Assembly: GCF_949628265.1 (NCBI RefSeq)
Contig: NC_088786.1
Span: 36,539,681-36,603,680 of the forward strand
DNA length: 64,000 nucleotides
Source of the DNA: Cloeon dipterum
Taxonomy: Eukaryota; Arthropoda; Insecta; Ephemeroptera; Baetidae
Direction: 5' to 3'
The position numbers and the translations under genes were made by a program. Under the pieces are notes generated by a model. That model was given only the letters and a program-made list of their open reading frames with translations. It was not told the DNA's origin and did no database searches. Positions 1 through 64,000 of this stretch are shown piece by piece (the stretch's first letter is position 1; every line of letters starts with the position of its first letter).

Positions 1-803
1 CTAACGCTGCACATTCAGCCTTTGGGTTCTGCATTCAACCCATTTTTACAAGCGTATGGAGCCAACCTGCACACTCTCAAGATCCACCCAGTAGATTTGA
101 TGAGTTGCCTCAACTTTTCCTTCAAAATGATTTTCGATGCTTGCCCGAAACTGCAGAAGCTGGCGTTGTTTAATGTGCAGCTTTCGGACGACAAGAATAA
201 GACTCTCAAGTCTTTCGCGCAGCTGCGAGAGCTTCACTGGGAATTCATGTAAGATTTTAGAGCAAATTACTCGTTTGGAAGCATGATCTTTTTTTTAAAG
301 TGTGCTGCATGCAATTATCGAGTTGAAATAATTCAAAAAATATTTGTGGTTGTTGCAGATTCTGCGATTCCTACAATTTTGACGTAACCAACATCCTGGC
401 GGCGCCAAATCTGGAGAAATTTTCCCTCACAGATGCTCACCACAAGCTTAGCGTTGGTGACCTTCGGAAGCTTACACCCTTGGTGGCCGATAAGAAGATT
501 TTGAACCAACTCACCAGTCTTAATTTGGATTTTTATACCTACATCGATTCTCGTGAAATCAACAACGAATGGCTGCTGGCTCTGAGAGACTTTATTGCGG
601 TAGCCGCGGCTTATCTCCCCAATTTGATTGAATTTAAATTAGGGCTGTGGTGTAGCGATGAAGAGTCTCAATTATCGTTTGTCTATAGACCCCATCTACT
701 GGAACGAGATACTTCTAAAATTCGTAGTAAATTTCAGGAGTTGATTGGAGATGACAGCATTTTCGAGTTCATTCGTATGATAAATGCTAGAAATCCGCTA
801 TAG
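1..803 (+). CDS. LRR-family protein, 3' part (gene L1; 5' end outside window)
   Basis: Two exons: up to 248 (donor GTAAGA) and 359-803 (acceptor TTGCAG). The codon is split AT|A, so phase is kept. The reading frame then runs to TAG after NARNPL. Exon 1 shows leucine-rich motifs (GANLHTLKI, CPKLQKLALFNV, LRELHW). The last exon carries NILAAPNLEKFSL and a C-terminal helix ending IRMINARNPL. Both exons are close paralogues of the last two exons of the gene at 5303-9395, on the opposite strand. AATAAA lies just downstream near 829. LRRs are normally protein-interaction surfaces; the N-terminal half is off the window, so its fusion domain is unknown. Confidence 0.75.
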
Positions 804-1384
804 TTTATTGGTTGTACATATATATCTAAATAAAAATTTTTAGGTTAATAATCAACGGCATTTTAAGAGAATTAGATTTATCTAATTTAATTCTTATTCC
901 CACTGGAAATCAGAAATATCAATTTGCAGAAAATTAGCACTCGAATGGTTGCAGATTTATTAACGCGGAGAGAGAATAAAACTTTTATTGAGACGTCGCT
1001 GAATTGAAGGGGAAAATTAGAATTTGAAAATAATAGGTCATTATTGCGATTAAAGCGTATCAAAGAAAGGGATGTAGAAAATGTCCACGCTGCTTTTTCC
1101 TCCTATGCTGACCATGTTAAAAGCGCTCTCGCTGGGCAGAAATTAAATTTAATAGGTATCCATGGAAAGCTGAAGATTTGCACTTTAACATAGATCAGAA
1201 CCAAAAACTAAAAATAAATAGATTTTGAGAAATCTTTGAGAATACATTTCATGCTTTCTCGGGCGAGAAAGATCCGATCACGTGATTGGTTGCAGGGCCC
1301 TCCAGCCCAGCAACCAAAGCCTTGACAGCGTCACTTTCTGTATGCACTTCAATTACGATGTCTGCAATTTATTTAATGAATTCC
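804..1384. other. Intergenic, no gene seen
   Basis: AT-rich sequence between L1 and the foldback element. No frame with plausible splice sites or protein-like composition was found. Confidence 0.5.
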
Positions 1385-3544
1385 CCAGTTGCATAAACCC
1401 TAAGTGTTCGAAGCCGCCAACAGATGGCGCCACCGAAGACCAGGCCCGGACTGGCACCAAATTTTTTACCGGGGACTGTTGATTTTCGCGGCCCATCGAG
1501 CCACCGCGGCCCACTACCCCCCCCCCCAACTTTTATAATTTTCAATTGAAATAAAAGGCAATTTCCTCGGTGGATAGAGAGCAGGGTTGCAAAAGACCGG
1601 CATTTAAAAAAACGCGGTGCAGTGGTAAAAACGTTTTTTTTTTTCAATTTTTTTACCATTTTCTTGCGGGCCATGTTAGAATCTCAGTTTTTAATAATTT
1701 TCTAATAATTATTTGCTCATGACCTCGACTCCAGAAATTTTTAGATAACTTTTTGGAGAAATTGAGGTAGCAAATGGCAATTTAATAAAAAAAATGTGTA
1801 CCGTAGAGGAAATTTTGATCACTTCCGACCGAAATTCTTAGATTTTCATAAGGGGAAAATGGAATAAATTCATTTCTTGAATTTCTTGCGCAAGAAATTG
1901 CTAAAAATTGAGTGGTAGAAACCGTTAAAAACCAGTGGTGAAAAAAATCGGGTGGTGATATTAAAGCAAATACAACCCTGATAGTGAGCTGTTTATTTTT
2001 CCGTATTTCTACAGAAATAATGTCCTGCTCAGCCCCTAGTCGGGACAGGAAGCTCATGAATTAGGACTACAACCAGTAGCCGAAACTAGTTGAGCAGGAT
2101 ATTTCTGTAGAAATACGGAAAAATATAAAGCTCGGTATTCACCGAGGAAGCTATGCCATTCATGTCAACTGATTTTTAATTGTACGGATTATTTAGTTGT
2201 GCAGTATAAATATATATCATCTGAAATGGATGGAGTGACGTCAAATACATCAATAATTGACCTATTCTGGTCCAATTATTTTGGAAAACTGGGAAAACTT
2301 GACAGTTGAATAAGGTTGCGTTGCTAAATCTGTATGTTCCTCAAAATTCACTCTTGTATGAGGTTCAGAGCAATAAATATTTTTTTCAGATTAATATTAC
2401 CTTTTTTCCCTTCCCTTTTGAACAAATCAGTTGGACATTAATTTTTTTCTTGAAATTTTTGAAATATTTGACTTCTAAGTAAAAATAGAAACGTATACTA
2501 GAGCACTCACATCAGCCAGCCTCGCAAAATCTTGGCCAGCCGCTTTGGTTTTAGCTCGCCAGACACGCCAGCCGCCGGTCAAAATTTCGAAAATGGAAAA
2601 AATAAGTTTCAGCTCCTTGAGCCGTTTGTTGGTCTATTCTCATCCAAATCTAATAAAAACGCAGCCCAAATAATGCATTCAATAGTTGCCGCGCTAGTTA
2701 GAAACACGCAAAGCGAATTTTTCACTCTGATCACTACCTGATCAAGCTCTCGGTTTAATTTTTATTCCTGTGTGCAAAGACAGAAAAATCAAGGATATGA
2801 TAGTTTTTCCCATTTGCTCATTCCCCCCAAAAAATATGATAATATGAATTTAACGAGGACCGGGCCGAACGGCCAAAGCGGTGGGCCGGTGGGCATTCAA
2901 CAAGCGTAACGAAAATGACAATTTATTTTTCGATTTTTTATTTTCAAGATTTTTCCTTTGATTTTGAAAATATTTTAGCCAAAACAAAGAGTTGAACTTG
3001 TGTTGCCGCCAACCCCAGTCCCAACACGGAAAAACCACAAAAAATATGGGCCGCGACAGCCACAAACGCGGGCTGCTTGACAGTCTTGGATAAATTGGGC
3101 GGTCCGGACGGCCCACTTGGGCCGCGGCCCACCGGGGTTTCGCCCGGTGCGCCCGATTACCAGTCCGGGCCTGCCGAAGACTTTCGATTTTAAGGCACTT
3201 CCGCTGCGATTTCAGACTCAATCTAGCTACTGTGTATTCTTCAATTAATTTGCTTTTTTTGACGTGCTGAAAACCAAAATCGGTTCAGCCAATCGCCGTA
3301 GAATCGTGAAAAACTATTTTTTGAAATAAAAAATCTTTTCCAACGTTTCTACGGCGAATGTCTGAACCGATTTTGGTTTTCAGCACGTCAAAAAAAAGCA
3401 AATTAATTAAAAAAGTTAAAATAGCTACATTGAGTCTGAAATCGCAGCGAAAATGCATTAAAACCGCTTAAAACAAAATTTTTAAGAAAGTCTGGTTGCG
3501 CCATCTGTTGGCGGCTTCAATAACTAAGGGTTTATGCAACTGGT
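1385..3544. mobile_element. Foldback MITE F1 copy A, split by a hAT element
   Basis: Arms read CAGTTGCATAAACCC at the left and the inverse GGGTTTATGCAACTGG at the right. The arms include GCCGCCAACAGATGGCGC and, near the centre, ACCAAAATCGGTTCAGCC with its inverse complement. The same palindromic element occurs intact at 53889-54263 and 59709-60127 and shortened at 50223-50514. Here the left arm stops at 1440 and resumes at 3174 after the hAT insertion. Too short to encode a transposase; non-autonomous. Confidence 0.85.
1441..3173. mobile_element. Non-autonomous hAT element, copy A
   Basis: Perfect 14-bp terminal inverted repeats: CAGGCCCGGACTGG at 1441-1454 and CCAGTCCGGGCCTG at 3160-3173. 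They are flanked by an 8-bp target duplication, CCGAAGAC at 1433-1440 and 3174-3181. An 8-bp duplication with CAG..CTG ends is the hAT signature. No transposase-like frame is present over its 1.73 kb. A second, inverted copy lies at about 42967-44650 and a fragment at 60605-60895. Confidence 0.9.
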
Positions 3545-3804
3545 CAATTCTGGAAATTTTAGAAACTGGAGAAATGAGCAAAAATGATTTAAAAAAAATT
3601 TGCAGACCTGCAAAATACCTGTATTTTTCTAGGTAATATAATTTTATTTACTTTGCAAATTTCCGCATCATTATAGCTCTCAAGCTAATATTGGTGAAAG
3701 TTTAATAGAAATTTACAATAATTTTAACAAATTTGGCGCAAAATAACTGAAAGAACATTTCCAATTAGTTGCCACTTCTCTGCCCACCCATGGGACGATA
3801 GAGG

Positions 3805-4298
3805 TGTAACGCGCGTGTCTAGGGGAATATGCGCTACGCGTTACTATCTGGCGCGGCTTGAAGAGCCGGCGCCCAGATCTAGCCTGTTCTGCTTTTGGGC
3901 TGCGGGAACTCTCTCGTGGGAGTTCCCGCGATTAAACTGAATTCGGACTCTTTCGGCCGGTCATCGGCACCCAGAGCCGGGCACTCGCCTTGGTCGATCT
4001 CGTGGTCGACAGGCGGTGTCCTCGAACTCCGTCACTGTCAGACGGACAGTGCTCAAATGCGGAGGATTACGTAATAACTGAATTGCTTTAAGCCAAACTT
4101 ACTATTATTCAGGACGGTCTCAAACAATTATACGACTCCCTTATAATTTGAACACTTGAGTATTTATTTTAATCAGAGACCGACGACCGCCGCCCGCCGC
4201 CCGCGACGGCCTAGCTTACATTGCCCTCCTCCCCGCTCGCTAGCGCACAGAGGGGTCGCCTTATACAGGTGCTAGTAGGGGGTAAGGTAGTCGCTACA
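3805..4298 (+). mobile_element. Solo LTR (Gypsy-like)
   Basis: GC-rich 494-bp segment that starts TGTAACGCGCG, ends GTCGCTACA, and is flanked by a 4-bp duplication GAGG (3801-3804 and 4299-4302). TG..CA ends with a 4-bp duplication are typical of Gypsy-type LTRs. No internal gag/pol or second LTR is in the window, so this looks like a recombination-derived solo LTR. Strand is assigned from the TG..CA reading only. Confidence 0.75.
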
Positions 4299-4302
4299 GA
4301 GG

Positions 4303-5302
4303 AATAATAATAAAAATAAAAATGGTGAATAAACGTGTGTCTTTAAGAAACGTCAATTTCCATGATTTATTTCGTCGACTTTGGCGATTAATTGCAAAAG
4401 CTTAACCACGCGCGGGCGATGAAGAAATTAGAACAAATAACGAAAGTATGTAATTTTAAAACAATTACCGCAGTTCTCCCCGCCGTCCCCGAAATTAAAA
4501 TCAAAGAGTTCACATTTTCCATACTGATCAATTCTACTACTAGAGCCATAAATTACAGAATAGACCAAAAGATAGATCGTCTGGCGGGGGCCCCGTTAGC
4601 CGGCAGATGGTTTTTTATGTACCAGACGATGCGTGTGCCTTCTCGTGTGCGGTTTTTCAAAATCCGTCCATTTTTCGAAACGCGGCATGATTTTTTTCAG
4701 CAATATTTTCTAAAAAGTCAAAATGTTTGCAAAAAAATTTCGCCATGACCCGATGTTTACCGACAAGGGGCGCTAGCCACTTGTGATATATTAATATATT
4801 GTTTGAACCAACCGAAACTATTTTAAACAATATTTTTATCAATTTAGCAAAAGGCCAAAGAAAATATTTATTGTCTAGCACTGTTCAAATCATCTTGACC
4901 GCTCCTGAACTGAATGGTATTAAATGATGCAACATTTAAAACACATCTTAAATTATTTTATAAATTGGTGGTGATTTTATTGATGAGCAAAATTAAATTT
5001 AATAATTTCAATAAGCTAAAATTCACTATTTTCACTGGAAATAGTTAAATCAACATGAAACTGAAAGTGAAGTCTCTACTTAAGAAGGTCTACAAGAATT
5101 AGGAGGAGCAAAACGTTGACAAAATCTTGCAGCAAGTTCAATCGTAACGAAATTGGGCAAGCATGTTAAAGACGGCGGTCATAGCTTGGCGAAATTATAT
5201 ACGTAAGTTTGATATTAAGTCCTGAAATTAAATGAATCCATTCCTTTTAAATTTGTGCAATATGACTCAAAATTTTTATTTCATTAGAGGTTCAACAACA
5301 AA
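4303..5302. other. Intergenic with small dispersed repeat
   Basis: No gene seen. Near 4625-4690 is a short motif (GTGTGC.TTTTTCAAAAT then CCATTTTTCGAAA) also found near 45660 and 48375-48435, probably remnants of one repeat family. The open frame at 4392-4748 has no splice context or protein-like motifs. Confidence 0.4.
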
Positions 5303-8300
5303 CTACAACTGATTTCTAGCATTTATTGCTCGAATAAACGCAACGACGCTATCATCTCCAATCCACTCCTGAAATTTTGCACCAATTTGGCAAAGTTCTT
5401 CTGGATCGTCACTCTGAAAGTATCGTGGCAACCTTGGATGACGACCCTTGATGCCTAGCCAAAATTTAAAATTAACCAATGAGGGTACATGAACAGCAGC
5501 CACTGCGATAAAGTCTCTTAAAGCGCGCAGCAGATCATAGTTGATTTCACGGTAGTTAATAGATCCGAAGAGCCGCAAACTAAAACTGGTGAGTTGACAA
5601 AAAATTTTCTTATCGGCCATCAATGACGTCAGCTTCCGAAGATTGTCAACACTAATCCAGTCATGCCGACATGAAAGGTTTACTTTCTCCATATTTGGCG
5701 CAGCAAGGATGTTGGTCATCTCAAATTGATTTCTGTAACAATCGAGACAAAGGTTTTTTAATATAATAATTTATTGATATTTTTTGTTTTATTTTAAAAT
5801 GGGTTAGTATATAAACACCAGCGGGGTCCAGATTCTTGCATCGCGCAGATATGGCGTCCGGTGGAGAACGGGTCACGTGAAAATGCGCGAAAATAAGCAA
5901 GTTTTGGTCAATATTGTGACATAATGTGCATTAATTGTGTCTTTTTGATCGTAAAAACAAACTCTTGACACTCGCACGGCAATCCAAAGAGAGCTTTTTG
6001 TTTCCCCCATTCAGACGCCATCTTGGATCTGCGCAGTGGGAAGCAATTTTATCGCACGTCTGACCCCCGCTGATGTACACAGGTATATAGTTTCTTCTAA
6101 AATCTTGCTTTACTTCGGTTTCCAGTGAAGTTCTCGCAGCTGCGCGAAAGACTCTATGGGCTTCATGTCATCCAAAATCAACACATGACCCAATTCCAGC
6201 TTTCGCAGTTTCGGGCAAGCATCGAAAATCCGATTGAATGAAAAGTTGAGCCAATCTTTTGACTCGATCATGAGAGTTTGCAGGTTGGCTCCGTACGCTT
6301 CTAATAATGAGTTGAGGGTAGAAGCTAACGGCTGAATACGCAGATTTAGACTCTCGATGTTAGCGAATCTCAAAATCGAGGCGTGTTTGTTCTCTGGCTC
6401 AATCCCGGTACAATCTGCCTGCAACATATGACGGCATTGATTTGCTTTAATTATATATAAGCTCACTCAACATGATCATCCGTGGGTTATTTTCAACAAG
6501 AGTTAAATTTTGTTAAATTATAAATTTAATCTTTCTGAGTTCAAGCAGCTCATCTTTTATATACTAGTCCAGCGGAGGCCAGATTCGTGCGACGCGCAGA
6601 TATGGCGTCCTGTGGAGTATGGCGCGAAATAACGGTCACGTGAAAATGCGCGAAAAGAACCAAGTTTTGGTCAATATTGTGACGCATAATTTGCATTACT
6701 CCAGCGGGGGTCAGATGTGCGATAAAATTGGTTCCCACTGCGCAGATCCAAGATGGCGTCTGAATGTAGGAAGCAAAACGCTCTCTTTGGATTGCCATTA
6801 CGAGTGTCAAGAGTTTGTTTTTACGATCCAAAAGACACAATTAGTTAAGAGTAATGCAAATTATGCGTCACAATATTGACGAAAACTTCCTTCTTTCCGC
6901 GTATTTTCACGCGACCGTTTTTTCGCGCCACACTATACATCGGACGCCATGTATATGCGCGTCGCACAAATCTGTGGCCCCTGCTGCATTACTATTAACT
7001 AATTGTGTCTTTTGGATCGTAAAAACAAACTCTTGACACTCGTACGGCAATCCAAAGAGAGCTTTTTGTTTCCCACATTCAGACGCCATATTGGACCTGC
7101 GCAGTAAGAACCAATTTTATCGCACATCTGGACCCCGCTGGATTTGTCATTTTTTTTAAATATTCAAAAACATAAACATCCCTATTTTTTAGCAACACCT
7201 AAAAACAATGAATATATTTGTTACAAAATATCAAATTATTAACCAAAAAGGTTATGGTAATATACGTTAAGTAAAAATAACGGGTTTTTATGACTGGTTT
7301 TAATTATTTTTCAGTCTTTCAGCGACTCTTATCTGAACAATCTGTTGGTTTAAATTTTGTTGGTCTCATGCTTTACATAAAATGTATTTGTTCATGCAAT
7401 GTGAGATGCGAGCATTAAATATATTTTGAGTTGAGTGCGGGCTACTTTACACCTAAATTTGAATCTCTTGCATTTTATAATAATGACAAGCCAAAACTTT
7501 CCCAATTATGATTTTTGACGGTGTCGTCGGTCGGTTTCTGAATTGTATGGCTTTGCTACTTTTGCACCTTTCCAGCATGCGGTATATTTAATATTACGGA
7601 AAGAATAGCGGCCGCGCGGAGAAAAAAAGGGAAAAAATAATTGGAATTTTTTCATATATCGTTATTTATTAAACTTCAAATCTCGGCTTGTAACCATCAG
7701 AAAATCGAAAACTTCCCACCGTTGGATTCGTCTTGACCTACCCTGACGAACTGAAAGGTTAAGGGGTCCCTACCCTCCACCCTTATATCGCTAAACTTCG
7801 ACCCTATCAGAAAAAGTAAAAACGAGGGTAGCATCTTAGGGGTGAAGGGTAAGCACCCATTCAGCTCGTCAGGGTAGGTCAAGACGAGTCCAACGGTGGG
7901 TAGTTTTTTACTTTCTGATGGTTAGAAGCCGAGATTTTTGGAGTTTCAAAAATTACGACATTTTTTGTATTTGTTTTGGCTATTTATATACTTACTTTTA
8001 AATGGGTCACGTTTGGAAATGCTGCTGGGAGGTCAAAGGTTGTTGGAGCTGTATGCAAATGCCGCAACGAAGATGTCTCATCTGGAACAGTCAATTCCGG
8101 CATTTGAAAAAAGTCTCTTCTGCTGTCAGCAAAGTCGTAGACGACTTCTAATTTTGGCAAGTGTCGGATGCACAGTTTGATCACCTTCGTCTCCAGTGTA
8201 GATAATTTTGCATTAAACAAAAACACTCTCAGTCGAGAAAAGCTCGCTTTAAAGTCCTCGATGTCAGCTTCTATGTCATCTTGTTCTTGGGCGAATTCAA

Positions 8301-9395
8301 GTCGGATGCATTCAACATATTGCAATTTTTTTAGATTTTTGCAAACAAGCTTCACATTAACGTATTCAATGCGGGAAAAGTGAATAATCTTCAGGTTTTC
8401 CAATCTTAAAATTGCTTCTACAGAATTTTTGTCCAAGCACGGATAATAATGACACCAGTGTGTTAAAGTATTTTTTTTAAAATCCAGATGCTCCAAATTA
8501 ATTGCTCTTTGTGAAATCGCCTCCAGAATCTGCTCACAAAAATTAGTTAGGCTCCTCTGGCAATATTTAACAGAAAGGAAAATACCTTCGTGATATTTTG
8601 TACGGTATCACCATTTAGATATAAAGAAATAAATCCTCCCAACTCGATTTTTTTAGTTTTCAGGCCCACTAATTGTGAGTACGCCTCAATCATGCTATCT
8701 ACGCTCTCTACGTTGTCTTGCTTGTCGCTGTAAATATTTTTGCACCTGCGTTGCATCACCTGATGCAACACCATCTCACGTAGGGAAAGAGCTAGAAAAA
8801 TTAATATATATAGGCAAAAAATTCAATTTAAATTAATTTTGAAGGTATTTTAAAGTTCAAACGAAGCCAACTGAAGATAACACAAATTTTCAGGTTCTTA
8901 TATATTGCAATCAATTTGAGATTTGATCATACTGAAAATCAATTTAGCTAATATCGTGGCGGACACGAAAGACAATTAACACAATTAATTATTCGTCATC
9001 TCATGTAAAAATTTGTTCTAAGATTAGCTGAATTGATTTTAGTTTTTAGTCCATTAATAAGTTAAATGTTTTTATTCCAGGATTGAAGTGAAGGTAGACG
9101 AAAATTGTAAATAAATTTATGCGCGCACGTTTTGAATTGCAGTAAAAATATTATTTGGGACGTTTTAATAAGTATTTATTATTCAAAACAGAGGGATAAA
9201 TTTTTGTTGAGTAGATTTTTAGTGTTTAGTCATTTGATACTTACGCAATTTGTCCAGTGTCACCTTTCCATGATTATAGTCGCCAACGGTTGCCGCGATA
9301 AATTTGGTCACCAAATCTTTCAAGCTCTTTACCTCAGTGCTTCTCCTCTCCAATTTAAGAAGGGATTGCAGAGCTATCTTTTGCAAGGTAGTCAT
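5303..9395 (-). CDS. Five-exon LRR protein with F-box-like N-terminus (gene L2, 541 aa)
   Basis: Exons 9395-9245, 8791-8586, 8529-7996, 6418-6114 and 5732-5303, all with GT..AG borders and consistent phases (1, 0, 0, 2). The 1626 nt total is a multiple of three and ends in TAG after NARNQL. ATG lies three bases after acceptor TTACAG, so a 5' UTR exon lies upstream. The N-terminal ~65 residues are a helical F-box-like region (LPLSLREMVLHQVM across exons 1-2), an inference from comparison with the gene at 15925-18561. Then come leucine-rich repeats (LRLENLKIIHF, LPKLEVVYDF, ANIESLNLRI, CPKLRKLELGHV) and a C-terminal exon like that of L1. F-box/LRR proteins usually select substrates for SCF ubiquitin ligases; unproven here. 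Introns 3 and 4 hold MITEs. TTTATT (AATAAA on this strand) lies just below 5282. Confidence 0.75.
5819..6072. mobile_element. hAT-type MITE (M2), copy 1, inside intron 4 of L2
   Basis: Ends CAGCGGGGTCCAGA and TCTGACCCCCGCTG. Flanks ATAAACAC and ATGTACAC match 6 of 8. Contains GCGCAGATATGGCGTCC and CGCCATCTTGGATCTGCGCAG. Family members at 6570-7140, 6702-6986 and 57057-57336. Confidence 0.8.
6570..7140. mobile_element. hAT-type MITE (M2), outer copy, split by an inverted copy of itself
   Basis: Left part 6570-6701 and right part 6987-7140 together restore one M2 element (CAGCGGAGGCCAGA to CTGGACCCCGCTG). It lies in intron 3 of L2. The outer flanks no longer match each other, suggesting an older insertion. 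Confidence 0.75.
6702..6986. mobile_element. hAT-type MITE (M2), inverted copy nested in the outer copy
   Basis: Starts CAGCGGGGGTCAGA, ends GGCCCCTGCTG, reads in the opposite direction to the host copy, and is flanked by CATTACTC/CATTACTA (7 of 8 identical). Confidence 0.8.
7678..7942. repeat. Foldback element F2, copy 1
   Basis: Palindromic arms AAATCTCGGCTTGTAACCAT and its inverse near 7920-7940. Inner arms carry CCACCGTTGGATTCGTCTTG and the inverse CAAGACGAGTCCAACGGTGG. Same family near 17590-17697, 52858-53145, 53208-53535 and 55975-56755. Lies in intron 3 of L2. Confidence 0.7.
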
Positions 9396-9398
9396 TTC

Positions 9399-10277
9399 CT
9401 GTAAAACACATTGAATGCTTTTAATTAATATTTCTTTAAATCTTTTTAATTCCAGTCGCTGGAGATGTGTTTTATGTTTAAAATCGTTAAAAGTGAAGTG
9501 TGCACAACTCGATTAATGAAATAAAATTTGAAAAATATTTTTTGCCGTTGCCAAGAACGTCAATTTTTATGGGAAAATAATTACTTTTGGATTAAAATAT
9601 TCTTATTTCTAGGTATAAATAACATTAAGGAAAGAACAAGAATAACACAGTGGTTTAAATGTGTCACAAAAGGGATAAATAGTATTTATAATTACATTCG
9701 GAATAAGCACTACCGAGTTTTTAATTACGCAACGGAATTTTTGGAAAATATTATCTATCGTTCCTTCTCGCGGCCTCCGCTTTGGGTGGTCAGAATAGAC
9801 GATCGAGTGGAGTGGACCAAACATAGCTAAAATATCCTATTGTGCGTCGCGGGGGGTGAGCGCGATGCTCCGATCTTATGAGATACCTGCTGTATTCGCT
9901 CTCCGCTTTTGTGGCTTTGTTCGATTGTTCATCCTCCTCAAAAATTCTTATATTTACGGACGGAACACTGTTTTAATGTAGAAAAAAATTGAATAAATTG
10001 GTCAATAATATTTTTTGTTTTGAAAATTTTATGCATATTTAGAAAACAGCATAAATACAAAATCGTTTAGAAAAGGAACAATCTAGAGTCGAGAGCGGCC
10101 TTGATTTTGTTATCTTTTGATTCGAAAACAACAAACAAACAATAAACAAAAAGGACCTATTAAAATGTAAACATTCTTTACATACCTTTCCAAAAATAAA
10201 TACAAGGTATATATGCACGTATTATAATTTTAAGAGAGCAGCAATATATATGATGCCAATTTTTACTAAGCACCAAA
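9399..10277. other. Upstream of L2, no gene seen
   Basis: Should contain the L2 promoter and 5' UTR exon, which I could not locate. A G-rich patch GTGCGTCGCGGGGGGTG at about 9841 resembles one at about 39037. Confidence 0.35.
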
Positions 10278-10725
10278 TTAAAGAGGAATGATACTGGAAA
10301 AGCCTGGAAAATGCTTGTTGCCAATGCATAAACTCGTGCCCTAGGATTCAGTTAAAGCCTAAATTGACCTAAGAAGCACTGTAATTTTTTTAATAAATTG
10401 GCTGGAAAGTTAGCGTGTTTTTCAAATGGTAATGGCTGTCTCCTTACTTGAAATTCGATTTAATTTAAAAACCAAGAGTTTCCCCAATAAATGACATATA
10501 TACACTGTTGGACAAATCTCGACGAGAGGAATCGAAATATGCCAACAAAATATGTTCAAGCACTCTAAATTTTGGAGAAAATTGGCAAAATCTGAATTTT
10601 TACTGTGGGAAGGTCATTTTTTTTACTATTGCAAATTGTTGAACAAAATTTTTATCGGTCAATTGTTTAAGGCATCCAACAATTTAAATAATTTTCAATT
10701 GTTGCCCAGTATCATTCCACTTTAA
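10278..10725. mobile_element. MITE-like element M3, copy 1
   Basis: Inverted ends TTAAAGAGGAATGATACTGG and CCCAGTATCATTCCACTTTAA. A full inverted copy is at 45694-46103 and a degraded part at about 41320-41634. No coding capacity. Confidence 0.65.
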
Positions 10726-11520
10726 GAGCGGAAAACAACTTAGGGAATATCCTTTTTTCCAACAATTGCCTTCTCCAACTAGAAAAAATCGATTAATTGT
10801 AAACATTTTCCCTATTGCACGGCAATTTAGAAATATTATTTAAATGATTTTGATCGTCCGTAGACAGTTTTGTAAGATTTTACGTTGTCCAATTTTTTCT
10901 ACGATTGAAAGCTTAGGACTGTAAATAATATTCTCATCTAAAATTTTTTATCGTTGGCAAGGAGATGAAGGGAAAATAATGTAAAACAGGGTAAAAACTT
11001 ACCAAGTGAGCTGCGTCGATGAGGGAATCACACAGGATAAATGCAGCGGGTAAGCTGTTTGTTCATTATTACCTTAAACCTGATTAATATAGGTATAGTA
11101 ATGGAGATTTAACTAGTGATATTAGTTCTAACTGTTGATATTTTCCGGTGAAAATAAATGCCCCGTGATCCATAAATACATTTTACTGCATTTCTATATT
11201 TTAATTTATATTTCACTTGACGGTTTACTTTTAAATTTAATTAATAGCAATTATTTGAAAAATCTAAGAATTAATTCAATAATTTTTATTGCGTCAATGC
11301 CCGCTTTGAGTTAGAAATTATAAGATAAAATAATTGTTGTATTTTGTGATGATGCAAAAAAGAATAAATGCCGCCACACCTAATGCGAATTTAAATTAAA
11401 TTGTTTCGAATTTTTACAAAAATTAGTATTTTGGGTATCCAGAAGGAATTGGGTTGAAGTCTTGAAATTAGATACATTATTCATTCATTAATGATAGTAT
11501 ATGCAATAAAGCATTAAATT
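10726..11520. other. Intergenic, no gene seen
   Basis: AT-rich sequence with no supported exon. Confidence 0.4.
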
Positions 11521-11760
11521 TTTATTTAAACAACAAAAGCTATAACTAATTTATTGCTCGTATAAAACTCAACAATGCTGTCCTCGGATACACTTCTGAT
11601 ATTTTTCGCCAAGGTGGCTAAAGTTTTCTGGCTCATCACTTTGCAAGCATTCGGATTCAGAAGATGTTGACCCTAGAGTACAGCTTCAAATTAAAATCAA
11701 CTAATAATTAGGGGAAATGAACGGCTGCAACTGCGACAGACTCTTACAGCCCACAGCAAA
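11521..11760 (-). pseudogene. Decayed last exon of an LRR-family gene
   Basis: On the minus strand this aligns by eye with the last exon of L2 (the LRALRDFIAVAA to INARN segment): TTTATTGCTCG, the GATGACAGC-like block and the helix all recur, but frames are broken and pieces missing. No companion exons were found. Confidence 0.5.
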
Positions 11761-11838
11761 TCATTGTTTTATTTTAAATTTATTTCTTATTTACAATTTT
11801 TTCAACTTGTTAGCATTTCATGCATAGTATTTTATTAT

Positions 11839-13600
11839 TTAGGTTAGTTTAAACATTTCAGTGGTGTTTGCAGTGCCCTCTCTGTAGTCCATCCTGGAAG
11901 AAGACTGCTGGCTGCTCTTGTCTGCGGACCCAGGGGTAGAAGGGTCGATGGGACTCGGCCCTGACGTGTGCACCGACACTGGACCCATGCTGTGACTCAG
12001 GGACTGGCCACCAAAATTGGGATGGAGCTGGGTGGAGAGTTGGTGGTGCACCAGGCCCCCTGAGTCCAGACTCTCCAGCTCAGGGAAGTCGCCCAGCATG
12101 TCGAACGCGTAGAGATTCACAACCGCAGCTCGACCATCGAGTCAGTCAGCACGTTGGCGTGGCGCCTGGAATAAAGGGGCCTAAGAAGAATTCGAATCAA
12201 TTCATGCACATATTTTCTGCGAGATTGTATATTCACCTTTCCAACGACTGATGCAATGTGATCAGTGGAGCAGGAAGGCGGCATGTAGGCAGAAAGAGTC
12301 TTGCGAGAGGTCAAGCGTCTCGTTGAAGAAGCTGCTGACTCTGGTGCCATCGCCCACCTTGGAGTGGTAGCTCTCCTGGTCTGGAGAGCTGGTCGAGGTG
12401 CTGTTTGCTGCTTGTGTCCAAAGGCTTTGGCGTCACTGACTTGGACAGCTCTAGGTAGTTGGAAAGTTACATGGAAGAGGCAACGCCCATCTTCAGATTG
12501 TCTAGCTCGTGGCAACATGACGTTTCCATTGCGTCAGGACCTGCAAAATTAATCACAGTTGCTACTGTGGAATTAAAATTTAAAATATTAATATAGCCCG
12601 CTTACGAGAGGCCCTTGTTGCCCTTCTGCTTGATGCCATTTGAGCGGACCAGGCAGGCTGTTCTAGTTGCAGAAAAACGAGGTCGCACTGACACAGCGCC
12701 AACTGGTCCCCTTGGGAATTGCCCGAAGAGCCGGAGGAGGAGTTGTTTAGAATGAGCAGGCCGCCACCGCCTTGTATCTGGATGAGGCTGAGCACCAGGA
12801 AGGCGGTGTTGTTGGCATCGTATCGATGGCGCGTGTGCTGTTCCACATTCTCTGCAGACTGTGCAATGAGGTGGGAAGGATCATGCCGCTCGAACCGGTC
12901 GTTGACGACACCTGACACAGAAGGCCTATTTTCTCAGTTGTAATGAGATCGCATTTTAACTCACGCAGAAGTGGCAAGGGCTCACCTGATTGTTGTTGTC
13001 GTTGACGGTGGACATGCTGAGCGCCTGTTGGTTTTGTTGCTGCTCCTGCCGGCCGCCCCCGGAGTTGGAACCACCGGTGCTGACCCCAGAGGCGTTGGAG
13101 GCCTGCGAGACGGACGAGGTGGAGCCGGGGGTGCTCGCTCTTGGCTGTTGAAATGCGTCGCATGGGGTGGGAACACGTCTTGCCGTCAGCTCACGTCGAG
13201 TCAGGGCACCCGCACTTGAGTTGTTTGCTGAGGGTCGCCTGTCTCGCCTGCCGCTGCTTCTCCATCAATTCAGTGCCAGCTAGAACGTATAGAAAAAAAT
13301 ATTAGAAAAATTCCAACAAAATTAAATCTTGCATCATTTTTTAGCTACAAAGCCCAAGTGGCAATATTTATCGAATAATATTATTTGGTATGCAGTCTCC
13401 TTGGACAAATTCCCGATTGAAGATATTTTTGCGCAAGGGACCAGCTAATAGCTTGTTTATTCCACACAAATTGGAATCTTTTGAATAAAATTTAATAATA
13501 CATACATACATAGAGACCTTTGTAAAGGTTGGAGCAGCAGCGTCAGGATGTCTCTGCTTCAGTGGAAGATCTGCGAATTGCTGTTGCTGCTGTAAACAGC
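11839..13600 (-). pseudogene. Broken multi-exon gene, regulatory-type protein (unrecognised)
   Basis: GC-richer than its surroundings, with several exons in good splice context: a QQQFADLPLKQ exon near 13590-13521; about 13274-13001 with LMEKQRQARQ and a Ser/Gly/Gln-rich tract; about 12918-12605 with FERHDPSHLIAQSAE and LSLIQIQGGGGLLIL; about 12537-12234 with PDAMETSCCHELDNL; and about 12167-11842 with FDMLGDFPELESLDSGG, ending TAG. The frame changes within exons: one extra base after LSKQLK, an in-frame TAA after GVASSM, and further shifts, so it should not make a full protein. Low-complexity Ser/Gln tracts suggest a transcription-related protein, but I do not recognise the family. Sequencing error could account for some breaks, not easily for all. 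Confidence 0.45.
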
Positions 13601-14086
13601 TGTGAGTTCAATTTAGTGAGCTGCATGCTATCAACTGTCCGCAGTGCACACTTTACAGCGTGGAAGAATTTAATTCGCTTTAATGTTTGATAATATTTGA
13701 CATTGACAGAGAGAAAAGATTGATTATTTGCTTATTTGGATTATTTGGATTATTTACATTCAGATTCAAAAGTGGGCGCGGTTGTGAGGATACGAGTAGC
13801 AAAATGTCATTTGAACGCGCATTTTGAAAGAGCGCGCCAAAGCGGAATTTTTATGCGCAAGGTTATGATGATGCTTTTCGCGCTGGAGAACACAGTTTGC
13901 GAATAGCAGAAACAGAGCATGCGATTGGTTGAAGAGTTAAAATTCTCGCGACCAATCACATGACTAGATGACTACTTGTTAAACAATCAGCTCATCAAGC
14001 TAGCTGGCCGCTGGCCATTGTTGCATTGTTCGTTAAAATCATTAAATTACTTAAAGTAGGAGTGTTTTATATGGATTGCGCAGAAA

Positions 14087-15460
14087 ATGTTCCACATCAA
14101 CCATAGCGGCTGCCGACGCCGACGGACCTGTCACCCTTGTTGCAGAACCGAGAGTGTACGCAAATTGTTATGCAACTACATCATCTCCTTGATCTCCTGG
14201 CTGGCGAGTGAGGGTCATGCAAACAGGCCAATGAGAACACGACGCTGCTCAGCGCCGAGGTATATTAAACGTTTGCTCTTCAACTATAGTCCAACAGGTA
14301 TTTTTTAGCTAAACATATATAATGTTGACTATGATATGTATAAATTAAATTTTAATTTCGTTTTAAGGCTCAGTGCCTGCATGGCAAGAAGATAGTGGGC
14401 GTACTGGCGGCGTGTGGTCCCTTGGGCGAACCTGCCACTCTGATATGACGCTCAACACTTTTAATATTTTGCCGTAGTGTCATCACTGTCATCCAAGAAC
14501 GTGAGACTACTCGGTGTGCCAATAAGCTCTTGGGCGTGACCTACTGGTCAGAAGATGATTTTGTGATAACGGACATCACGGTTTTGGTTCGAGGCTATTA
14601 TGCCGAGTGGCTGCTCAAGACGACATTAAATTTAGCGCTGCCAAGTGCAGGAGGCAGGACCCGTGCGTGGCATCTCTTGAGAACATCATCATGTGCCAGC
14701 CGGCGCCTTTGATTTGCTGCTCGACGCCGACAAATGCAAGCACAGCATCAAGATCATACATCTATCTTCTGGCGTCATGCTTTGATGCTTGGCACCCTAG
14801 CGGGCGGAATCTTCGTCGGCGCTTCCGCCCCGAGCAGCCTGAGTCTTCAAGTGAGGTTCTATTAATTAATTAATCATTAAATTCACCAAACTATTGAATT
14901 TTATGCACAGATGACGCCTTGGAACCAGGAAACACCATGCAGCGTACCTGCACGCGTGGTCACTAGGCCTGGGCAGTGGCATGACGCCCGGCGGCCCAGC
15001 AGGGTTTTCTCCTCCCGGCTCGAGGGACCTCTCCGACCTGAGCCTCGACTGCAGCCTCGCTTTTTCCCGTAGCCGGGCAGCCCGAGCATTAGTCCATTCA
15101 TTCTGTCGCCGGTGTGCGCGTAGCACAATTACAGCCTTTGAAGCCCAGCGTACGCGCCATGAACGCCCAACTACATAACTACTCGCCTACCACCTCAGTC
15201 AGCTACCTGACCAGCCCATCCTACTCGCCCACGTCGCCATCTTTACTCGTTGTCGCCCAAGTGATTATTTTTATTCGCAGAATTATTTTTATTAACTAAA
15301 TATTAAATTTAATTAATCTATTTTCAGGCTACCCTCTGTCCTCCCCTTGCTACTTGCCAACCCCTGCGTCACACAGCCAGAGGTCGTCGCCGTACTGATC
15401 CTCTCCAGCGTCATCGCCGTGGTATACAAGTTGTTTTAAAGACGGTTTAAATCCACAACA
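14087..15460 (+). pseudogene. RNA polymerase II largest subunit (RPB1) pseudogene, copy 1
   Basis: Recognisable RPB1 pieces in order: KKIVGVLAA and LGEPAT then MTLNTF (about 14378-14460; trigger-loop region); AEWLLKT (14600); ENIIMCQP and LLLDADKCKHSIKI (14680-14755, from SENIIMGQ.. and FDLLLDAEKCKH); then MTPGGPAGFSPPGS (14981) and CTD heptads such as YSPTT and SYSPTSPS (15180-15245), continuing after an intron near 15255-15328. RPB1 is the catalytic large subunit of nuclear Pol II; its CTD is the YSPTSPS tail. Frameshifts, stops and missing blocks rule out function. Introns are retained, so this is a decayed genomic duplicate, not a processed copy. Confidence 0.8.
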
Positions 15461-15924
15461 GCAGTGACAGTAAGTGTAGAACCTTTTTAATTGAATGGAA
15501 ATGGCCCTGGGTTGAGATTCATTTTAATTTACCCTTTCACGCAAGAGGGTTAAAACATATATACGGTTTGATTCTCAGATATAACACACGAATTAATATT
15601 TATTTTCAAGTTCCTGCCAAATTTTTAGTCTCAAAATTTCCCAGAAAATAAATAAAAGGAAAAGTGCCGTCCGAGAGCACTTCAGAACCGAATTTCTTTA
15701 GTGTCGTTGGAAAAAAATCCAAAATTAATTCTCATCGGCGTTAGACAATATTATCTGGTATACTAAAATTACATTATTTTTATTAATATTAAAAGGTAAT
15801 GAAATAATAATCCGTTTAAAAGTTAAACTATAAAGTTGTCAGTTTTATTGTGTACATGTATAGAATACAGGCAAACTTTATTTTAAAAGGGAAATAAACT
15901 TGAATTTTCAGAGGATTATGCACT

Positions 15925-18561
15925 CTATCGAAGCAATACAGCTTTGCTTAGTTCTTGGATCTGATGAAACCTACTTGATAGATATTCCAGGTTTTGTTTT
16001 GGAATTGGATACGAATTAACGATAGAATTAAACTTATCCAAATTTTGCTGCATTTGATTAACAACAGTTTCGTTGTTTTCACTGTCATCAAAGTTTAGAT
16101 TGAAAGAAGACCAGCCTGGCAATCGATGGGTGTCCCAAAAGTAAATGTCTTCGACTAAGCTGAACACACTGAAATCGAAATAAATAATACTTATTAGAAT
16201 TAGACTTAATGACAGAGAAAGTTTGGCACACAATTCCACATTTTTAACGATATTACATGCAAAAATTTTAATTGAAACTAGTTAAAAATAATTCTCCTTA
16301 CTATATTTCCATCTTCCACTTGAGTTTTTTTATACGGGCCATCGCCTCGATGGGTGCATTTATCTGGTAGAAATCAGAATCAATGATTTCCAGTGCAAGC
16401 AGATTAGGGCACAGACTAAAAACTTCGCCAAGGGTGACCTTATCCCAAAGGCTGATGCCTTCAAGAATCAGTTCTCGAAGAGACTGCCCGTTGCTCTTCA
16501 TGAAATGCCTCAAAGCATAGGCAGAAGTTTTCCGGCAAGATATGTGGGCGATTCTCACTTCTGGCAAGAGCGGAAATTCGTCCAGGTACCCAATGTCGAC
16601 TAGTTGAGAGGAAGAGAACTAAAATTATAAAATTATCTTACTCTATTTTTCAAAGAAGATACAATTTCTTACGTGGATTTCAGTCACTGTGTTCAATCCT
16701 TGCAACAAATTTAAATTAGCGACTCCCCTTGGTTCAATATACAAATAAGTATATCGCTGAAATGCTGTGGAGTTCGGGAATATTGGCATTGTTTTCTGGA
16801 AAGTCAGTCTCAATCGATTTTCCTGAAAATCTTTCGCGATGATGCTCACGAACACAAAGTCTTGCCTGAAGGCGCCACTGGACAGTTCATTGTCCATGTA
16901 GACTTGGTTCGCATGGAATTTTTCTAATTTCTCGCATTGTTGCGTAATTGCCAACACTCTTGACAAACGCACAAAAACGTCTACGATGCAAAGGACTTCC
17001 AAATTCTTCAGCGCAGTGATCGAGGCCAATTCTCGTTCCTGAAGCGAGAAGAGGACCAATTGTGGCAGACCTTTTATGGTCAAATTACGCAGATTCGGAG
17101 TATTCGAGCCAAAACAGCGGACCAACTGAAAAAATATAATTAAATTCATGTTTTGGAAATTTATTAAAGATAGAGACCTGCTGAAAACGCGAGTTTGACA
17201 AGCAGAAGTTTTTGCAGTTGCGGGACATCTGCATGAAGTCTGTTGTGTCGAAGCTGACATAGCTTTTGGAGAGCAAAAACGGCAGAATCGCCCAAAGCTT
17301 GTCGACGTGATCATCTTCGTCGCTGCAGTTTTCATGAGAATGGTTCTTAACAATCTGCCACGTTTTCTCGAATAAATCGCGCCTAATGGGAGCTGAAAAT
17401 ATACATGTTTCGTTATTCTCAAGGGTTTTTCAATACGCCAAAATATTTTTCCGGTTTTGCCTTTTTCAAATAATAAAAATAATTACGTCCCTCAGCATAA
17501 AAGGAGGCAGGAAATTTCTAACGTAATTTCCGCGTTTTTTTTTGTTTCGAGAAATTCCACTTTAAAAAACTAATGCATCAAAATTATAGCAATGGGGTTG
17601 AAAGGGGATGATGATAAGCACCCCCAAATAATAAGGTCGAGAGGAGTCACCCGGTGGTTTCTTTTCCAATTCTTATGGTTAGACCCCGATATTTCAGCAC
17701 TTTTATTTGATTCGAGCACAGAAAAACGGATTTAAGGTGCCCTCGCAGTGGTTCATTTCTAAGTAAAACTTAAACTAAACACGAAAATTTGAGCAATTTG
17801 ATAAGAACACAATTAACGGAAAAAATTCCTGGAGAAAATTGGATTTTTGAATCTTACACTGGAAAATTAATGATGAGAAACCAGAAAAAAGAAAGCTGAT
17901 ATGCAAAATCTGGCCACAGCTCTATTTTTCGATTAAATAAACATAATATTATTTTATTTAGAGAGTTGGAAATGGCTTAAAGGACAACACGCGTTCGCAA
18001 GGCGGTAATAAATTCAATGTTCTGAGACAACTTACCAATAATCGAATATACGACATTCTTGTCGGAAGTGTCGACGTTGTCGAACACACTTTTGACGGCC
18101 ATGTCGAAAAGGCTGAGTTTCACCTAAGAGAAAAAGATAATGTAAAAATCATTAATCACGCTATTATTTCCTTCATGCAGCAGCAGATTTATTTTTTTAT
18201 GTCGCAAAAAGTCAAATTTGGAAATTTAAAAGTACAATTTCACTCCGTCTGTGTAGCAAAGACAAAAAGACGGCTACCGCGCGAGGCTATAGGCTCAAAA
18301 TTACAACCCGGAATAAGATAAATTTAAAATCGGGCCTATTTGCAATCATTATATCGGGTTCTTGATTTTGGTGCGACAAAAAAAATTAAGGTTAGACCAT
18401 TGAGTAGCCGATTTTCATGCGTCAATAGATCGTGGAAAATTCAATTTCAAATCAGCATTAGTTTAGACCCGTAGTTGAGCCTAAAAGAAATCATTTTAAA
18501 AATTTTGTAGTAATAACGAGAGTAGTAAATAAACGAGATTGGAAAATTATTCTCTTACCAT
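15925..18561 (-). CDS. Six-exon LRR protein with F-box-like N-terminus (gene L3, 439 aa)
   Basis: Coding exons 18561-18559 (the ATG alone), 18123-18036, 17392-17178, 17125-16673, 16618-16302 and 16168-15925. All junctions are GT..AG and phases agree; the total is 1320 nt and ends TAG after SKAVLLR. The N-terminus (KLSLFDMAVKSVFDNVD, then PIRRDLFEKTWQIV) looks like an F-box-like two-helix start. LRR-type segments follow (NTPNLRNLTIKGLPQLVLF, LKNLEVLCIV, SLRELILEGISL, CPNLLALEII) and a last exon with helix LSSRFHQIQELSKAVLLR. Exon phases match those of the 5303-9395 gene, showing common descent. A probable role is substrate recognition in a ubiquitin ligase, by family analogy only. AATAAA on this strand sits near 15880. 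Confidence 0.8.
17565..17700. repeat. Foldback element F2, partial
   Basis: Only one arm: AGCACCCCCAAATAAT, GTCGAGAGGAGTC, then CTTATGGTTAGACCCCGATATT, matching the right arms of other F2 copies. It lies upstream of L3 exon 3, in intron 2. Confidence 0.5.
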
Positions 18562-20000
18562 TTCTGCTTATTTCACGACGAGAGACCTGTGCGAGCGCAA
18601 GCAGGAGAGACAAAAACCAGGAAGTGTTGCACGGCTGACGGCCAAACACAAACAAGGCCTGATGCTAGGTGCGCTCTCCTGACAGCTTTTTCCCAGTCAT
18701 ATGCTGCCAGATGCTTTTATGTTCAAACCTGAGCTTTTTCCTTTAAATAACGAGATGTTTACAAATTTGGCGAAAAGAGGAGGAAAAACAAATTTTTATT
18801 AGTTAATTGACATTCAAAATTCTGAAAACAGATTGAAAAAACAGCATGAGGGCTGTTAAGCATGGGAGTGGCAACCCTGGCTGGATCCAACTGATTGTGA
18901 GGCAACACAATGACGTTCCCTCTGCCGCGCGTTCCTACTGCAAGATGCTTTTCAGCTAAACAGCGTCGGAAGATCAAATAATGGAAGGCGCGCAAAATAT
19001 CAAAATACAATAAATTTTTATTAACTAACTGTGAGAGTCGGAAAATTGAGGAAAATATTTTCAGAATTCCCTAGTCAAGCCTTTCAAAAATTTCTCTTTA
19101 AAGGGAAAAAGGAAATTAATTGACTATTCGAATTAATAAAGCCGAGCAATGAGGATGGCGTCGTCGCTTATTTCTCTTTCTTAGTGGTTCATGTCGGTCG
19201 CTTTGTCGCTTTAGTTTCAAAATTTACCACCGGAAACCAGATTTTTTTCCTGGAAAATGATTCATTTTCGTTAGTGCCAAAGATTTTGCTTCGTCACATC
19301 AATGTGACCCTCCACGCAGTCTCTCCTACTCCACAAACAAAGAGGGAATTCGTCCTTTGTCTGCCGCACGATCGCCTGCTCTTTTATTCTCCTATTTTTC
19401 TCTGCCTCAGTTGTGCTCTCGCATATCCTAGACCATTATTTGTGAATTCCCAAATACGTGCAGCGTGCAGCGCAACAACAAAAACCTTTTTACACAATAC
19501 GACTAAAATGACCCTCAAAGTCCAGCCGCCTCTCCAGCAGCGCACAGGCAGTTGTGTGATTGCTCTTCCTTTTTTGTCATGCCACTCTGCCAGCGGATGA
19601 GCGGAAACGAATGCTTTTTTTTCTCCTGGAAAATCCTTTGCTGTCGTCGTTGTTAATACAAAATCCAGTCTGGAGGAAAATAAATAAGTAAATGAATAAT
19701 GGTGAGGGCGTGAGCAAAGTGTATAGCAATGTGCTAAAGCAAAACGAATTTTTAAGAGAAGAACGAAAAGAGATGGTATAGAGCGAGCAAGAAATTATTG
19801 TTTTTATCAGCATCGACGGACACGCAGACCTGCAGGTGGCTGCTTTCTGTTAGAAACGAAAGTTAGTTTGCTCATTACCATTCGACTAAGGCTGCAAAAA
19901 CAATCAACCGCATAGTTACAACTGGAGACAATAGCCAACTAAACGTGCAGACAGGCTTAATATCACACCAGTCAGTCTAACAACCTGAAAACTAAATGGG
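18562..20000. other. Upstream of L3, no gene seen
   Basis: Holds the L3 promoter region. Open frames at 19184-19600 and 18759-19010 lack splice context or recognisable motifs. Confidence 0.4.
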
Positions 20001-20189
20001 TTGTTAGTGGTATTTATACTGTTCTTTTATCTACAATATCTCAATAACTGCAGCTTTACAACGCAACTGCAGACCATTCTGCGTCATCTGCAAAAGAACT
20101 CGTTATTGAGAAATTTGAGCTTGTCCCTACCACGTTTTGAGTTTTTTACTGACTATTTCACATGTCTTAAATTCATCAGCCGCGGCTGA
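20001..20189 (+). pseudogene. Possible LRR fragment
   Basis: Frame with LQTILRHLQKN and LRNLSLSLPRFEFF, leucine spacing like an LRR, ending FISRG and stop. No confident splice partners. A weak call, supported by the several LRR genes nearby. Confidence 0.3.
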
Positions 20190-20249
20190 AGGGTCGATTC
20201 CGAAGATGACAAAACCGCTTAATCTGCAAGAAAACATGAGCGCAAAAAA

Positions 20250-20700
20250 TCGAATATTCCCTACCTACCGCCAATTTATAGCCATAGCATAAACCGAGAC
20301 AATTTCTAAACTAGATGGATTGAGATCAGCTTCATCTGCAAAAGTGCAAAAACACATGGTGGCAAGACTGCTTTATCCTACCGCTTTGTATTATTTTGTT
20401 CTTTGTAACTGTAACTGCCTTCCAATATTAGGCTCAGCTGTTATTTATTATATTCCTCAATACGACGAAAACAGAACCGCTTCATCTGCAAAATAGAAGT
20501 AATATGATACGATGCTATCCTACCGTTGTTGACAGCTTCTCGCCCAAACAGGGACTAATTTATCATCGCTTGTGCACCAGAGGGGCGTCATTAATGCACA
20601 TATAGCTGCTTTCGTCTGTAAAATCTATAAAAAAATACTCCACGAGAAAATACTAAAGAAGATTTTAACGCAACGCAGTGGTCAAACTGCAAAAAATGTT
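20250..20700 (+). repeat. Local duplication D1, copy 1
   Basis: About 450 bp (GAATATTCCCTAC.. to ..GTGGTCAAACTGCAAAAAATG) repeated in the same direction at about 23409-24033. Both contain ATGATACGATGCTATCCTAC and ATACTCCACGAGAAAATACT. Copy 2 has a roughly 190-bp extra stretch near its end. Confidence 0.7.
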
Positions 20701-20849
20701 AAGGTCTAATTCCATATTGCAATTAAATACCTCTCTTTTGGGGTCAACGCGAATATGGCGATTCAATCCTAACTGAACGCCAAGTTCGTGCAGGAATCTT
20801 GTTGTAAGAATCAGTCTCCTGCAAATGAAAATTAATTAAATTATTTAAA

Positions 20850-22600
20850 TCTAGGTCCGTACAACTGGATTTCTCCGGGCGACGCGAAAGCTATGGTTGA
20901 GCACGGTGAAAATAATACGGCAACATTCAGACGGTGGTGAACAACTGGTTGCTGCTTGATAGCCACTCGACCAGCTTCAGCGACAAGATTGCCGATCCGC
21001 AGACCTACACGGAGATCAAGAAGGCCATCAAGCCCTTTGAGTAACTGGTCAACCGCATTTTGATAGACGCTCGTGACAAAGGCTGCGGTAGCTCGGTGAA
21101 AAAGTCGCTTATAAAGTACAACAACCTCAAGGCTATAATCATCGCTGGCTCGCAGGTCACTCATGGTTATTTTTAATTTATAAAAATCAATTGATTTTTT
21201 TTAAAGCTAAGAACTGCTAAACTTGGTTTATTTTGTCTAATTTTACTCTAAAAATACACTTTGAAATTAGTGTTTTCAAGAAATCCTTTAGCAGTGTTAA
21301 TAAATATATTGTTTTTTATATTTTTGATAAAAAAAATTAATTGTTATTTTTCATAATTTATTCCTCTTTCAATTTGGCACATTTCTGAGTTGGACAAATT
21401 ATTTCTCGGAAAAAATATTATGAAGTTTGCTTCGACCTTTGGAACCCGAATAAAAATTCTTGAAAGTTCCAGAAAACATAAATGGGAAAAGCTTCATCTT
21501 TTTAAAATTTAGCTTCACTCTCAATAAAGTATTCAAATTATTCATACTTTTCACTGCTAAAATTATCTATTTTCCTAAGAAAACAGACTAAAATATCAAT
21601 TATTACCCTGAGGTAGCCTGATTGTATTCTTTTATTTACCTTGCAGATTCAAATAAATACTTCTCGTACTCAAATTAAGCAAAATAACTCATATCGCACT
21701 TAAGGCGGCCATCTTTGCGTTAAAATGCTGACTGAATGTCTGTGTTGATTAATTCACAAATTTATATCCCTACCAACGTTATCAGACTCAATTTAATTCG
21801 AATTTTAGGTGGTGTGCAACCTCATCATCATGGCCGGTGAGGATTGGCTGAGCAAATAGGCTAATGAGAACGCCATGCTACTCAGCGCCGATGCCTTCGA
21901 CTTGTTGCTCGTCTTCAAAGATTCCAACAGGTATTTTTTTTAGCCTAAAAAATGTTGACTGTGTAAATTAATTTGTTATATCGATTTTAGGCTCCTGGCG
22001 AGGTGGTGAGCGCCCTGGCGGCGCAGTACATCGACGAACCTGCCACTCAGATGACGCTAAACACTTTCCTCTTTGCTTGTTTGTCGTTGACGAACTTGAC
22101 ACTCTGTGTGCCTATGCTGAAGGGAATCAACAACATCAGCAAGAAGCCCGATTCTGTCTTTCGCCGTCTTTAGCGGCATGACGCCGAGCGGCCAAGGGTT
22201 GTCTCCTTCGGGCTAGAGTGACGCCTCCGGCCCGAGCCCTGGCTTACAGCTCTGCGTGGTCGCTGCAGCCAGGCTCCAGTCTCCGTCCCCGTGGGGCCCA
22301 GCTTACGCGCTGTGGACGCCCAAGTAACTGTCCACCAGCCCCTGCTTCCTGACCAGCCAGTCTAACTCCGTGTTGCCATGTGATTTTTGCATAAATACTT
22401 GTTTTTAATTAACTAGCAAGTTTAATGAATATATTTTCAGACTACTCCTCGCTACTACTCCTCCTAGCTACTCAGCAGCGACGCCATGGTTCTCATCCAC
22501 CTACCCCTTTTTACACGCCTCTTCTCCTGCGTTCAACCCATTGATTTTCAAGCTGAAAAGACGTTCCTCAACCCCAATAACAGCTTCTGGATGGGTAAGT
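20850..22600 (+). pseudogene. RNA polymerase II largest subunit (RPB1) pseudogene, copy 2
   Basis: RPB1 blocks in order: [30 protein letters not shown] and [19 protein letters not shown] (20985-21160); a degraded GEDWLSK piece (21835); [20 protein letters not shown] then LNTFLFA and NISKKP (22000-22155); SGMTPSGQGLSPSG and SDASGPSPG (22175-22240), the linker into the CTD; then decayed CTD sequence to about 22550. In-frame stops and shifts are present. Introns are kept, e.g. a donor after 21930 and TTTTAG at about 21990. It shares intron sequence with copy 1, so both come from an intron-bearing ancestor. Confidence 0.85.
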
Positions 22601-23154
22601 GTTAAACTCTTTTAACTTTAAACCCTAAATTGGTCCTTGGGTCGAGATCATTTTTAATTTCTCCTTTTTTTGTCAGAGGGATGAAACTTATTTTGGGTTT
22701 TTCAATTTAATATTATTTTTGATGCAACACTACGCCAAACAAGCCAGAGGAGCAAATTGTGGGATCTTTTTTATATAAATCCTAATTTAAAGGAACGATT
22801 TAATACCAATTTCAAGGCTGTTGTCAGATTTTGGGTTTCCAGTGGCCTTCAAATAACAAGACTCAAAACTAATTAGACTACTGCATATATCTTTAAATGT
22901 GCTCATTGAATTGTCTGAATACGATTGGAGGCTCAAAAAAAAAAACAGGAGAAAATAATATTTTCAAATGAAAATTTTCCTAATAATAAACAGTCAACCC
23001 TAACTGAATTTTATCCTATGTAATTAAAGGAAGGGGTAGTTTAATAAGTAGTATATAAAATTATTGGGGAATTATTTTATTCAAAATAAACAGTTTATGC
23101 TACTCAGCATTTTTTTACATCGTTGATTGCTCAGAAATTACTGATTGAAATGCG
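22601..23154. other. Intergenic, no gene seen
   Basis: AT-rich; nothing supported. Confidence 0.4.
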
Positions 23155-23363
23155 TTCGTTAACTCTCTGAATTTTGGGAACAACCATTAGTGCGATCCTC
23201 GAAAATAAGCAAATTAAATTTCTTGAGATTCCGCAAGATTTTGCGTCTCTCAATGCGAGCAATGACGGTGGCATTTTCGCTGAGGTCAATTTTGGGCAGG
23301 GAAATGCTGACCTCGTCCAAGAGTGGCGCTGACAAAACGCTTGAAAAAGCGGCTTCCTCATAT
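23155..23363 (-). pseudogene. Orphan terminal exon of an LRR-family gene
   Basis: After acceptor TTACAG at 23364-23369 one base completes a codon (phase 2, as in the last exons of L1, L2 and L3), then 68 open codons: YEEAAFSSVLSAPLLDEVS, RRKILRNLKKFNLLIFEDR, stop after NSES. It aligns with NILAAPNLEKFSL...KKILNQLTSLNLDF of L1. No upstream exons were found, and duplicated sequence D1 begins 45 bp upstream. Either a truncated relic, or a gene whose other exons are too diverged to see. Confidence 0.5.
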
Positions 23364-23408
23364 CTGTAATGATTTAAAAAATATAATTAGACATATCAAT
23401 GAAACATG

Positions 23409-24033
23409 AACAAATCGAATATTCCCTACCGCCAATTTATAGCCATAGCTTAAACCGAGACAATTTCTAAACTGGATGAATTGAGATCAGCTTCATCTGC
23501 AAAAACACATGATGGCAAGACTACTTTATCCTACCGCTTTGTATTATTTTGTTCTTTGTAACTGTAACTGCCTTTCAATATTAGGCTCAGCTGTTATATA
23601 TTACTCAATACGACGAAAACAGAACCGCTTCGCATCTGCAAAAAAAAGTAATATGATACGATGCTATCCTACCGTTGTTGATAGCTTTCTCGCCCAAACA
23701 GTGACTAAATTGTTATTGCTTGTGCAGCGGGTGCATCATTAATTCACATTGCTGCTTTCGTCTGTAAAATCTATAAAAAATACTCCACGAGAAAATACTA
23801 CCGCCTTAATTAAGGCTCCGTAATCGTGGTTACTCTTATAAATGGGTGCAGCGATGAAAATTCTCTAGTTTCGATATTTCAAATTCTAACGCAATCGACT
23901 GCTTTCATCTGGAAAATTCTACTTGTTAATGGGATCGAAAATCTTAACTACCACCTTGACATCTCTTTTTGTTTTCCTTCAAAAGAGGATTATTTGGCCT
24001 TAACGTAACGTATAGTGGTCAAACTGCAAAAAA
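23409..24033 (+). repeat. Local duplication D1, copy 2
   Basis: Direct repeat of 20250-20700, with an extra stretch from about 23800 to 23995. Confidence 0.7.
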
Positions 24034-25839
24034 TGATAAGTTTTGTCTATTTTCACTAATTTGAAAGTCAATAAACTAATAAAAATTTGTTTTTCGACGG
24101 GCATTGGACGTTAATGCAAATATCGCAAATCCTACTTTAGAGTGCACATTTTCTGTGAATTTTTAAATTAGAGAGGTCAATATTGATATGAGAAATGAAC
24201 GCGGTGTCCCGAGACGAATCACCTTCCATTGACGGTCTTGGCAAATTATCTGTTGCAATTTTCTCGCGGTAATTACTATATTAAATTGGCTTGGGATCAA
24301 TATAACTTTGAAATTATTGTCGAAAAATAATGTTATAAAATATTCTAAAAATATTTAATGCAAGTCAGCCGTTTTAATTTTAACGGCAAAAAGGTGTCGA
24401 AAAAACTTCATTTGGTAAAATCCACACACTTGGCCCCCCTTTGAACTGAACGCCGGAGTCGCTATTCTTGAGTCCCTTGTTAGGGCAGGCAGAAAATGTA
24501 AAAATGTCTGTTGGACTAATTTACAAAGTGCCTGCTCTTATTGGCTGCCTTGAGACTCTAAACTCGAGACTCCAGTCTAAGGAGGAGGTCATGAGTGTTT
24601 ATTAAAATGTGATAGACAAAATATAGTCGGAATGAACCGCTGGAGAAGAGGTTGGTGGTTGTGCGAGCGTAACAACTCCTCCCTTGGCCTGGAATGCTGA
24701 CTCCAACCCCAGGAGGGGGCTCAGTATTTATTTTATAGTGTTTTTCACTCCATATATGATCTAAATACGGAGGAAATGATCCAGTTAAGATGTAATAGAC
24801 TAAATGACGTCGCATTTTTACTGGATCATCAATTATGCCATTGGAAAAATGCCATTCATTAAAAACCACAAACTTGTCCCCCTCCAAAAGCTGGAGTTGT
24901 GATTCTCGTGTCCCTGTAAGTATGCAGTAGAGGGAAACAACTGTAGAACTAAGACCGACTCTTGCCGGTAGAGGTTCTAATGTTTTGACTCCAGACCGCG
25001 CGAGGGGGCCAAGTGTGGCCGACGGACTTTTTCGCCAACAGTAAAATTGTCCGATATCACTATTTTCCATCACGGGTCTCAAATTGAAGCTGACGTCACG
25101 CTGATCACGTGACTGTAAGTATGCGGTAGAGGGAAATAACTGTAGAACTAACAATGAGAGTATTTATTTTTTTCCTTCAGTGGGCGGTGTCTCAAGGAGT
25201 GAAGAGATAAACGATACCCAGCGGAAGAACACTTCAATATAAACTTGCTCGTTTAGAGTGTTGAGCTGCTCGAGCAACAAAATGCAGTGTGCTGCTTGCG
25301 AAATGAGCAGAAAGTAGCTAAATGAGCGACGCGAGCAAGAACGAGCGCTTTTTCCTGCACGCGTCTGCTCGCGATTTTCTGCTACACCACTAGGAAAAGG
25401 TCAAACTGAAAATGAGAAAAGCAATGGTGCATTTTTTATTTTTATTTATTTTTTCCACCTGTTTTAAAGAACTAAATAATATTTTTAACACTAAATCAAT
25501 GCCAAGCATTATTCCTATTGACACCAGAAAAATTGGTGCTGCGACTTTTTAAAAATATTTTAAGTATGCTACATCTCCATTTTATTGAACGACTCAAGTA
25601 AGTGTTAATTATTTCTCGCTTTCTCAAGTTACACTTGAGTCCTTTAAGGCATCGCTTGGTCTCAGATCATTTTTGTACAATTCAGTGCAAATTTAATCCT
25701 ACACAAAACTATATTATGCTAACACATGATTAATCTAAAATATTATACATTAAATGTTTAGAATTCCAAGAAATTAGTAAGTTGGTAGGTCTTACTGTAA
25801 AATTTTACTGTATTTAAAAATTAAATAATCTATTAAAAA
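24034..25839. repeat. Repeat-bearing intergenic stretch
   Basis: Internal direct repeat GTAAGTATGC.GTAGAGGGAA.AACTGTAGAACTAA at about 24913-24952 and 25112-25152, and a repeated CACA.ACTTGG/TCCCCCT block near 24425 and 24890. The 199-codon open frame at 24558-25154 (-) runs across these repeats and has no recognisable motif, so I treat it as repeat sequence. Confidence 0.4.
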
Positions 25840-27417
25840 TTAACATAGTACAAAATTTAATAAGGTATTGGTTACAGCTAAAAAATTTAGTAGACCCAAT
25901 TTTACTTCTTCTATGGTTAAGTCACCACAAATTTCACAAAGCATTTGATTTGTCTTGTCAAATGAGTCTATTATTACAGAAATTTCATTATCAAGCAAAT
26001 TTAAGTGACTTAAAATCATTTCAAGTAGTTCCTAAAAACTGTCCACTTTGCAACTAAAAAAGAAAAAACATATATTTAAGACTACGGTGATCCATATGTT
26101 ATAAGTCAACACTTGTGACATACCGATCGACTCTTCTTCTCTGAATCGCTCAGCTCAGCAAAAACTTCCACGATTTGTCGGGCTTTGGTACGGGTGATCG
26201 TGTATATTCGCTTGTGCTTCCCCTGCATGTGATGAGCCTCTAAAGTTATTAGTCCTACACAACAAAAATTTCATTACCTGAATCCCTTTGACCAAGATTT
26301 GCAAATATAGGTGCCGTGGACTAATCCAGGGTTCTATTTCTTGAGCTGGCTGTCTCAAAAGCATCAGGGTACTGAAAAGTAAAGTAACAATAAGTGTTTT
26401 TATCTGGCCAGCACATTCCGTGGGCTTCAAGCCCACCGGTGCGAATAACACGGCCGAGCGGAAACCGTTGGGACTGAGTGGCCGCATGCAGAGGAGCCTG
26501 TGCCAAATTGCAGCTATTTTTTTGCCTGCCCGCACCGAGGTATTTGAATGAAACGCCTGATATTTTGTGCCTGAAGCCATTGGAAAGGCATTGGCGCACC
26601 TCCCAGCCCGTTGAGCAATTAGAGCATTCTTTCAAGACCACCTTTTGCCACCTCTGACGTTAGGCAGTCAATAGGAGATTCCAGAAATGCTCAAATATCT
26701 CCTATTATTGCTTTAACGCTTCTTGCCTTAACGACAATACAAGCCAACGAGCTTGTGCGTCTGATTTGACACTTTTATAATTGGCAACAATCAGGTATAT
26801 CTGTCTGAATCATACTACCGCTTAAAATGCAATAATCGAGTTAGCTGAGAAAAAATTAAACTAAGGCACTCACCAGAACAGCTAAATCATGTTGTTCATT
26901 GATATTAAGAACAATAATTATGTTCCTGCTGTTCGTGAACTCTCTCTCCATTAGCGTGCACCTGTAAGACAGAATTCTTGAAGTTAGTTGGCATTACCAT
27001 GGACCCTACTTACATAATACCCATCGACAGGGGGGCGGAGTTAAGGGGCGGGGCGGGGGGGGGGCGAGGGGGTTCCGGGCCCCAGAGGTTTTTGGCCGCC
27101 GCCCCATAGGGGCCCGAGGAGCCCCTTCGAAGCGAGCGGCCTCCCTATGCTCCTGTGTAAAAAAATCGCGAAAACGGGGATGGCCGACGCGCGGTCGCCG
27201 ACAAACGCGGAAACAACGGAGAAACCCGAGATTCCTGCCATAGGTGAATTTCCCTCAGTAGAGGGAATTTTATTCACAATGAATGTTCCACTTGAGATCA
27301 TAAACACATCCGAGGCAACTGCATTGCTCCCAACTTTCCAAAGTCCAAAGACGCAGCTTGTGTACTTAATTGGCACGCTAATTTCCATGGCCTGATAGGC
27401 TGAATTTGTTCCGTCAC
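25840..27417 (-). CDS. Unrecognised multi-exon gene (gene M)
   Basis: Exons: 27417-27014 (DGTNSAYQAMEISVPIKYT, then FGLWKVGSNAVASDVFMISS); 26961-26874 (CTLMEREFTNSRNIIIVLN); 26371-26278 (TLMLLRQPAQEIEPWISP); 26222-26124 (GKHKRIYTITRTKARQIVEV); 26031-25840 (ELLEMILSHLNLLDNEIS, stop after NFVLC). The last two junctions join in phase 0 without a break, and AT|G links exon 1 to 2. Two problems: a run of G/C at 27030-27130 breaks the frame late in exon 1, and exon 2 to 3 is out of phase, with a dispersed repeat inserted in that intron. Possibly a missing exon or a broken gene. Charged, helical C-terminus; no family recognised. Confidence 0.4.
26390..26760 (-). repeat. Dispersed repeat R1, diverged copy
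   Basis: Reading the minus strand: CTCGTTGGCTTGTATTGTCG, TTGCTCAACGGGCTGG, CAGGCGTTTCATTCAAATAC and CTCGGTGCGGGCAGGC align with R1 copies at 39580-39970 and 47335-47715. It sits inside an intron of gene M. Confidence 0.6.
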
Positions 27418-30306
27418 CTAAGAATTGAAAATAATTTCAAATAGTAAATTATTCTGATAGAGATCATTGTTTGCATGCACACTAAAGTAGTGGCATGCAA
27501 AGTTCCAATGCATTTATAAATAATTTATTAAATTATTGGTCTAATTCAACGAAACAAAAAAATTACATCCCAGACAGAAGTTTTTTTTATAAAAATTTCT
27601 GATTTACATACATAAAAGTGTATAGTTTTATGAGCACTGTGCGCGTACAAAATAGCTCATATTAGTCAAGAAAATAATTTAAACAAAGAAACAATTATTG
27701 CGAATAATTACACTGAATGGAGAAGCAAATTTGTACGCCGCACTATTTGAATTCCCGCTCTCAAGGGTAGAGGTTAAAATACACACGCGTGCATATTGAG
27801 TTATTGACGTCGACTGGGTCGCGGACACACATACCTACATGAAAAATAAATTCGTAAAAAGTTAAAATTTTCGTGTGAGATTATTTTTGAGTCTGCATAA
27901 TATCAGACGCGATGAGGATGGAGCGAAATATGCATAATTATTTAATTTAATAATAAATCAAGGAACAATTAAAAAAACCCGTATATTACTTGACACAAAA
28001 CGCGCAACTTGGCTCGTTTAGGCAAATATTTTTAGTTCTTCATGTGAAGTGGGTGATTTGACAATTATTAATGCAGCATTGACAAATTCGATGAGGGTTG
28101 AAACATGCAAGAAGCGAATAAAACGCGAACTTAAGTGCGCGACAAAATGATTATGGATTAATTCATTTTTATTATTAATTATTAGTGAAGTTGCAACTAA
28201 CATGAAAATACTGTAATCGAACTACTTCAGAAAAATAACCATGAAACAGAACGGCGCGATAATAATGTTTAATTTAGGGCACGTGAAATGAAAAATGATA
28301 AAGATATCAATTATGTGTGGCTGGCTGGCGGCTGCGGCGCAGCTGGCGGATCGAGAAAAGAATCAGCTCAGTCGGCTAGCTCGACGCGTCGCGGCTGGAA
28401 TCGGTATTTTTGGCATTTTTGGTATTTTTTGTTTCCTTGGCCATTCGCTTAATTTCCAAAGTTGATTTTATAAGCGAAAGGTCGTCAATACAATGGCGGG
28501 CAACGACAAGAATTGCACTGATTGAGAGTCAGAGCAGCTGGGATGTCTGGGTCTGGAGAAGCTACAAGAGAGGCTCGATACCGGCGTTTACCTCGCAAGG
28601 TCGGTCGTGCAACTCAACTTTAGCTTACTCCTGTACCCCCGCAAGGCCCCGCACAATCATTTATCTCGCTTGAAAATGTTACGTGGAATCGGCTTGCTGT
28701 TGAAAAATATTTTGTCTCTCCCCACAATAGAGGGAAGGTTCAGCGAGAGGCTCACAAAAGAATATGGGAAGAAAAATAGGGCGGTGGTCCTTTGAGCCAG
28801 ATGCGAACTATTCAGAAATATTCCTATACTTTCCTGAGAAGAAAAAAATTAAAAATAACAATGCCTTTCAAAGGTCGAGGCATAGCAAATCGGACCCGGT
28901 GCGTGGAAACGAGAAAATATGAAAAAACGATTTTTTGTGCTGGGCTTGTTTTTTATATTATATGATTTTAAAGTTTGGTCATGATGAATTTTTTAAATTG
29001 CCTATTTACCTCTATTGCCGTTCTCAATTTTTGCATATTAGGACGATTGTGAAAATTTTCTATGTCATGTTAGAATTGAACCCTGAAATGAATGAATGCA
29101 AAACATTGGGACAATGCAAGGAATTTAAGCGGTTAACAAATATTTAGATGTGGAATTTAGACTGATTGGAATTTTCTAATATTCGCCTTTTCGTCATCAG
29201 TTCGGCTTAGCTAGCTGTGGCCTTAAAGTGCTTTGTCCCAGAAATCAAAAGCTGCAGCGGCCGAGGCCCTCGCTGGGCTTCCAAGAAGTCGAGTACGCTC
29301 TTTAGACAATTCGCTTACTTGCTATTCTGACCATTAAAAAACGTCTTGGTTCGTAAGAAACTACGCCACAATGTGAGTTTATAATTATTGCTTTATCATG
29401 ACAGGCTCTCAACCTTCTGTAGTTTTCAAAATGACTTTAGTTGGTGAAAGGCATTTATTGTCATCTACTAATTAAAATTTGTTGGTGTTTTGGTTTATTT
29501 ATATTCCCCCAAAAATAACGCATTATTTCTTGTAGTAATTTATTTAAATTGATAATCACGTAAACTGTTAATTCTCCATGTGAGTGAAAATAATGGAATC
29601 GTGCATTGAATTAATCACAAATAATTTATGACTAGCAGTTTTGTAGACCAAGGGTATAGAAACTTTTTAAAAATGTAAAATGACGAAAAGTTAAAATGAT
29701 TATGGATTAATTAAAAGAGGCAGTGGATAAGGATCGACACGGGAAGCCAATTGTAGCGCCCTGTGTTATGGCAATTTGCGCAACAGTGGCATTCCTATTC
29801 CTAACTAAAACCAAAAACGAGGATCACGGAAACGAATAGAAAGTAGTTGCCAACAGACAACCCATCAAGTGTGAATTTTTCTTCATTTTAAAGCCAAACG
29901 CCACCTCAAAATGTTGACACAATTAATCAAACCTTTAACTGCGCTTGGCCTACCTTATTGTTATAATCATTTTTTCGCGTAAAAACTGAGTTGGTGATTT
30001 TTTTTAAATAATTGCGACCCCTCCTGAGATACATGAAAACCTAATCCTGACATTGAGTTTTATTTTAAAATAAATTAAAGAATTTCAATACACTCATCAG
30101 AAGTTGAAAGAAACCTACCTCATTTTCATACCGCTATTTAAAAATTTGTTGGGGTTCGTAAATTTTCTAATTATTATTCTCTTACAAAATATGAAAGATC
30201 AGCTAAATCGTGTTTAAGTAAAATAACTAGTTTCCCTCCTTGGATTTGAGCAAAATTGAATGACTGGTGACTGGTTTGCAAAATTGGCTAATCCTGCAAG
30301 AGTCTA
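27418..30306. other. Largely non-coding stretch
   Basis: No confident gene. Around 28480-28800 (+) are frames with protein-like composition (LEKLQERLDTGVYLARS and LKMLRGIGLLLKNILS) broken by stops; possibly a relic exon, not recognised. Confidence 0.35.
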
Positions 30307-30898
30307 AGAAAGCGAATTCTTAGACGACTTGCAAGAGAACAATGAAAAGTCGGATGCTAGTGATACCACTTTAATAGAGGAAGATGTCAATGCCGTCGAC
30401 CGAGAAAAAAATGGGGATGAAAACTCAAACCACCCACCTAGTGAAGCTGTAATTAGTACTAGTAGTACCCCTATCGACAGTGCCGATAGTACAAATAATT
30501 TTGACTGTGCTGACGAGGAGCCAGAGGGTGAGATTTGCTGTACACTTGGCACCCGCGATACTATCTTTTTGTTTGGTAATAGATTCTCCAAGAGAGAGGC
30601 CAGCCTCTACGACACACGAGGAGGTTGCAGTGAAGAAGATTAAAATCGAGACTGCTGATCCAAGTGCAGAAATGAGCATGCAAGAGCAGGTTTTTGTACT
30701 TTTGAGAGTGTTTATATATCTAAGGACAGTAAGGACTACTTCTGCTCTAGCACTAGAGTGTAAGTTAAGGAGTAGTAGAGTATCAACTCGGAAGGTATTG
30801 CCGCCTTCCAGTATCTACTCTCCTTCCTTGTAGAGATGCCTGGCCTGCAGATGACCGAAAATAGTGGAACGGCAACGCACATGTCGTTGTGGCGGTGA
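30307..30898 (+). CDS. Possible acidic, disordered protein, 3' exons (gene O)
   Basis: Exon about 30310-30527 (SEFLDDLQENNEKSDASD.. to ..ADEEPE), a 55-nt intron (GTGAGA to AATAG), exon 30583-30689 (SPRERPASTTHEEVAVKKIK then ETADPSAEMSMQEQ), and perhaps 30851-30898 (MTENSGTATHMSLWR, stop). The first junction gives G|AT in phase. The second donor, GTTTTT, is weak. The product would be Asp/Glu/Ser-rich with a VKKIKIE stretch that resembles a SUMO-acceptor motif. Upstream exons were not found; no family recognised. Confidence 0.35.
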
Positions 30899-31569
30899 AG
30901 ATAAGCGAGTTTAAGGATAAATATATCAAGCCAGAAGCCCTGGAAAGGACAGATTTCGCAACTTCAACAAGTGTGAGTGTGTATGTGGAAAACATTTTGA
31001 ATTAGGAAATAGCGCAGGTCTTAATTTTGAGCCTTTATTAAAACCCAATTCAAATATTGAAATATATTATTTACGGCACACGTGTATTCTTGGTTTGGAA
31101 TTTGCCTCAGGGTTTGCATTTCGCGTTTGTTGATTCGACAAGCCTTGCTTTATTTCACGAATTTTAAAATGAGATTCAAACGATAATCTTCAAATTCCAG
31201 CGATCAGTGTCGGCCAACCGACAGCGGAAGCTTCCATTTTTATTTGTTCTGAATGCTGAAGGCATTTAAGGAAAATTCCATGACGGGCTGACGATTTTCA
31301 ACAAAGGGATCTTTTATGGTTGAGAAGAGTTTTCTTTGAAAACACGTAGGGAAGGTCGGGGTTCAAGTGTTAACAATGGAAGCAACTGATAAATCGCTCT
31401 GCTGTCGGAGCGGAGCAGCTGCTGGAGATGGACGCAACCAAACTGAGCTGTTAAATTTAAAAAAAATATTAACCAGCCAAATGAAGGCAACCAAAATAGA
31501 ATTCAAGACCTCCCATAGTGGATATTTTACAGCATAAATCAGAAAAAATAAATTTAATATTTGCCTGGT

Positions 31570-31790
31570 TTTTAATTGAAATTTCTGCGATAATTGGATC
31601 CTAAATTTGCATGCTAATCAAGCGGTTAGCATCAAAATGATTTCTCCTATTTTGTAATAATTATCCTGGAGGTTAATCTGGCTCATAATTCGCACGCACC
31701 GTTGGATATTTTGCAAAAAAGAGCAAAATTGAGCAAAAAATTGCTGTCAATTAAAGTTTAATTTTTTTAAAAATTTTGCTAAGTCTGGCA
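31570..31790. repeat. Inverted repeat partner 1
   Basis: Reverse-complement match to about 38520-38750: shared TTGCATGCTAATCAAGCGG, GGAGGTTAAT and TAATTCGCAC..ACCGTTGGATA-type blocks. Confidence 0.6.
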
Positions 31791-31799
31791 TTTAATTGT

Positions 31800-31960
31800 T
31801 TTTTTTTTGCTCTTTTTATCCCTGACCTCTCGGACCGGGAAGGGCGCGAGGACTGCATTGAAACGCTAGACATTCGTCCCGTGAAGCCAAATCACGCATG
31901 CTGGAAAGGTGCAAACCAGCCCGTTGAGCAATGTGAGCATTTCGAGTTTGGGCAGATCAG
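31800..31960 (-). repeat. Dispersed repeat R1, truncated copy
   Basis: On the minus strand reads TTGCTCAACGGGCTGG, CCAGCATGCGTGATTTGG, GAATGTCTAGCGTTTCAATG and ends GGATAAAAAGAGCAAAAAA, the common A-rich end of this family. Confidence 0.7.
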
Positions 31961-34900
31961 GCCGAGGAGTGTCAAACAAAGATGGTTCCCGAGAAGTGAT
32001 TTTCCTGAAAATTGATTTTAAGTTAGAAAAAATGACTCTGGAATGATCTAAATTCTACTAACTTTTAACTTTTTTCTGTTGCAGATTGGGTGAGTGTGTG
32101 CACTACTACAATTAGTCTGATGGACTTGATTCTAAATGTTATTTTTTTTTTGTTTTCGCTAAGCAAGCTTACTTTTTACTCAGCTCAAAAATCCAGCTTA
32201 CCATGCAAGTACACTTTAGCGGTCAATGATTTCTTCCGCGCCTAATCACCAATGAATTCTCTCATTTAATTAATCAACTTGAAAATTTCGGCACTGAACA
32301 TTTTTCAAAACAAATTGCACATTACTCCGTATAAGTTTAGTAACAAACACAAATTGCTCTTCTTATTCATACAACAAATTAAACGGCTTTGAAAATTCAG
32401 TTAAACTTTGCTTTTGCTTAATTAAAGAAAACTAGCAAGCGTCTACTCCGCAGCGTCTCGCACCTATACGAAGCTCCTCCCCTTCTTGTGCCTTGCCGGG
32501 GTGAAAACCAATGCAGTGCCGCTCCCAATTCACAATTAGTCATTCACTGCTGCAGTCTCTCAGCTACATCATCTGTGTTTCCTCTATCCTCCACACTCCA
32601 CGAGAAAAAGGTAAGCTTACTTCCGTACTTCCTAGCACGTATATTCTTCCGAAAAACCCGGGTTTTCACATTCTGCCTGGACCCACCCGGGTTTTATTAG
32701 GGGGTAATATGAGTTTTTTGGGTATTACTGGCTTTTTCATATTTTCTATTCACTGCATTTTTTAAGAAACGAAGAAATTTTCTCCCCATATCCCAGAACC
32801 TGCCTATTTTGCAATGCGGGAAAATGAATCACTAATTTTTATGCGTTAAAAACCGGCTAAAAACACAATTTTATTTTATTTTTGATTCTGGAAATATTGG
32901 CACCTTGGGTAAAATAGTGAGTTTTATCGGGATTTAAAACCGAACAAACCCGGATGGGGAAAATTCGGAAGCTTAAGAGGCCAAAGTTGCTTTTAAAGGT
33001 CGCTTCTCCTTCTCTGTATAGTACGTGAGTTAATTAATAAAGTCACAGCAAATTTGGCAAAAGAAAATCTTACCTGAACAAATATGCAACCTGCAGCACA
33101 TCTGCTCCACGGAGTTCATTCATTCGCCGTGGCGGGGCGTATTTGTGTGGGTGCGGGCTGTCGTCTTTGCTTGACAATGAGAGGCTCTGGCCGACGCATC
33201 TTTCCCGCGCTTTCATTTATATTAAATTCTGAAATAAAAATCGATCAGATAGGAACTGTTGCGAATTTCTGCAACGCAGTTATACCAAAAAAATGAGTTG
33301 TGCCCTCCGACCCCTTTTAGCTTACAGCCCGCCGAACTGGAGCGGCTTCTCGGCCTCGCCGAGCCTTCTCGCTGCCGCCGAGCCATCCCTCTAACTCATC
33401 GTCGCGGCGGCGGCCGTCTCTCATGATCAGTCGTCTCTCAGATATTAATAATTAATAATTTTGCTCTAATTCCTTCATCGGCCAGGAGGGCCCAAAAAAG
33501 ATCAGTCGAACTTAAATTTCCTCGTCAACAATTGATAAGTCCCGCGGAGCCAATCTTAATTATTCTTCATCGAGAGCCGCGCGGGGCCACAAGCCGAGAA
33601 TAATCAGGACATGCCGCGGTAATATCACTTTTAATAATGAGCTTTCGAACGCGAAATTGGCCATACAGTAATTACGTTACTGAAGTTAAAGTTAACGCGG
33701 ACGAAACTTTGAAAGTAAAAAGTAAATTATTCTTACTGTGACTGGCAAGGCAAAAGAGAGGCAACGAGCAGGCAGAGGCGCAGGCAGGAGAAATAATGAT
33801 GTTCGGCGCAGTGGCCATTGGAAGCCGTGTGCGGTCCAAGGTGGCGAGTGCCACCTCGAAGCTGGGAGCTGAATTTAGTGTCACGTGGGGTGTGCAAGGC
33901 GTCAAAACTACTTTAAGTTAAACAGTAAAAAGAAAAAAATAAGAAAAGCCAATTTTAAGCAAAAACGGTATGCTCTTCTTGGGTAGCAGCCGGCAGCCGC
34001 GCCGTTGATCTGCAGGCGCATGGCGCAAATCAGGCCGAGTCGTGTCACAACAGGAACACGACCTATATATAATTCACATAATCACAGAGCGGCTTGAGTT
34101 CAAGTTTCAAACCCAATTGATCAGTTCTATAAATTTTTAAAATAAAAAATTTTATAGATTAAATTCTATTTGAGCTGTTTGATAATAGTAAATAAATGCT
34201 AGGCTGGCAGTACGAACTAATCACGCACAAGTAGCTTGGAAGACTATAATTATTGTGGTTGTAAAATATTTTATATCAATTGTTGCGTAGCGTACGTGCA
34301 TCTCTAATTAATTTATAGTTAAATAGTTTAATCAGATGGCAAGTATTGACATATTATGGTGATAAAACTGCAAAACGTTCTAAAAATATAAATATTTCTT
34401 TCATCTTCATTAAAATTCGAGCACTCAGCAGCATATATGGTGCTTACAATTTCGCTTTTGAGATCACAGCTGTTCCAAAACTCTGAAATAAATCCAGTTC
34501 CGTTAAAATTGAATTTCCATAAGAGTAAAATTTTAAATTTTCTTCTTCTTTCGAGTGATGTTAACGCAATTTAATTAACAATTTATCGTCAAACGATATT
34601 ATTTTATAATTTAAGTACAAAAATTAAATGTGCTCTAATTTATTTCCTTTACTAGGGAAAAAGTTCACCTAAGTGTAGTTTTTGAGTCGTTTGGGCAGGT
34701 TGTATTCCTTTATGTCAATGAGTAGCAATCTGTAAGTAACAGAAGATTATTTATACTCCATGGACAGAAATTTAATATTATCAAAATAATTTTATAAATT
34801 ACTCAGAAGATACGTAAAAAAAACATTTTCTGGAAAAAAAATGTTAAAACGGTCTAGTGCCCTTTTATATCAATAAAGACTTTATTTAATTATGAATTTT

Positions 34901-36077
34901 CCAGTAAATTTCCATCAAATGCTTAATTGATATTTCACTCCGGCCAGACTAAAGGTTTATGGAGCAACCTTGCTGACCGCTGGTGCAACCGATTTTCTTG
35001 TGTGTTTAATTATTTTTGATTTGATTATGAAAGAAGGATTGAGAGAAAAAAATCATTGAATTTTATTCCTACATAGTGAGTGCTGTTCGCAAAATTGTTT
35101 ATGCTTTAATTAATCTACCAAAACAACCATTATATTATTCCCTTCAAAACTTTTAATTCAAAATATTTAAAAAGTTTTAGGTTTTTTCGATAAAACCGAT
35201 AGGAACTTTTTGATTGAGAATTTTTATATCAATCTTGACCTAAATTAATATGATAGAGAACGAGGAAATTTGCTGAATTGATATTTTGACGAAAGTAAAC
35301 GCTGTCTCTCGTGCAAGCCGCTTTGCTCTCATCCAAGAGCAGACACAGATTTTTTTCTACAATATCTAAAAATTCGTAACTCCGGTGTTAATCGACGTAG
35401 ACACTTCGAATTTGAAACATTTTGTTGCATTCTATATTCTTAACGTTTTAAGTTATACTCAACATTTAGCTAAATCAAACAGGAGCGAAGATATTTATAA
35501 AAAAACGTCATTTTTACAATAATTCAAAGAAAAAATCAATCCTAATTTACCAAGAGTGGTTTGACAACATAATATGTTAACTTAAATAGAATTTAGAATT
35601 TTTGTATGAACGAAGCAATTTTTTCTCCAAATATTTCAAATTTTGATGAATTATCCAAACTTTGAATAAGTTTTTGATAAGTACCAAGCGTAATATGTAA
35701 ATAATATTTAAAATCCACCTTTAATTTCGACAAATGAATAACACTAATTTTTAAGCTATATAGCGTAAGATTCAAATCTTAATTGCAATCGTCTTTTTCT
35801 AAATTAAAAGTCTTTTTATGGGCGCGCGCTGCGGGTGTATTTACCGCGTGTGGCAGTACGTTTCACGAGCATAGAGGCTGCCGCGCGCGCGTGCAGCCGT
35901 TGCTTTTGCTAGTATTGTTGCGCCTTGTCGCCACTACAGTATTTCCTAATAATTAGTTTGCATAACCTGTATCGACAGGTGGCAGTACAAAGGTGTGCGA
36001 CAAGCATTGCACCCTTACTTCACCTTAAGCCTCGCACTAAAGCAGTCGCAACTCAATATTCTCTCTCTCCGGCTAGG

Positions 36078-37703
36078 ATGATATTTGGTGCGAGAAAAAT
36101 CCATAAAAACCATTTAATATCAGGCCCGAACTACGGGGTAAGTTTTATTAATTGTTAATATTTGAATGGGGATATTTTTATTGCTATCATCATTTATTGT
36201 AAATGTGATTTTTTATTATTTAAGTAATTTCACTGTCTTGATTACTAATACTTCAACCACGAGACGAATAATTGCACTGCCAAAAGACGCATTTCTGTCA
36301 CGGCTCCACGTACCCACAGTATATTTAAATTCCGTCTTTGAGGAGGTTTCTGAGCACCGAGTTAGCGGAATAACTACCCGCTCTCTTGTTAAATTCTTCT
36401 ATTTTTTTTTAATTTACAATTGGCACGTTATTATAATTCGATTATTTATTTATGCTTTCAGATTGCCAAGCTAAAAGCTACGAGAATGGAACTTATGGGA
36501 CGTTCCGTAGTAGATATGTTCACCAAGAACGTCGGAGCTGCCAGGCTTCTTTTCGAACATCGTCGAAACAAGTCCGCTTCGAACGTGTGCAATCCGCTCG
36601 ACTTTTGCGTCAGGTCGAACAATCTGGAGTGGGCAAAATTTTTCTTCCAGTTTGACCGTGAGGAATTAGTGAGTTCAAACACCCTGTTGCTGGCTGCCAG
36701 GTACGCAGACGGAAAAATGTGGAACTGGTTGTTTAGAAACGCCGTCGATGACGGTTCCTTGGACTCTTATTGGAAACATTTAATCTTGCGCTTGGCTGCC
36801 AGTAACAAAGAGCACGGACATGAGGTCATCCCCCTCCTTTCTCGCTACAAGTACCACGTGAACGATGTGGGGCTCGATGGGAAAACTCCTCTGACCATCG
36901 CCCTGGCCGACCAGAACATCAGGGCGGCAGAGCAGCTGATCAGGATTGGTGCGAGTATTCAATTCAGAGTGGCAGGCTACAATCTGCTGCAGATCTGCGC
37001 CATCAACAGCCTGACGGACAGCGTGAAATTCCTGTACGAATTAAACGAGCGAGTTTTGGTCCGGCAATTTTCAACTTACGGAGAAAGCATTCTCATGGTG
37101 GCCGCCATGTTCGGGACCAAGGAGATGTGCGAGTGGCTCCACGACGAGAAGCAACAAAAGAAGGAGGCCGTCTGCAACAAGTTCAACGCGACTGTCACCC
37201 ACTACGCCGCGTACAACAAGAAACACGGAATCGAGATCATCGACTTCCTTGGTCGCGACATCGTCCTTAAACAGGTGCACCACAAGAACCAATTCGGCGA
37301 GACGCCGCTGCACTGCGCCCTCAAGTCAGGAAATACCGCCGTGGCGAGCCATTTGATCAACGAATACAACGCCGACCTGCGCGTGAAAACGCGCAAATTG
37401 AATCTGCTTCACTTCTGCGTGATGAATAACCAGCTAGAAAGCGCCAAATTGGTCCACAAACTAAATAGAAACCTGATCAAGATCAGGGGCCAAGGAGGGA
37501 AGAACCCTCTGCACGTTGCTGCTGAGTACGCTGATCTGGAACTTTGCCTGTGGCTCGTCGAACAGGGCGTTAACCCGATGCATACGACCTTTCAGGGAGA
37601 GACCGTACTCAACCTCGCCAGGGACAATGAAGACGTGCGGACTAATTTCAATAAACTGTTGTCCTTATATTATAAGCTTAAAAAAATCGAAATTCCAAAA
37701 TAA
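36078..37703 (+). CDS. Ankyrin-repeat protein
   Basis: Main exon 36462-37703, acceptor GCTTTCAG. An upstream exon ending at 36137 (donor GTAAGT) joins in phase 0. Start choices: ATG at 36078 (MIFGARKIHKNHLISGPNYG joined to IAKLKATRMELMG), an earlier in-frame ATG at 35925, or ATG 36486 in the main exon (405 aa). The joined product from 36078 is 434 aa. Ankyrin units are visible as DGKTPLTIALADQNIRAAEQL, YGESILMVAAMFGTKEMCEW, FGETPLHCALKSGNTAVASH and GGKNPLHVAAEYADLELCLW, each followed by L...G/N. The protein is mostly ankyrin repeat with a short basic tail (YYKLKKIEIPK). No membrane segment or second domain, so it is probably a soluble interaction scaffold. Its coding part is clearly GC-richer than its flanks. 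AATAAA near 37725. Confidence 0.85.
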
Positions 37704-38160
37704 AGTTCCCGCCAGTTTTTGTTTAAATAAACTTGAAAATTTCTCCCATGAAAATACTTATTTTTTAATTTCAATCTCTTTGTTCCATCTACATCAAATA
37801 ACGAAACCTAAATCTGCAAAATTCGCATAATTTCAAGGAAACAATATTATTTTTCTAATCAGTCTTAGAGGGATCAACGCAGTTCAGAGAAATTCATCCT
37901 AAAAATAACCAAAAAATATCAATTTTGTAATTTTTATTGTGTTTTGAATGTGGGAGTGTACAGGGGCATATAGCTGCTCTGCTGATCCGCAATAAAATTT
38001 ATTTTTAAATCTAAAATTTCCTTGGTTCAGAAATTTAATATTCCTCAAAGAGAAAAACAGGGATGTCGCAGCAGGCTCGGAAATCCAAGTGATAAACTGC
38101 AACATTAATTTTATTTATTTATTTTTTGACAGGAAGATAAAAATAATAAAAAATTACTCT
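37704..38160. other. Intergenic, no gene seen
   Basis: AT-rich. The minus-strand frame at 37899-38105 may be 3' UTR of the next entry. Confidence 0.35.
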
Positions 38161-38442
38161 CTAAATTTGTCTCTTTCCTTGAAAAATTAAATATTTAAAA
38201 CTTCCAAAGCGATGTTTAATTTTTATAAAAATGATTGCTGCAAATGAGGACATTCGACCGCCGGCACAATTTAAAATGCAGGCCAATAATTTGTTGTGGC
38301 ACTCCCTGGCCTGATCTGGCTCAACGCGCGCCCACAGACAACGCAAAACAACACAAAAAATTGCGACGGCGGCGATGACGGCAACAATTTTTCGTCTTTC
38401 GCGCGCCGCGCCTTGGGGTAGATCAGTGCTAGGATTGACCAT
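38161..38442 (-). CDS. Possible small membrane protein (93 aa)
   Basis: Frame with a basic stretch (RERRKIV), a hydrophobic segment (KIVAVIAAVAIFCVVLRCLW) and a Cys-containing part (ECHNKLLACILNC). It could be a type II signal-anchor protein. The last part (HRFGSFKYLIF) is AT-rich and less protein-like. No homologue recognised and no splice support; a modest call. Confidence 0.3.
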   Translation of the reverse strand: MVNPSTDLPQGAARERRKIVAVIAAVAIFCVVLRCLWARVEPDQARECHNKLLACILNCAGGRMSSFAAIIFIKIKHRFGSFKYLIFQGKRQI

Positions 38443-38519
38443 ATAACAAGTAGATCATTGAATTAAATATTTGTGGACTTAAGCAATACTGCTAATTAAT
38501 CTCTATAATGTGCAACATT

Positions 38520-38750
38520 GAAATTTCAGACCTAGCAAATTTAAAAAAAATATTGAACGATTTGACAGCAATTTATTTACCAAATTTTGATCCTTTTTTG
38601 CGAACTATCCAACAGTGTGCGAATTAAGAGCTAAATTATTAACCTCCAGGATATTTATTACAAAAAAGAGACATCATTTTGATGCTCACCGCTTGATTAG
38701 CATGCAAATTTTGGATCCAATTCTCTCAGAAAATTCAAACTGCGAAAAAG
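38520..38750. repeat. Inverted repeat partner 2
   Basis: Reverse complement of 31570-31790. Confidence 0.6.
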
Positions 38751-39572
38751 TCGCTTAGAGCCCGCAGGTATTGACTGTAGGATTGATCTGCTATGTATCG
38801 TGGACCTCGAAAATCAAACTAAGAGTGGTGAGTTTGCCCAATTAAGGTTTCCTGGTCGGCTACCAACAACAACGACGTCCGCTTCCGGAGGTCATCCACT
38901 CTGAGGGCCTTTAAAACATAAATAGATTTTACGGTCTTCTTTATCATACATTTTTCGTGTGATTAGAAGGTAAATCCAAAATGGCGGCAGAGGATGCTGC
39001 ACGATGAATAACAAAAATGCTGTGGGTCCTTTAGTGCGACGCGGGGGGTGCGCATCTCCTGATCTGGGGATATGAATGCACTTCTCTCTCTCTCTCGGTC
39101 TTTTGTTGATTTTAGGTCAGTGCATAAATTATATTATGCACCCCCTGGACCTTAGAAACTTGTAGGCTGTTTTTATCTTTTTATTGCCACCGACTTTACA
39201 TGTACAAAACCGGCAACAATCTTGCACTTAGAAAAATCTAATCATTTCTTGTGTGAACATTTTATTTTGTGAAATTTTTTTATTTTCAAAAAAGGAAAGA
39301 ATCCATCTTTACAAATTGATTAAATTATTTATTATCAGTGAATCAATGTTCACATTAGCTGGCGAATTTTACGAATAATTTAGGCCGTAATTAGGTAATG
39401 TTTAAATTATTTTATTGAGTCACATCATCTAAATCTCATTTTTATCTCCGTCCAAGCGCAATATATTCAACCAACGATATATGAATGCTGGCAGCGGCCG
39501 GGTTAAGAATAATTTTATTAAATTTGCAGATGGAGGGGTCAATAAATAAAAAAATTAAATACGAATATAACC
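38751..39572. other. Intergenic, no gene seen
   Basis: Holds a (CT)n run near 39080 and a G-rich patch GTGCGACGCGGGGGGTGCG at about 39035 resembling 9841. No supported exon. Confidence 0.4.
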
Positions 39573-39970
39573 AGCCCGTTGGCTCGCATTGTTAAGGCAC
39601 TCTCAGGAGTGTCAAAGCAATGAGAGGTATTTGACAGTTCGGAGATCTAATACTGCGGCTACCCAATGTCAGAGATGGCAAAAAGGTGGTTAGTTCAGTG
39701 ACTCGAAATGCTCGAATTGCTCAACGGGCTGCTTTGCACCTTTCCAGCATGCGTGATTCGGCTTCACGGGACGAATGTCTAGCGTTTCAATGCAGTCCTC
39801 GGTGCGGAAGGCAAGTGACCCTTCAGTGGGCTGGGTCCCTGTGCGGCCTGGTGCGCCCATGTTATCCGTTCGCGGTGTTATTGGGACCCGGGTTTCAGCA
39901 TTCGTGCTAGTGCAGTGCGCGCCCTTCCCGGTCCTCGGACAGGGATAAAAAGAGCAAAAAAAATATCGCT
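39573..39970 (+). repeat. Dispersed repeat R1, copy
   Basis: From CGTTGGCTCGCATTGTTAAG through CGAATTGCTCAACGGGCTGC and TAGCGTTTCAATGCAGTCC to GGATAAAAAGAGCAAAAAAA. Very close to 47335-47715. The common A-rich 3' end suggests a retroposon. Confidence 0.75.
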
Positions 39971-40409
39971 TTCGGCCTTGCATATATAAATATATACACT
40001 GGTAGTTAGAAAAAATCCGTTTTAGCGGGAGATGCAGCATAGGGACAAAAAACAAAATGTCAGGATGTACCTGACGATATATTACGGTCGCTTTAATTGT
40101 CGTGCAATGACGTGAATTTCAGGGGAGAGTGGAGGAAGAAACTCACGAGGTGCGAATGTGTGGGTGCGAGCAGGTTGAGTGCTCGCGAGATCGAAGGACA
40201 CTTTTTGTGTTGCCTTTATTGTTACCTGCTGACAATGAGTTTTTGAGAAATTGGGGGCAAGAAAAGAGAAATTTAGAGGCAAAGCGCTGGTCATTAAGCA
40301 GTGCATCAAGGTCGAGCAAAAATGCGTGCCGTAAATCCGCTCCCGTCATTGTATAATATCGGCGCACAACCATTATTAACGCGATCGCAATATCGTCAGC
40401 AGGTGTAAA

Positions 40410-42236
40410 TTTAGAGCGTATTCAAGAAAGGTTTTTCTGTTCCTGTTCCATATTTGGATTTCCGGTCCTGTCCTGTTCATGTTTTTCCTGTTTTTTTCTT
40501 CTCAAATTTCAATTCCATTTCAAGTGGAATGATAGTGATTTTTTTTATTTTAAAAAGTGAAATTTCATGTAAAGTTAACCCTAACCGACCTATTTTTTCC
40601 ATGTACATCTGACCTAAAGTGCCCCAAAATCCAATTTTTCGAATATTACCGGTTACGCCCTCTTTTTTTAGCATAGGAAATTAATTGCTTCCGGGGAGAG
40701 CAAAGTTATTAAATTTAATAGCGATCGAGAAGAGAAAAAATAAAACTCCCAAGTCTAGACAATTATTTTGTTTTCAAAAAGTGCAGATTTACGAAAGGGG
40801 TTTGTGTTTGGCTTCATTAAAATTCACCTGTTCACAGTAGCGTTAAATACTGCCTAAATTCAGAGAGCTGATTAAATTTCCAGTTTTCCGTAAATCAGCA
40901 AAATTTTCTCAAATTTAAAATTTTTAAAAAAAAGTTCGTCTGAAAATTTCAGATGTCCGTTAAAGAACGTTCAAAAATTTTTTGTGAAAAATCAAAATAC
41001 CCAAAATTAAGTTAATTTATTCAAGAATCATGTCAGAAAAATGTTTCTTTCATTTAAATAATTTCAACGATTTTCAGAGGCAAACTCGGACCCTTATGGC
41101 TATCAGAGACTGCGTATAATACAAATAAATTTTTTATTGATTTTCAAGGACAGATTCATTGGCTACCATGTGCGAAAATTTCAAAATTTTCTGATAATGA
41201 AAACGTAATTAAAATGATAATTGAGTTGCGCGCCGGCCACCTTCTGTAACGCAACCAGAAGCGACGGCGTGAAACGCCCCCCTCTCTTGGCCAGCAGCGC
41301 TGGGCGCTGACCAATCAGATTGTTTTTGCCAATTTTCTCCGAAATTTACATTGCTGCACTATGTTTTCTCACATGATTTGGAATCCTCTCATCGAGATTT
41401 ATCGGACAGCCAGAGTCTTTTTTTGGGGAAATGCTGAATTTCAGAAAAAATCGTGATTGCGCAATTCCGTTGAAAATTCTCCATTTAAAACAATGCTAAG
41501 TTTAAGGCCGATTTTCTCGGAAATTTACAGTGCTGCCTATCTATTTTTTTAACTGTACATGATTTTTAGGACCCAATCTGTATGCGTGTTAAAGGATTTT
41601 GCGGGGAAATTCACTATCATTCCTCTTTAATAAATTGATCTTTTATAATTTTTATACCTATTTTTTTGTTTGCTTTTAATTATTTGATACTTCCATTTTA
41701 ACAGATTTTCAAAGTTTTTGAATTGTGTCTGTTGATATATAATTAGTATAATTACTAATTATTCATCCGATTCCCCATTATGAACTGAACGGAAAATACT
41801 ATGCGCACCCGCACAGAATTATAATATCCAAGAAAGGATTTCAAAAAATTCTTAAAATGAAAAAATTGCAGAAAATCACGAAAAAATGTTATTTTTATAT
41901 ATATTCAGTAGATTGTTTTGGTAAAATGCTTGATGGATCGAACACCGCACTGACTATAATTAAAGAGTTGTGCTTTTAAAAAAAAATCGAGCAAAATTGT
42001 TGATAATTTTTAGGCTAACTATTTATTTTCATGAAAGAAAGTAACCATTGTAAAGCAGTATCAAAATGAATAGTTATGCTGTCTATAAATGAGATATATT
42101 TGATATAAAAGACCAAGAATGGAATTGTTTTGAAGCAATATTCCTGTCTTGTCCTGTTCCTGCCGGAATTCCTGGAAAAAGCAGGAATTCTTGTTTCCTG
42201 TTTCCATCCTGTCTTGGAATACGCTCGCAGCGAGCG
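40410..42236. mobile_element. Possible DNA element with imperfect inverted ends
   Basis: Left end GAGCGTATTCAAGAAAGG followed by TCTGTTCCTG; right end is the inverse of GAGCGTATTCCAAGACAGG followed by AAACAGGAA. No matching target duplication seen and no transposase frame. An M3 fragment (about 41320-41634) lies inside. Confidence 0.3.
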
Positions 42237-42966
42237 TTGGGGTGGCCGCAGCAGTGGCGGCCAGCGTGCAGTGGCCAGCACCGGGAGCGGCGGGGCGACT
42301 GGCCGGCATGTGACACGCTTCTCAATTTGACAAGTAGTGCAAAACAAGACCGGAAAAGGTTTTCAATATCTACAAACTTAATAAAATTATCCAATCCCCC
42401 GCGCCCAAATATTTTTTATTTTGGGATTTATGTATGACTACTTTTTAAGAACAAATAAATGCGTGTTGATTTTAATTGAGAAGCGGCTCACAAATAAGAA
42501 AAAGAGGGCGGTATTTCGTAAGGTTATTGTCATTGTGTAACTTATTCCTAAAATTTCGTAACCCAGCAATCCCTTTTAATTTATATATAGCGCTTGGATT
42601 TCGGCACAGAGGGAGGGAAAGGAAGGGAGGGGGCAGCGTGAAGAAATCTGGCATTTTTTTTCTCCCTCTCGCTGGAAATTTCATCATTGTCACGCTCACG
42701 ATAGAAGAGTAAACACTCCAAGCACCGCGTCATCACTCTTGTGGGACTGCCTCAACGCCAGCAAAACAATCTGGTACATTTTTATCATTCATTCTTATAT
42801 TGCTCTTTATTTCTTTGCCAACGACAAAATCCGAAAACCTCAGTAGTTTCCTGAGCTTCCAATTGTGAAAAACAATTCCTTTTCCCCCAATTTACTTAGT
42901 ACGGTGTGCGCGCCCACTTTGTTTCGAAATGATGATAGTGCTGCCTTGCGCAAAAGTAATGCACTG
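42237..42966. other. Intergenic, no gene seen
   Basis: Contains a GC-rich patch at 42237-42320 and no supported exon. Confidence 0.4.
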
Positions 42967-44650
42967 CAAGCCCGGACTGGTAATCGGGCGCACCGGGTGA
43001 AACCCCGGTATGGGCCGCGGCCCAAGCGGGCCGCCCGGACCTCCCAAATATATCCAAGACTGTCAAGCAGCATTCGCGTTTGTGGCTGTCGCGGCCCATA
43101 TTTTTTGTGTGGTTTTTCCGCGTTGGGACTGGCGCAACACAAGTTCAATTCTTTGTTTTGGCTAAAATATTTTCAAAATGAAAGGAAAAAATCTTGAAAA
43201 TAAAAAATCTATAAATAAATTTTCATTTTTTGTTGCGCTTGTTGCATGCCCACCGGCCCACCGCTTGGGCCGTTCGGCCCGCTCCTCGTTAAATTCATAT
43301 TATCATATTTTTATTGGGGAATGAGCACTCGGGAAAAACTATCATATCCTTGATTTTTCCGTCTTTGCACACAGGAATAAAAATTAAATCGAGAGCTTGA
43401 TCAGGTACAAGGACTCGGCGGCCCCCACTTCGAGAGTGAAAATTTCGCTTTGCGTGTTTCAAACTAGCTCGGAGACCATTAAATGCATTTTTGGGCTACG
43501 TTTTAATTAGATTTTTTGATGAGAATAGGCCAACAAACGGCTGAAGGAGCTAAAACTTATTTTTTCCTTTTTCGAAATTTTGACCGGCGGCTGGTGTGCC
43601 TGGCGAGCTTAAACCAAAGCGGCTGGCCGAGATTTTGGGAGGCTGGCTGATCTGAGTGCTCTCTAGCATACATTTATATTTCTATTTGGAAATCGAATAT
43701 TTAAAAAAATTTCAAGAAAAAAATTAATGTCCCACAGATTTGTTCAAAAGGTAAAAAAGTTTTATTAATCTGACAAAAAAATTTATTGCTCTGAACTTCT
43801 GACAAGAGTGAATTTTGAGCAACACACAGATTTTAGCAACGCAACCTTATTCAACTGTCAAGTTTTCCCAGTTTTCCAAAATAATTGGGCCAGAATAGGT
43901 CGATTATTGATGTATTTGACGTCACTCCATCCATTTCAGATGATATGTATATATTTATGCTGCACAGCTAAATAATCCGTACAATTAAAAATCAGTTGAC
44001 ATGAATGGCAGCTTCCTCGGTGAATAACGAGCTGTCTATATGTTTTTCCGTATTTCTACAGAAATATCCTGCTCAACTATAATTTCGGCTACAGGTTGTA
44101 GTTCTAATTCATGAGCTTCCTGTCCCGAATAGGGGCTGAGCAGGACATTATTTTTGTAGAAACGCGGAAAAATAAACAGCTCGCTATCAGGGTTGTATTT
44201 GCTTTAATATTACCACCCGATTTTTTTCACCACTCAATTTTTACCAATGTCAATTCAAGAAATGAATTTATTCCATTTTCCCCTTATGAAAATCTAAGAA
44301 TTTTGGTCGGGAGTGGTCACGATTTCCTCTACTGTACACATTTTTTCTTTTAAATTGCCATTTGCTGCCTCAATTTCTCCAAAAGGTTCTCTAAAAAAAT
44401 TTGCAGTCGAGGTCATGAGCAAATAATTAGAAAATTATTGAAAACTCAGATGCCAACATGGCGTTCAAGAAAATGGTAAAAAATTGAAAAAAACCTTTTT
44501 ACCACTGCACCGCGTTTTTTTTTAATGCCGGTCTTTTTCAACCCTGCTGTCTATCCACCGAGGAAACTGCCTTTCATTTCAATTGAAAATTATAAAAGTT
44601 CGGGGGGTAGTGGGCCGCGGTGGCTTGGTGGGCCGCGAAAATCCACAGCC
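42967..44650. mobile_element. Non-autonomous hAT element, copy B (inverted relative to copy A)
   Basis: Starts CAAGCCCGGACTGG (one mismatch to the copy A terminus) and follows the reverse complement of 1441-3173 along its length, including GGTAATCGGGCGCACCGGG and CGCTGTCGCGGCCCATA-like blocks. The right terminus is missing: homology stops near 44645, exactly where a perfect palindrome begins. Confidence 0.8.
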
Positions 44651-44703
44651 CCCGGTTAACTTTCGGAGGTGCATTAGTAATGCACCTCCGAAAGTTAACC
44701 GGG
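44651..44703. repeat. Perfect 53-bp palindrome
   Basis: Arms of 26 bp (44651-44676 and 44678-44703) around a single G, beginning CCCGGTTAACTTTCGG. No mismatch. It replaces the right end of hAT copy B. Confidence 0.9.
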
Positions 44704-45693
44704 TGCTGGGGATTGAAGAGAAATTTAGAAGATGCACCGATTTAATGAAATTTAGAAGACGCTTTGAATTTATAAATATCACGAGTGCGGTCCGAATTTA
44801 TGTGACTATTTAGTAAAAAAGGCAGAAGCGGCAAAAAACAATTGTGTCACAATTTTCGCCTTTCGGTGGTAGAGCACGTGTCATATGATTGCCTGTTGGG
44901 GTTGGGGATGGACTTGTTCTAGAAATTTCATGTGCTCATCTGTGGCGAACAGCGCGCTTATTTTGTTGCACCCAGGGAAGAGTAGGAATAAATTATAACG
45001 CCACGTGGGCGATGGGCGCGAAGAGAGAGGAGAGAAGAATAGTGGCGCGGCGGGCCAGCTGATCGAGAGAAGGAAGCGGCAGGCGCGGGCACCTGAAGGG
45101 AGAGAGAAAAAGACACGCAAGCGGGCCAGCTGGTCGGGCTATAATATACGTAAGTCTTTCCATCCAGCCAAACCCTCATCCTCCGATAGCCGCCCTTCCC
45201 CTCTCCTGGCACCGTTATTTTGCCGATTATTCTCCTCCCTCGTACTCGTCATTTTATATTGCGGTAAAAAATAAATAACCCGTTGAATTCAGCGTCGCTC
45301 CTCCCATTCAATCCAGCACATTGTTGGCATAGGTGGCAGTGAACCTGCGGCACCGCCGGCGTACCGCACGCGCCACCCAGTCACAGTAAGAATTTTATCA
45401 GTCTCGTCTGCGTTTTAAGTGGTTTTATGCCCCCAATTAAATCGCTGCCCTATCCCACTGGGTTAAAAAAATCACTCAATCGACGTAGAACAGTTCCAAA
45501 CGCGGCTGGTGAACGCGGGGCGGTGCAGAATGACGGGTCCACCCTCGCACCCTCCGGTCCATCAGAGAATTAAAAATAAAATTTGCGACGTTACAAAATT
45601 TTGGTTTTCGGGGCTTCGGGGTTTAATTGCTGCACCCGGCGATGCGCTTCACAATCAGTGGTGCGTGTCTGCCCGTGTGCAATTTTTCAAAAT
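44704..45693. other. Intergenic; possible untranslated first exons
   Basis: GC-richer. A CTATAATATAC sequence followed by GTAAGT at about 45151, and CCACCCAGTCACAGTAAG near 45380, could mark non-coding 5' exons. No coding exon supported. Confidence 0.3.
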
Positions 45694-46103
45694 TTAAAGT
45701 GGAATGATGCTGGGCAACAATTGAAAATTATTTGAATTTTTGGATGCCATAAACAATTTGTTGAACAATTTGCAATAGTAAAAACGACCCTTCCTACATT
45801 AAAAATTCAAATTTTGCCAATTTTCTCCGAAATTTAGAGTGCTTGGACATATTTTCTTGGCATATTCCGATTCCTCTCGTCGAGAACTGTCCAACGGTGT
45901 ATGCCACTTATTGGGGAAACTCTTGGTTTTGAAATTAAATCGGATTTCAAGTAAGGAGACAGTCATTACCATTTGAAAAGCACGCTAACTTTCAAGCCAA
46001 TTTTCTCAAAAAATTACAATTTATGCTTTAACTGAATCCTAAGGGATGAGTATGCATTGGCAACAAGCATTTTCCAGGCTTTTCCAGTATCATTCCTCTT
46101 TAA
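45694..46103. mobile_element. MITE-like element M3, copy 2 (inverted to copy 1)
   Basis: Starts TTTAAAGTGGAATGATGCTG and ends CCAGTATCATTCCTCTTTAA; interior matches the reverse complement of 10278-10725 throughout. Confidence 0.7.
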
Positions 46104-47334
46104 TCACTTTTAAAAATACAGCAGCTTTTTCGGTTTTATTTAGAAGATTTATAAACGTGATTTTCGAACTTTCCCCTAAACAATACAACATGGGAAATCG
46201 AAAATTGGCGATTTTTCGAAACGTGGACCCAGCATAAAATGTTTTTAGCGTTTTTAACCACCGGAACCAACCCAACGCGTAGATAAATTAAATATTTATA
46301 AATGAAACTTTACGCCTTTTCCGTCTTTTTAACACGAAATTGGTTTCATATAATCACAAGCACTCGTCCGAAATTACGATCAATAATATTGGATGACGAA
46401 ATAAACTTTTAAACGGCCATACAGGCGGGAGTGAATCTCATTGTCAAGTATAAAAAATAAAAAGGCACCTCACGACACTCCCTTGACTCCCTCTCACGAG
46501 CGCGTGACCTCGCGCACACAAATCCGCCTTCGTGAGGACACGCTCCCCGCTCGGTGACCAAAAGCTCTTCTTTAATTCCTTCTCCACGCACTAGTCCACT
46601 CCGCAACACTTAATAATTGAAATAATCGATAAAAGAATAAGCTCAGAACTCGTGAGAGAAGGAATGCATGCCGGCAGGGAAAGGCCAATTGCTAGAAACC
46701 TCGGAATTTTTAATTTTCATTTTTTGACACATTAAATAAATTGTATATTCTATTTTTCTGTCTAAAATTAACCAAATTGAGGTGATTATCAGAGTTTTAC
46801 CTGACGATATATACAATCAATAATAATTGATACGTGCCAAAGTAAATATTCGGGCGCCCAACAGGGGAGAGCGAGGAAATCACACACTCAAGTATTATAA
46901 AAGGCATGCAGGTGTCTCGCGAGCGTGCGACCTTCTCGCACGCACAATACATTCGCTCTCCTTACAACACGCGATTAATTGCGGGCATACGGCGTACCCC
47001 ATAATACTCTTCTGTTATTTCACAACTTTGCTTTTGTTGTCTACAGCGCATTGACAACCAGAAAAGCGGCAAGCGGGCCAGTGCAGGTAGCCCAGTGGAT
47101 TAAGGTTTGCTCCTTCTGTTGCAGCCTGATCTGATAATTATTTTAAGAATGGCCTGTCGGGAAAGTGCGCTAGTTGACAATGTTAATAGCTCTAAAAAGA
47201 AGGGTGACTTTGAATCTATTGTCAACAAATTGTAAAGACCAAGCGTCACGCGTGTGTTCGTAGTTTTTACTTCGGGGAAATAGATTGTGTACCTTTGAAG
47301 GTTAGGTATACAGGTAGCGGAAGAAAAAGCATAA
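46104..47334. other. Intergenic; possible tRNA-like head of an R1 element
   Basis: Near 47088 the sequence GTAGCCCAGTGGATTAAGG fits a Pol III A box (TRGCnnAnnnGG). No good B box follows. It might be the 5' head of the R1 copy that starts near 47335. Confidence 0.25.
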
Positions 47335-47715
47335 ATTTAGCTCGTTGGCTCGCATTGTTAAGGCATTCTCAGGAGCAATGGGAGGTATTTGAGCAGTTGG
47401 GAGATCTAATACTGGCTACCCAATGTCAGAGATGGCAAAAAGTGGTTAGTTTAGTGACTCGAAATGCTCAAATTGCTCAACGGGCTGCTTTGCACCTTTC
47501 CAGCATGCGTGATTTGGCTTCACGGGACGAATGCCTAGCGTTTCAATGCAGTCCTCGGTGCGGAGGCAAGTGGCCCTTGAGTGGGCGGGGTCCCTGTGCG
47601 CCCATGTTATCCGTTCGCGGTGTTATTCGCACTCGGAATTCAGCATTCGTGCTAGTGCAGTGCGCGCCCTTCCCGGTCCTCCGGTCCTCGGACAGGGATA
47701 AAAAGAGCAAAAAAA
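47335..47715 (+). repeat. Dispersed repeat R1, best copy
   Basis: From AGCTCGTTGGCTCGCATTG to GGATAAAAAGAGCAAAAAA. Its 155-codon open frame is not conserved in frame with the other copies. Confidence 0.75.
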
Positions 47716-47923
47716 TAAGGAAGAAAATGAGAGTGAAGGAATTGAATTTTTTTAGTGTCTAGATTGATAGAAATGATGTGAAATTCAAAAACGTTGTTGC
47801 TAAAACTCTTCTACGACCATTTTATTTGACTTTTCCCCAATTCAGATAGCAGAAATTAAATTTAGGGTTTCAAAAAATAACTGCGATTTAAAATAAAAAT
47901 ACTTTCAATGCATTTTACAGAAA

Positions 47924-50175
47924 ATGGTTTCCTCGAAAGAGCACGTGCCAACAGATCAACTGAGGAGAGAAGAAGACGTCACCACAAGCGTGGAAACGAC
48001 TCTGAACCAATTCATCGACGAGGGAATGAGCAGAGATTTTCTTGACGAAGTGATGACACTGCAAAATTTGCGTAAGTATCAAATTATTTCATGCATGGCA
48101 GCCGAGAATTTTAAAATGAATTATTTGCAGCATTTCAAAATTTGTGTAGATTATGAGGGTTCGGGGGTGAAGGGGGCGGGTGGGGCTGGCGATTGGGTTT
48201 AACATACGCAGAATGTTACGCCGAGAATGGCAAACATTTGTTTTTGATCGTGCGACCCATATGAGCCGAGCTATGAATTTTTCGAATTTTTAAATGTTAT
48301 AAATAAATGCGGTTTGCTCAAATTAAAATTCTGGTTTTCAAGATCTGGCTGGGGCCTCGGGGGCCGGCGGGCGGTGTGTGTCTGCCCGTATGCGCATTTT
48401 CAAAATTGGACCATTTTTCGAAAAACAGCGAATTTTAACTGGCAAAATTTCTGAAATAATTAATTTTCGGATTTTTTACGATGAGAATACGCCGCCTTGC
48501 CACCTAGCCGTCTTGCCTCTCGCCTATATTGAATTAAAATCATTTTGTGTGAATTTTACCGAATTCGTTTACAGGGTTTGGCCAGGGCGGTGAAGGAAAT
48601 TCGCATTTTTCGACAACTTGCAACTTCCGGCCTCCGTAACTCGCGATTGAAAATATAATTAAAAATTCAACACGTTTCCGATTTGGAGCGATTTTACTAG
48701 CAACTGTTTGAGACCAAGCACCACCCGATCGCATAAAAATTCAAAAAACGGTTTCACTTGAAAGACTAAAAAACGTGAATTTTTCATTTTCCCCGTAATA
48801 TTAACATGAAAAATTGAAAATTGGCGGTTTCTTCGAAACGCTGACCTATAATGTTTTGCAAAAAACAACGCAGATGACCAACGCGCGCGTCTGCCTACCA
48901 TTTTTCCCAGTTTTCAGATTTTTGGAGCCCATAGAAAAATTAAAATTCGATTTATTCGGGTTTTTGAGTTGGCGGTCGTGAATGGGTTTCTTTTCCGAAA
49001 AATTCTATCAATCGTGCTAGCATCGACCACGACCTCTCATCGGATAGGTCTTCGTCTCGGCTCTCATGGGCAATGCACTGATCACCTTCTCCAGGGTACC
49101 CCGACCTGAGATCACTTCAGAGGCGTGATTTTGGTGCCTTTTCCGCTCTATTGAGCTAGGTTCGCGGTTCTTAATGCAAATTTTAAATCTCGCCCACCAC
49201 CAACCTTCCTCAGGGCGCCCCACCTGAGGGCTGCCTTTACGCCGCTCTGCCGATGCAGACGCTTATTTTCGGATTCTGTGGGTTCCGCAATGCTAATTTA
49301 TTCCAAAATTTGACATTCTCGAGGGCCACTGACCTTCGCCGCCAGGTCGCGCCACCTGGGTGCTATACAAACCCATATATTACTTAAAGAGCTGAATATT
49401 TCACACGGATAACAATTTTTCTGTCGTTCCTGCCATTATTTTTGCGGATTACAGTCTGGTTTTCAGTAAGATTAAATCTGAAATCGATGTGAAAACACCT
49501 GAAGGCTTGTGTTGCCATCAGTTGGCTTCTTTTGAACTTTAAATTTGAAATTTTAATTTCTATGTTCCTATCATCGATCCTTTTTAGTTACCGGGGGAAT
49601 TTTGATTCGAATAAACACAAAGAAGCAATTAATTAACCTCATCGCTAATTAATTAGAAAAATCATATTGTTTCAGCTATTCCTGCCTCCATTGCCAATGA
49701 GACGAAGGTGACCGAGTTCTTGCCGGCTTCAGGGAATTATTTCGAATTTCTATCCGGAAAGGATGGCCACGACCGGAACCCGATCGGAGGGTCCTCGCAG
49801 ATTATTGCACAGCTTCCACCCCAACTGATCTTCGCCCCGGTTGCCGAACTCACCCCCAGTGGCTGCTCGTTCCAGGACAACAGGGTAATTCCAGTTGCAA
49901 GAAAGCTTACCATCGGAGGAAAGGCAGAAGTGGATAAAAATAGCCCAGAATATAGGGAGAAACGCAATAAGAACAACGAAGCAGTGAAAAAATCAAGGCG
50001 CAAAGCAAAAGAACGGGAGAATGAAATCAAGGAGACGAACAAAATTCTTAAGGATGAAAACGAGCAGTTGAAAAAAGTATTAGCCTATTTGAAGGCAGTT
50101 GTTGATAAATACCGTGGTTCAGTAAAAATCAATGACCACGAATTTCAAATGCCTCCTTCGTTCTCTGGCATGTAG
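47924..50175 (+). CDS. C/EBP-family bZIP transcription factor (215 aa)
   Basis: Coding exons 47924-48071 and 49676-50175. Donor GTAAGT and acceptor TTTCAG join C|CT in phase (LQNLPIPAS). ATG lies three bases after an acceptor-like TTTTACAG, so a non-coding 5' exon is likely. Near the C-terminus: a basic region EYREKRNKNNEAVKKSRRKA, whose NNEAVKKSR core is the C/EBP-type DNA-contact signature, followed by a leucine zipper (NEIKETNKILKDENEQLKKV then LAYLKAVVDKY). Short size and sequence suggest the C/EBP-gamma/Irbp18 branch. Such proteins dimerise through the zipper and bind CCAAT-type sites in the nucleus, in stress and differentiation control (family knowledge). AATAAA at about 50202. The 1.6-kb intron is rich in short repeats. 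Confidence 0.85.
49030..49365 (+). repeat. Tandem stem-loop motifs in the bZIP intron
   Basis: Three related motifs: CTCCAGGGTACCCCGACCTGAG, CCTCAGGGCGCCCCACCTGAGG and CGCCAGGTCGCGCCACCTGGG. The second is nearly self-complementary. A relative, TTTCAGGGTAGCCCACCCTGAG, is at about 51573. Confidence 0.5.
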
Positions 50176-50222
50176 CTTGCTGTTTATTGATTGAATGTCT
50201 CAATAAATTTTGAATAATGCAT

Positions 50223-50514
50223 CAGTTGCATAAACCCTAAGAATTTGAAGCCGCCAACAGATGGCGCCACCGTAGACTTTCGATTTTAAGGCACTTCCGC
50301 TGCGATTTTTATTTCAAAAAATAGTTTTTCTCGATTCTACGTCGATTGGCTGAACCGAGTTTGGTTTTCAGCTCGTCAAAAAATAGCAAATTAATTGAAG
50401 AATGCACAGCAGCTAGATTGAGTCAGAAATCGCAGCGGAGGTGCTTTAAAATCGAAAGTCTACGGTGGCGCCATCTGTTGGCGGCTTCGAACACTAAGTG
50501 CTTATGCAACTGGT
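50223..50514. mobile_element. Foldback MITE F1, shortened copy B
   Basis: Starts CAGTTGCATAAACCC, ends TTATGCAACTGGT. One inner arm is deleted relative to the 420-bp copy at 59709-60127. Inserted 48 bp after the bZIP stop, just past its poly(A) signal. Confidence 0.85.
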
Positions 50515-51049
50515 CAATTACTCGCTTTTCTGTGCTAATTTTATAGTTAGGACAATAAAAGCGTTTGAATTAAGAAAATTTGCTTTATTAAATATATCAC
50601 TTCAAAATTAATTTTAGATAATGTAAAAGTGTAAAAATAATAGAATCGAAATTAATAAATTTTATTGGAGGGCAGAGTTTGGCCTTTCACCAAAATGTGA
50701 ACCCATGCAGTCGCAAAATGTGAACGAAAACATGGTGCCCAAAAGTGACCGCAAAGGAGCTTGTGCCCAATATGGCCATCTGCAGATAAATCTAGTTTGA
50801 CAATTAATTTAAAAAGGTAATCACCTAGTAGTTTTTAGTTAAATCGAGTAGTTTCAATAGAAAATAATGGTCGATTTGGACGGGATTTTAAAACATTGAA
50901 AATCTGCAATGATTTTATTTGATAAATTTTATTTAAGTCCTTGTTAGGTCGTTTAGTGCCCGCGTAGAAATTTTGATTCCACAATTAATCCGCGGTTATT
51001 CTTAGAATTAACATTTTGTATTTGCCCGGAAAAATTATTCACACACACA

Positions 51050-51089
<40 letters not shown>

Positions 51090-52086
51090 CACAGGAGGTA
51101 GCACACACGCTGTAGAGTAAAATCTGATTTAATATTTTTTAAAACTCCAAAAAATGGGAATTTAGCCACCAAACCCAGCCAATCGCCGCGGGGCAATGCT
51201 AAATGAAGGGAAATTGAGTCAAAAACAGCCTCCGGCCCATACGAGAATCAGCAAAAAATAAAACGAAAAAACACGTCACGTATGACACTTAAAAATTTTG
51301 GTTTTCGTGCACTAGCTCGGGCCCTTTTCATTGGAGGTGGTTGATTTAGGCACCGTTCAACGCGCCTCAGCAGGACGCATCCTACAGGGTCTGGTTTTGA
51401 ACAATAGGGACGTGTTTCGAATTGCTATGATTTTTTGAATGAGTGAATTTTGAAAGAGTCGAAATTTTAAGAAACATATTGATGTTATTTTTGTAAAAAT
51501 TTGACGGGAAGATAGATTTCAACTGGATCAAAAGGTCTCGCCGAGCCCTACCAATGCTATACCCTGACGACCTTTTTCAGGGTAGCCCACCCTGAGATCG
51601 ACCCCCGGGGAACTTTTCGCGATTTTTCCAACGCTGCCGACTATTTGGACCTGGCTGCTCGCGATTTCTCGGGTTTCTACACGATTCTCAAAAAATGGTA
51701 AGGATGAACAACCCAAACATGACCCGAGCAATTGTCGCAGGGCGGGAGACGGTGGCAGAAGGACCGAGGGTCCTTCTGGCGCGCAGAGCTCAGGCGGCCC
51801 ACCGGATAAGATAAAAATAAGTAAAAATATCATTTAGCTTTTTAAGATTTTAATACGCTGATCTTATTTAATTTCGATTAAGCAATACATTTCCTCTTGA
51901 AATGTTTATTGAGAAGGTTTCTAAGAATATGGACACAAAGTCTACTTCGTCAGCACCTTCCATTTTATTTTAAGTGGATTGACACAACAATTGCGTTCGG
52001 CGAATTGAAAAATATTTTTACAAATGGTTTCGAATGTTCTCTACAGTTTTCAATAATCAAATTATTATGCTTAATTGGCCGCTCAT
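50515..52086. other. Intergenic with microsatellite
   Basis: No gene seen. Includes a (CACG)n-type microsatellite at about 51040-51094 and a GC-rich block at 51530-51800. Confidence 0.4.
51040..51094. repeat. Microsatellite (AC)n(ACGC)n(AC)n
   Basis: Uninterrupted ACGC tetranucleotide run bordered by AC dinucleotides. Confidence 0.95.
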
Positions 52087-52498
52087 TTAATTGCAGAGGT
52101 TTAGGGCAATGGTGGTTTCGTGTTGCCAATATCTGCAAATGATTAATCATGTATTATAACGATTCCAATTTTTTCAAATGATCCCTTACCGAGATTTGAT
52201 CTTGACGGACCACGGCAACTCGATATTTTCTTGCTGCAGTTCGGTGCGGTAGAGGTGCGGAGGACGCTGTTGTCGTCTATTTGTGAGCAGCCGAACATCC
52301 AAGATTTTCTCTCCACGTCCATCTGCAACGAATAAAAACAAAAATTAATAAATTGGATTTCGAAAAATGGTCATATTTTGAAAAACCGAACACGGACGGA
52401 CACGCACCATTGAGGTGCATCGACTGGAGCAGAAAACACTGCCAGTCTGCCCGCGGGGCCCCGGCCAATCCCCGAAAACAAGAATTTTGAAATGTCAC
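52087..52498 (-). CDS. 3' end of an unrecognised gene (gene N)
   Basis: Three exons in phase: one ending at 52408 (GAPRADWQCFLLQSMHLN; donor GTGCGT), 52322-52190 (GRGEKILDVRLLTNRRQQRP then ELQQENIELPWSVKIKSR), and 52132-52087 (YWQHETTIALNLCN, stop). Junction codons G|AT and CG|A both work, and donors and acceptors are good (GTAAGG, TTGCAG). The start of the first exon is unclear; an in-frame stop lies near 52525. Charged, soluble-looking sequence with no recognised family. The pieces are small, so I am only moderately sure. Confidence 0.45.
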
Positions 52499-52857
52499 AA
52501 AGCGCGTTTTTTTACATTTAAAAATTCATATGGGTCGCAGAGTGGAAAATCAATGTTGGCTATTCTTGCCTTAAGATTTGCGTATTTTGGGCCCGACAGC
52601 CACCCCCAAATAGAGGTCTGAGCCGTCCAATTTTTGTCGGCTCCTGGCTAAACCAGCGCGGCGGCTTCCGACTCGCAGTGCGGCGCGATTCATTCACCAA
52701 AATCACGTTTCTGAATTGAATTTTTTTCTCTAAAAAAATATTTTTAGAGGGATATTACGTTTCTCGATTTTTTAGAGTCGTTTTATTACATATTAGATTT
52801 CAAGAAATTCCACTACAAAACAAATACATTTATTTCGATTTTTTGGGTTAATTGCAA

Positions 52858-53145
52858 CTCCAAATCTCAGAGTCTAATCGTCAGAATTGCAAAAACCACC
52901 AACCGTTAGACTCGTCTCGACCTCTTCAGAGCAGGTAAAGGGTTTACGAGTTGCATGCTCCCATCCCCTTTCATCCCCAACGATAAAATTTTGATAAAAA
53001 GCGACGACCTTTCCAGGCGCCGTATGTAAACTCTGGGGTGGAGAAAAAACACCCCTAAACCCTTCAGCTGCTCAGAGGAGGTGGAGACGAGTCCAACAGT
53101 GGGTAGTTTTTGTAATTATGATGCTAGAACCCGAGATTTAGAGGT
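52858..53145. repeat. Foldback element F2, copy 2
   Basis: Left arm AAATCTCAGAGTCTAATCGT and CCGTTAGACTCGTCTCGACC; right arm GGAGACGAGTCCAACAGTGG and CCCGAGATTTAGAG. Confidence 0.7.
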
Positions 53146-53207
53146 GTAAAGAAACCAGAAACAAAAAAATATGTAGAAATTGGTTCCATTTCGTTATTTT
53201 GGCACAT

Positions 53208-53535
53208 CCAAATCTCGGGTTTTAACCATTAGAATTGCAAAAAATTCCCACCGCTAGACTCGTCTCGATCGCCACTAAGCAGCTCACGTGTTTAGGGGGT
53301 GCATACTCCTATCCCTTTCAACCCAATACAACAATTTTGATAGTAAAAATTTTATCAAGCTTATCTAAAAACAAAAAATTTTTAAAATTAAATCCGAAAT
53401 TTATTTTAAAAATCTAGGAGAATGTTCTACTTTCTCGAGGGAGTTACATAATATAGAATTTAGGGGTTGAGGGTAGGCACCCCTAAACCCTTCAACTGGT
53501 TGGGGGAGGACAATAAGACGAGTTCAATTTGAAAT
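53208..53535. repeat. Foldback element F2, copy 3
   Basis: Left arm AAATCTCGGGTTTTAACCAT and CGCTAGACTCGTCTCGATC; right arm partial (GCACCCCTAAACCC.., AAGACGAGTTCAATTTG). About 60 bp from copy 2, same orientation of arms. Confidence 0.6.
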
Positions 53536-53888
53536 TAAGGAACTGATATGCGAATTATAAAACGATTCTTATACCATTTTTGTTGCTTGTGTGCAGCGGG
53601 CGCGAGAACACACACGTATAGCAAGCGAGCGAGGGTGAAAGTGAAAACACGGCTGCGGGTCTCCTTGCTTTCATACACTGAAAAAAACGGTGTGTTCTAT
53701 TACACGAAACGTGATTGTGTAAAGGTCGATGCCACAACGCAGCACAATTTTCATCTCTGGGCTAACCAATTTTCTGCTTGATTGCAAAGCAATACTTTTA
53801 CAAATGTTCATCCATGGCAGTTTTAGGTCTAATACTGTTGTGATCCATTTCATTTTTTTCTGAATCCTACTAATTAATACCTCAATTG

Positions 53889-54263
53889 ACCAGTTGCATA
53901 AACACTAGATGTTCGAAGCCGCCAACAGATTTCAGACTCAATCTAGCTACTGTGCATTCTTCAATCATTAATTTTCTTTATTTTGACGTGCGCAAAACCA
54001 AAATCGGTTAAGCCAATCACCGTAGAATCGTGAAAAACAATTTTTTGAAATAAAAAAATCTTATCCAACGTTTCTACGGCGAATGGCTAAACCAATTTTG
54101 GTTTTCAGCACGTCCTAAAAAAGCAAATCAATTGAAGAATGCAAAATGAGTCTGAAATCGCAGCGGAAATGCCTTTAAACCGCTTAAAACAATTTTTTTT
54201 AAGAAAGTCTGTGGTTGCGCCATCTGTTGGCGGCTTTGAACACTAAGGTTGCATGCAACTGGT
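53889..54263. mobile_element. Foldback MITE F1, copy C
   Basis: ACCAGTTGCATAAACAC to GCATGCAACTGGT with the two long inner arms. Flanks CAATTG and CAATTC match 5 of 6. Confidence 0.85.
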
Positions 54264-54484
54264 CAATTCCCAAAATCATAGGAGCCCAATTTTTTTATTC
54301 TAATCATCTATAAAAGCTTTTTGTTAGCAACATCTATTCTTCGTCCCGAGAGGAGGGTTTCCATCTAACAGCAAGCATACCGCGCATTAAGCGACCTTTA
54401 AACAGGAAAACTAAATAGATCAAAAACATGCATCATATCGTCTTATGCTTATGAGACAATGCGCTCGATAAACGAGGATTTAAG

Positions 54485-54978
54485 TTTAAAGACCATCTTT
54501 GACGAAGTTTCTGAGCTCACCAATCGATTCTTCAGGGTCGAATTAGGTAAAGTGGATGTTTTTTTCCGACCAAAACGTCCAGTGCGACGTGCGAACTTTT
54601 TTCCCGCCAAAACAATATGAATGAGAGAACTGCGCATGCGTCACAGCTGGCTGGATCTGACAAAGAAGTCATTCGTACAGGTGGTCTCTCTGCAAGTGCT
54701 CAAACCAGCTCTTACGCATGCGCAGTTCATATTGTTTTGGCGGGTAAAAAAGTTCGCACGTCGCGCTGTACTTTTTGGTCGGAAAAATATCCACCTTGGG
54801 GCGGATCACGGCACCGTTTTTTATCTCGACCTTGAAACACTGTGTACAATGCTTGCCTTTTATGCCCAGCGTTGCCATTTTTACTCAAGGTTGCGTTGCC
54901 ATGATCCGCCCCCTGACCTAATGCAACCCTCAGGAATCGATTGGTGTGCCCAGAAACTTCGTCAAACCGCGTTTTATA
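54485..54978. mobile_element. Long foldback element F3 with a nested MITE (M4)
   Basis: Outer arms GACGAAGTTTCTGAGC..CACCAATCGATTC and its inverse near 54930-54970; inner arms TTTTTTCCGACCAAAACG, CGCCAAAACAATATGAA and ACTGCGCATGCGT with inverses at 54715-54790. The right arm is interrupted at 54796-54913 by M4. Confidence 0.75.
54798..54913. mobile_element. MITE M4, copy 1
   Basis: Inverted ends GGGGCGGATCACGGCA and TGCCATGATCCGCCCC. A second copy, inverted, is at 58169-58279. Confidence 0.75.
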
Positions 54979-55974
54979 ATAGAAAATAAATTTTTTTCAG
55001 TGTATGTCTTTCACTTTGTGTGTTCTTGAGGCACTTCTTGACTCTGTGTGTGTACTCCCGGTTTAGATGAGACCTTTTTACGTGTGAGGTAATTTCCTCT
55101 TTCAAATACATTTTTATCGTTGTTTAGAGAGGATTTTCGCATTGGCACATCTACCTATTTAATAATAAATTGGCTTCTCTTTTACGGGACTTTAGAGCTA
55201 AGTTTACTTGAATTTATCAATTTAATAAATTACTTCTGTTGTATTAGCAGTAGTCACGGGGTCATTAATTATTATTCTGCAATATTTTATTTGGTTTCTA
55301 ACAATGTAAGCTCGCATTACGAATTGCACTAATTTGTGAAAGATCTGTATTTCTTCAGCCTTCCTATCACAAGGTTCACTCACCGTTACATAATCAGAAA
55401 TTCACAATTGTTGAGCAAACAAACCAGTCAATTGTGCGCATTGGATTTGGTTCGTTTGAAATGTACAATTGCAATATTTCTCTGTTTACAATAACAATAG
55501 AATAAAATAGAACTTTCGTAAGGATTTCTCCTTTTTTTAACCGTTTTTCACGGTATTTCACGTTATTTCACGTTATTCCGTTTGTGCCGTCAGCAAAAAA
55601 TCCCTCCCGATCGCACAACTGGGTTACGTTACATCATACATACACTCTATCATGCATTATGCAACGGGACACACGTGTCGTCATCCCCAGGAGCTAACTT
55701 CAAACCGATCAGATGAGTCCTTCCGCGCTAAATGCCCGGGTTTAAATTTAAACGGGTGACGGGGGACTTTTGCGGCGGCAAAATCGATTTCCAAAATAAA
55801 CTATTTCCTTCTGGCCGACCAATTTGTGTTGATTTTATTTTACAGATATCTGGTCGCTACTTTTTCATCCCTTTCAATCGCGCACACATCACAATAGATC
55901 AGTCACAGTTTCACAGTTCGAGATGAAAATATTACTGACAGCGAGTCTTTTTTCTTTTAGGGGAGAAACCTATA
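54979..55974. other. Intergenic, no gene seen
   Basis: AT-rich; a triplet of CACGGTATTTCACGTTATTTCACGTTATTCC near 55548-55580 is a short local repeat. No exon supported. Confidence 0.4.
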
Positions 55975-56755
55975 GTTTGCGTCGAACGGTGGTTAGTTTT
56001 TGCAATTCTGATGGTTAGAACCAAAGATTTGGCAGTGACAATATTAGCATAAACCCAAATCTTTCGAATTTTGGCCACACATTTCAATCGCTAAATCTCG
56101 GGTTCTAATTGTCAGATTTGCATAAACTGCACACCGTTCGACTTGTCTTAACTTTCTCTAAATAGTGAATGGAGTTTTGGGCAGATGTTTTCAATTTAAG
56201 AGCGTTTTGAACAGTGAATAAATTGGCTGAAAGTGCAAACGACGCGATTTTTCTCGTTACTTTAATACACGGGGTGGAAGGGGGATGAGGGTTGATCACC
56301 CTCAAAACATTTTGGTTATCTATTGAAGGTTAAGACAAGTTGAACGGTATGCAGTTTTTGCAATCCTGATGGTTTGAACCAAAGATTTGGCAGTGACAAT
56401 ATTAGCAAAAAACAAAAAAAAAAATCGAATTTTTGCCAATATTTCAATCGCTAAATCTCGGGTTTTAATCGTCAGATTTGCATAAACTGCACACCGTTCG
56501 ACTTGTCTTAACTTTCTCTAGATAGTGAATGGAGTTTTAGGTAGATTTTTTAAATTTAAGAGCATTTTGAACAGTGAATAAATTGGCTGAAAGTGCCAAC
56601 GACGCGATTTTTCTCGTAACTTCAATACACGCGGTGGAAGGGGGATGAGGGTTGATCGCCCTCAAAACATTTTGGCTATCTAGTGAAGGTTAAGACGAGT
56701 TGAACGGTATGCAGTTTTTGCAATTCTGATATTTAGAACCCGAGATTTGGAGATT
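55975..56755. repeat. Tandem foldback units, F2-like (period about 359 bp)
   Basis: ATCGCTAAATCTCGGGTT at 56089 and again at 56448, each followed by CATAAACTGCACACCGTTCG. Each unit closes with an inverse arm (TTGAACGGTATGCAGTTTTT). Two nearly identical foldback units head to tail. Confidence 0.7.
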
Positions 56756-56984
56756 CAAAGAACCCAAAAAAACGAAAAATGTGATGTTTCATAATTTGTG
56801 TAGTGGAATTTCTTGAAAACCTCATACAAAAAATAAATGGCAGAATTTATTCCGTTTTATTTACTGGTAAATTTCACGAAGGAATGAACTAGATCATTTT
56901 TTAAATTAAATATTTTTTATTCTCTGACACCTCCTTGCATTTTTCTCAATTGGATATTTTAAAAGTAAAAAGGTTTTTTAATCG

Positions 56985-57954
56985 GGTCACAGGATTTTAT
57001 TGTTCATTTGCAAAATTAGCATGAGCGTGTACATGCATGCAAAAATTCGTATTTACCAGCGGGGACCAGATTCGTGCGACGCGCAGATATGGCGTCCGGT
57101 GGAGTATGGCGCGAAAAAACGGTGTCACTTGAAATTACGCGAAAAGAACCAAATTTTGGTCAATAAATTGAGACAAAATTAGCATTACTCTTAACTAATC
57201 ATGTCTTTTGGATCGTAAAAACAAACTCTTGACACTCGTACGGCAATCCAAAGAGAGCTTTTTGTTTCCCACATTCAGACGCCATCTTGGATCTGCGCAG
57301 AGGGAACCAATTTTATCGCACGTCTGGCCCCCGTTGGTATTTACAACACAAAAAGAATTGATTATAAATAGAAATTTATAGGCTAAAAAAGAAACTTGTT
57401 TCAAATCAACGCGTTGGCACAGTATTTTCGTCAAAGCTTATAAAAATTCAGAGCAAATGAGCCGCTTGTAGATTTCTCTAGACGTTTCCCATGGCGTTAA
57501 ATAATCTGTCAATTTTCCTACTGTCGCTGGAAGGAGGAAACTTCTATAATGCCTACAAACAAGGCAGTGGGGAATTTTGCTGAAAAAATAAAATTGTTCA
57601 AATAAGTCACATTTCTGTGCGTCCTTGCCGTATAGAAATTTACACAATCCCTGGCTGATGAACCGACATATTTTGAATAAAATCAATAGCATATCCAGCC
57701 AAGGACAAAATTCACTTCTTCTCATTAATAAGTTAAAAATCTTAATAGGAGAATCATGTACTTACAAAACGTTTATTTTGTGCCGCGGATTACGGATTAC
57801 TCAAAAGCCAGCCGCGGCGGGTGGATCCCCAAGCGGCGCATAATGCGGGAACAGATATAGCAGATTGCCGATAAGGCAAAGGACGCCAAAAGTATCAGAA
57901 GACTGAAACAAAATAGAAGAAGGTCACTAAATAATTAATTCAAAATTTACTTAC
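56985..57954 (-). other. 3' part of S1 transcription unit (exon 3 region)
   Basis: A donor (GTAAG) after 57766 and acceptor TTTTTTCAG before 57579 define a third, non-coding exon that runs to AATAAAATCC (minus strand, signal 56996-57001). MITE M2 copy 3 is inserted within this exon. Confidence 0.5.
57057..57336. mobile_element. hAT-type MITE (M2), copy 3
   Basis: CAGCGGGGACCAGA to TCTGGCCCCCGTTG with a perfect 8-bp duplication GTATTTAC (57049-57056 and 57337-57344). The youngest-looking copy; lies in the 3' exon of S1. Confidence 0.9.
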
Positions 57955-57992
57955 ACGAGGAGCACGAGTTCCTTAGAAAAGCTGTACGACAT
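57797..57992 (-). CDS. Membrane micropeptide S1 (47 aa)
   Basis: Exons 57992-57955 (ATG to CTC CTC GT) and 57902-57797; codon GT|T keeps phase. The peptide starts MSYSFSKELVLLV, continues LLILLASFALSAICYICSRI and ends MRRLGIHPPRLAFE. One long hydrophobic segment (about residues 9-34), then a basic C-tail; probable single-pass membrane protein. The stop is about 31 nt upstream of the next donor, as in S2, S3 and S5. A TATA box at 58047-58052 lies 55 bp upstream of the ATG. No known family recognised. Confidence 0.7.
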
Positions 57993-58046
57993 GATGGTTC
58001 AGCGTGAGGCTCTTTGTAAACACAAGAAACTCAAGTTGATTGAGAG

Positions 58047-58052
58047 TATATA
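58047..58052 (-). promoter_or_regulatory. TATA box of S1
   Basis: CTATATACTC on the minus strand, about 55 bp upstream of the S1 ATG. The upstream block AGGAATTCAAAC..(58095) recurs in front of S2 and S3. Confidence 0.55.
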
Positions 58053-58168
58053 GCGGCCTTAATATGCCCAGCAGGAAAATAATTCCGAACAATCAAGGAA
58101 TTCAAACACGTCGCCAAATAAAATTGCTAGAATTTCTTCCATTTTTTTGATACAGGTAAAGCCATATT

Positions 58169-58279
58169 GGGGCGGATCACGGCAACACAACCTTGAGAAA
58201 ATTTGGCAACACTGAGCATAAGGCAAGCATTGTACAGTGTTTCAAGGTCGAGCTAAAAAATGGTGCCATGATCCGCCCC
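58169..58279. mobile_element. MITE M4, copy 2
   Basis: GGGGCGGATCACGGCA to TGCCATGATCCGCCCC; interior GTACAGTGTTTCAAGGTCGA is the inverse of copy 1. Lies just upstream of the S1 promoter. Confidence 0.75.
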
Positions 58280-58674
58280 ATTTATTCCTTAATTGATTTT
58301 CTGAAGCTCCAGTGACAAATGGATCATTATTTTGTTATTCTAAAATATAGAAGAAATCTAGATTAGCGGGGGAAATTTTTACCAATTTAGCACAAATGGT
58401 TTAAATTAATTTCTAATTACGTGCGAAAAAAACTACTTATTCGCATTTTAAATAAATGAAGTCTTGGCTATCCTAAATAATATTTTTTCCGATTCCTTCT
58501 AACTGTTAACATATCTCGTAATTAATGTCAAAAGACCAAACACGAAGTTGAATTTCACTAAACGATTGTCATTAATTTTTCTGATTCGGGAAGCTATTCT
58601 TCCTGCCATCTCGATAGTTTAAATATTAAAAGGTGAATTGAACAAAAAGAGAGTAATTATTCAGGTCGCTGGAT

Positions 58675-58680
58675 TTTATT
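58675..58680 (-). terminator. Poly(A) signal of S2
   Basis: AACAATAAAATCCAGCGACC on the minus strand. The same 20-mer context closes the unit of S3 (61027-61032), and a near copy closes S1 (56996-57001). Confidence 0.55.
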
Positions 58681-59231
58681 GTTGATAGGCCACCTCATCA
58701 TAAATTGTATACATGCGAAAAATTCATGAAAGAATAGCTTTTGTGTTTAAAAAAGAAGAAAATGCTTAGAATCATTGCGTTGGCACAGAATCGTAGTAAA
58801 ATCAAACGCAACTTCTCTGGTATCCTGACTGGATCAGGATTTTGGTCACAGCTTAAAAGAATCGGTTGAAAATAATGAGCCGCTCGTCGAATCCTTTTGA
58901 AGCTTTCTATGGCGTGTATGAAATCAGTGTGGGTCCTGCTATTGTTGCTGGAGGGACGAACGTCTAACACAGCAGAGGAATTTCATCAGACGTTCAGAAA
59001 ATATTCAGCGAAGTTGCTTCTGAAATGAGAAAATTGTACGAATGAGAAACAATTCTTTGCATTCTCTCTATGGACAAAAATTGATAGAATTCCAAATAAA
59101 ATTTCGCTTTGATCCCCAAAAAAGATCATAAATTATGTTCGCCACAAAGTGAAAGTTAAAAACCTTCAAAACAAATGCGAAAAAAGTTACATCAGCACTT
59201 ACAAAACTTATTGGGCGCGTCACATTGCGGT

Positions 59232-59523
59232 TTAATCATAATCCGATAACGCCACGGACTCCCACGCGCTGTAGTTTGATCTTGCGCGCGGCCCAACGTG
59301 GCGGAGCCAACACTCGTAGAGTTCTCTAATGACAATAATGAGTGCCACAGCGGACCCAAACCTGCAACAATAATGGGAGTTTTTAAATAATGGTGATTTA
59401 GTGTCTTTAGTCCTTATTTTGAAAAAGTGATAAAATGAATTTGAAAATTTATATGTACGCTTACACGCTCAAAAGGAACAAGAAAAAATGATCCGTAATG
59501 AATGGCACTAGTGAGCTGGACAT
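59232..59523 (-). CDS. Membrane micropeptide S2 (62 aa)
   Basis: Exons 59523-59465 (59 nt) and 59361-59232; codon GT|G. Starts MSSSLVPFITDHFFLFLLSV, then FGSAVALIIVIRELYECWL (membrane segment spanning the junction), then RHVGPRARSNYSAW and an acidic end ALSDYD. It shares FITD..F and FG.AV with S5, its nearest relative. The third exon starts at 59019 (acceptor CATTTCAG) and ends at an AATAAAATCC signal at 58675-58680. Confidence 0.75.
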
Positions 59524-59600
59524 TTTGTGTTGAGCGGCTCTTCGTCTTCGTCCACGCAATATATCTCAAGAGTGAAAGGTTTGGCTAGGAGGTAGCTTCG

Positions 59601-59607
59601 TTTATAG
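59601..59607 (-). promoter_or_regulatory. TATA box of S2
   Basis: CTATAAACG on the minus strand, 78 bp upstream of the S2 ATG. The leader contains TTGCGTGGAC and GCCGCTCAACA, shared with S5. Confidence 0.5.
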
Positions 59608-59708
59608 CAGGAGAGTGATTCCAAACGCTCGAGGAATTCAAACGGTGGCAAATATAATTAGAAGAATTTCTTCCTTTCTATCTAGAGGTAAAATTCTTGA
59701 AGGAATTG

Positions 59709-60127
59709 ACCAGTTGCATAAACCCTTAGTGTTTGAAGCCGCCAACAGATGGCGCAACCATAGACTTTCTTAAAAAATTGTGTTTTCAGCGGTTTTAAGG
59801 CTTATCCGCTGCGATTTCAGACTCAATCTAGCTATTTTTCTTTTTTTAATTAATTTTCTTTTTTTTTGACGTGCTGAAAACCAAAATCGGTTCAGCCATT
59901 CGCCGTAGAATCGTATTTTTTTTAAATAAAAAAATCTTCCAACGCGTTTCTACGGCGATTGGCTGAACCGATTTTGGTTTTCAGCACGTCAAAAAATAGC
60001 AAATTAATTGAAGAATGCACAGTAGCTAGATTGAGTCTGAAATCGCAGTGGAAGTGCCTTAAAAGCGAAAGTCTACGGTTGCGCCATCTGTTGGCGGCTT
60101 CGAACACTAAGGGTTTATGCAACTGGT
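59709..60127. mobile_element. Foldback MITE F1, copy D (most complete)
   Basis: ACCAGTTGCATAAACCC to GGGTTTATGCAACTGGT, flanked by a perfect 6-bp GAATTG (59703-59708 and 60128-60133). Two arms of about 190 bp could form one long hairpin. Confidence 0.9.
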
Positions 60128-61020
60128 GAATTGAACAGGATCCAACAAAAAGTTAATAAATTCCAGTGTAAATAGATTCCATTATATTTAGAATGGGATC
60201 ATTTTTTAATCTGAAAATAAGAAAAATGATTTTCTTACTTACTTAGCTGTGGGATAACAAGCAGTGAAAAAGACCCTGAAATAATTCGATTTTGTCTTGG
60301 GTGTATTTTTGAAATTCTAACAGAACAATTTTGGTGAGGCTAATCTTTACTTGAAACAAACCTTATTATTTTCTTGATTTTCTCTTTACGCGGTGCTAAT
60401 TCTTGAATACCGCCATGAATTTCCATATTTTGACTTCATTATAAACCTTAAAACCGATCAAAAATAACAGGGAAAACATACTTTTTTGGCAAAAATGGTT
60501 CAATTTTTTTTCTAAATCTGTAAGTAACATCAATTCCAAATTCATTTATTACATTTTATTTGAATTTTAAATCAATTAAGCAGGGGTGATTTTGCTTAAC
60601 AGTCAAATTTACTAATTTCTTGCGCAAGAAATAATTTTTTCCCCATTTTCCTCTGGGAAAATCTTAAATTTGCGGTCGGAATGGTCAATACTTCCTTTAC
60701 TGTGCAGATTTTTTCTTTAAAATTGCTACTTGCTGCCTCAATTTCTACAAAATTATATTTCAGACAAATTTTGAAGTCGAGGCCATGAGCAAATTACAAT
60801 AAAAAAATAATTGAAAATTTAGGTGCAAAAGAAACTGGTGAAAATTGTACCTTTACTGCATATGCATTAAATTAAGCGTTTTTTCCAACCCTGAAATTAA
60901 ATCTTGGATCTCTTAAACGATATTTCTGTCTCTCTCAAGCTGTGAAAATGTATTGTGATATTTTGAAAGATTAAACACGAAGGTGAATTGCACTAAAAGA
61001 GCGTTTTATTATTCAGGTCG
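60128..61020. other. Spacer between S2 and S3 with hAT fragment
   Basis: No gene. Holds a decayed piece of the hAT family at 60605-60895. Confidence 0.5.
60605..60895. mobile_element. hAT-family fragment, copy C
   Basis: TTTCTTGCGCAAGAAAT, ATTGCTACTTGCTGCCTCAA and the GTCGAGGCCATGAGCAAATT block align with 44260-44480 and the inverse of 1680-1880. Ends not recognisable. Confidence 0.65.
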
Positions 61021-61026
61021 CTGGAT

Positions 61027-61032
61027 TTTATT
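61027..61032 (-). terminator. Poly(A) signal of S3
   Basis: AACAATAAAATCCAGCGACC context, as at S2. Confidence 0.55.
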
Positions 61033-61634
61033 GTTTACGGGCTACGTCATCTTACATTATCTTGGGAAAAATAGAAGAAAGAATGGATTTTGTGTGTAAA
61101 TAGAAGGAAATGCATACATTAATTGCGTTGGCATTGAGTTCTAGTGAAATCAAACGCAACTTTTTTGGTATCCTGACAAAATCAGGATTTTCGTCAAAGC
61201 GTGAAAGGAAATCGGAGTAAAAGAGCCGCCTCCTGTCGAGTCCTCTTCAAGGTTTTTATGGTGTAAAATAATCGTTTTGGGGTTTCTAATGTTGCCGGAA
61301 GGAACGCCGCAGATAGGAATTTCATCAGACATTCAGAAAATGTTTGGCGAATTTGCTTCTGAAATGAGAAAATTATTGTACATATGAGAATCAATTCTTT
61401 GCATTCTCTCTACGGTAGGAAATTGATAGAATTCCAAAATTAGAAATTAGCTGATAAGTACCGACACTACCGACGTATTTTGAATAGTCCTAAATACGTA
61501 TATAAAAATAATTTAAGATCCCCAGACAATGTCGAAGTTCATAAGTATGTTAAAAAATCTTCAAATCCAATGTAAAAATTCCAATTAGAAAAAAATACAT
61601 CACTTACAAATCGTATCCAGAATATTTCGGCGCA

Positions 61635-61878
61635 TCAACGACGTTTTTTCCTCACAACCAGCCGCCTTCTGTTGCGCGGCCTATTACGTCGGCTCAAGGA
61701 GAAAAAAATGATCGCGAACAACAGAAAGTGGGGTCTGTAATGAAATTTTGTTGTAATGGTAAATGACGCATCCATTCAAAAGAAAAATTTGACAAAATGT
61801 ATTTTGAAATTTTACTTACATCATACCCACGATGAAGTACAAAAGTGCCAAATCCTCATCATCTTCCATGATGGTCAT
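61635..61878 (-). CDS. Membrane micropeptide S3 (52 aa)
   Basis: Exons 61878-61820 (59 nt) and 61734-61635; codon AT|A. The first ATG gives MTIMEDDEDLALLYFIVGM; a second ATG is three codons in. The membrane segment runs about ALLYFIVGMIPHFLLF then AIIFFSL, followed by a strongly basic tail SRRNRPRNRRRLVVRKKRR. An acidic N-terminus plus Arg-rich C-terminus fits an N-out/C-in topology. Stop 27 nt before the next donor; third exon from 61358 to the AATAAAATCC signal at about 61027. Confidence 0.75.
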
Positions 61879-61930
61879 GTCTTCCTTTGCCAACACAAGG
61901 TAACTAACTCATAAGAGCGTAATACGCGCC

Positions 61931-61940
61931 TATATAATAA
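61931..61940 (-). promoter_or_regulatory. TATA region of S3
   Basis: TTATTATATAGGCGC on the minus strand, 53 bp upstream of the S3 ATG. AAGGAATTCAAACG and AATTAGAAGAATTTCTT follow upstream (61977-62020), shared with S2 and S1. Confidence 0.5.
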
Positions 61941-62867
61941 AGCTACAATATGTAGCCCCTTTTATTCCAAACGCGCAAGGAATTCAAACGTTGACAATAA
62001 AATTAGAAGAATTTCTTTCATTTTACCTGCAGATAAAATTCTCGAAGAAATGGGACAGAATGACTTAAAGTTCCAGGACATTTTATTAGTGTTTTTAATT
62101 TTTTTTTTAATAGTCAAGGTGTTCTTTACAATTCCCTCATATTTCAAGAAATTCTTGTCATTTATTTACTCAGGTAAATGCAATAAAATATGATCTGCGT
62201 TCGCTGGATTATATACTTTTTTATTCATTTGGCGTCATAGACCTAGGCGCGTGTAAATTCAAGAAAAATACAGATAGATAGCATTTTTAAACGAGGTATT
62301 GATGTGCGTAAAAAGAAGTAAATGTGTAAAATTATCGCGTTTGGCCCTGAATTGTAGTAAAACGAACGCGACAACGTCTTACAGATAAACAGGGGTTTTT
62401 CGTCAAAGTTTAAAAAGAGCGCCAACTAATCCAATCAAGTTTCTTAAAAGTCGATTTTGTACTGTGGTGGAAGGAGGGAGGTCTAATCAGCCAAATGCCA
62501 GAGGAATTTCTTCCAACTATCACGTTCTGAAATTTTGAAAATGTTCAAATGAGCTTTCATGCTGGACAGAAATTCATAGAATTCCTTAATAAAAATTTCC
62601 ACTGCGGCTCTGACATATTTTGGATACAATCAACTGAATTCTAATCACTCCTGCCGTATTTAAAAACTAATTTTGAGAGAGACAAGGTCAAAATTCATTC
62701 AGCCTCATTGTCAGAAATAAAAGTAAAAAATCACGAAAGAAATATGAAAATTACAATTTTAACAACACTCTTACAATATGTATCCAGTCAATGGGTTCTA
62801 CGACACCGTCAGGATCGGGTCGTTGTGGCGGTGGGAGTTGGAATTTGTCGGTCTTCTTATAAGAGCG

Positions 62868-63047
62868 CTAAACATAGAAGACCCCTTGGCTCATTGCAAT
62901 AACAGTCATCATCTTCATAGCACTGAAACATATTTATAATAACGTGAGATTTTTTATACTGGATGTTTCCTCTTTTCAAATCAGTGATTAAATATAAGGG
63001 AAATTTACTTACAAGATGGTTTTCCAGTACGGGAACAAATTTTTCAT
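62868..63047 (-). pseudogene. Micropeptide gene S4, truncated frame (29 aa)
   Basis: Exons 63047-63013 and from 62922; TT|T keeps the family's phase-2 junction. The frame reads MKNLFPYWKTIF then AMKMMTVIAMSQGVFYV and hits TAG at 62870-62868. If that stop were ignored, 31 more open codons run exactly to the next donor at 62775 (RSYKKTDKFQLPPPQRPDPD...). The stop lies 93 nt before that junction, unlike 27-38 nt in its sisters. Probably a decaying copy, though a 29-residue product is possible. TATA-like CATAAAAGG at 63144-63150. Confidence 0.55.
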
Positions 63048-63657
63048 TGTAAATGTGATGGATTTGGCGAAGATCGATATTGTCTTTGCAGTGCGCGTGG
63101 TAGTGCCAACACAATAATGAACTCAGGGTGGTAGAGCGGTGCCTTTTATGTGCTCCGGAATCAAGGAATTTAAACCTCGTGGGGTTTTCCTTCGTAATTC
63201 TCTGCTCCTCTTTTTCATTCAAATAAAATTATATTATTCTTAATTGCTATGTGTGGGGGGGGGGGGTCAACTGGAATTTTTTACCTCTTTGTGCTGAACA
63301 ACCTCCAAATTTACATTTCTTACTATCCATATCAGATCTTTAAATATTTTTCTTGTGATTAAACAGGTTTTAGTTGGCCGGGAATAATTATTTTAGGTCG
63401 CATATCAAGTCAAATATAGTTGCACACCCTAAATTATAAAAGAAAACATCGGGTGCAATATATTTTCGTCTCTAGAGAGAACAATTTAGCGCATTCGTAT
63501 TACTCCTATACATATTTGAAATATTTTGATAACCCTAAACAAAAGGTCAGAAATTATTTGAGCCTCAAAGAATTAGTTAAAAATGTCCAAATCAAATTGC
63601 AAAAATTAATAAAATGCTCTTACTTATCCAGTATTATATTGTGCGCTCAATTGAGGT

Positions 63658-63937
63658 TTAATCCTCATCATCCGATGACGCGAACTCGCAATAAAGGGAT
63701 TTTAGTTTCTTATTATGCGTGGCCTTACGACGACGTCGGCAGCAACAGTGGATAAGTGCTTGAATGGCAACAATTACCGCGAACCCAAACCTGAAACAAT
63801 AATGGGATTGTTGAAATGATGGTGATTTATTGTCCTTAGTTTGAAAAAGTGTTCAAATGAAATTGGAAATTGACTTACATGCTGAAAACGGTCAACAAAA
63901 AATCGTCCGTAATGAATGTCGCTCGTGAGTTGTTCAT
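63658..63937 (-). CDS. Membrane micropeptide S5 (63 aa)
   Basis: Exons 63937-63879 (59 nt) and 63790-63658; codon AT|G. Starts MNNSRATFITDDFLLTVFSM, membrane segment FGFAVIVAIQALIHCCC, basic RRRRKATHNKKLK, acidic end EFASSDDED. The CCC next to RRRR at the membrane edge could be palmitoylated (inference). Stop 34 nt before the donor at 63624. The promoter TATATAAAA (63973-63981) is 36 bp upstream of the ATG. Confidence 0.75.
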
Positions 63938-63972
63938 TGTTGAGCGGCCCTTTGTCCACGCAATAATGCTTC

Positions 63973-63981
63973 TTTTATATA
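63973..63981 (-). promoter_or_regulatory. TATA box of S5
   Basis: CTCCTATATAAAAGAAGC on the minus strand; the best TATA match of the five. GGAATTACTCTC just upstream matches GGAATCACTCTC upstream of S2. Confidence 0.6.
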
Positions 63982-64000
63982 GGAGAGAGTAATTCCAAGC

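Follow-up and report, generated by a model that had tools for sequence, protein, structure and literature searches.

Within the window, a stretch of 64,000 nt from the genome of the mayfly Cloeon dipterum, five units designated S1 to S5 lie one behind the other on the minus strand (Table 1). They were rebuilt from the window sequence, and exon junctions and product lengths agreed with those claimed in an earlier note on this DNA, including the 59-nt exon 1 of S2, S3 and S5 and the broken frame of S4. All five first introns are in phase 2 with a GTAAG donor and a CAG acceptor, and in all five units the junction falls within the best hydrophobic stretch, as that note had described. Its claim of a TATA box in every unit holds for S2 to S5, which carry TATA-like motifs, but the box of S1 is weak (CATATTA). 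The frame of S4 stops early, and a near copy at C1:36607697 reads through to 67 residues.

A further donor, proposed to lead from just behind the stop codon to a non-coding exon, was located 31 nt (S1), 29 nt (S2), 27 nt (S3) and 34 nt (S5) behind the stop. The exon itself was recovered for S1 to S3 and also for S4, each with an acceptor and an AATAAA signal, but for S5 no exon 3 of its own was detected in a motif search; the sequence following S5 exon 2 resembles the stretch upstream of the near copy of S4. Exon 3 of S2 has 21 matches in the genome, itself included, and most units of the family possess a non-coding exon 3. Transcripts that join this exon into a longer protein, an alternative raised by the earlier note, are unlikely because its copies carry indels that are not multiples of three, and because in the type B units with a placed exon 3 it merely completes, as judged by eye, a stop codon that intron 2 interrupts. 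Two hairpins noticed by eye in exon 3 were rejected as a structured RNA, since RNAalifold predicted just four pairs with -0.95 kcal/mol for 14 type A copies. The window contained no Rfam match at the gathering threshold and no hit in a tRNA search.

Table 1. Predicted features of the five units, in window coordinates (nt)
Unit	Feature	Position	Strand	Remark
S1	Upstream conserved element	58082..58106	-	TTTGAATTCCTTGATTGTTCGGAAT; position counts over 25 type A models
S1	Exon 1 coding part	57955..57992	-	38 nt, phase 2
S1	Intron 1	57954-57903	-	
S1	Exon 2 coding part and stop	57797..57902	-	47 aa product
S1	Exon 3, non-coding	56995..57579	-	to AATAAA at 57001, end approximate
S2	Upstream conserved element	59618..59642	-	exact match to the searched 22-nt core
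S2	Exon 1 coding part	59465..59523	-	59 nt
S2	Intron 1	59464-59362	-	
S2	Exon 2 coding part and stop	59232..59361	-	62 aa product
S2	Exon 3, non-coding	58675..59019	-	to AATAAA at 58680
S3	Upstream conserved element	61964..61988	-	
S3	Exon 1 coding part	61820..61878	-	59 nt
S3	Intron 1	61819-61735	-	
S3	Exon 2 coding part and stop	61635..61734	-	52 aa product
S3	Exon 3, non-coding	61027..61358	-	to AATAAA at 61032
S4	Upstream element, type B variant	63150..63174	-	TTTAAATTCCTTGATTCCGGAGCAC
S4	Exon 1 coding part	63013..63047	-	35 nt
S4	Intron 1	63012-62923	-	
S4	Exon 2 frame to early stop	62868..62922	-	29 aa, broken copy
S4	Exon 3, type B	62220..62526	-	to AATAAA at 62225
S5	Upstream conserved element	63992..64000	-	first part beyond the window (from C1:36603696)
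S5	Exon 1 coding part	63879..63937	-	59 nt
S5	Intron 1	63878-63791	-	
S5	Exon 2 coding part and stop	63658..63790	-	63 aa product

The family to which the five units belong has at least 38 members, 30 of them intact, in clusters on contigs C1 and C2 of C. dipterum. This number comprises 34 gene models, a unit at C2:36016855 that has lost its start and three decayed units (C1:36756065, C1:36758311, C2:36022560), the last four assigned by eye; it is a lower bound, with the intervals 36.614-36.741, 36.745-36.748, 36.7705-36.7768 and 36.780-36.797 Mb of C1 unread. Together with the four models that are not intact (S4, C2:4831658, C2:4833639 and C2:36016075), eight of the 38 units are broken or altered. 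Type A units share the upstream element, whose 22-nt core has 27 matches in the genome at up to three mismatches, compared to none for a reversed control. The clusters harbor 23 of these 27 matches, among them all 22 at up to two mismatches; a genome search at the latter threshold found none outside the clusters. Whole-genome searches with single proteins returned the known clusters and one further unit near C1:36.770 Mb. Weak matches elsewhere were located at C2:22.1, C2:32.9 and C1:25.2 Mb (E 0.08-0.55), where a promoter scan detected nothing, and at C1:5.03 Mb (E 4). The array in the window exceeds chance and is part of a family of 38 counted units with a conserved reading frame.

The coding status of the family is well supported by several features of its sequences. 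Exon 1 has a length of 2 modulo 3 in all 34 models, which show 12 distinct lengths, with the reservation that open frames had guided the choice of models and that the copies are related; the 20 distinct lengths of intron 1 (33 models) are distributed 8, 7 and 5 over the three residues. A neutral simulation with substitutions only, based on 11 disjoint pairs of intact units, yielded a log10 P of -10.7 (about 2e-11) for the maintenance of open frames and of -13.4 for open frames together with the hydrophobic stretch. The best hydrophobic stretch of 19 residues spans the junction in 30 of 31 models. A topology prediction from hydropathy, which the earlier note had proposed as a check, is in accordance with a single membrane span: lysine and arginine are more frequent after the stretch than before it in 26 of the 27 intact models, with one tie. 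The family thus very probably encodes single-span proteins.

The protein database that we searched seems to lack nearly all members. A profile of 27 members (A1) retrieved no database protein at E<=10, while a control indicated that it would score all of its 27 own members at E<=0.8 at that database size; therefore members that reached the scored candidates would have shown. A closer profile of eight members retrieved a single entry, P0015, a "hypothetical predicted protein" of C. dipterum, whose sequence crosses the same exon junction as the family units; in a corresponding control, a seven-member subprofile (A4 less one member) recovered its own members at E<=3.1e-20. Absence from the database is likely rather than certain, because only 100 words were used and because A1 missed P0015. 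The published C. dipterum annotation was built with transcript and splice (RNA-seq) hints (PMC7250882), and we infer RNA support for P0015. None of the ten members scanned with cut-offs shown reached a Pfam gathering cut-off, the best being ECSCR with 22.9 versus 27.0 bits; the best E-value among all 27 members was 8.2e-05, for this same ECSCR match. Profile searches of the PDB gave no match below E 0.05, and no relative outside C. dipterum was found among the database proteins searched. A description of the family is absent from the accessible text of the matches listed in literature searches on mayflies, microproteins, orphan and tandem genes, the Cloeon genome paper included. The notion of tandemly arranged, split membrane micropeptide genes without a described family is supported.

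The family is probably characterized by fast-changing coding parts. In whole-unit alignments of all 238 same-type pairs of 29 intact units, taken without filtering, the divergence of the coding parts exceeds that of intron 1 in 218 pairs, that of the 5' part in 212 and that of the downstream region in 177. The excess over intron 1 was also found in 52 of 58 pairs picked by downstream similarity, in 76 of 81 pairs picked by intron-1 similarity, a selection that favors the claim, and with a protein-guided coding alignment in 131 of 136 type A and 14 of 15 type B pairs. Divergence falls past the stop codon in the subgroups A1 and A2, and in one subgroup the mean value for exon 2 drops from 0.42 ahead of the stop to 0.19 behind it; two of the seven listed type B units, which have no placed exon 3 or donor, were dropped from this subgroup comparison. 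Among 13 disjoint pairs, coding parts evolved faster than the pooled non-coding parts in ten, significantly so in five. The five least diverged of these pairs show no significant difference and three of them are reversed, and of six pairs with a coding divergence below 0.15 only three have coding parts that exceed intron 1. The pair S1 and C1:36743113 is more diverged in its 5' part and exon 3 than in its coding parts. In the membrane segment, changes at second codon positions are only slightly suppressed (36 versus 52 and 39).

Diversifying selection is the reading that we slightly favor for this pattern. Six close pairs differ by few substitutions and give dN/dS values between 0.26 and 4.1, so that positive selection is not proven; dS is also raised in several older pairs. 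Relaxed constraint is a serious alternative with a chance somewhat short of even, an assessment that concerns the selection part only and overlaps with the preferred explanation. It assumes the same coding family, with no demands on the coding parts beyond hydrophobicity, length and frame, whereas the promoter, the intron and the 3' exon stay similar through constraint or gene conversion. The least diverged pairs without a coding excess are in accordance with it, as are the six close pairs, which sum up to 68 non-synonymous changes at 793 sites and 14 synonymous changes at 218 sites, so that dN is near dS. Conversion-like exchange is documented by mosaic copies such as C1:36763161 and C1:36759621, which share 0.98 of the 5' part and 0.44 of exon 2; discordant neighbors were counted in 22 of 34 cases of the mosaic comparison, a number that is inflated by broken copies with a short exon 2. 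However, the coding parts of most older pairs lie well above intron 1, and relaxed constraint accounts for them only if the introns are constrained or homogenized.

Short single-helix membrane proteins are known from FXYD proteins, phospholemman, phospholamban and insect sarcolamban, of which the FXYD proteins have their N-terminus outside and a basic segment inside. A role of the mayfly products as comparable regulators of membrane pumps or channels, perhaps in freshwater ion balance, is improbable, even though their size and predicted topology fit and a family profile weakly touches the chains of FXYD6 and phospholemman (E 0.19 and 0.9, not significant). An FxYD motif precedes the helix in none of the 34 models, no FXYD family is among the ten Pfam families listed for the 27 members, and the weak PDB matches, none of them significant, also include unrelated single helices. 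Moreover, a pump regulator would be expected to be conserved and not to diverge as strongly as the 30 copies of this tandem family. It is very improbable that the units are non-coding or decaying repeats, i.e., a duplicated transcription unit with accidental short frames. The eight broken or altered units, a dN/dS near 1 and the better conservation of the non-coding parts would suit such an origin, but the uniform phase of the 12 exon-1 lengths, the improbability of the open frames under neutrality, the hydrophobic stretch at the junction, the drop of divergence past the stop codon in A1 and A2 and the annotated protein P0015 across the junction all argue against it. A viral origin, for instance as a domesticated gene for a small membrane protein, is hardly credible: the small single-span proteins recall viral membrane peptides and viral membrane families appear among the weak Pfam matches of one or two members (best E 0.024), but these matches lie below the cut-offs where cut-offs are shown, one member found no relative in a collection of viral contigs, and the layout of TATA box, intron and poly(A) signal is that of ordinary insect genes.

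We propose that S1 to S5 belong to a multigene family of C. dipterum that evolves by birth and death. Each intact unit would be transcribed from a TATA-type promoter with the family-specific upstream element into a short spliced mRNA, and translated into a microprotein of 46-82 aa. Its short N-terminus would lie outside (predicted topology N-out/C-in), followed by a single membrane helix, whose coding sequence the phase-2 intron interrupts, and by an inner segment that is mostly basic and has a variable tail. Selection would keep the coding parts different, while the flanks may be homogenized or constrained. Our guess, offered tentatively, is that the products act in the cell membrane as effectors of defense or recognition in a fast-changing conflict with microbes or parasites or in mating. 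Strong divergence of the coding parts amid a conserved promoter, intron and 3' exon is a mark of families in evolutionary conflict, and few such families of single-helix membrane proteins are known. The annotation of a model mayfly seems to lack nearly all of these roughly 30 intact genes, owing to their shortness and split structure. The family is a clean example of how exon phase and flank conservation, rather than length, can reveal overlooked microproteins.

The pattern, though not the sequence, has counterparts in other multigene families. The trappin genes of armadillo, cow and pig possess a non-coding exon 3, and the rate of evolution was much higher in their coding regions than in non-coding exons, introns and flanks, with synonymous sites also raised in armadillo and pig (PMC2831891). 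The likeness is one of pattern only, since trappins are mammalian WAP-domain proteins of host defense without sequence relation to the mayfly family or an intron-cut membrane helix. The three-finger toxin genes of viperid snakes have three exons and two introns, and family members with similar introns differ clearly in some exon segments (PMC2474615); they are venom genes of another fold and unrelated sequence, and toxicity is not claimed for the mayfly products. The orphan small proteins of aphid bacteriocytes are also lineage-specific and have been proposed to act towards microbes; they carry signal peptides, are secreted and often cysteine-rich (PMC3574423), whereas the mayfly helix looks like a membrane anchor.

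The phase-2 junction in the middle of the helix might make exon 1 (outer part and half of the helix) and exon 2 (second half and inner tail) interchangeable in-frame cassettes, an idea that we regard as doubtful. Recombination, and possibly splicing between neighboring units, would then build new exon combinations; with respect to the latter, an own exon 3 was not found near S5 and C2:36016075. If true, the family would represent a system by which an insect diversifies membrane microproteins combinatorially. P0015 appears to be such a combination, with an exon 1 like that of one subfamily and an exon 2 like that of another: its exon-1 part is closest to C1:36770403 (15/18) and its exon-2 part to C2:36016075 and C1:36753554.

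The tandem array of split micropeptide genes that the earlier note had proposed from sequence alone was confirmed, and it could be extended from five units to a larger multigene family. All five minus-strand units (S1-S5) were reconstructed with the lengths claimed for them. In this order, exon 1 measures 38, 59, 59, 35 and 59 nt and the products 47, 62, 52, 29 and 63 aa, and the phase-2 intron 1 is present in each unit. S4 is truncated by an early stop, while its near copy just beyond the window (C1:36607697, in the fetched stretch L009) continues to 67 residues. The further non-coding exon that had been postulated after each intact unit holds with the exception of S5, where no exon 3 turned up in a search by motifs; the sequence past its exon 2 is similar to a stretch upstream of the near copy of S4. 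A segment at the 3' end of S1 (57000-57340) recurs at 5817-7145 of the window with 83-93% identity as well as in L009 and L015, a second stretch outside the window, thus indicating a dispersed repeat inside the last exon of S1. An extended, imperfect inverted repeat separating S2 from S3 (59730-60110) was spotted by eye and is perhaps a small transposable element.

The size of the family was determined in 190 Mb of genome sequence on 10 contigs, in which the window occupies C1:36539681-36603680. A 401-base query from S5 matches 11 places, S5 included, on the two contigs C1 and C2. Unit after unit shares a common upstream element, which is present in a variant form in the type B units (e.g. S4). 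The 22-nt core of this element has 27 genome-wide matches with up to three mismatches (reversed control: 0), 23 of them inside the clusters, including all 22 with at most two mismatches. Exon 3 of S2 has 21 genome matches, 20 of them inside the clusters; a conserved RNA fold was looked for in the type A exon 3 and found no support. The total of 38 units is a minimum, as the count covers the C1 region in part; a two-exon model exists for 34 of them, one has lost its start and three are decayed. Of the 38, 30 are intact. The near-identical units C1:36778369 and C1:36798899 are located about 20.5 kb apart, and no exon 3 could be assigned to either of them close to exon 2 within the sequence examined.

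The case for a coding family is strong. The length of exon 1 from the ATG to the donor is 2 mod 3 in all 34 models across 12 distinct lengths, and the 20 distinct lengths of intron 1 are spread 8/7/5 over the three residues mod 3. Under random substitution to the observed extent, all frames would stay open with P ~2e-11, and would stay open and also retain a hydrophobic stretch with P ~4e-14 (simulation; 11 disjoint intact pairs each), probabilities that serve as guides because the models were picked with open frames in view, the simulation comprises intact pairs only and the copies are related. Of 31 models, 30 have the junction inside their best 19-residue hydrophobic stretch; of 27 intact models, 26 carry more lysine and arginine after this stretch than before it, and one is tied. 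In the intact type A models of a set of 31 the second donor follows 5 to 67 nt past the stop, and in type B units with a placed exon 3 the stop codon would be completed by splicing across the second junction, as judged by eye.

The products are most likely single membrane helices whose N-terminus lies outside and whose inner segment is mostly basic, a predicted topology that we regard as probable; a pair of cysteines separated by three residues or fewer occurs in 13 of the 34 models. Small-protein families that change fast and expand in tandem often function in defence, recognition or reproduction, and the present results single out none of these roles. Pump regulators resembling FXYD proteins are a rival by form only, given that the FxYD motif occurs in none of the 34 models and that no match reached significance.

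When the DNA of whole units was aligned for the 238 possible same-type pairs from 29 intact units, it showed that coding divergence exceeds that of intron 1 in 218, of the 5' part in 212 and of the downstream part in 177 pairs, and that it exceeds intron 1 divergence in 52 of 58 pairs chosen by downstream similarity. Mean divergence of exon 2 in A1, a type A subgroup, is 0.42 before the stop (36 pairs) and 0.19 after it (25 pairs), and in type B the mean divergence amounts to 0.46 for exon 1 versus 0.13 for the 5' part (10 pairs). Other results weigh against this pattern. Among 13 disjoint pairs the coding parts are faster in ten, significantly so in five; none of the five least diverged pairs differs significantly, and three of these are reversed. 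Coding divergence exceeds that of intron 1 in three of the six pairs in which it is below 0.15, dN/dS ranges from 0.26 to 4.1 in six close pairs, and dS is also elevated in several older ones. For 22 of the 34 models, counting broken copies, the nearest neighbour by the 5' part differs from that by exon 2; C1:36763161 has 0.98 of the 5' part in common with C1:36759621, yet 0.44 of exon 2. The simplest account is that exchange between copies would keep the flanks alike, with coding parts that would either be selected to differ or face little constraint other than on frame, length and hydrophobicity; diversifying selection is plausible. Trappin genes are reported to show a comparable mixture, in which synonymous change is elevated as well (PMC2831891), and viper three-finger toxin genes to combine conserved introns with exon segments that have been switched (PMC2474615); both resemble the mayfly units in pattern, but not in family.

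The multigene family is real, nearly unannotated and so far found in C. dipterum only. A profile of eight close members retrieved a single protein from a database of 5.8 billion (E 9.3e-11), namely P0015, a 'Hypothetical predicted protein [Cloeon dipterum]' of 74 aa on a 125,934-base contig. Its first 18 residues agree with exon 1 of C1:36770403 at 15 of 18 places and the remainder is closest to exon 2 of C2:36016075 and C1:36753554, thus P0015 spans the junction at the same point as the family models. The C. dipterum genome paper describes Augustus models built with transcript and splice-junction hints (PMC7250882), and we infer from the name of P0015 and the size of its contig that it stems from this annotation. 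A broad 27-member profile found no protein at E<=10 among 933 candidates, in a search where all 27 own members would reach E<=0.8. The chromosome-scale annotation seems to be without these genes, because the proteins of that assembly are in the searched database. None of the 10 members with cut-offs shown scores above a Pfam family cut-off, no Rfam family was found in the window, and no viral relative was found for the single member scanned. The GAT-rich tail stretch of C2:36016075 is read in a different frame from that of C1:36753554, and the tail of P0015 resembles the alternative frame; frame-switching of the tail may be tolerated in the family.

Other genes of the window
Feature	Position	Strand	Evidence
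Probable C/EBP-type gene	49708-50175	+	155-aa open frame, Pfam bZIP_2, matches to C/EBP chains in PDB
Ankyrin-repeat gene	36420-37703	+	93% identity to C. dipterum protein; relatives on other contigs of same mayfly
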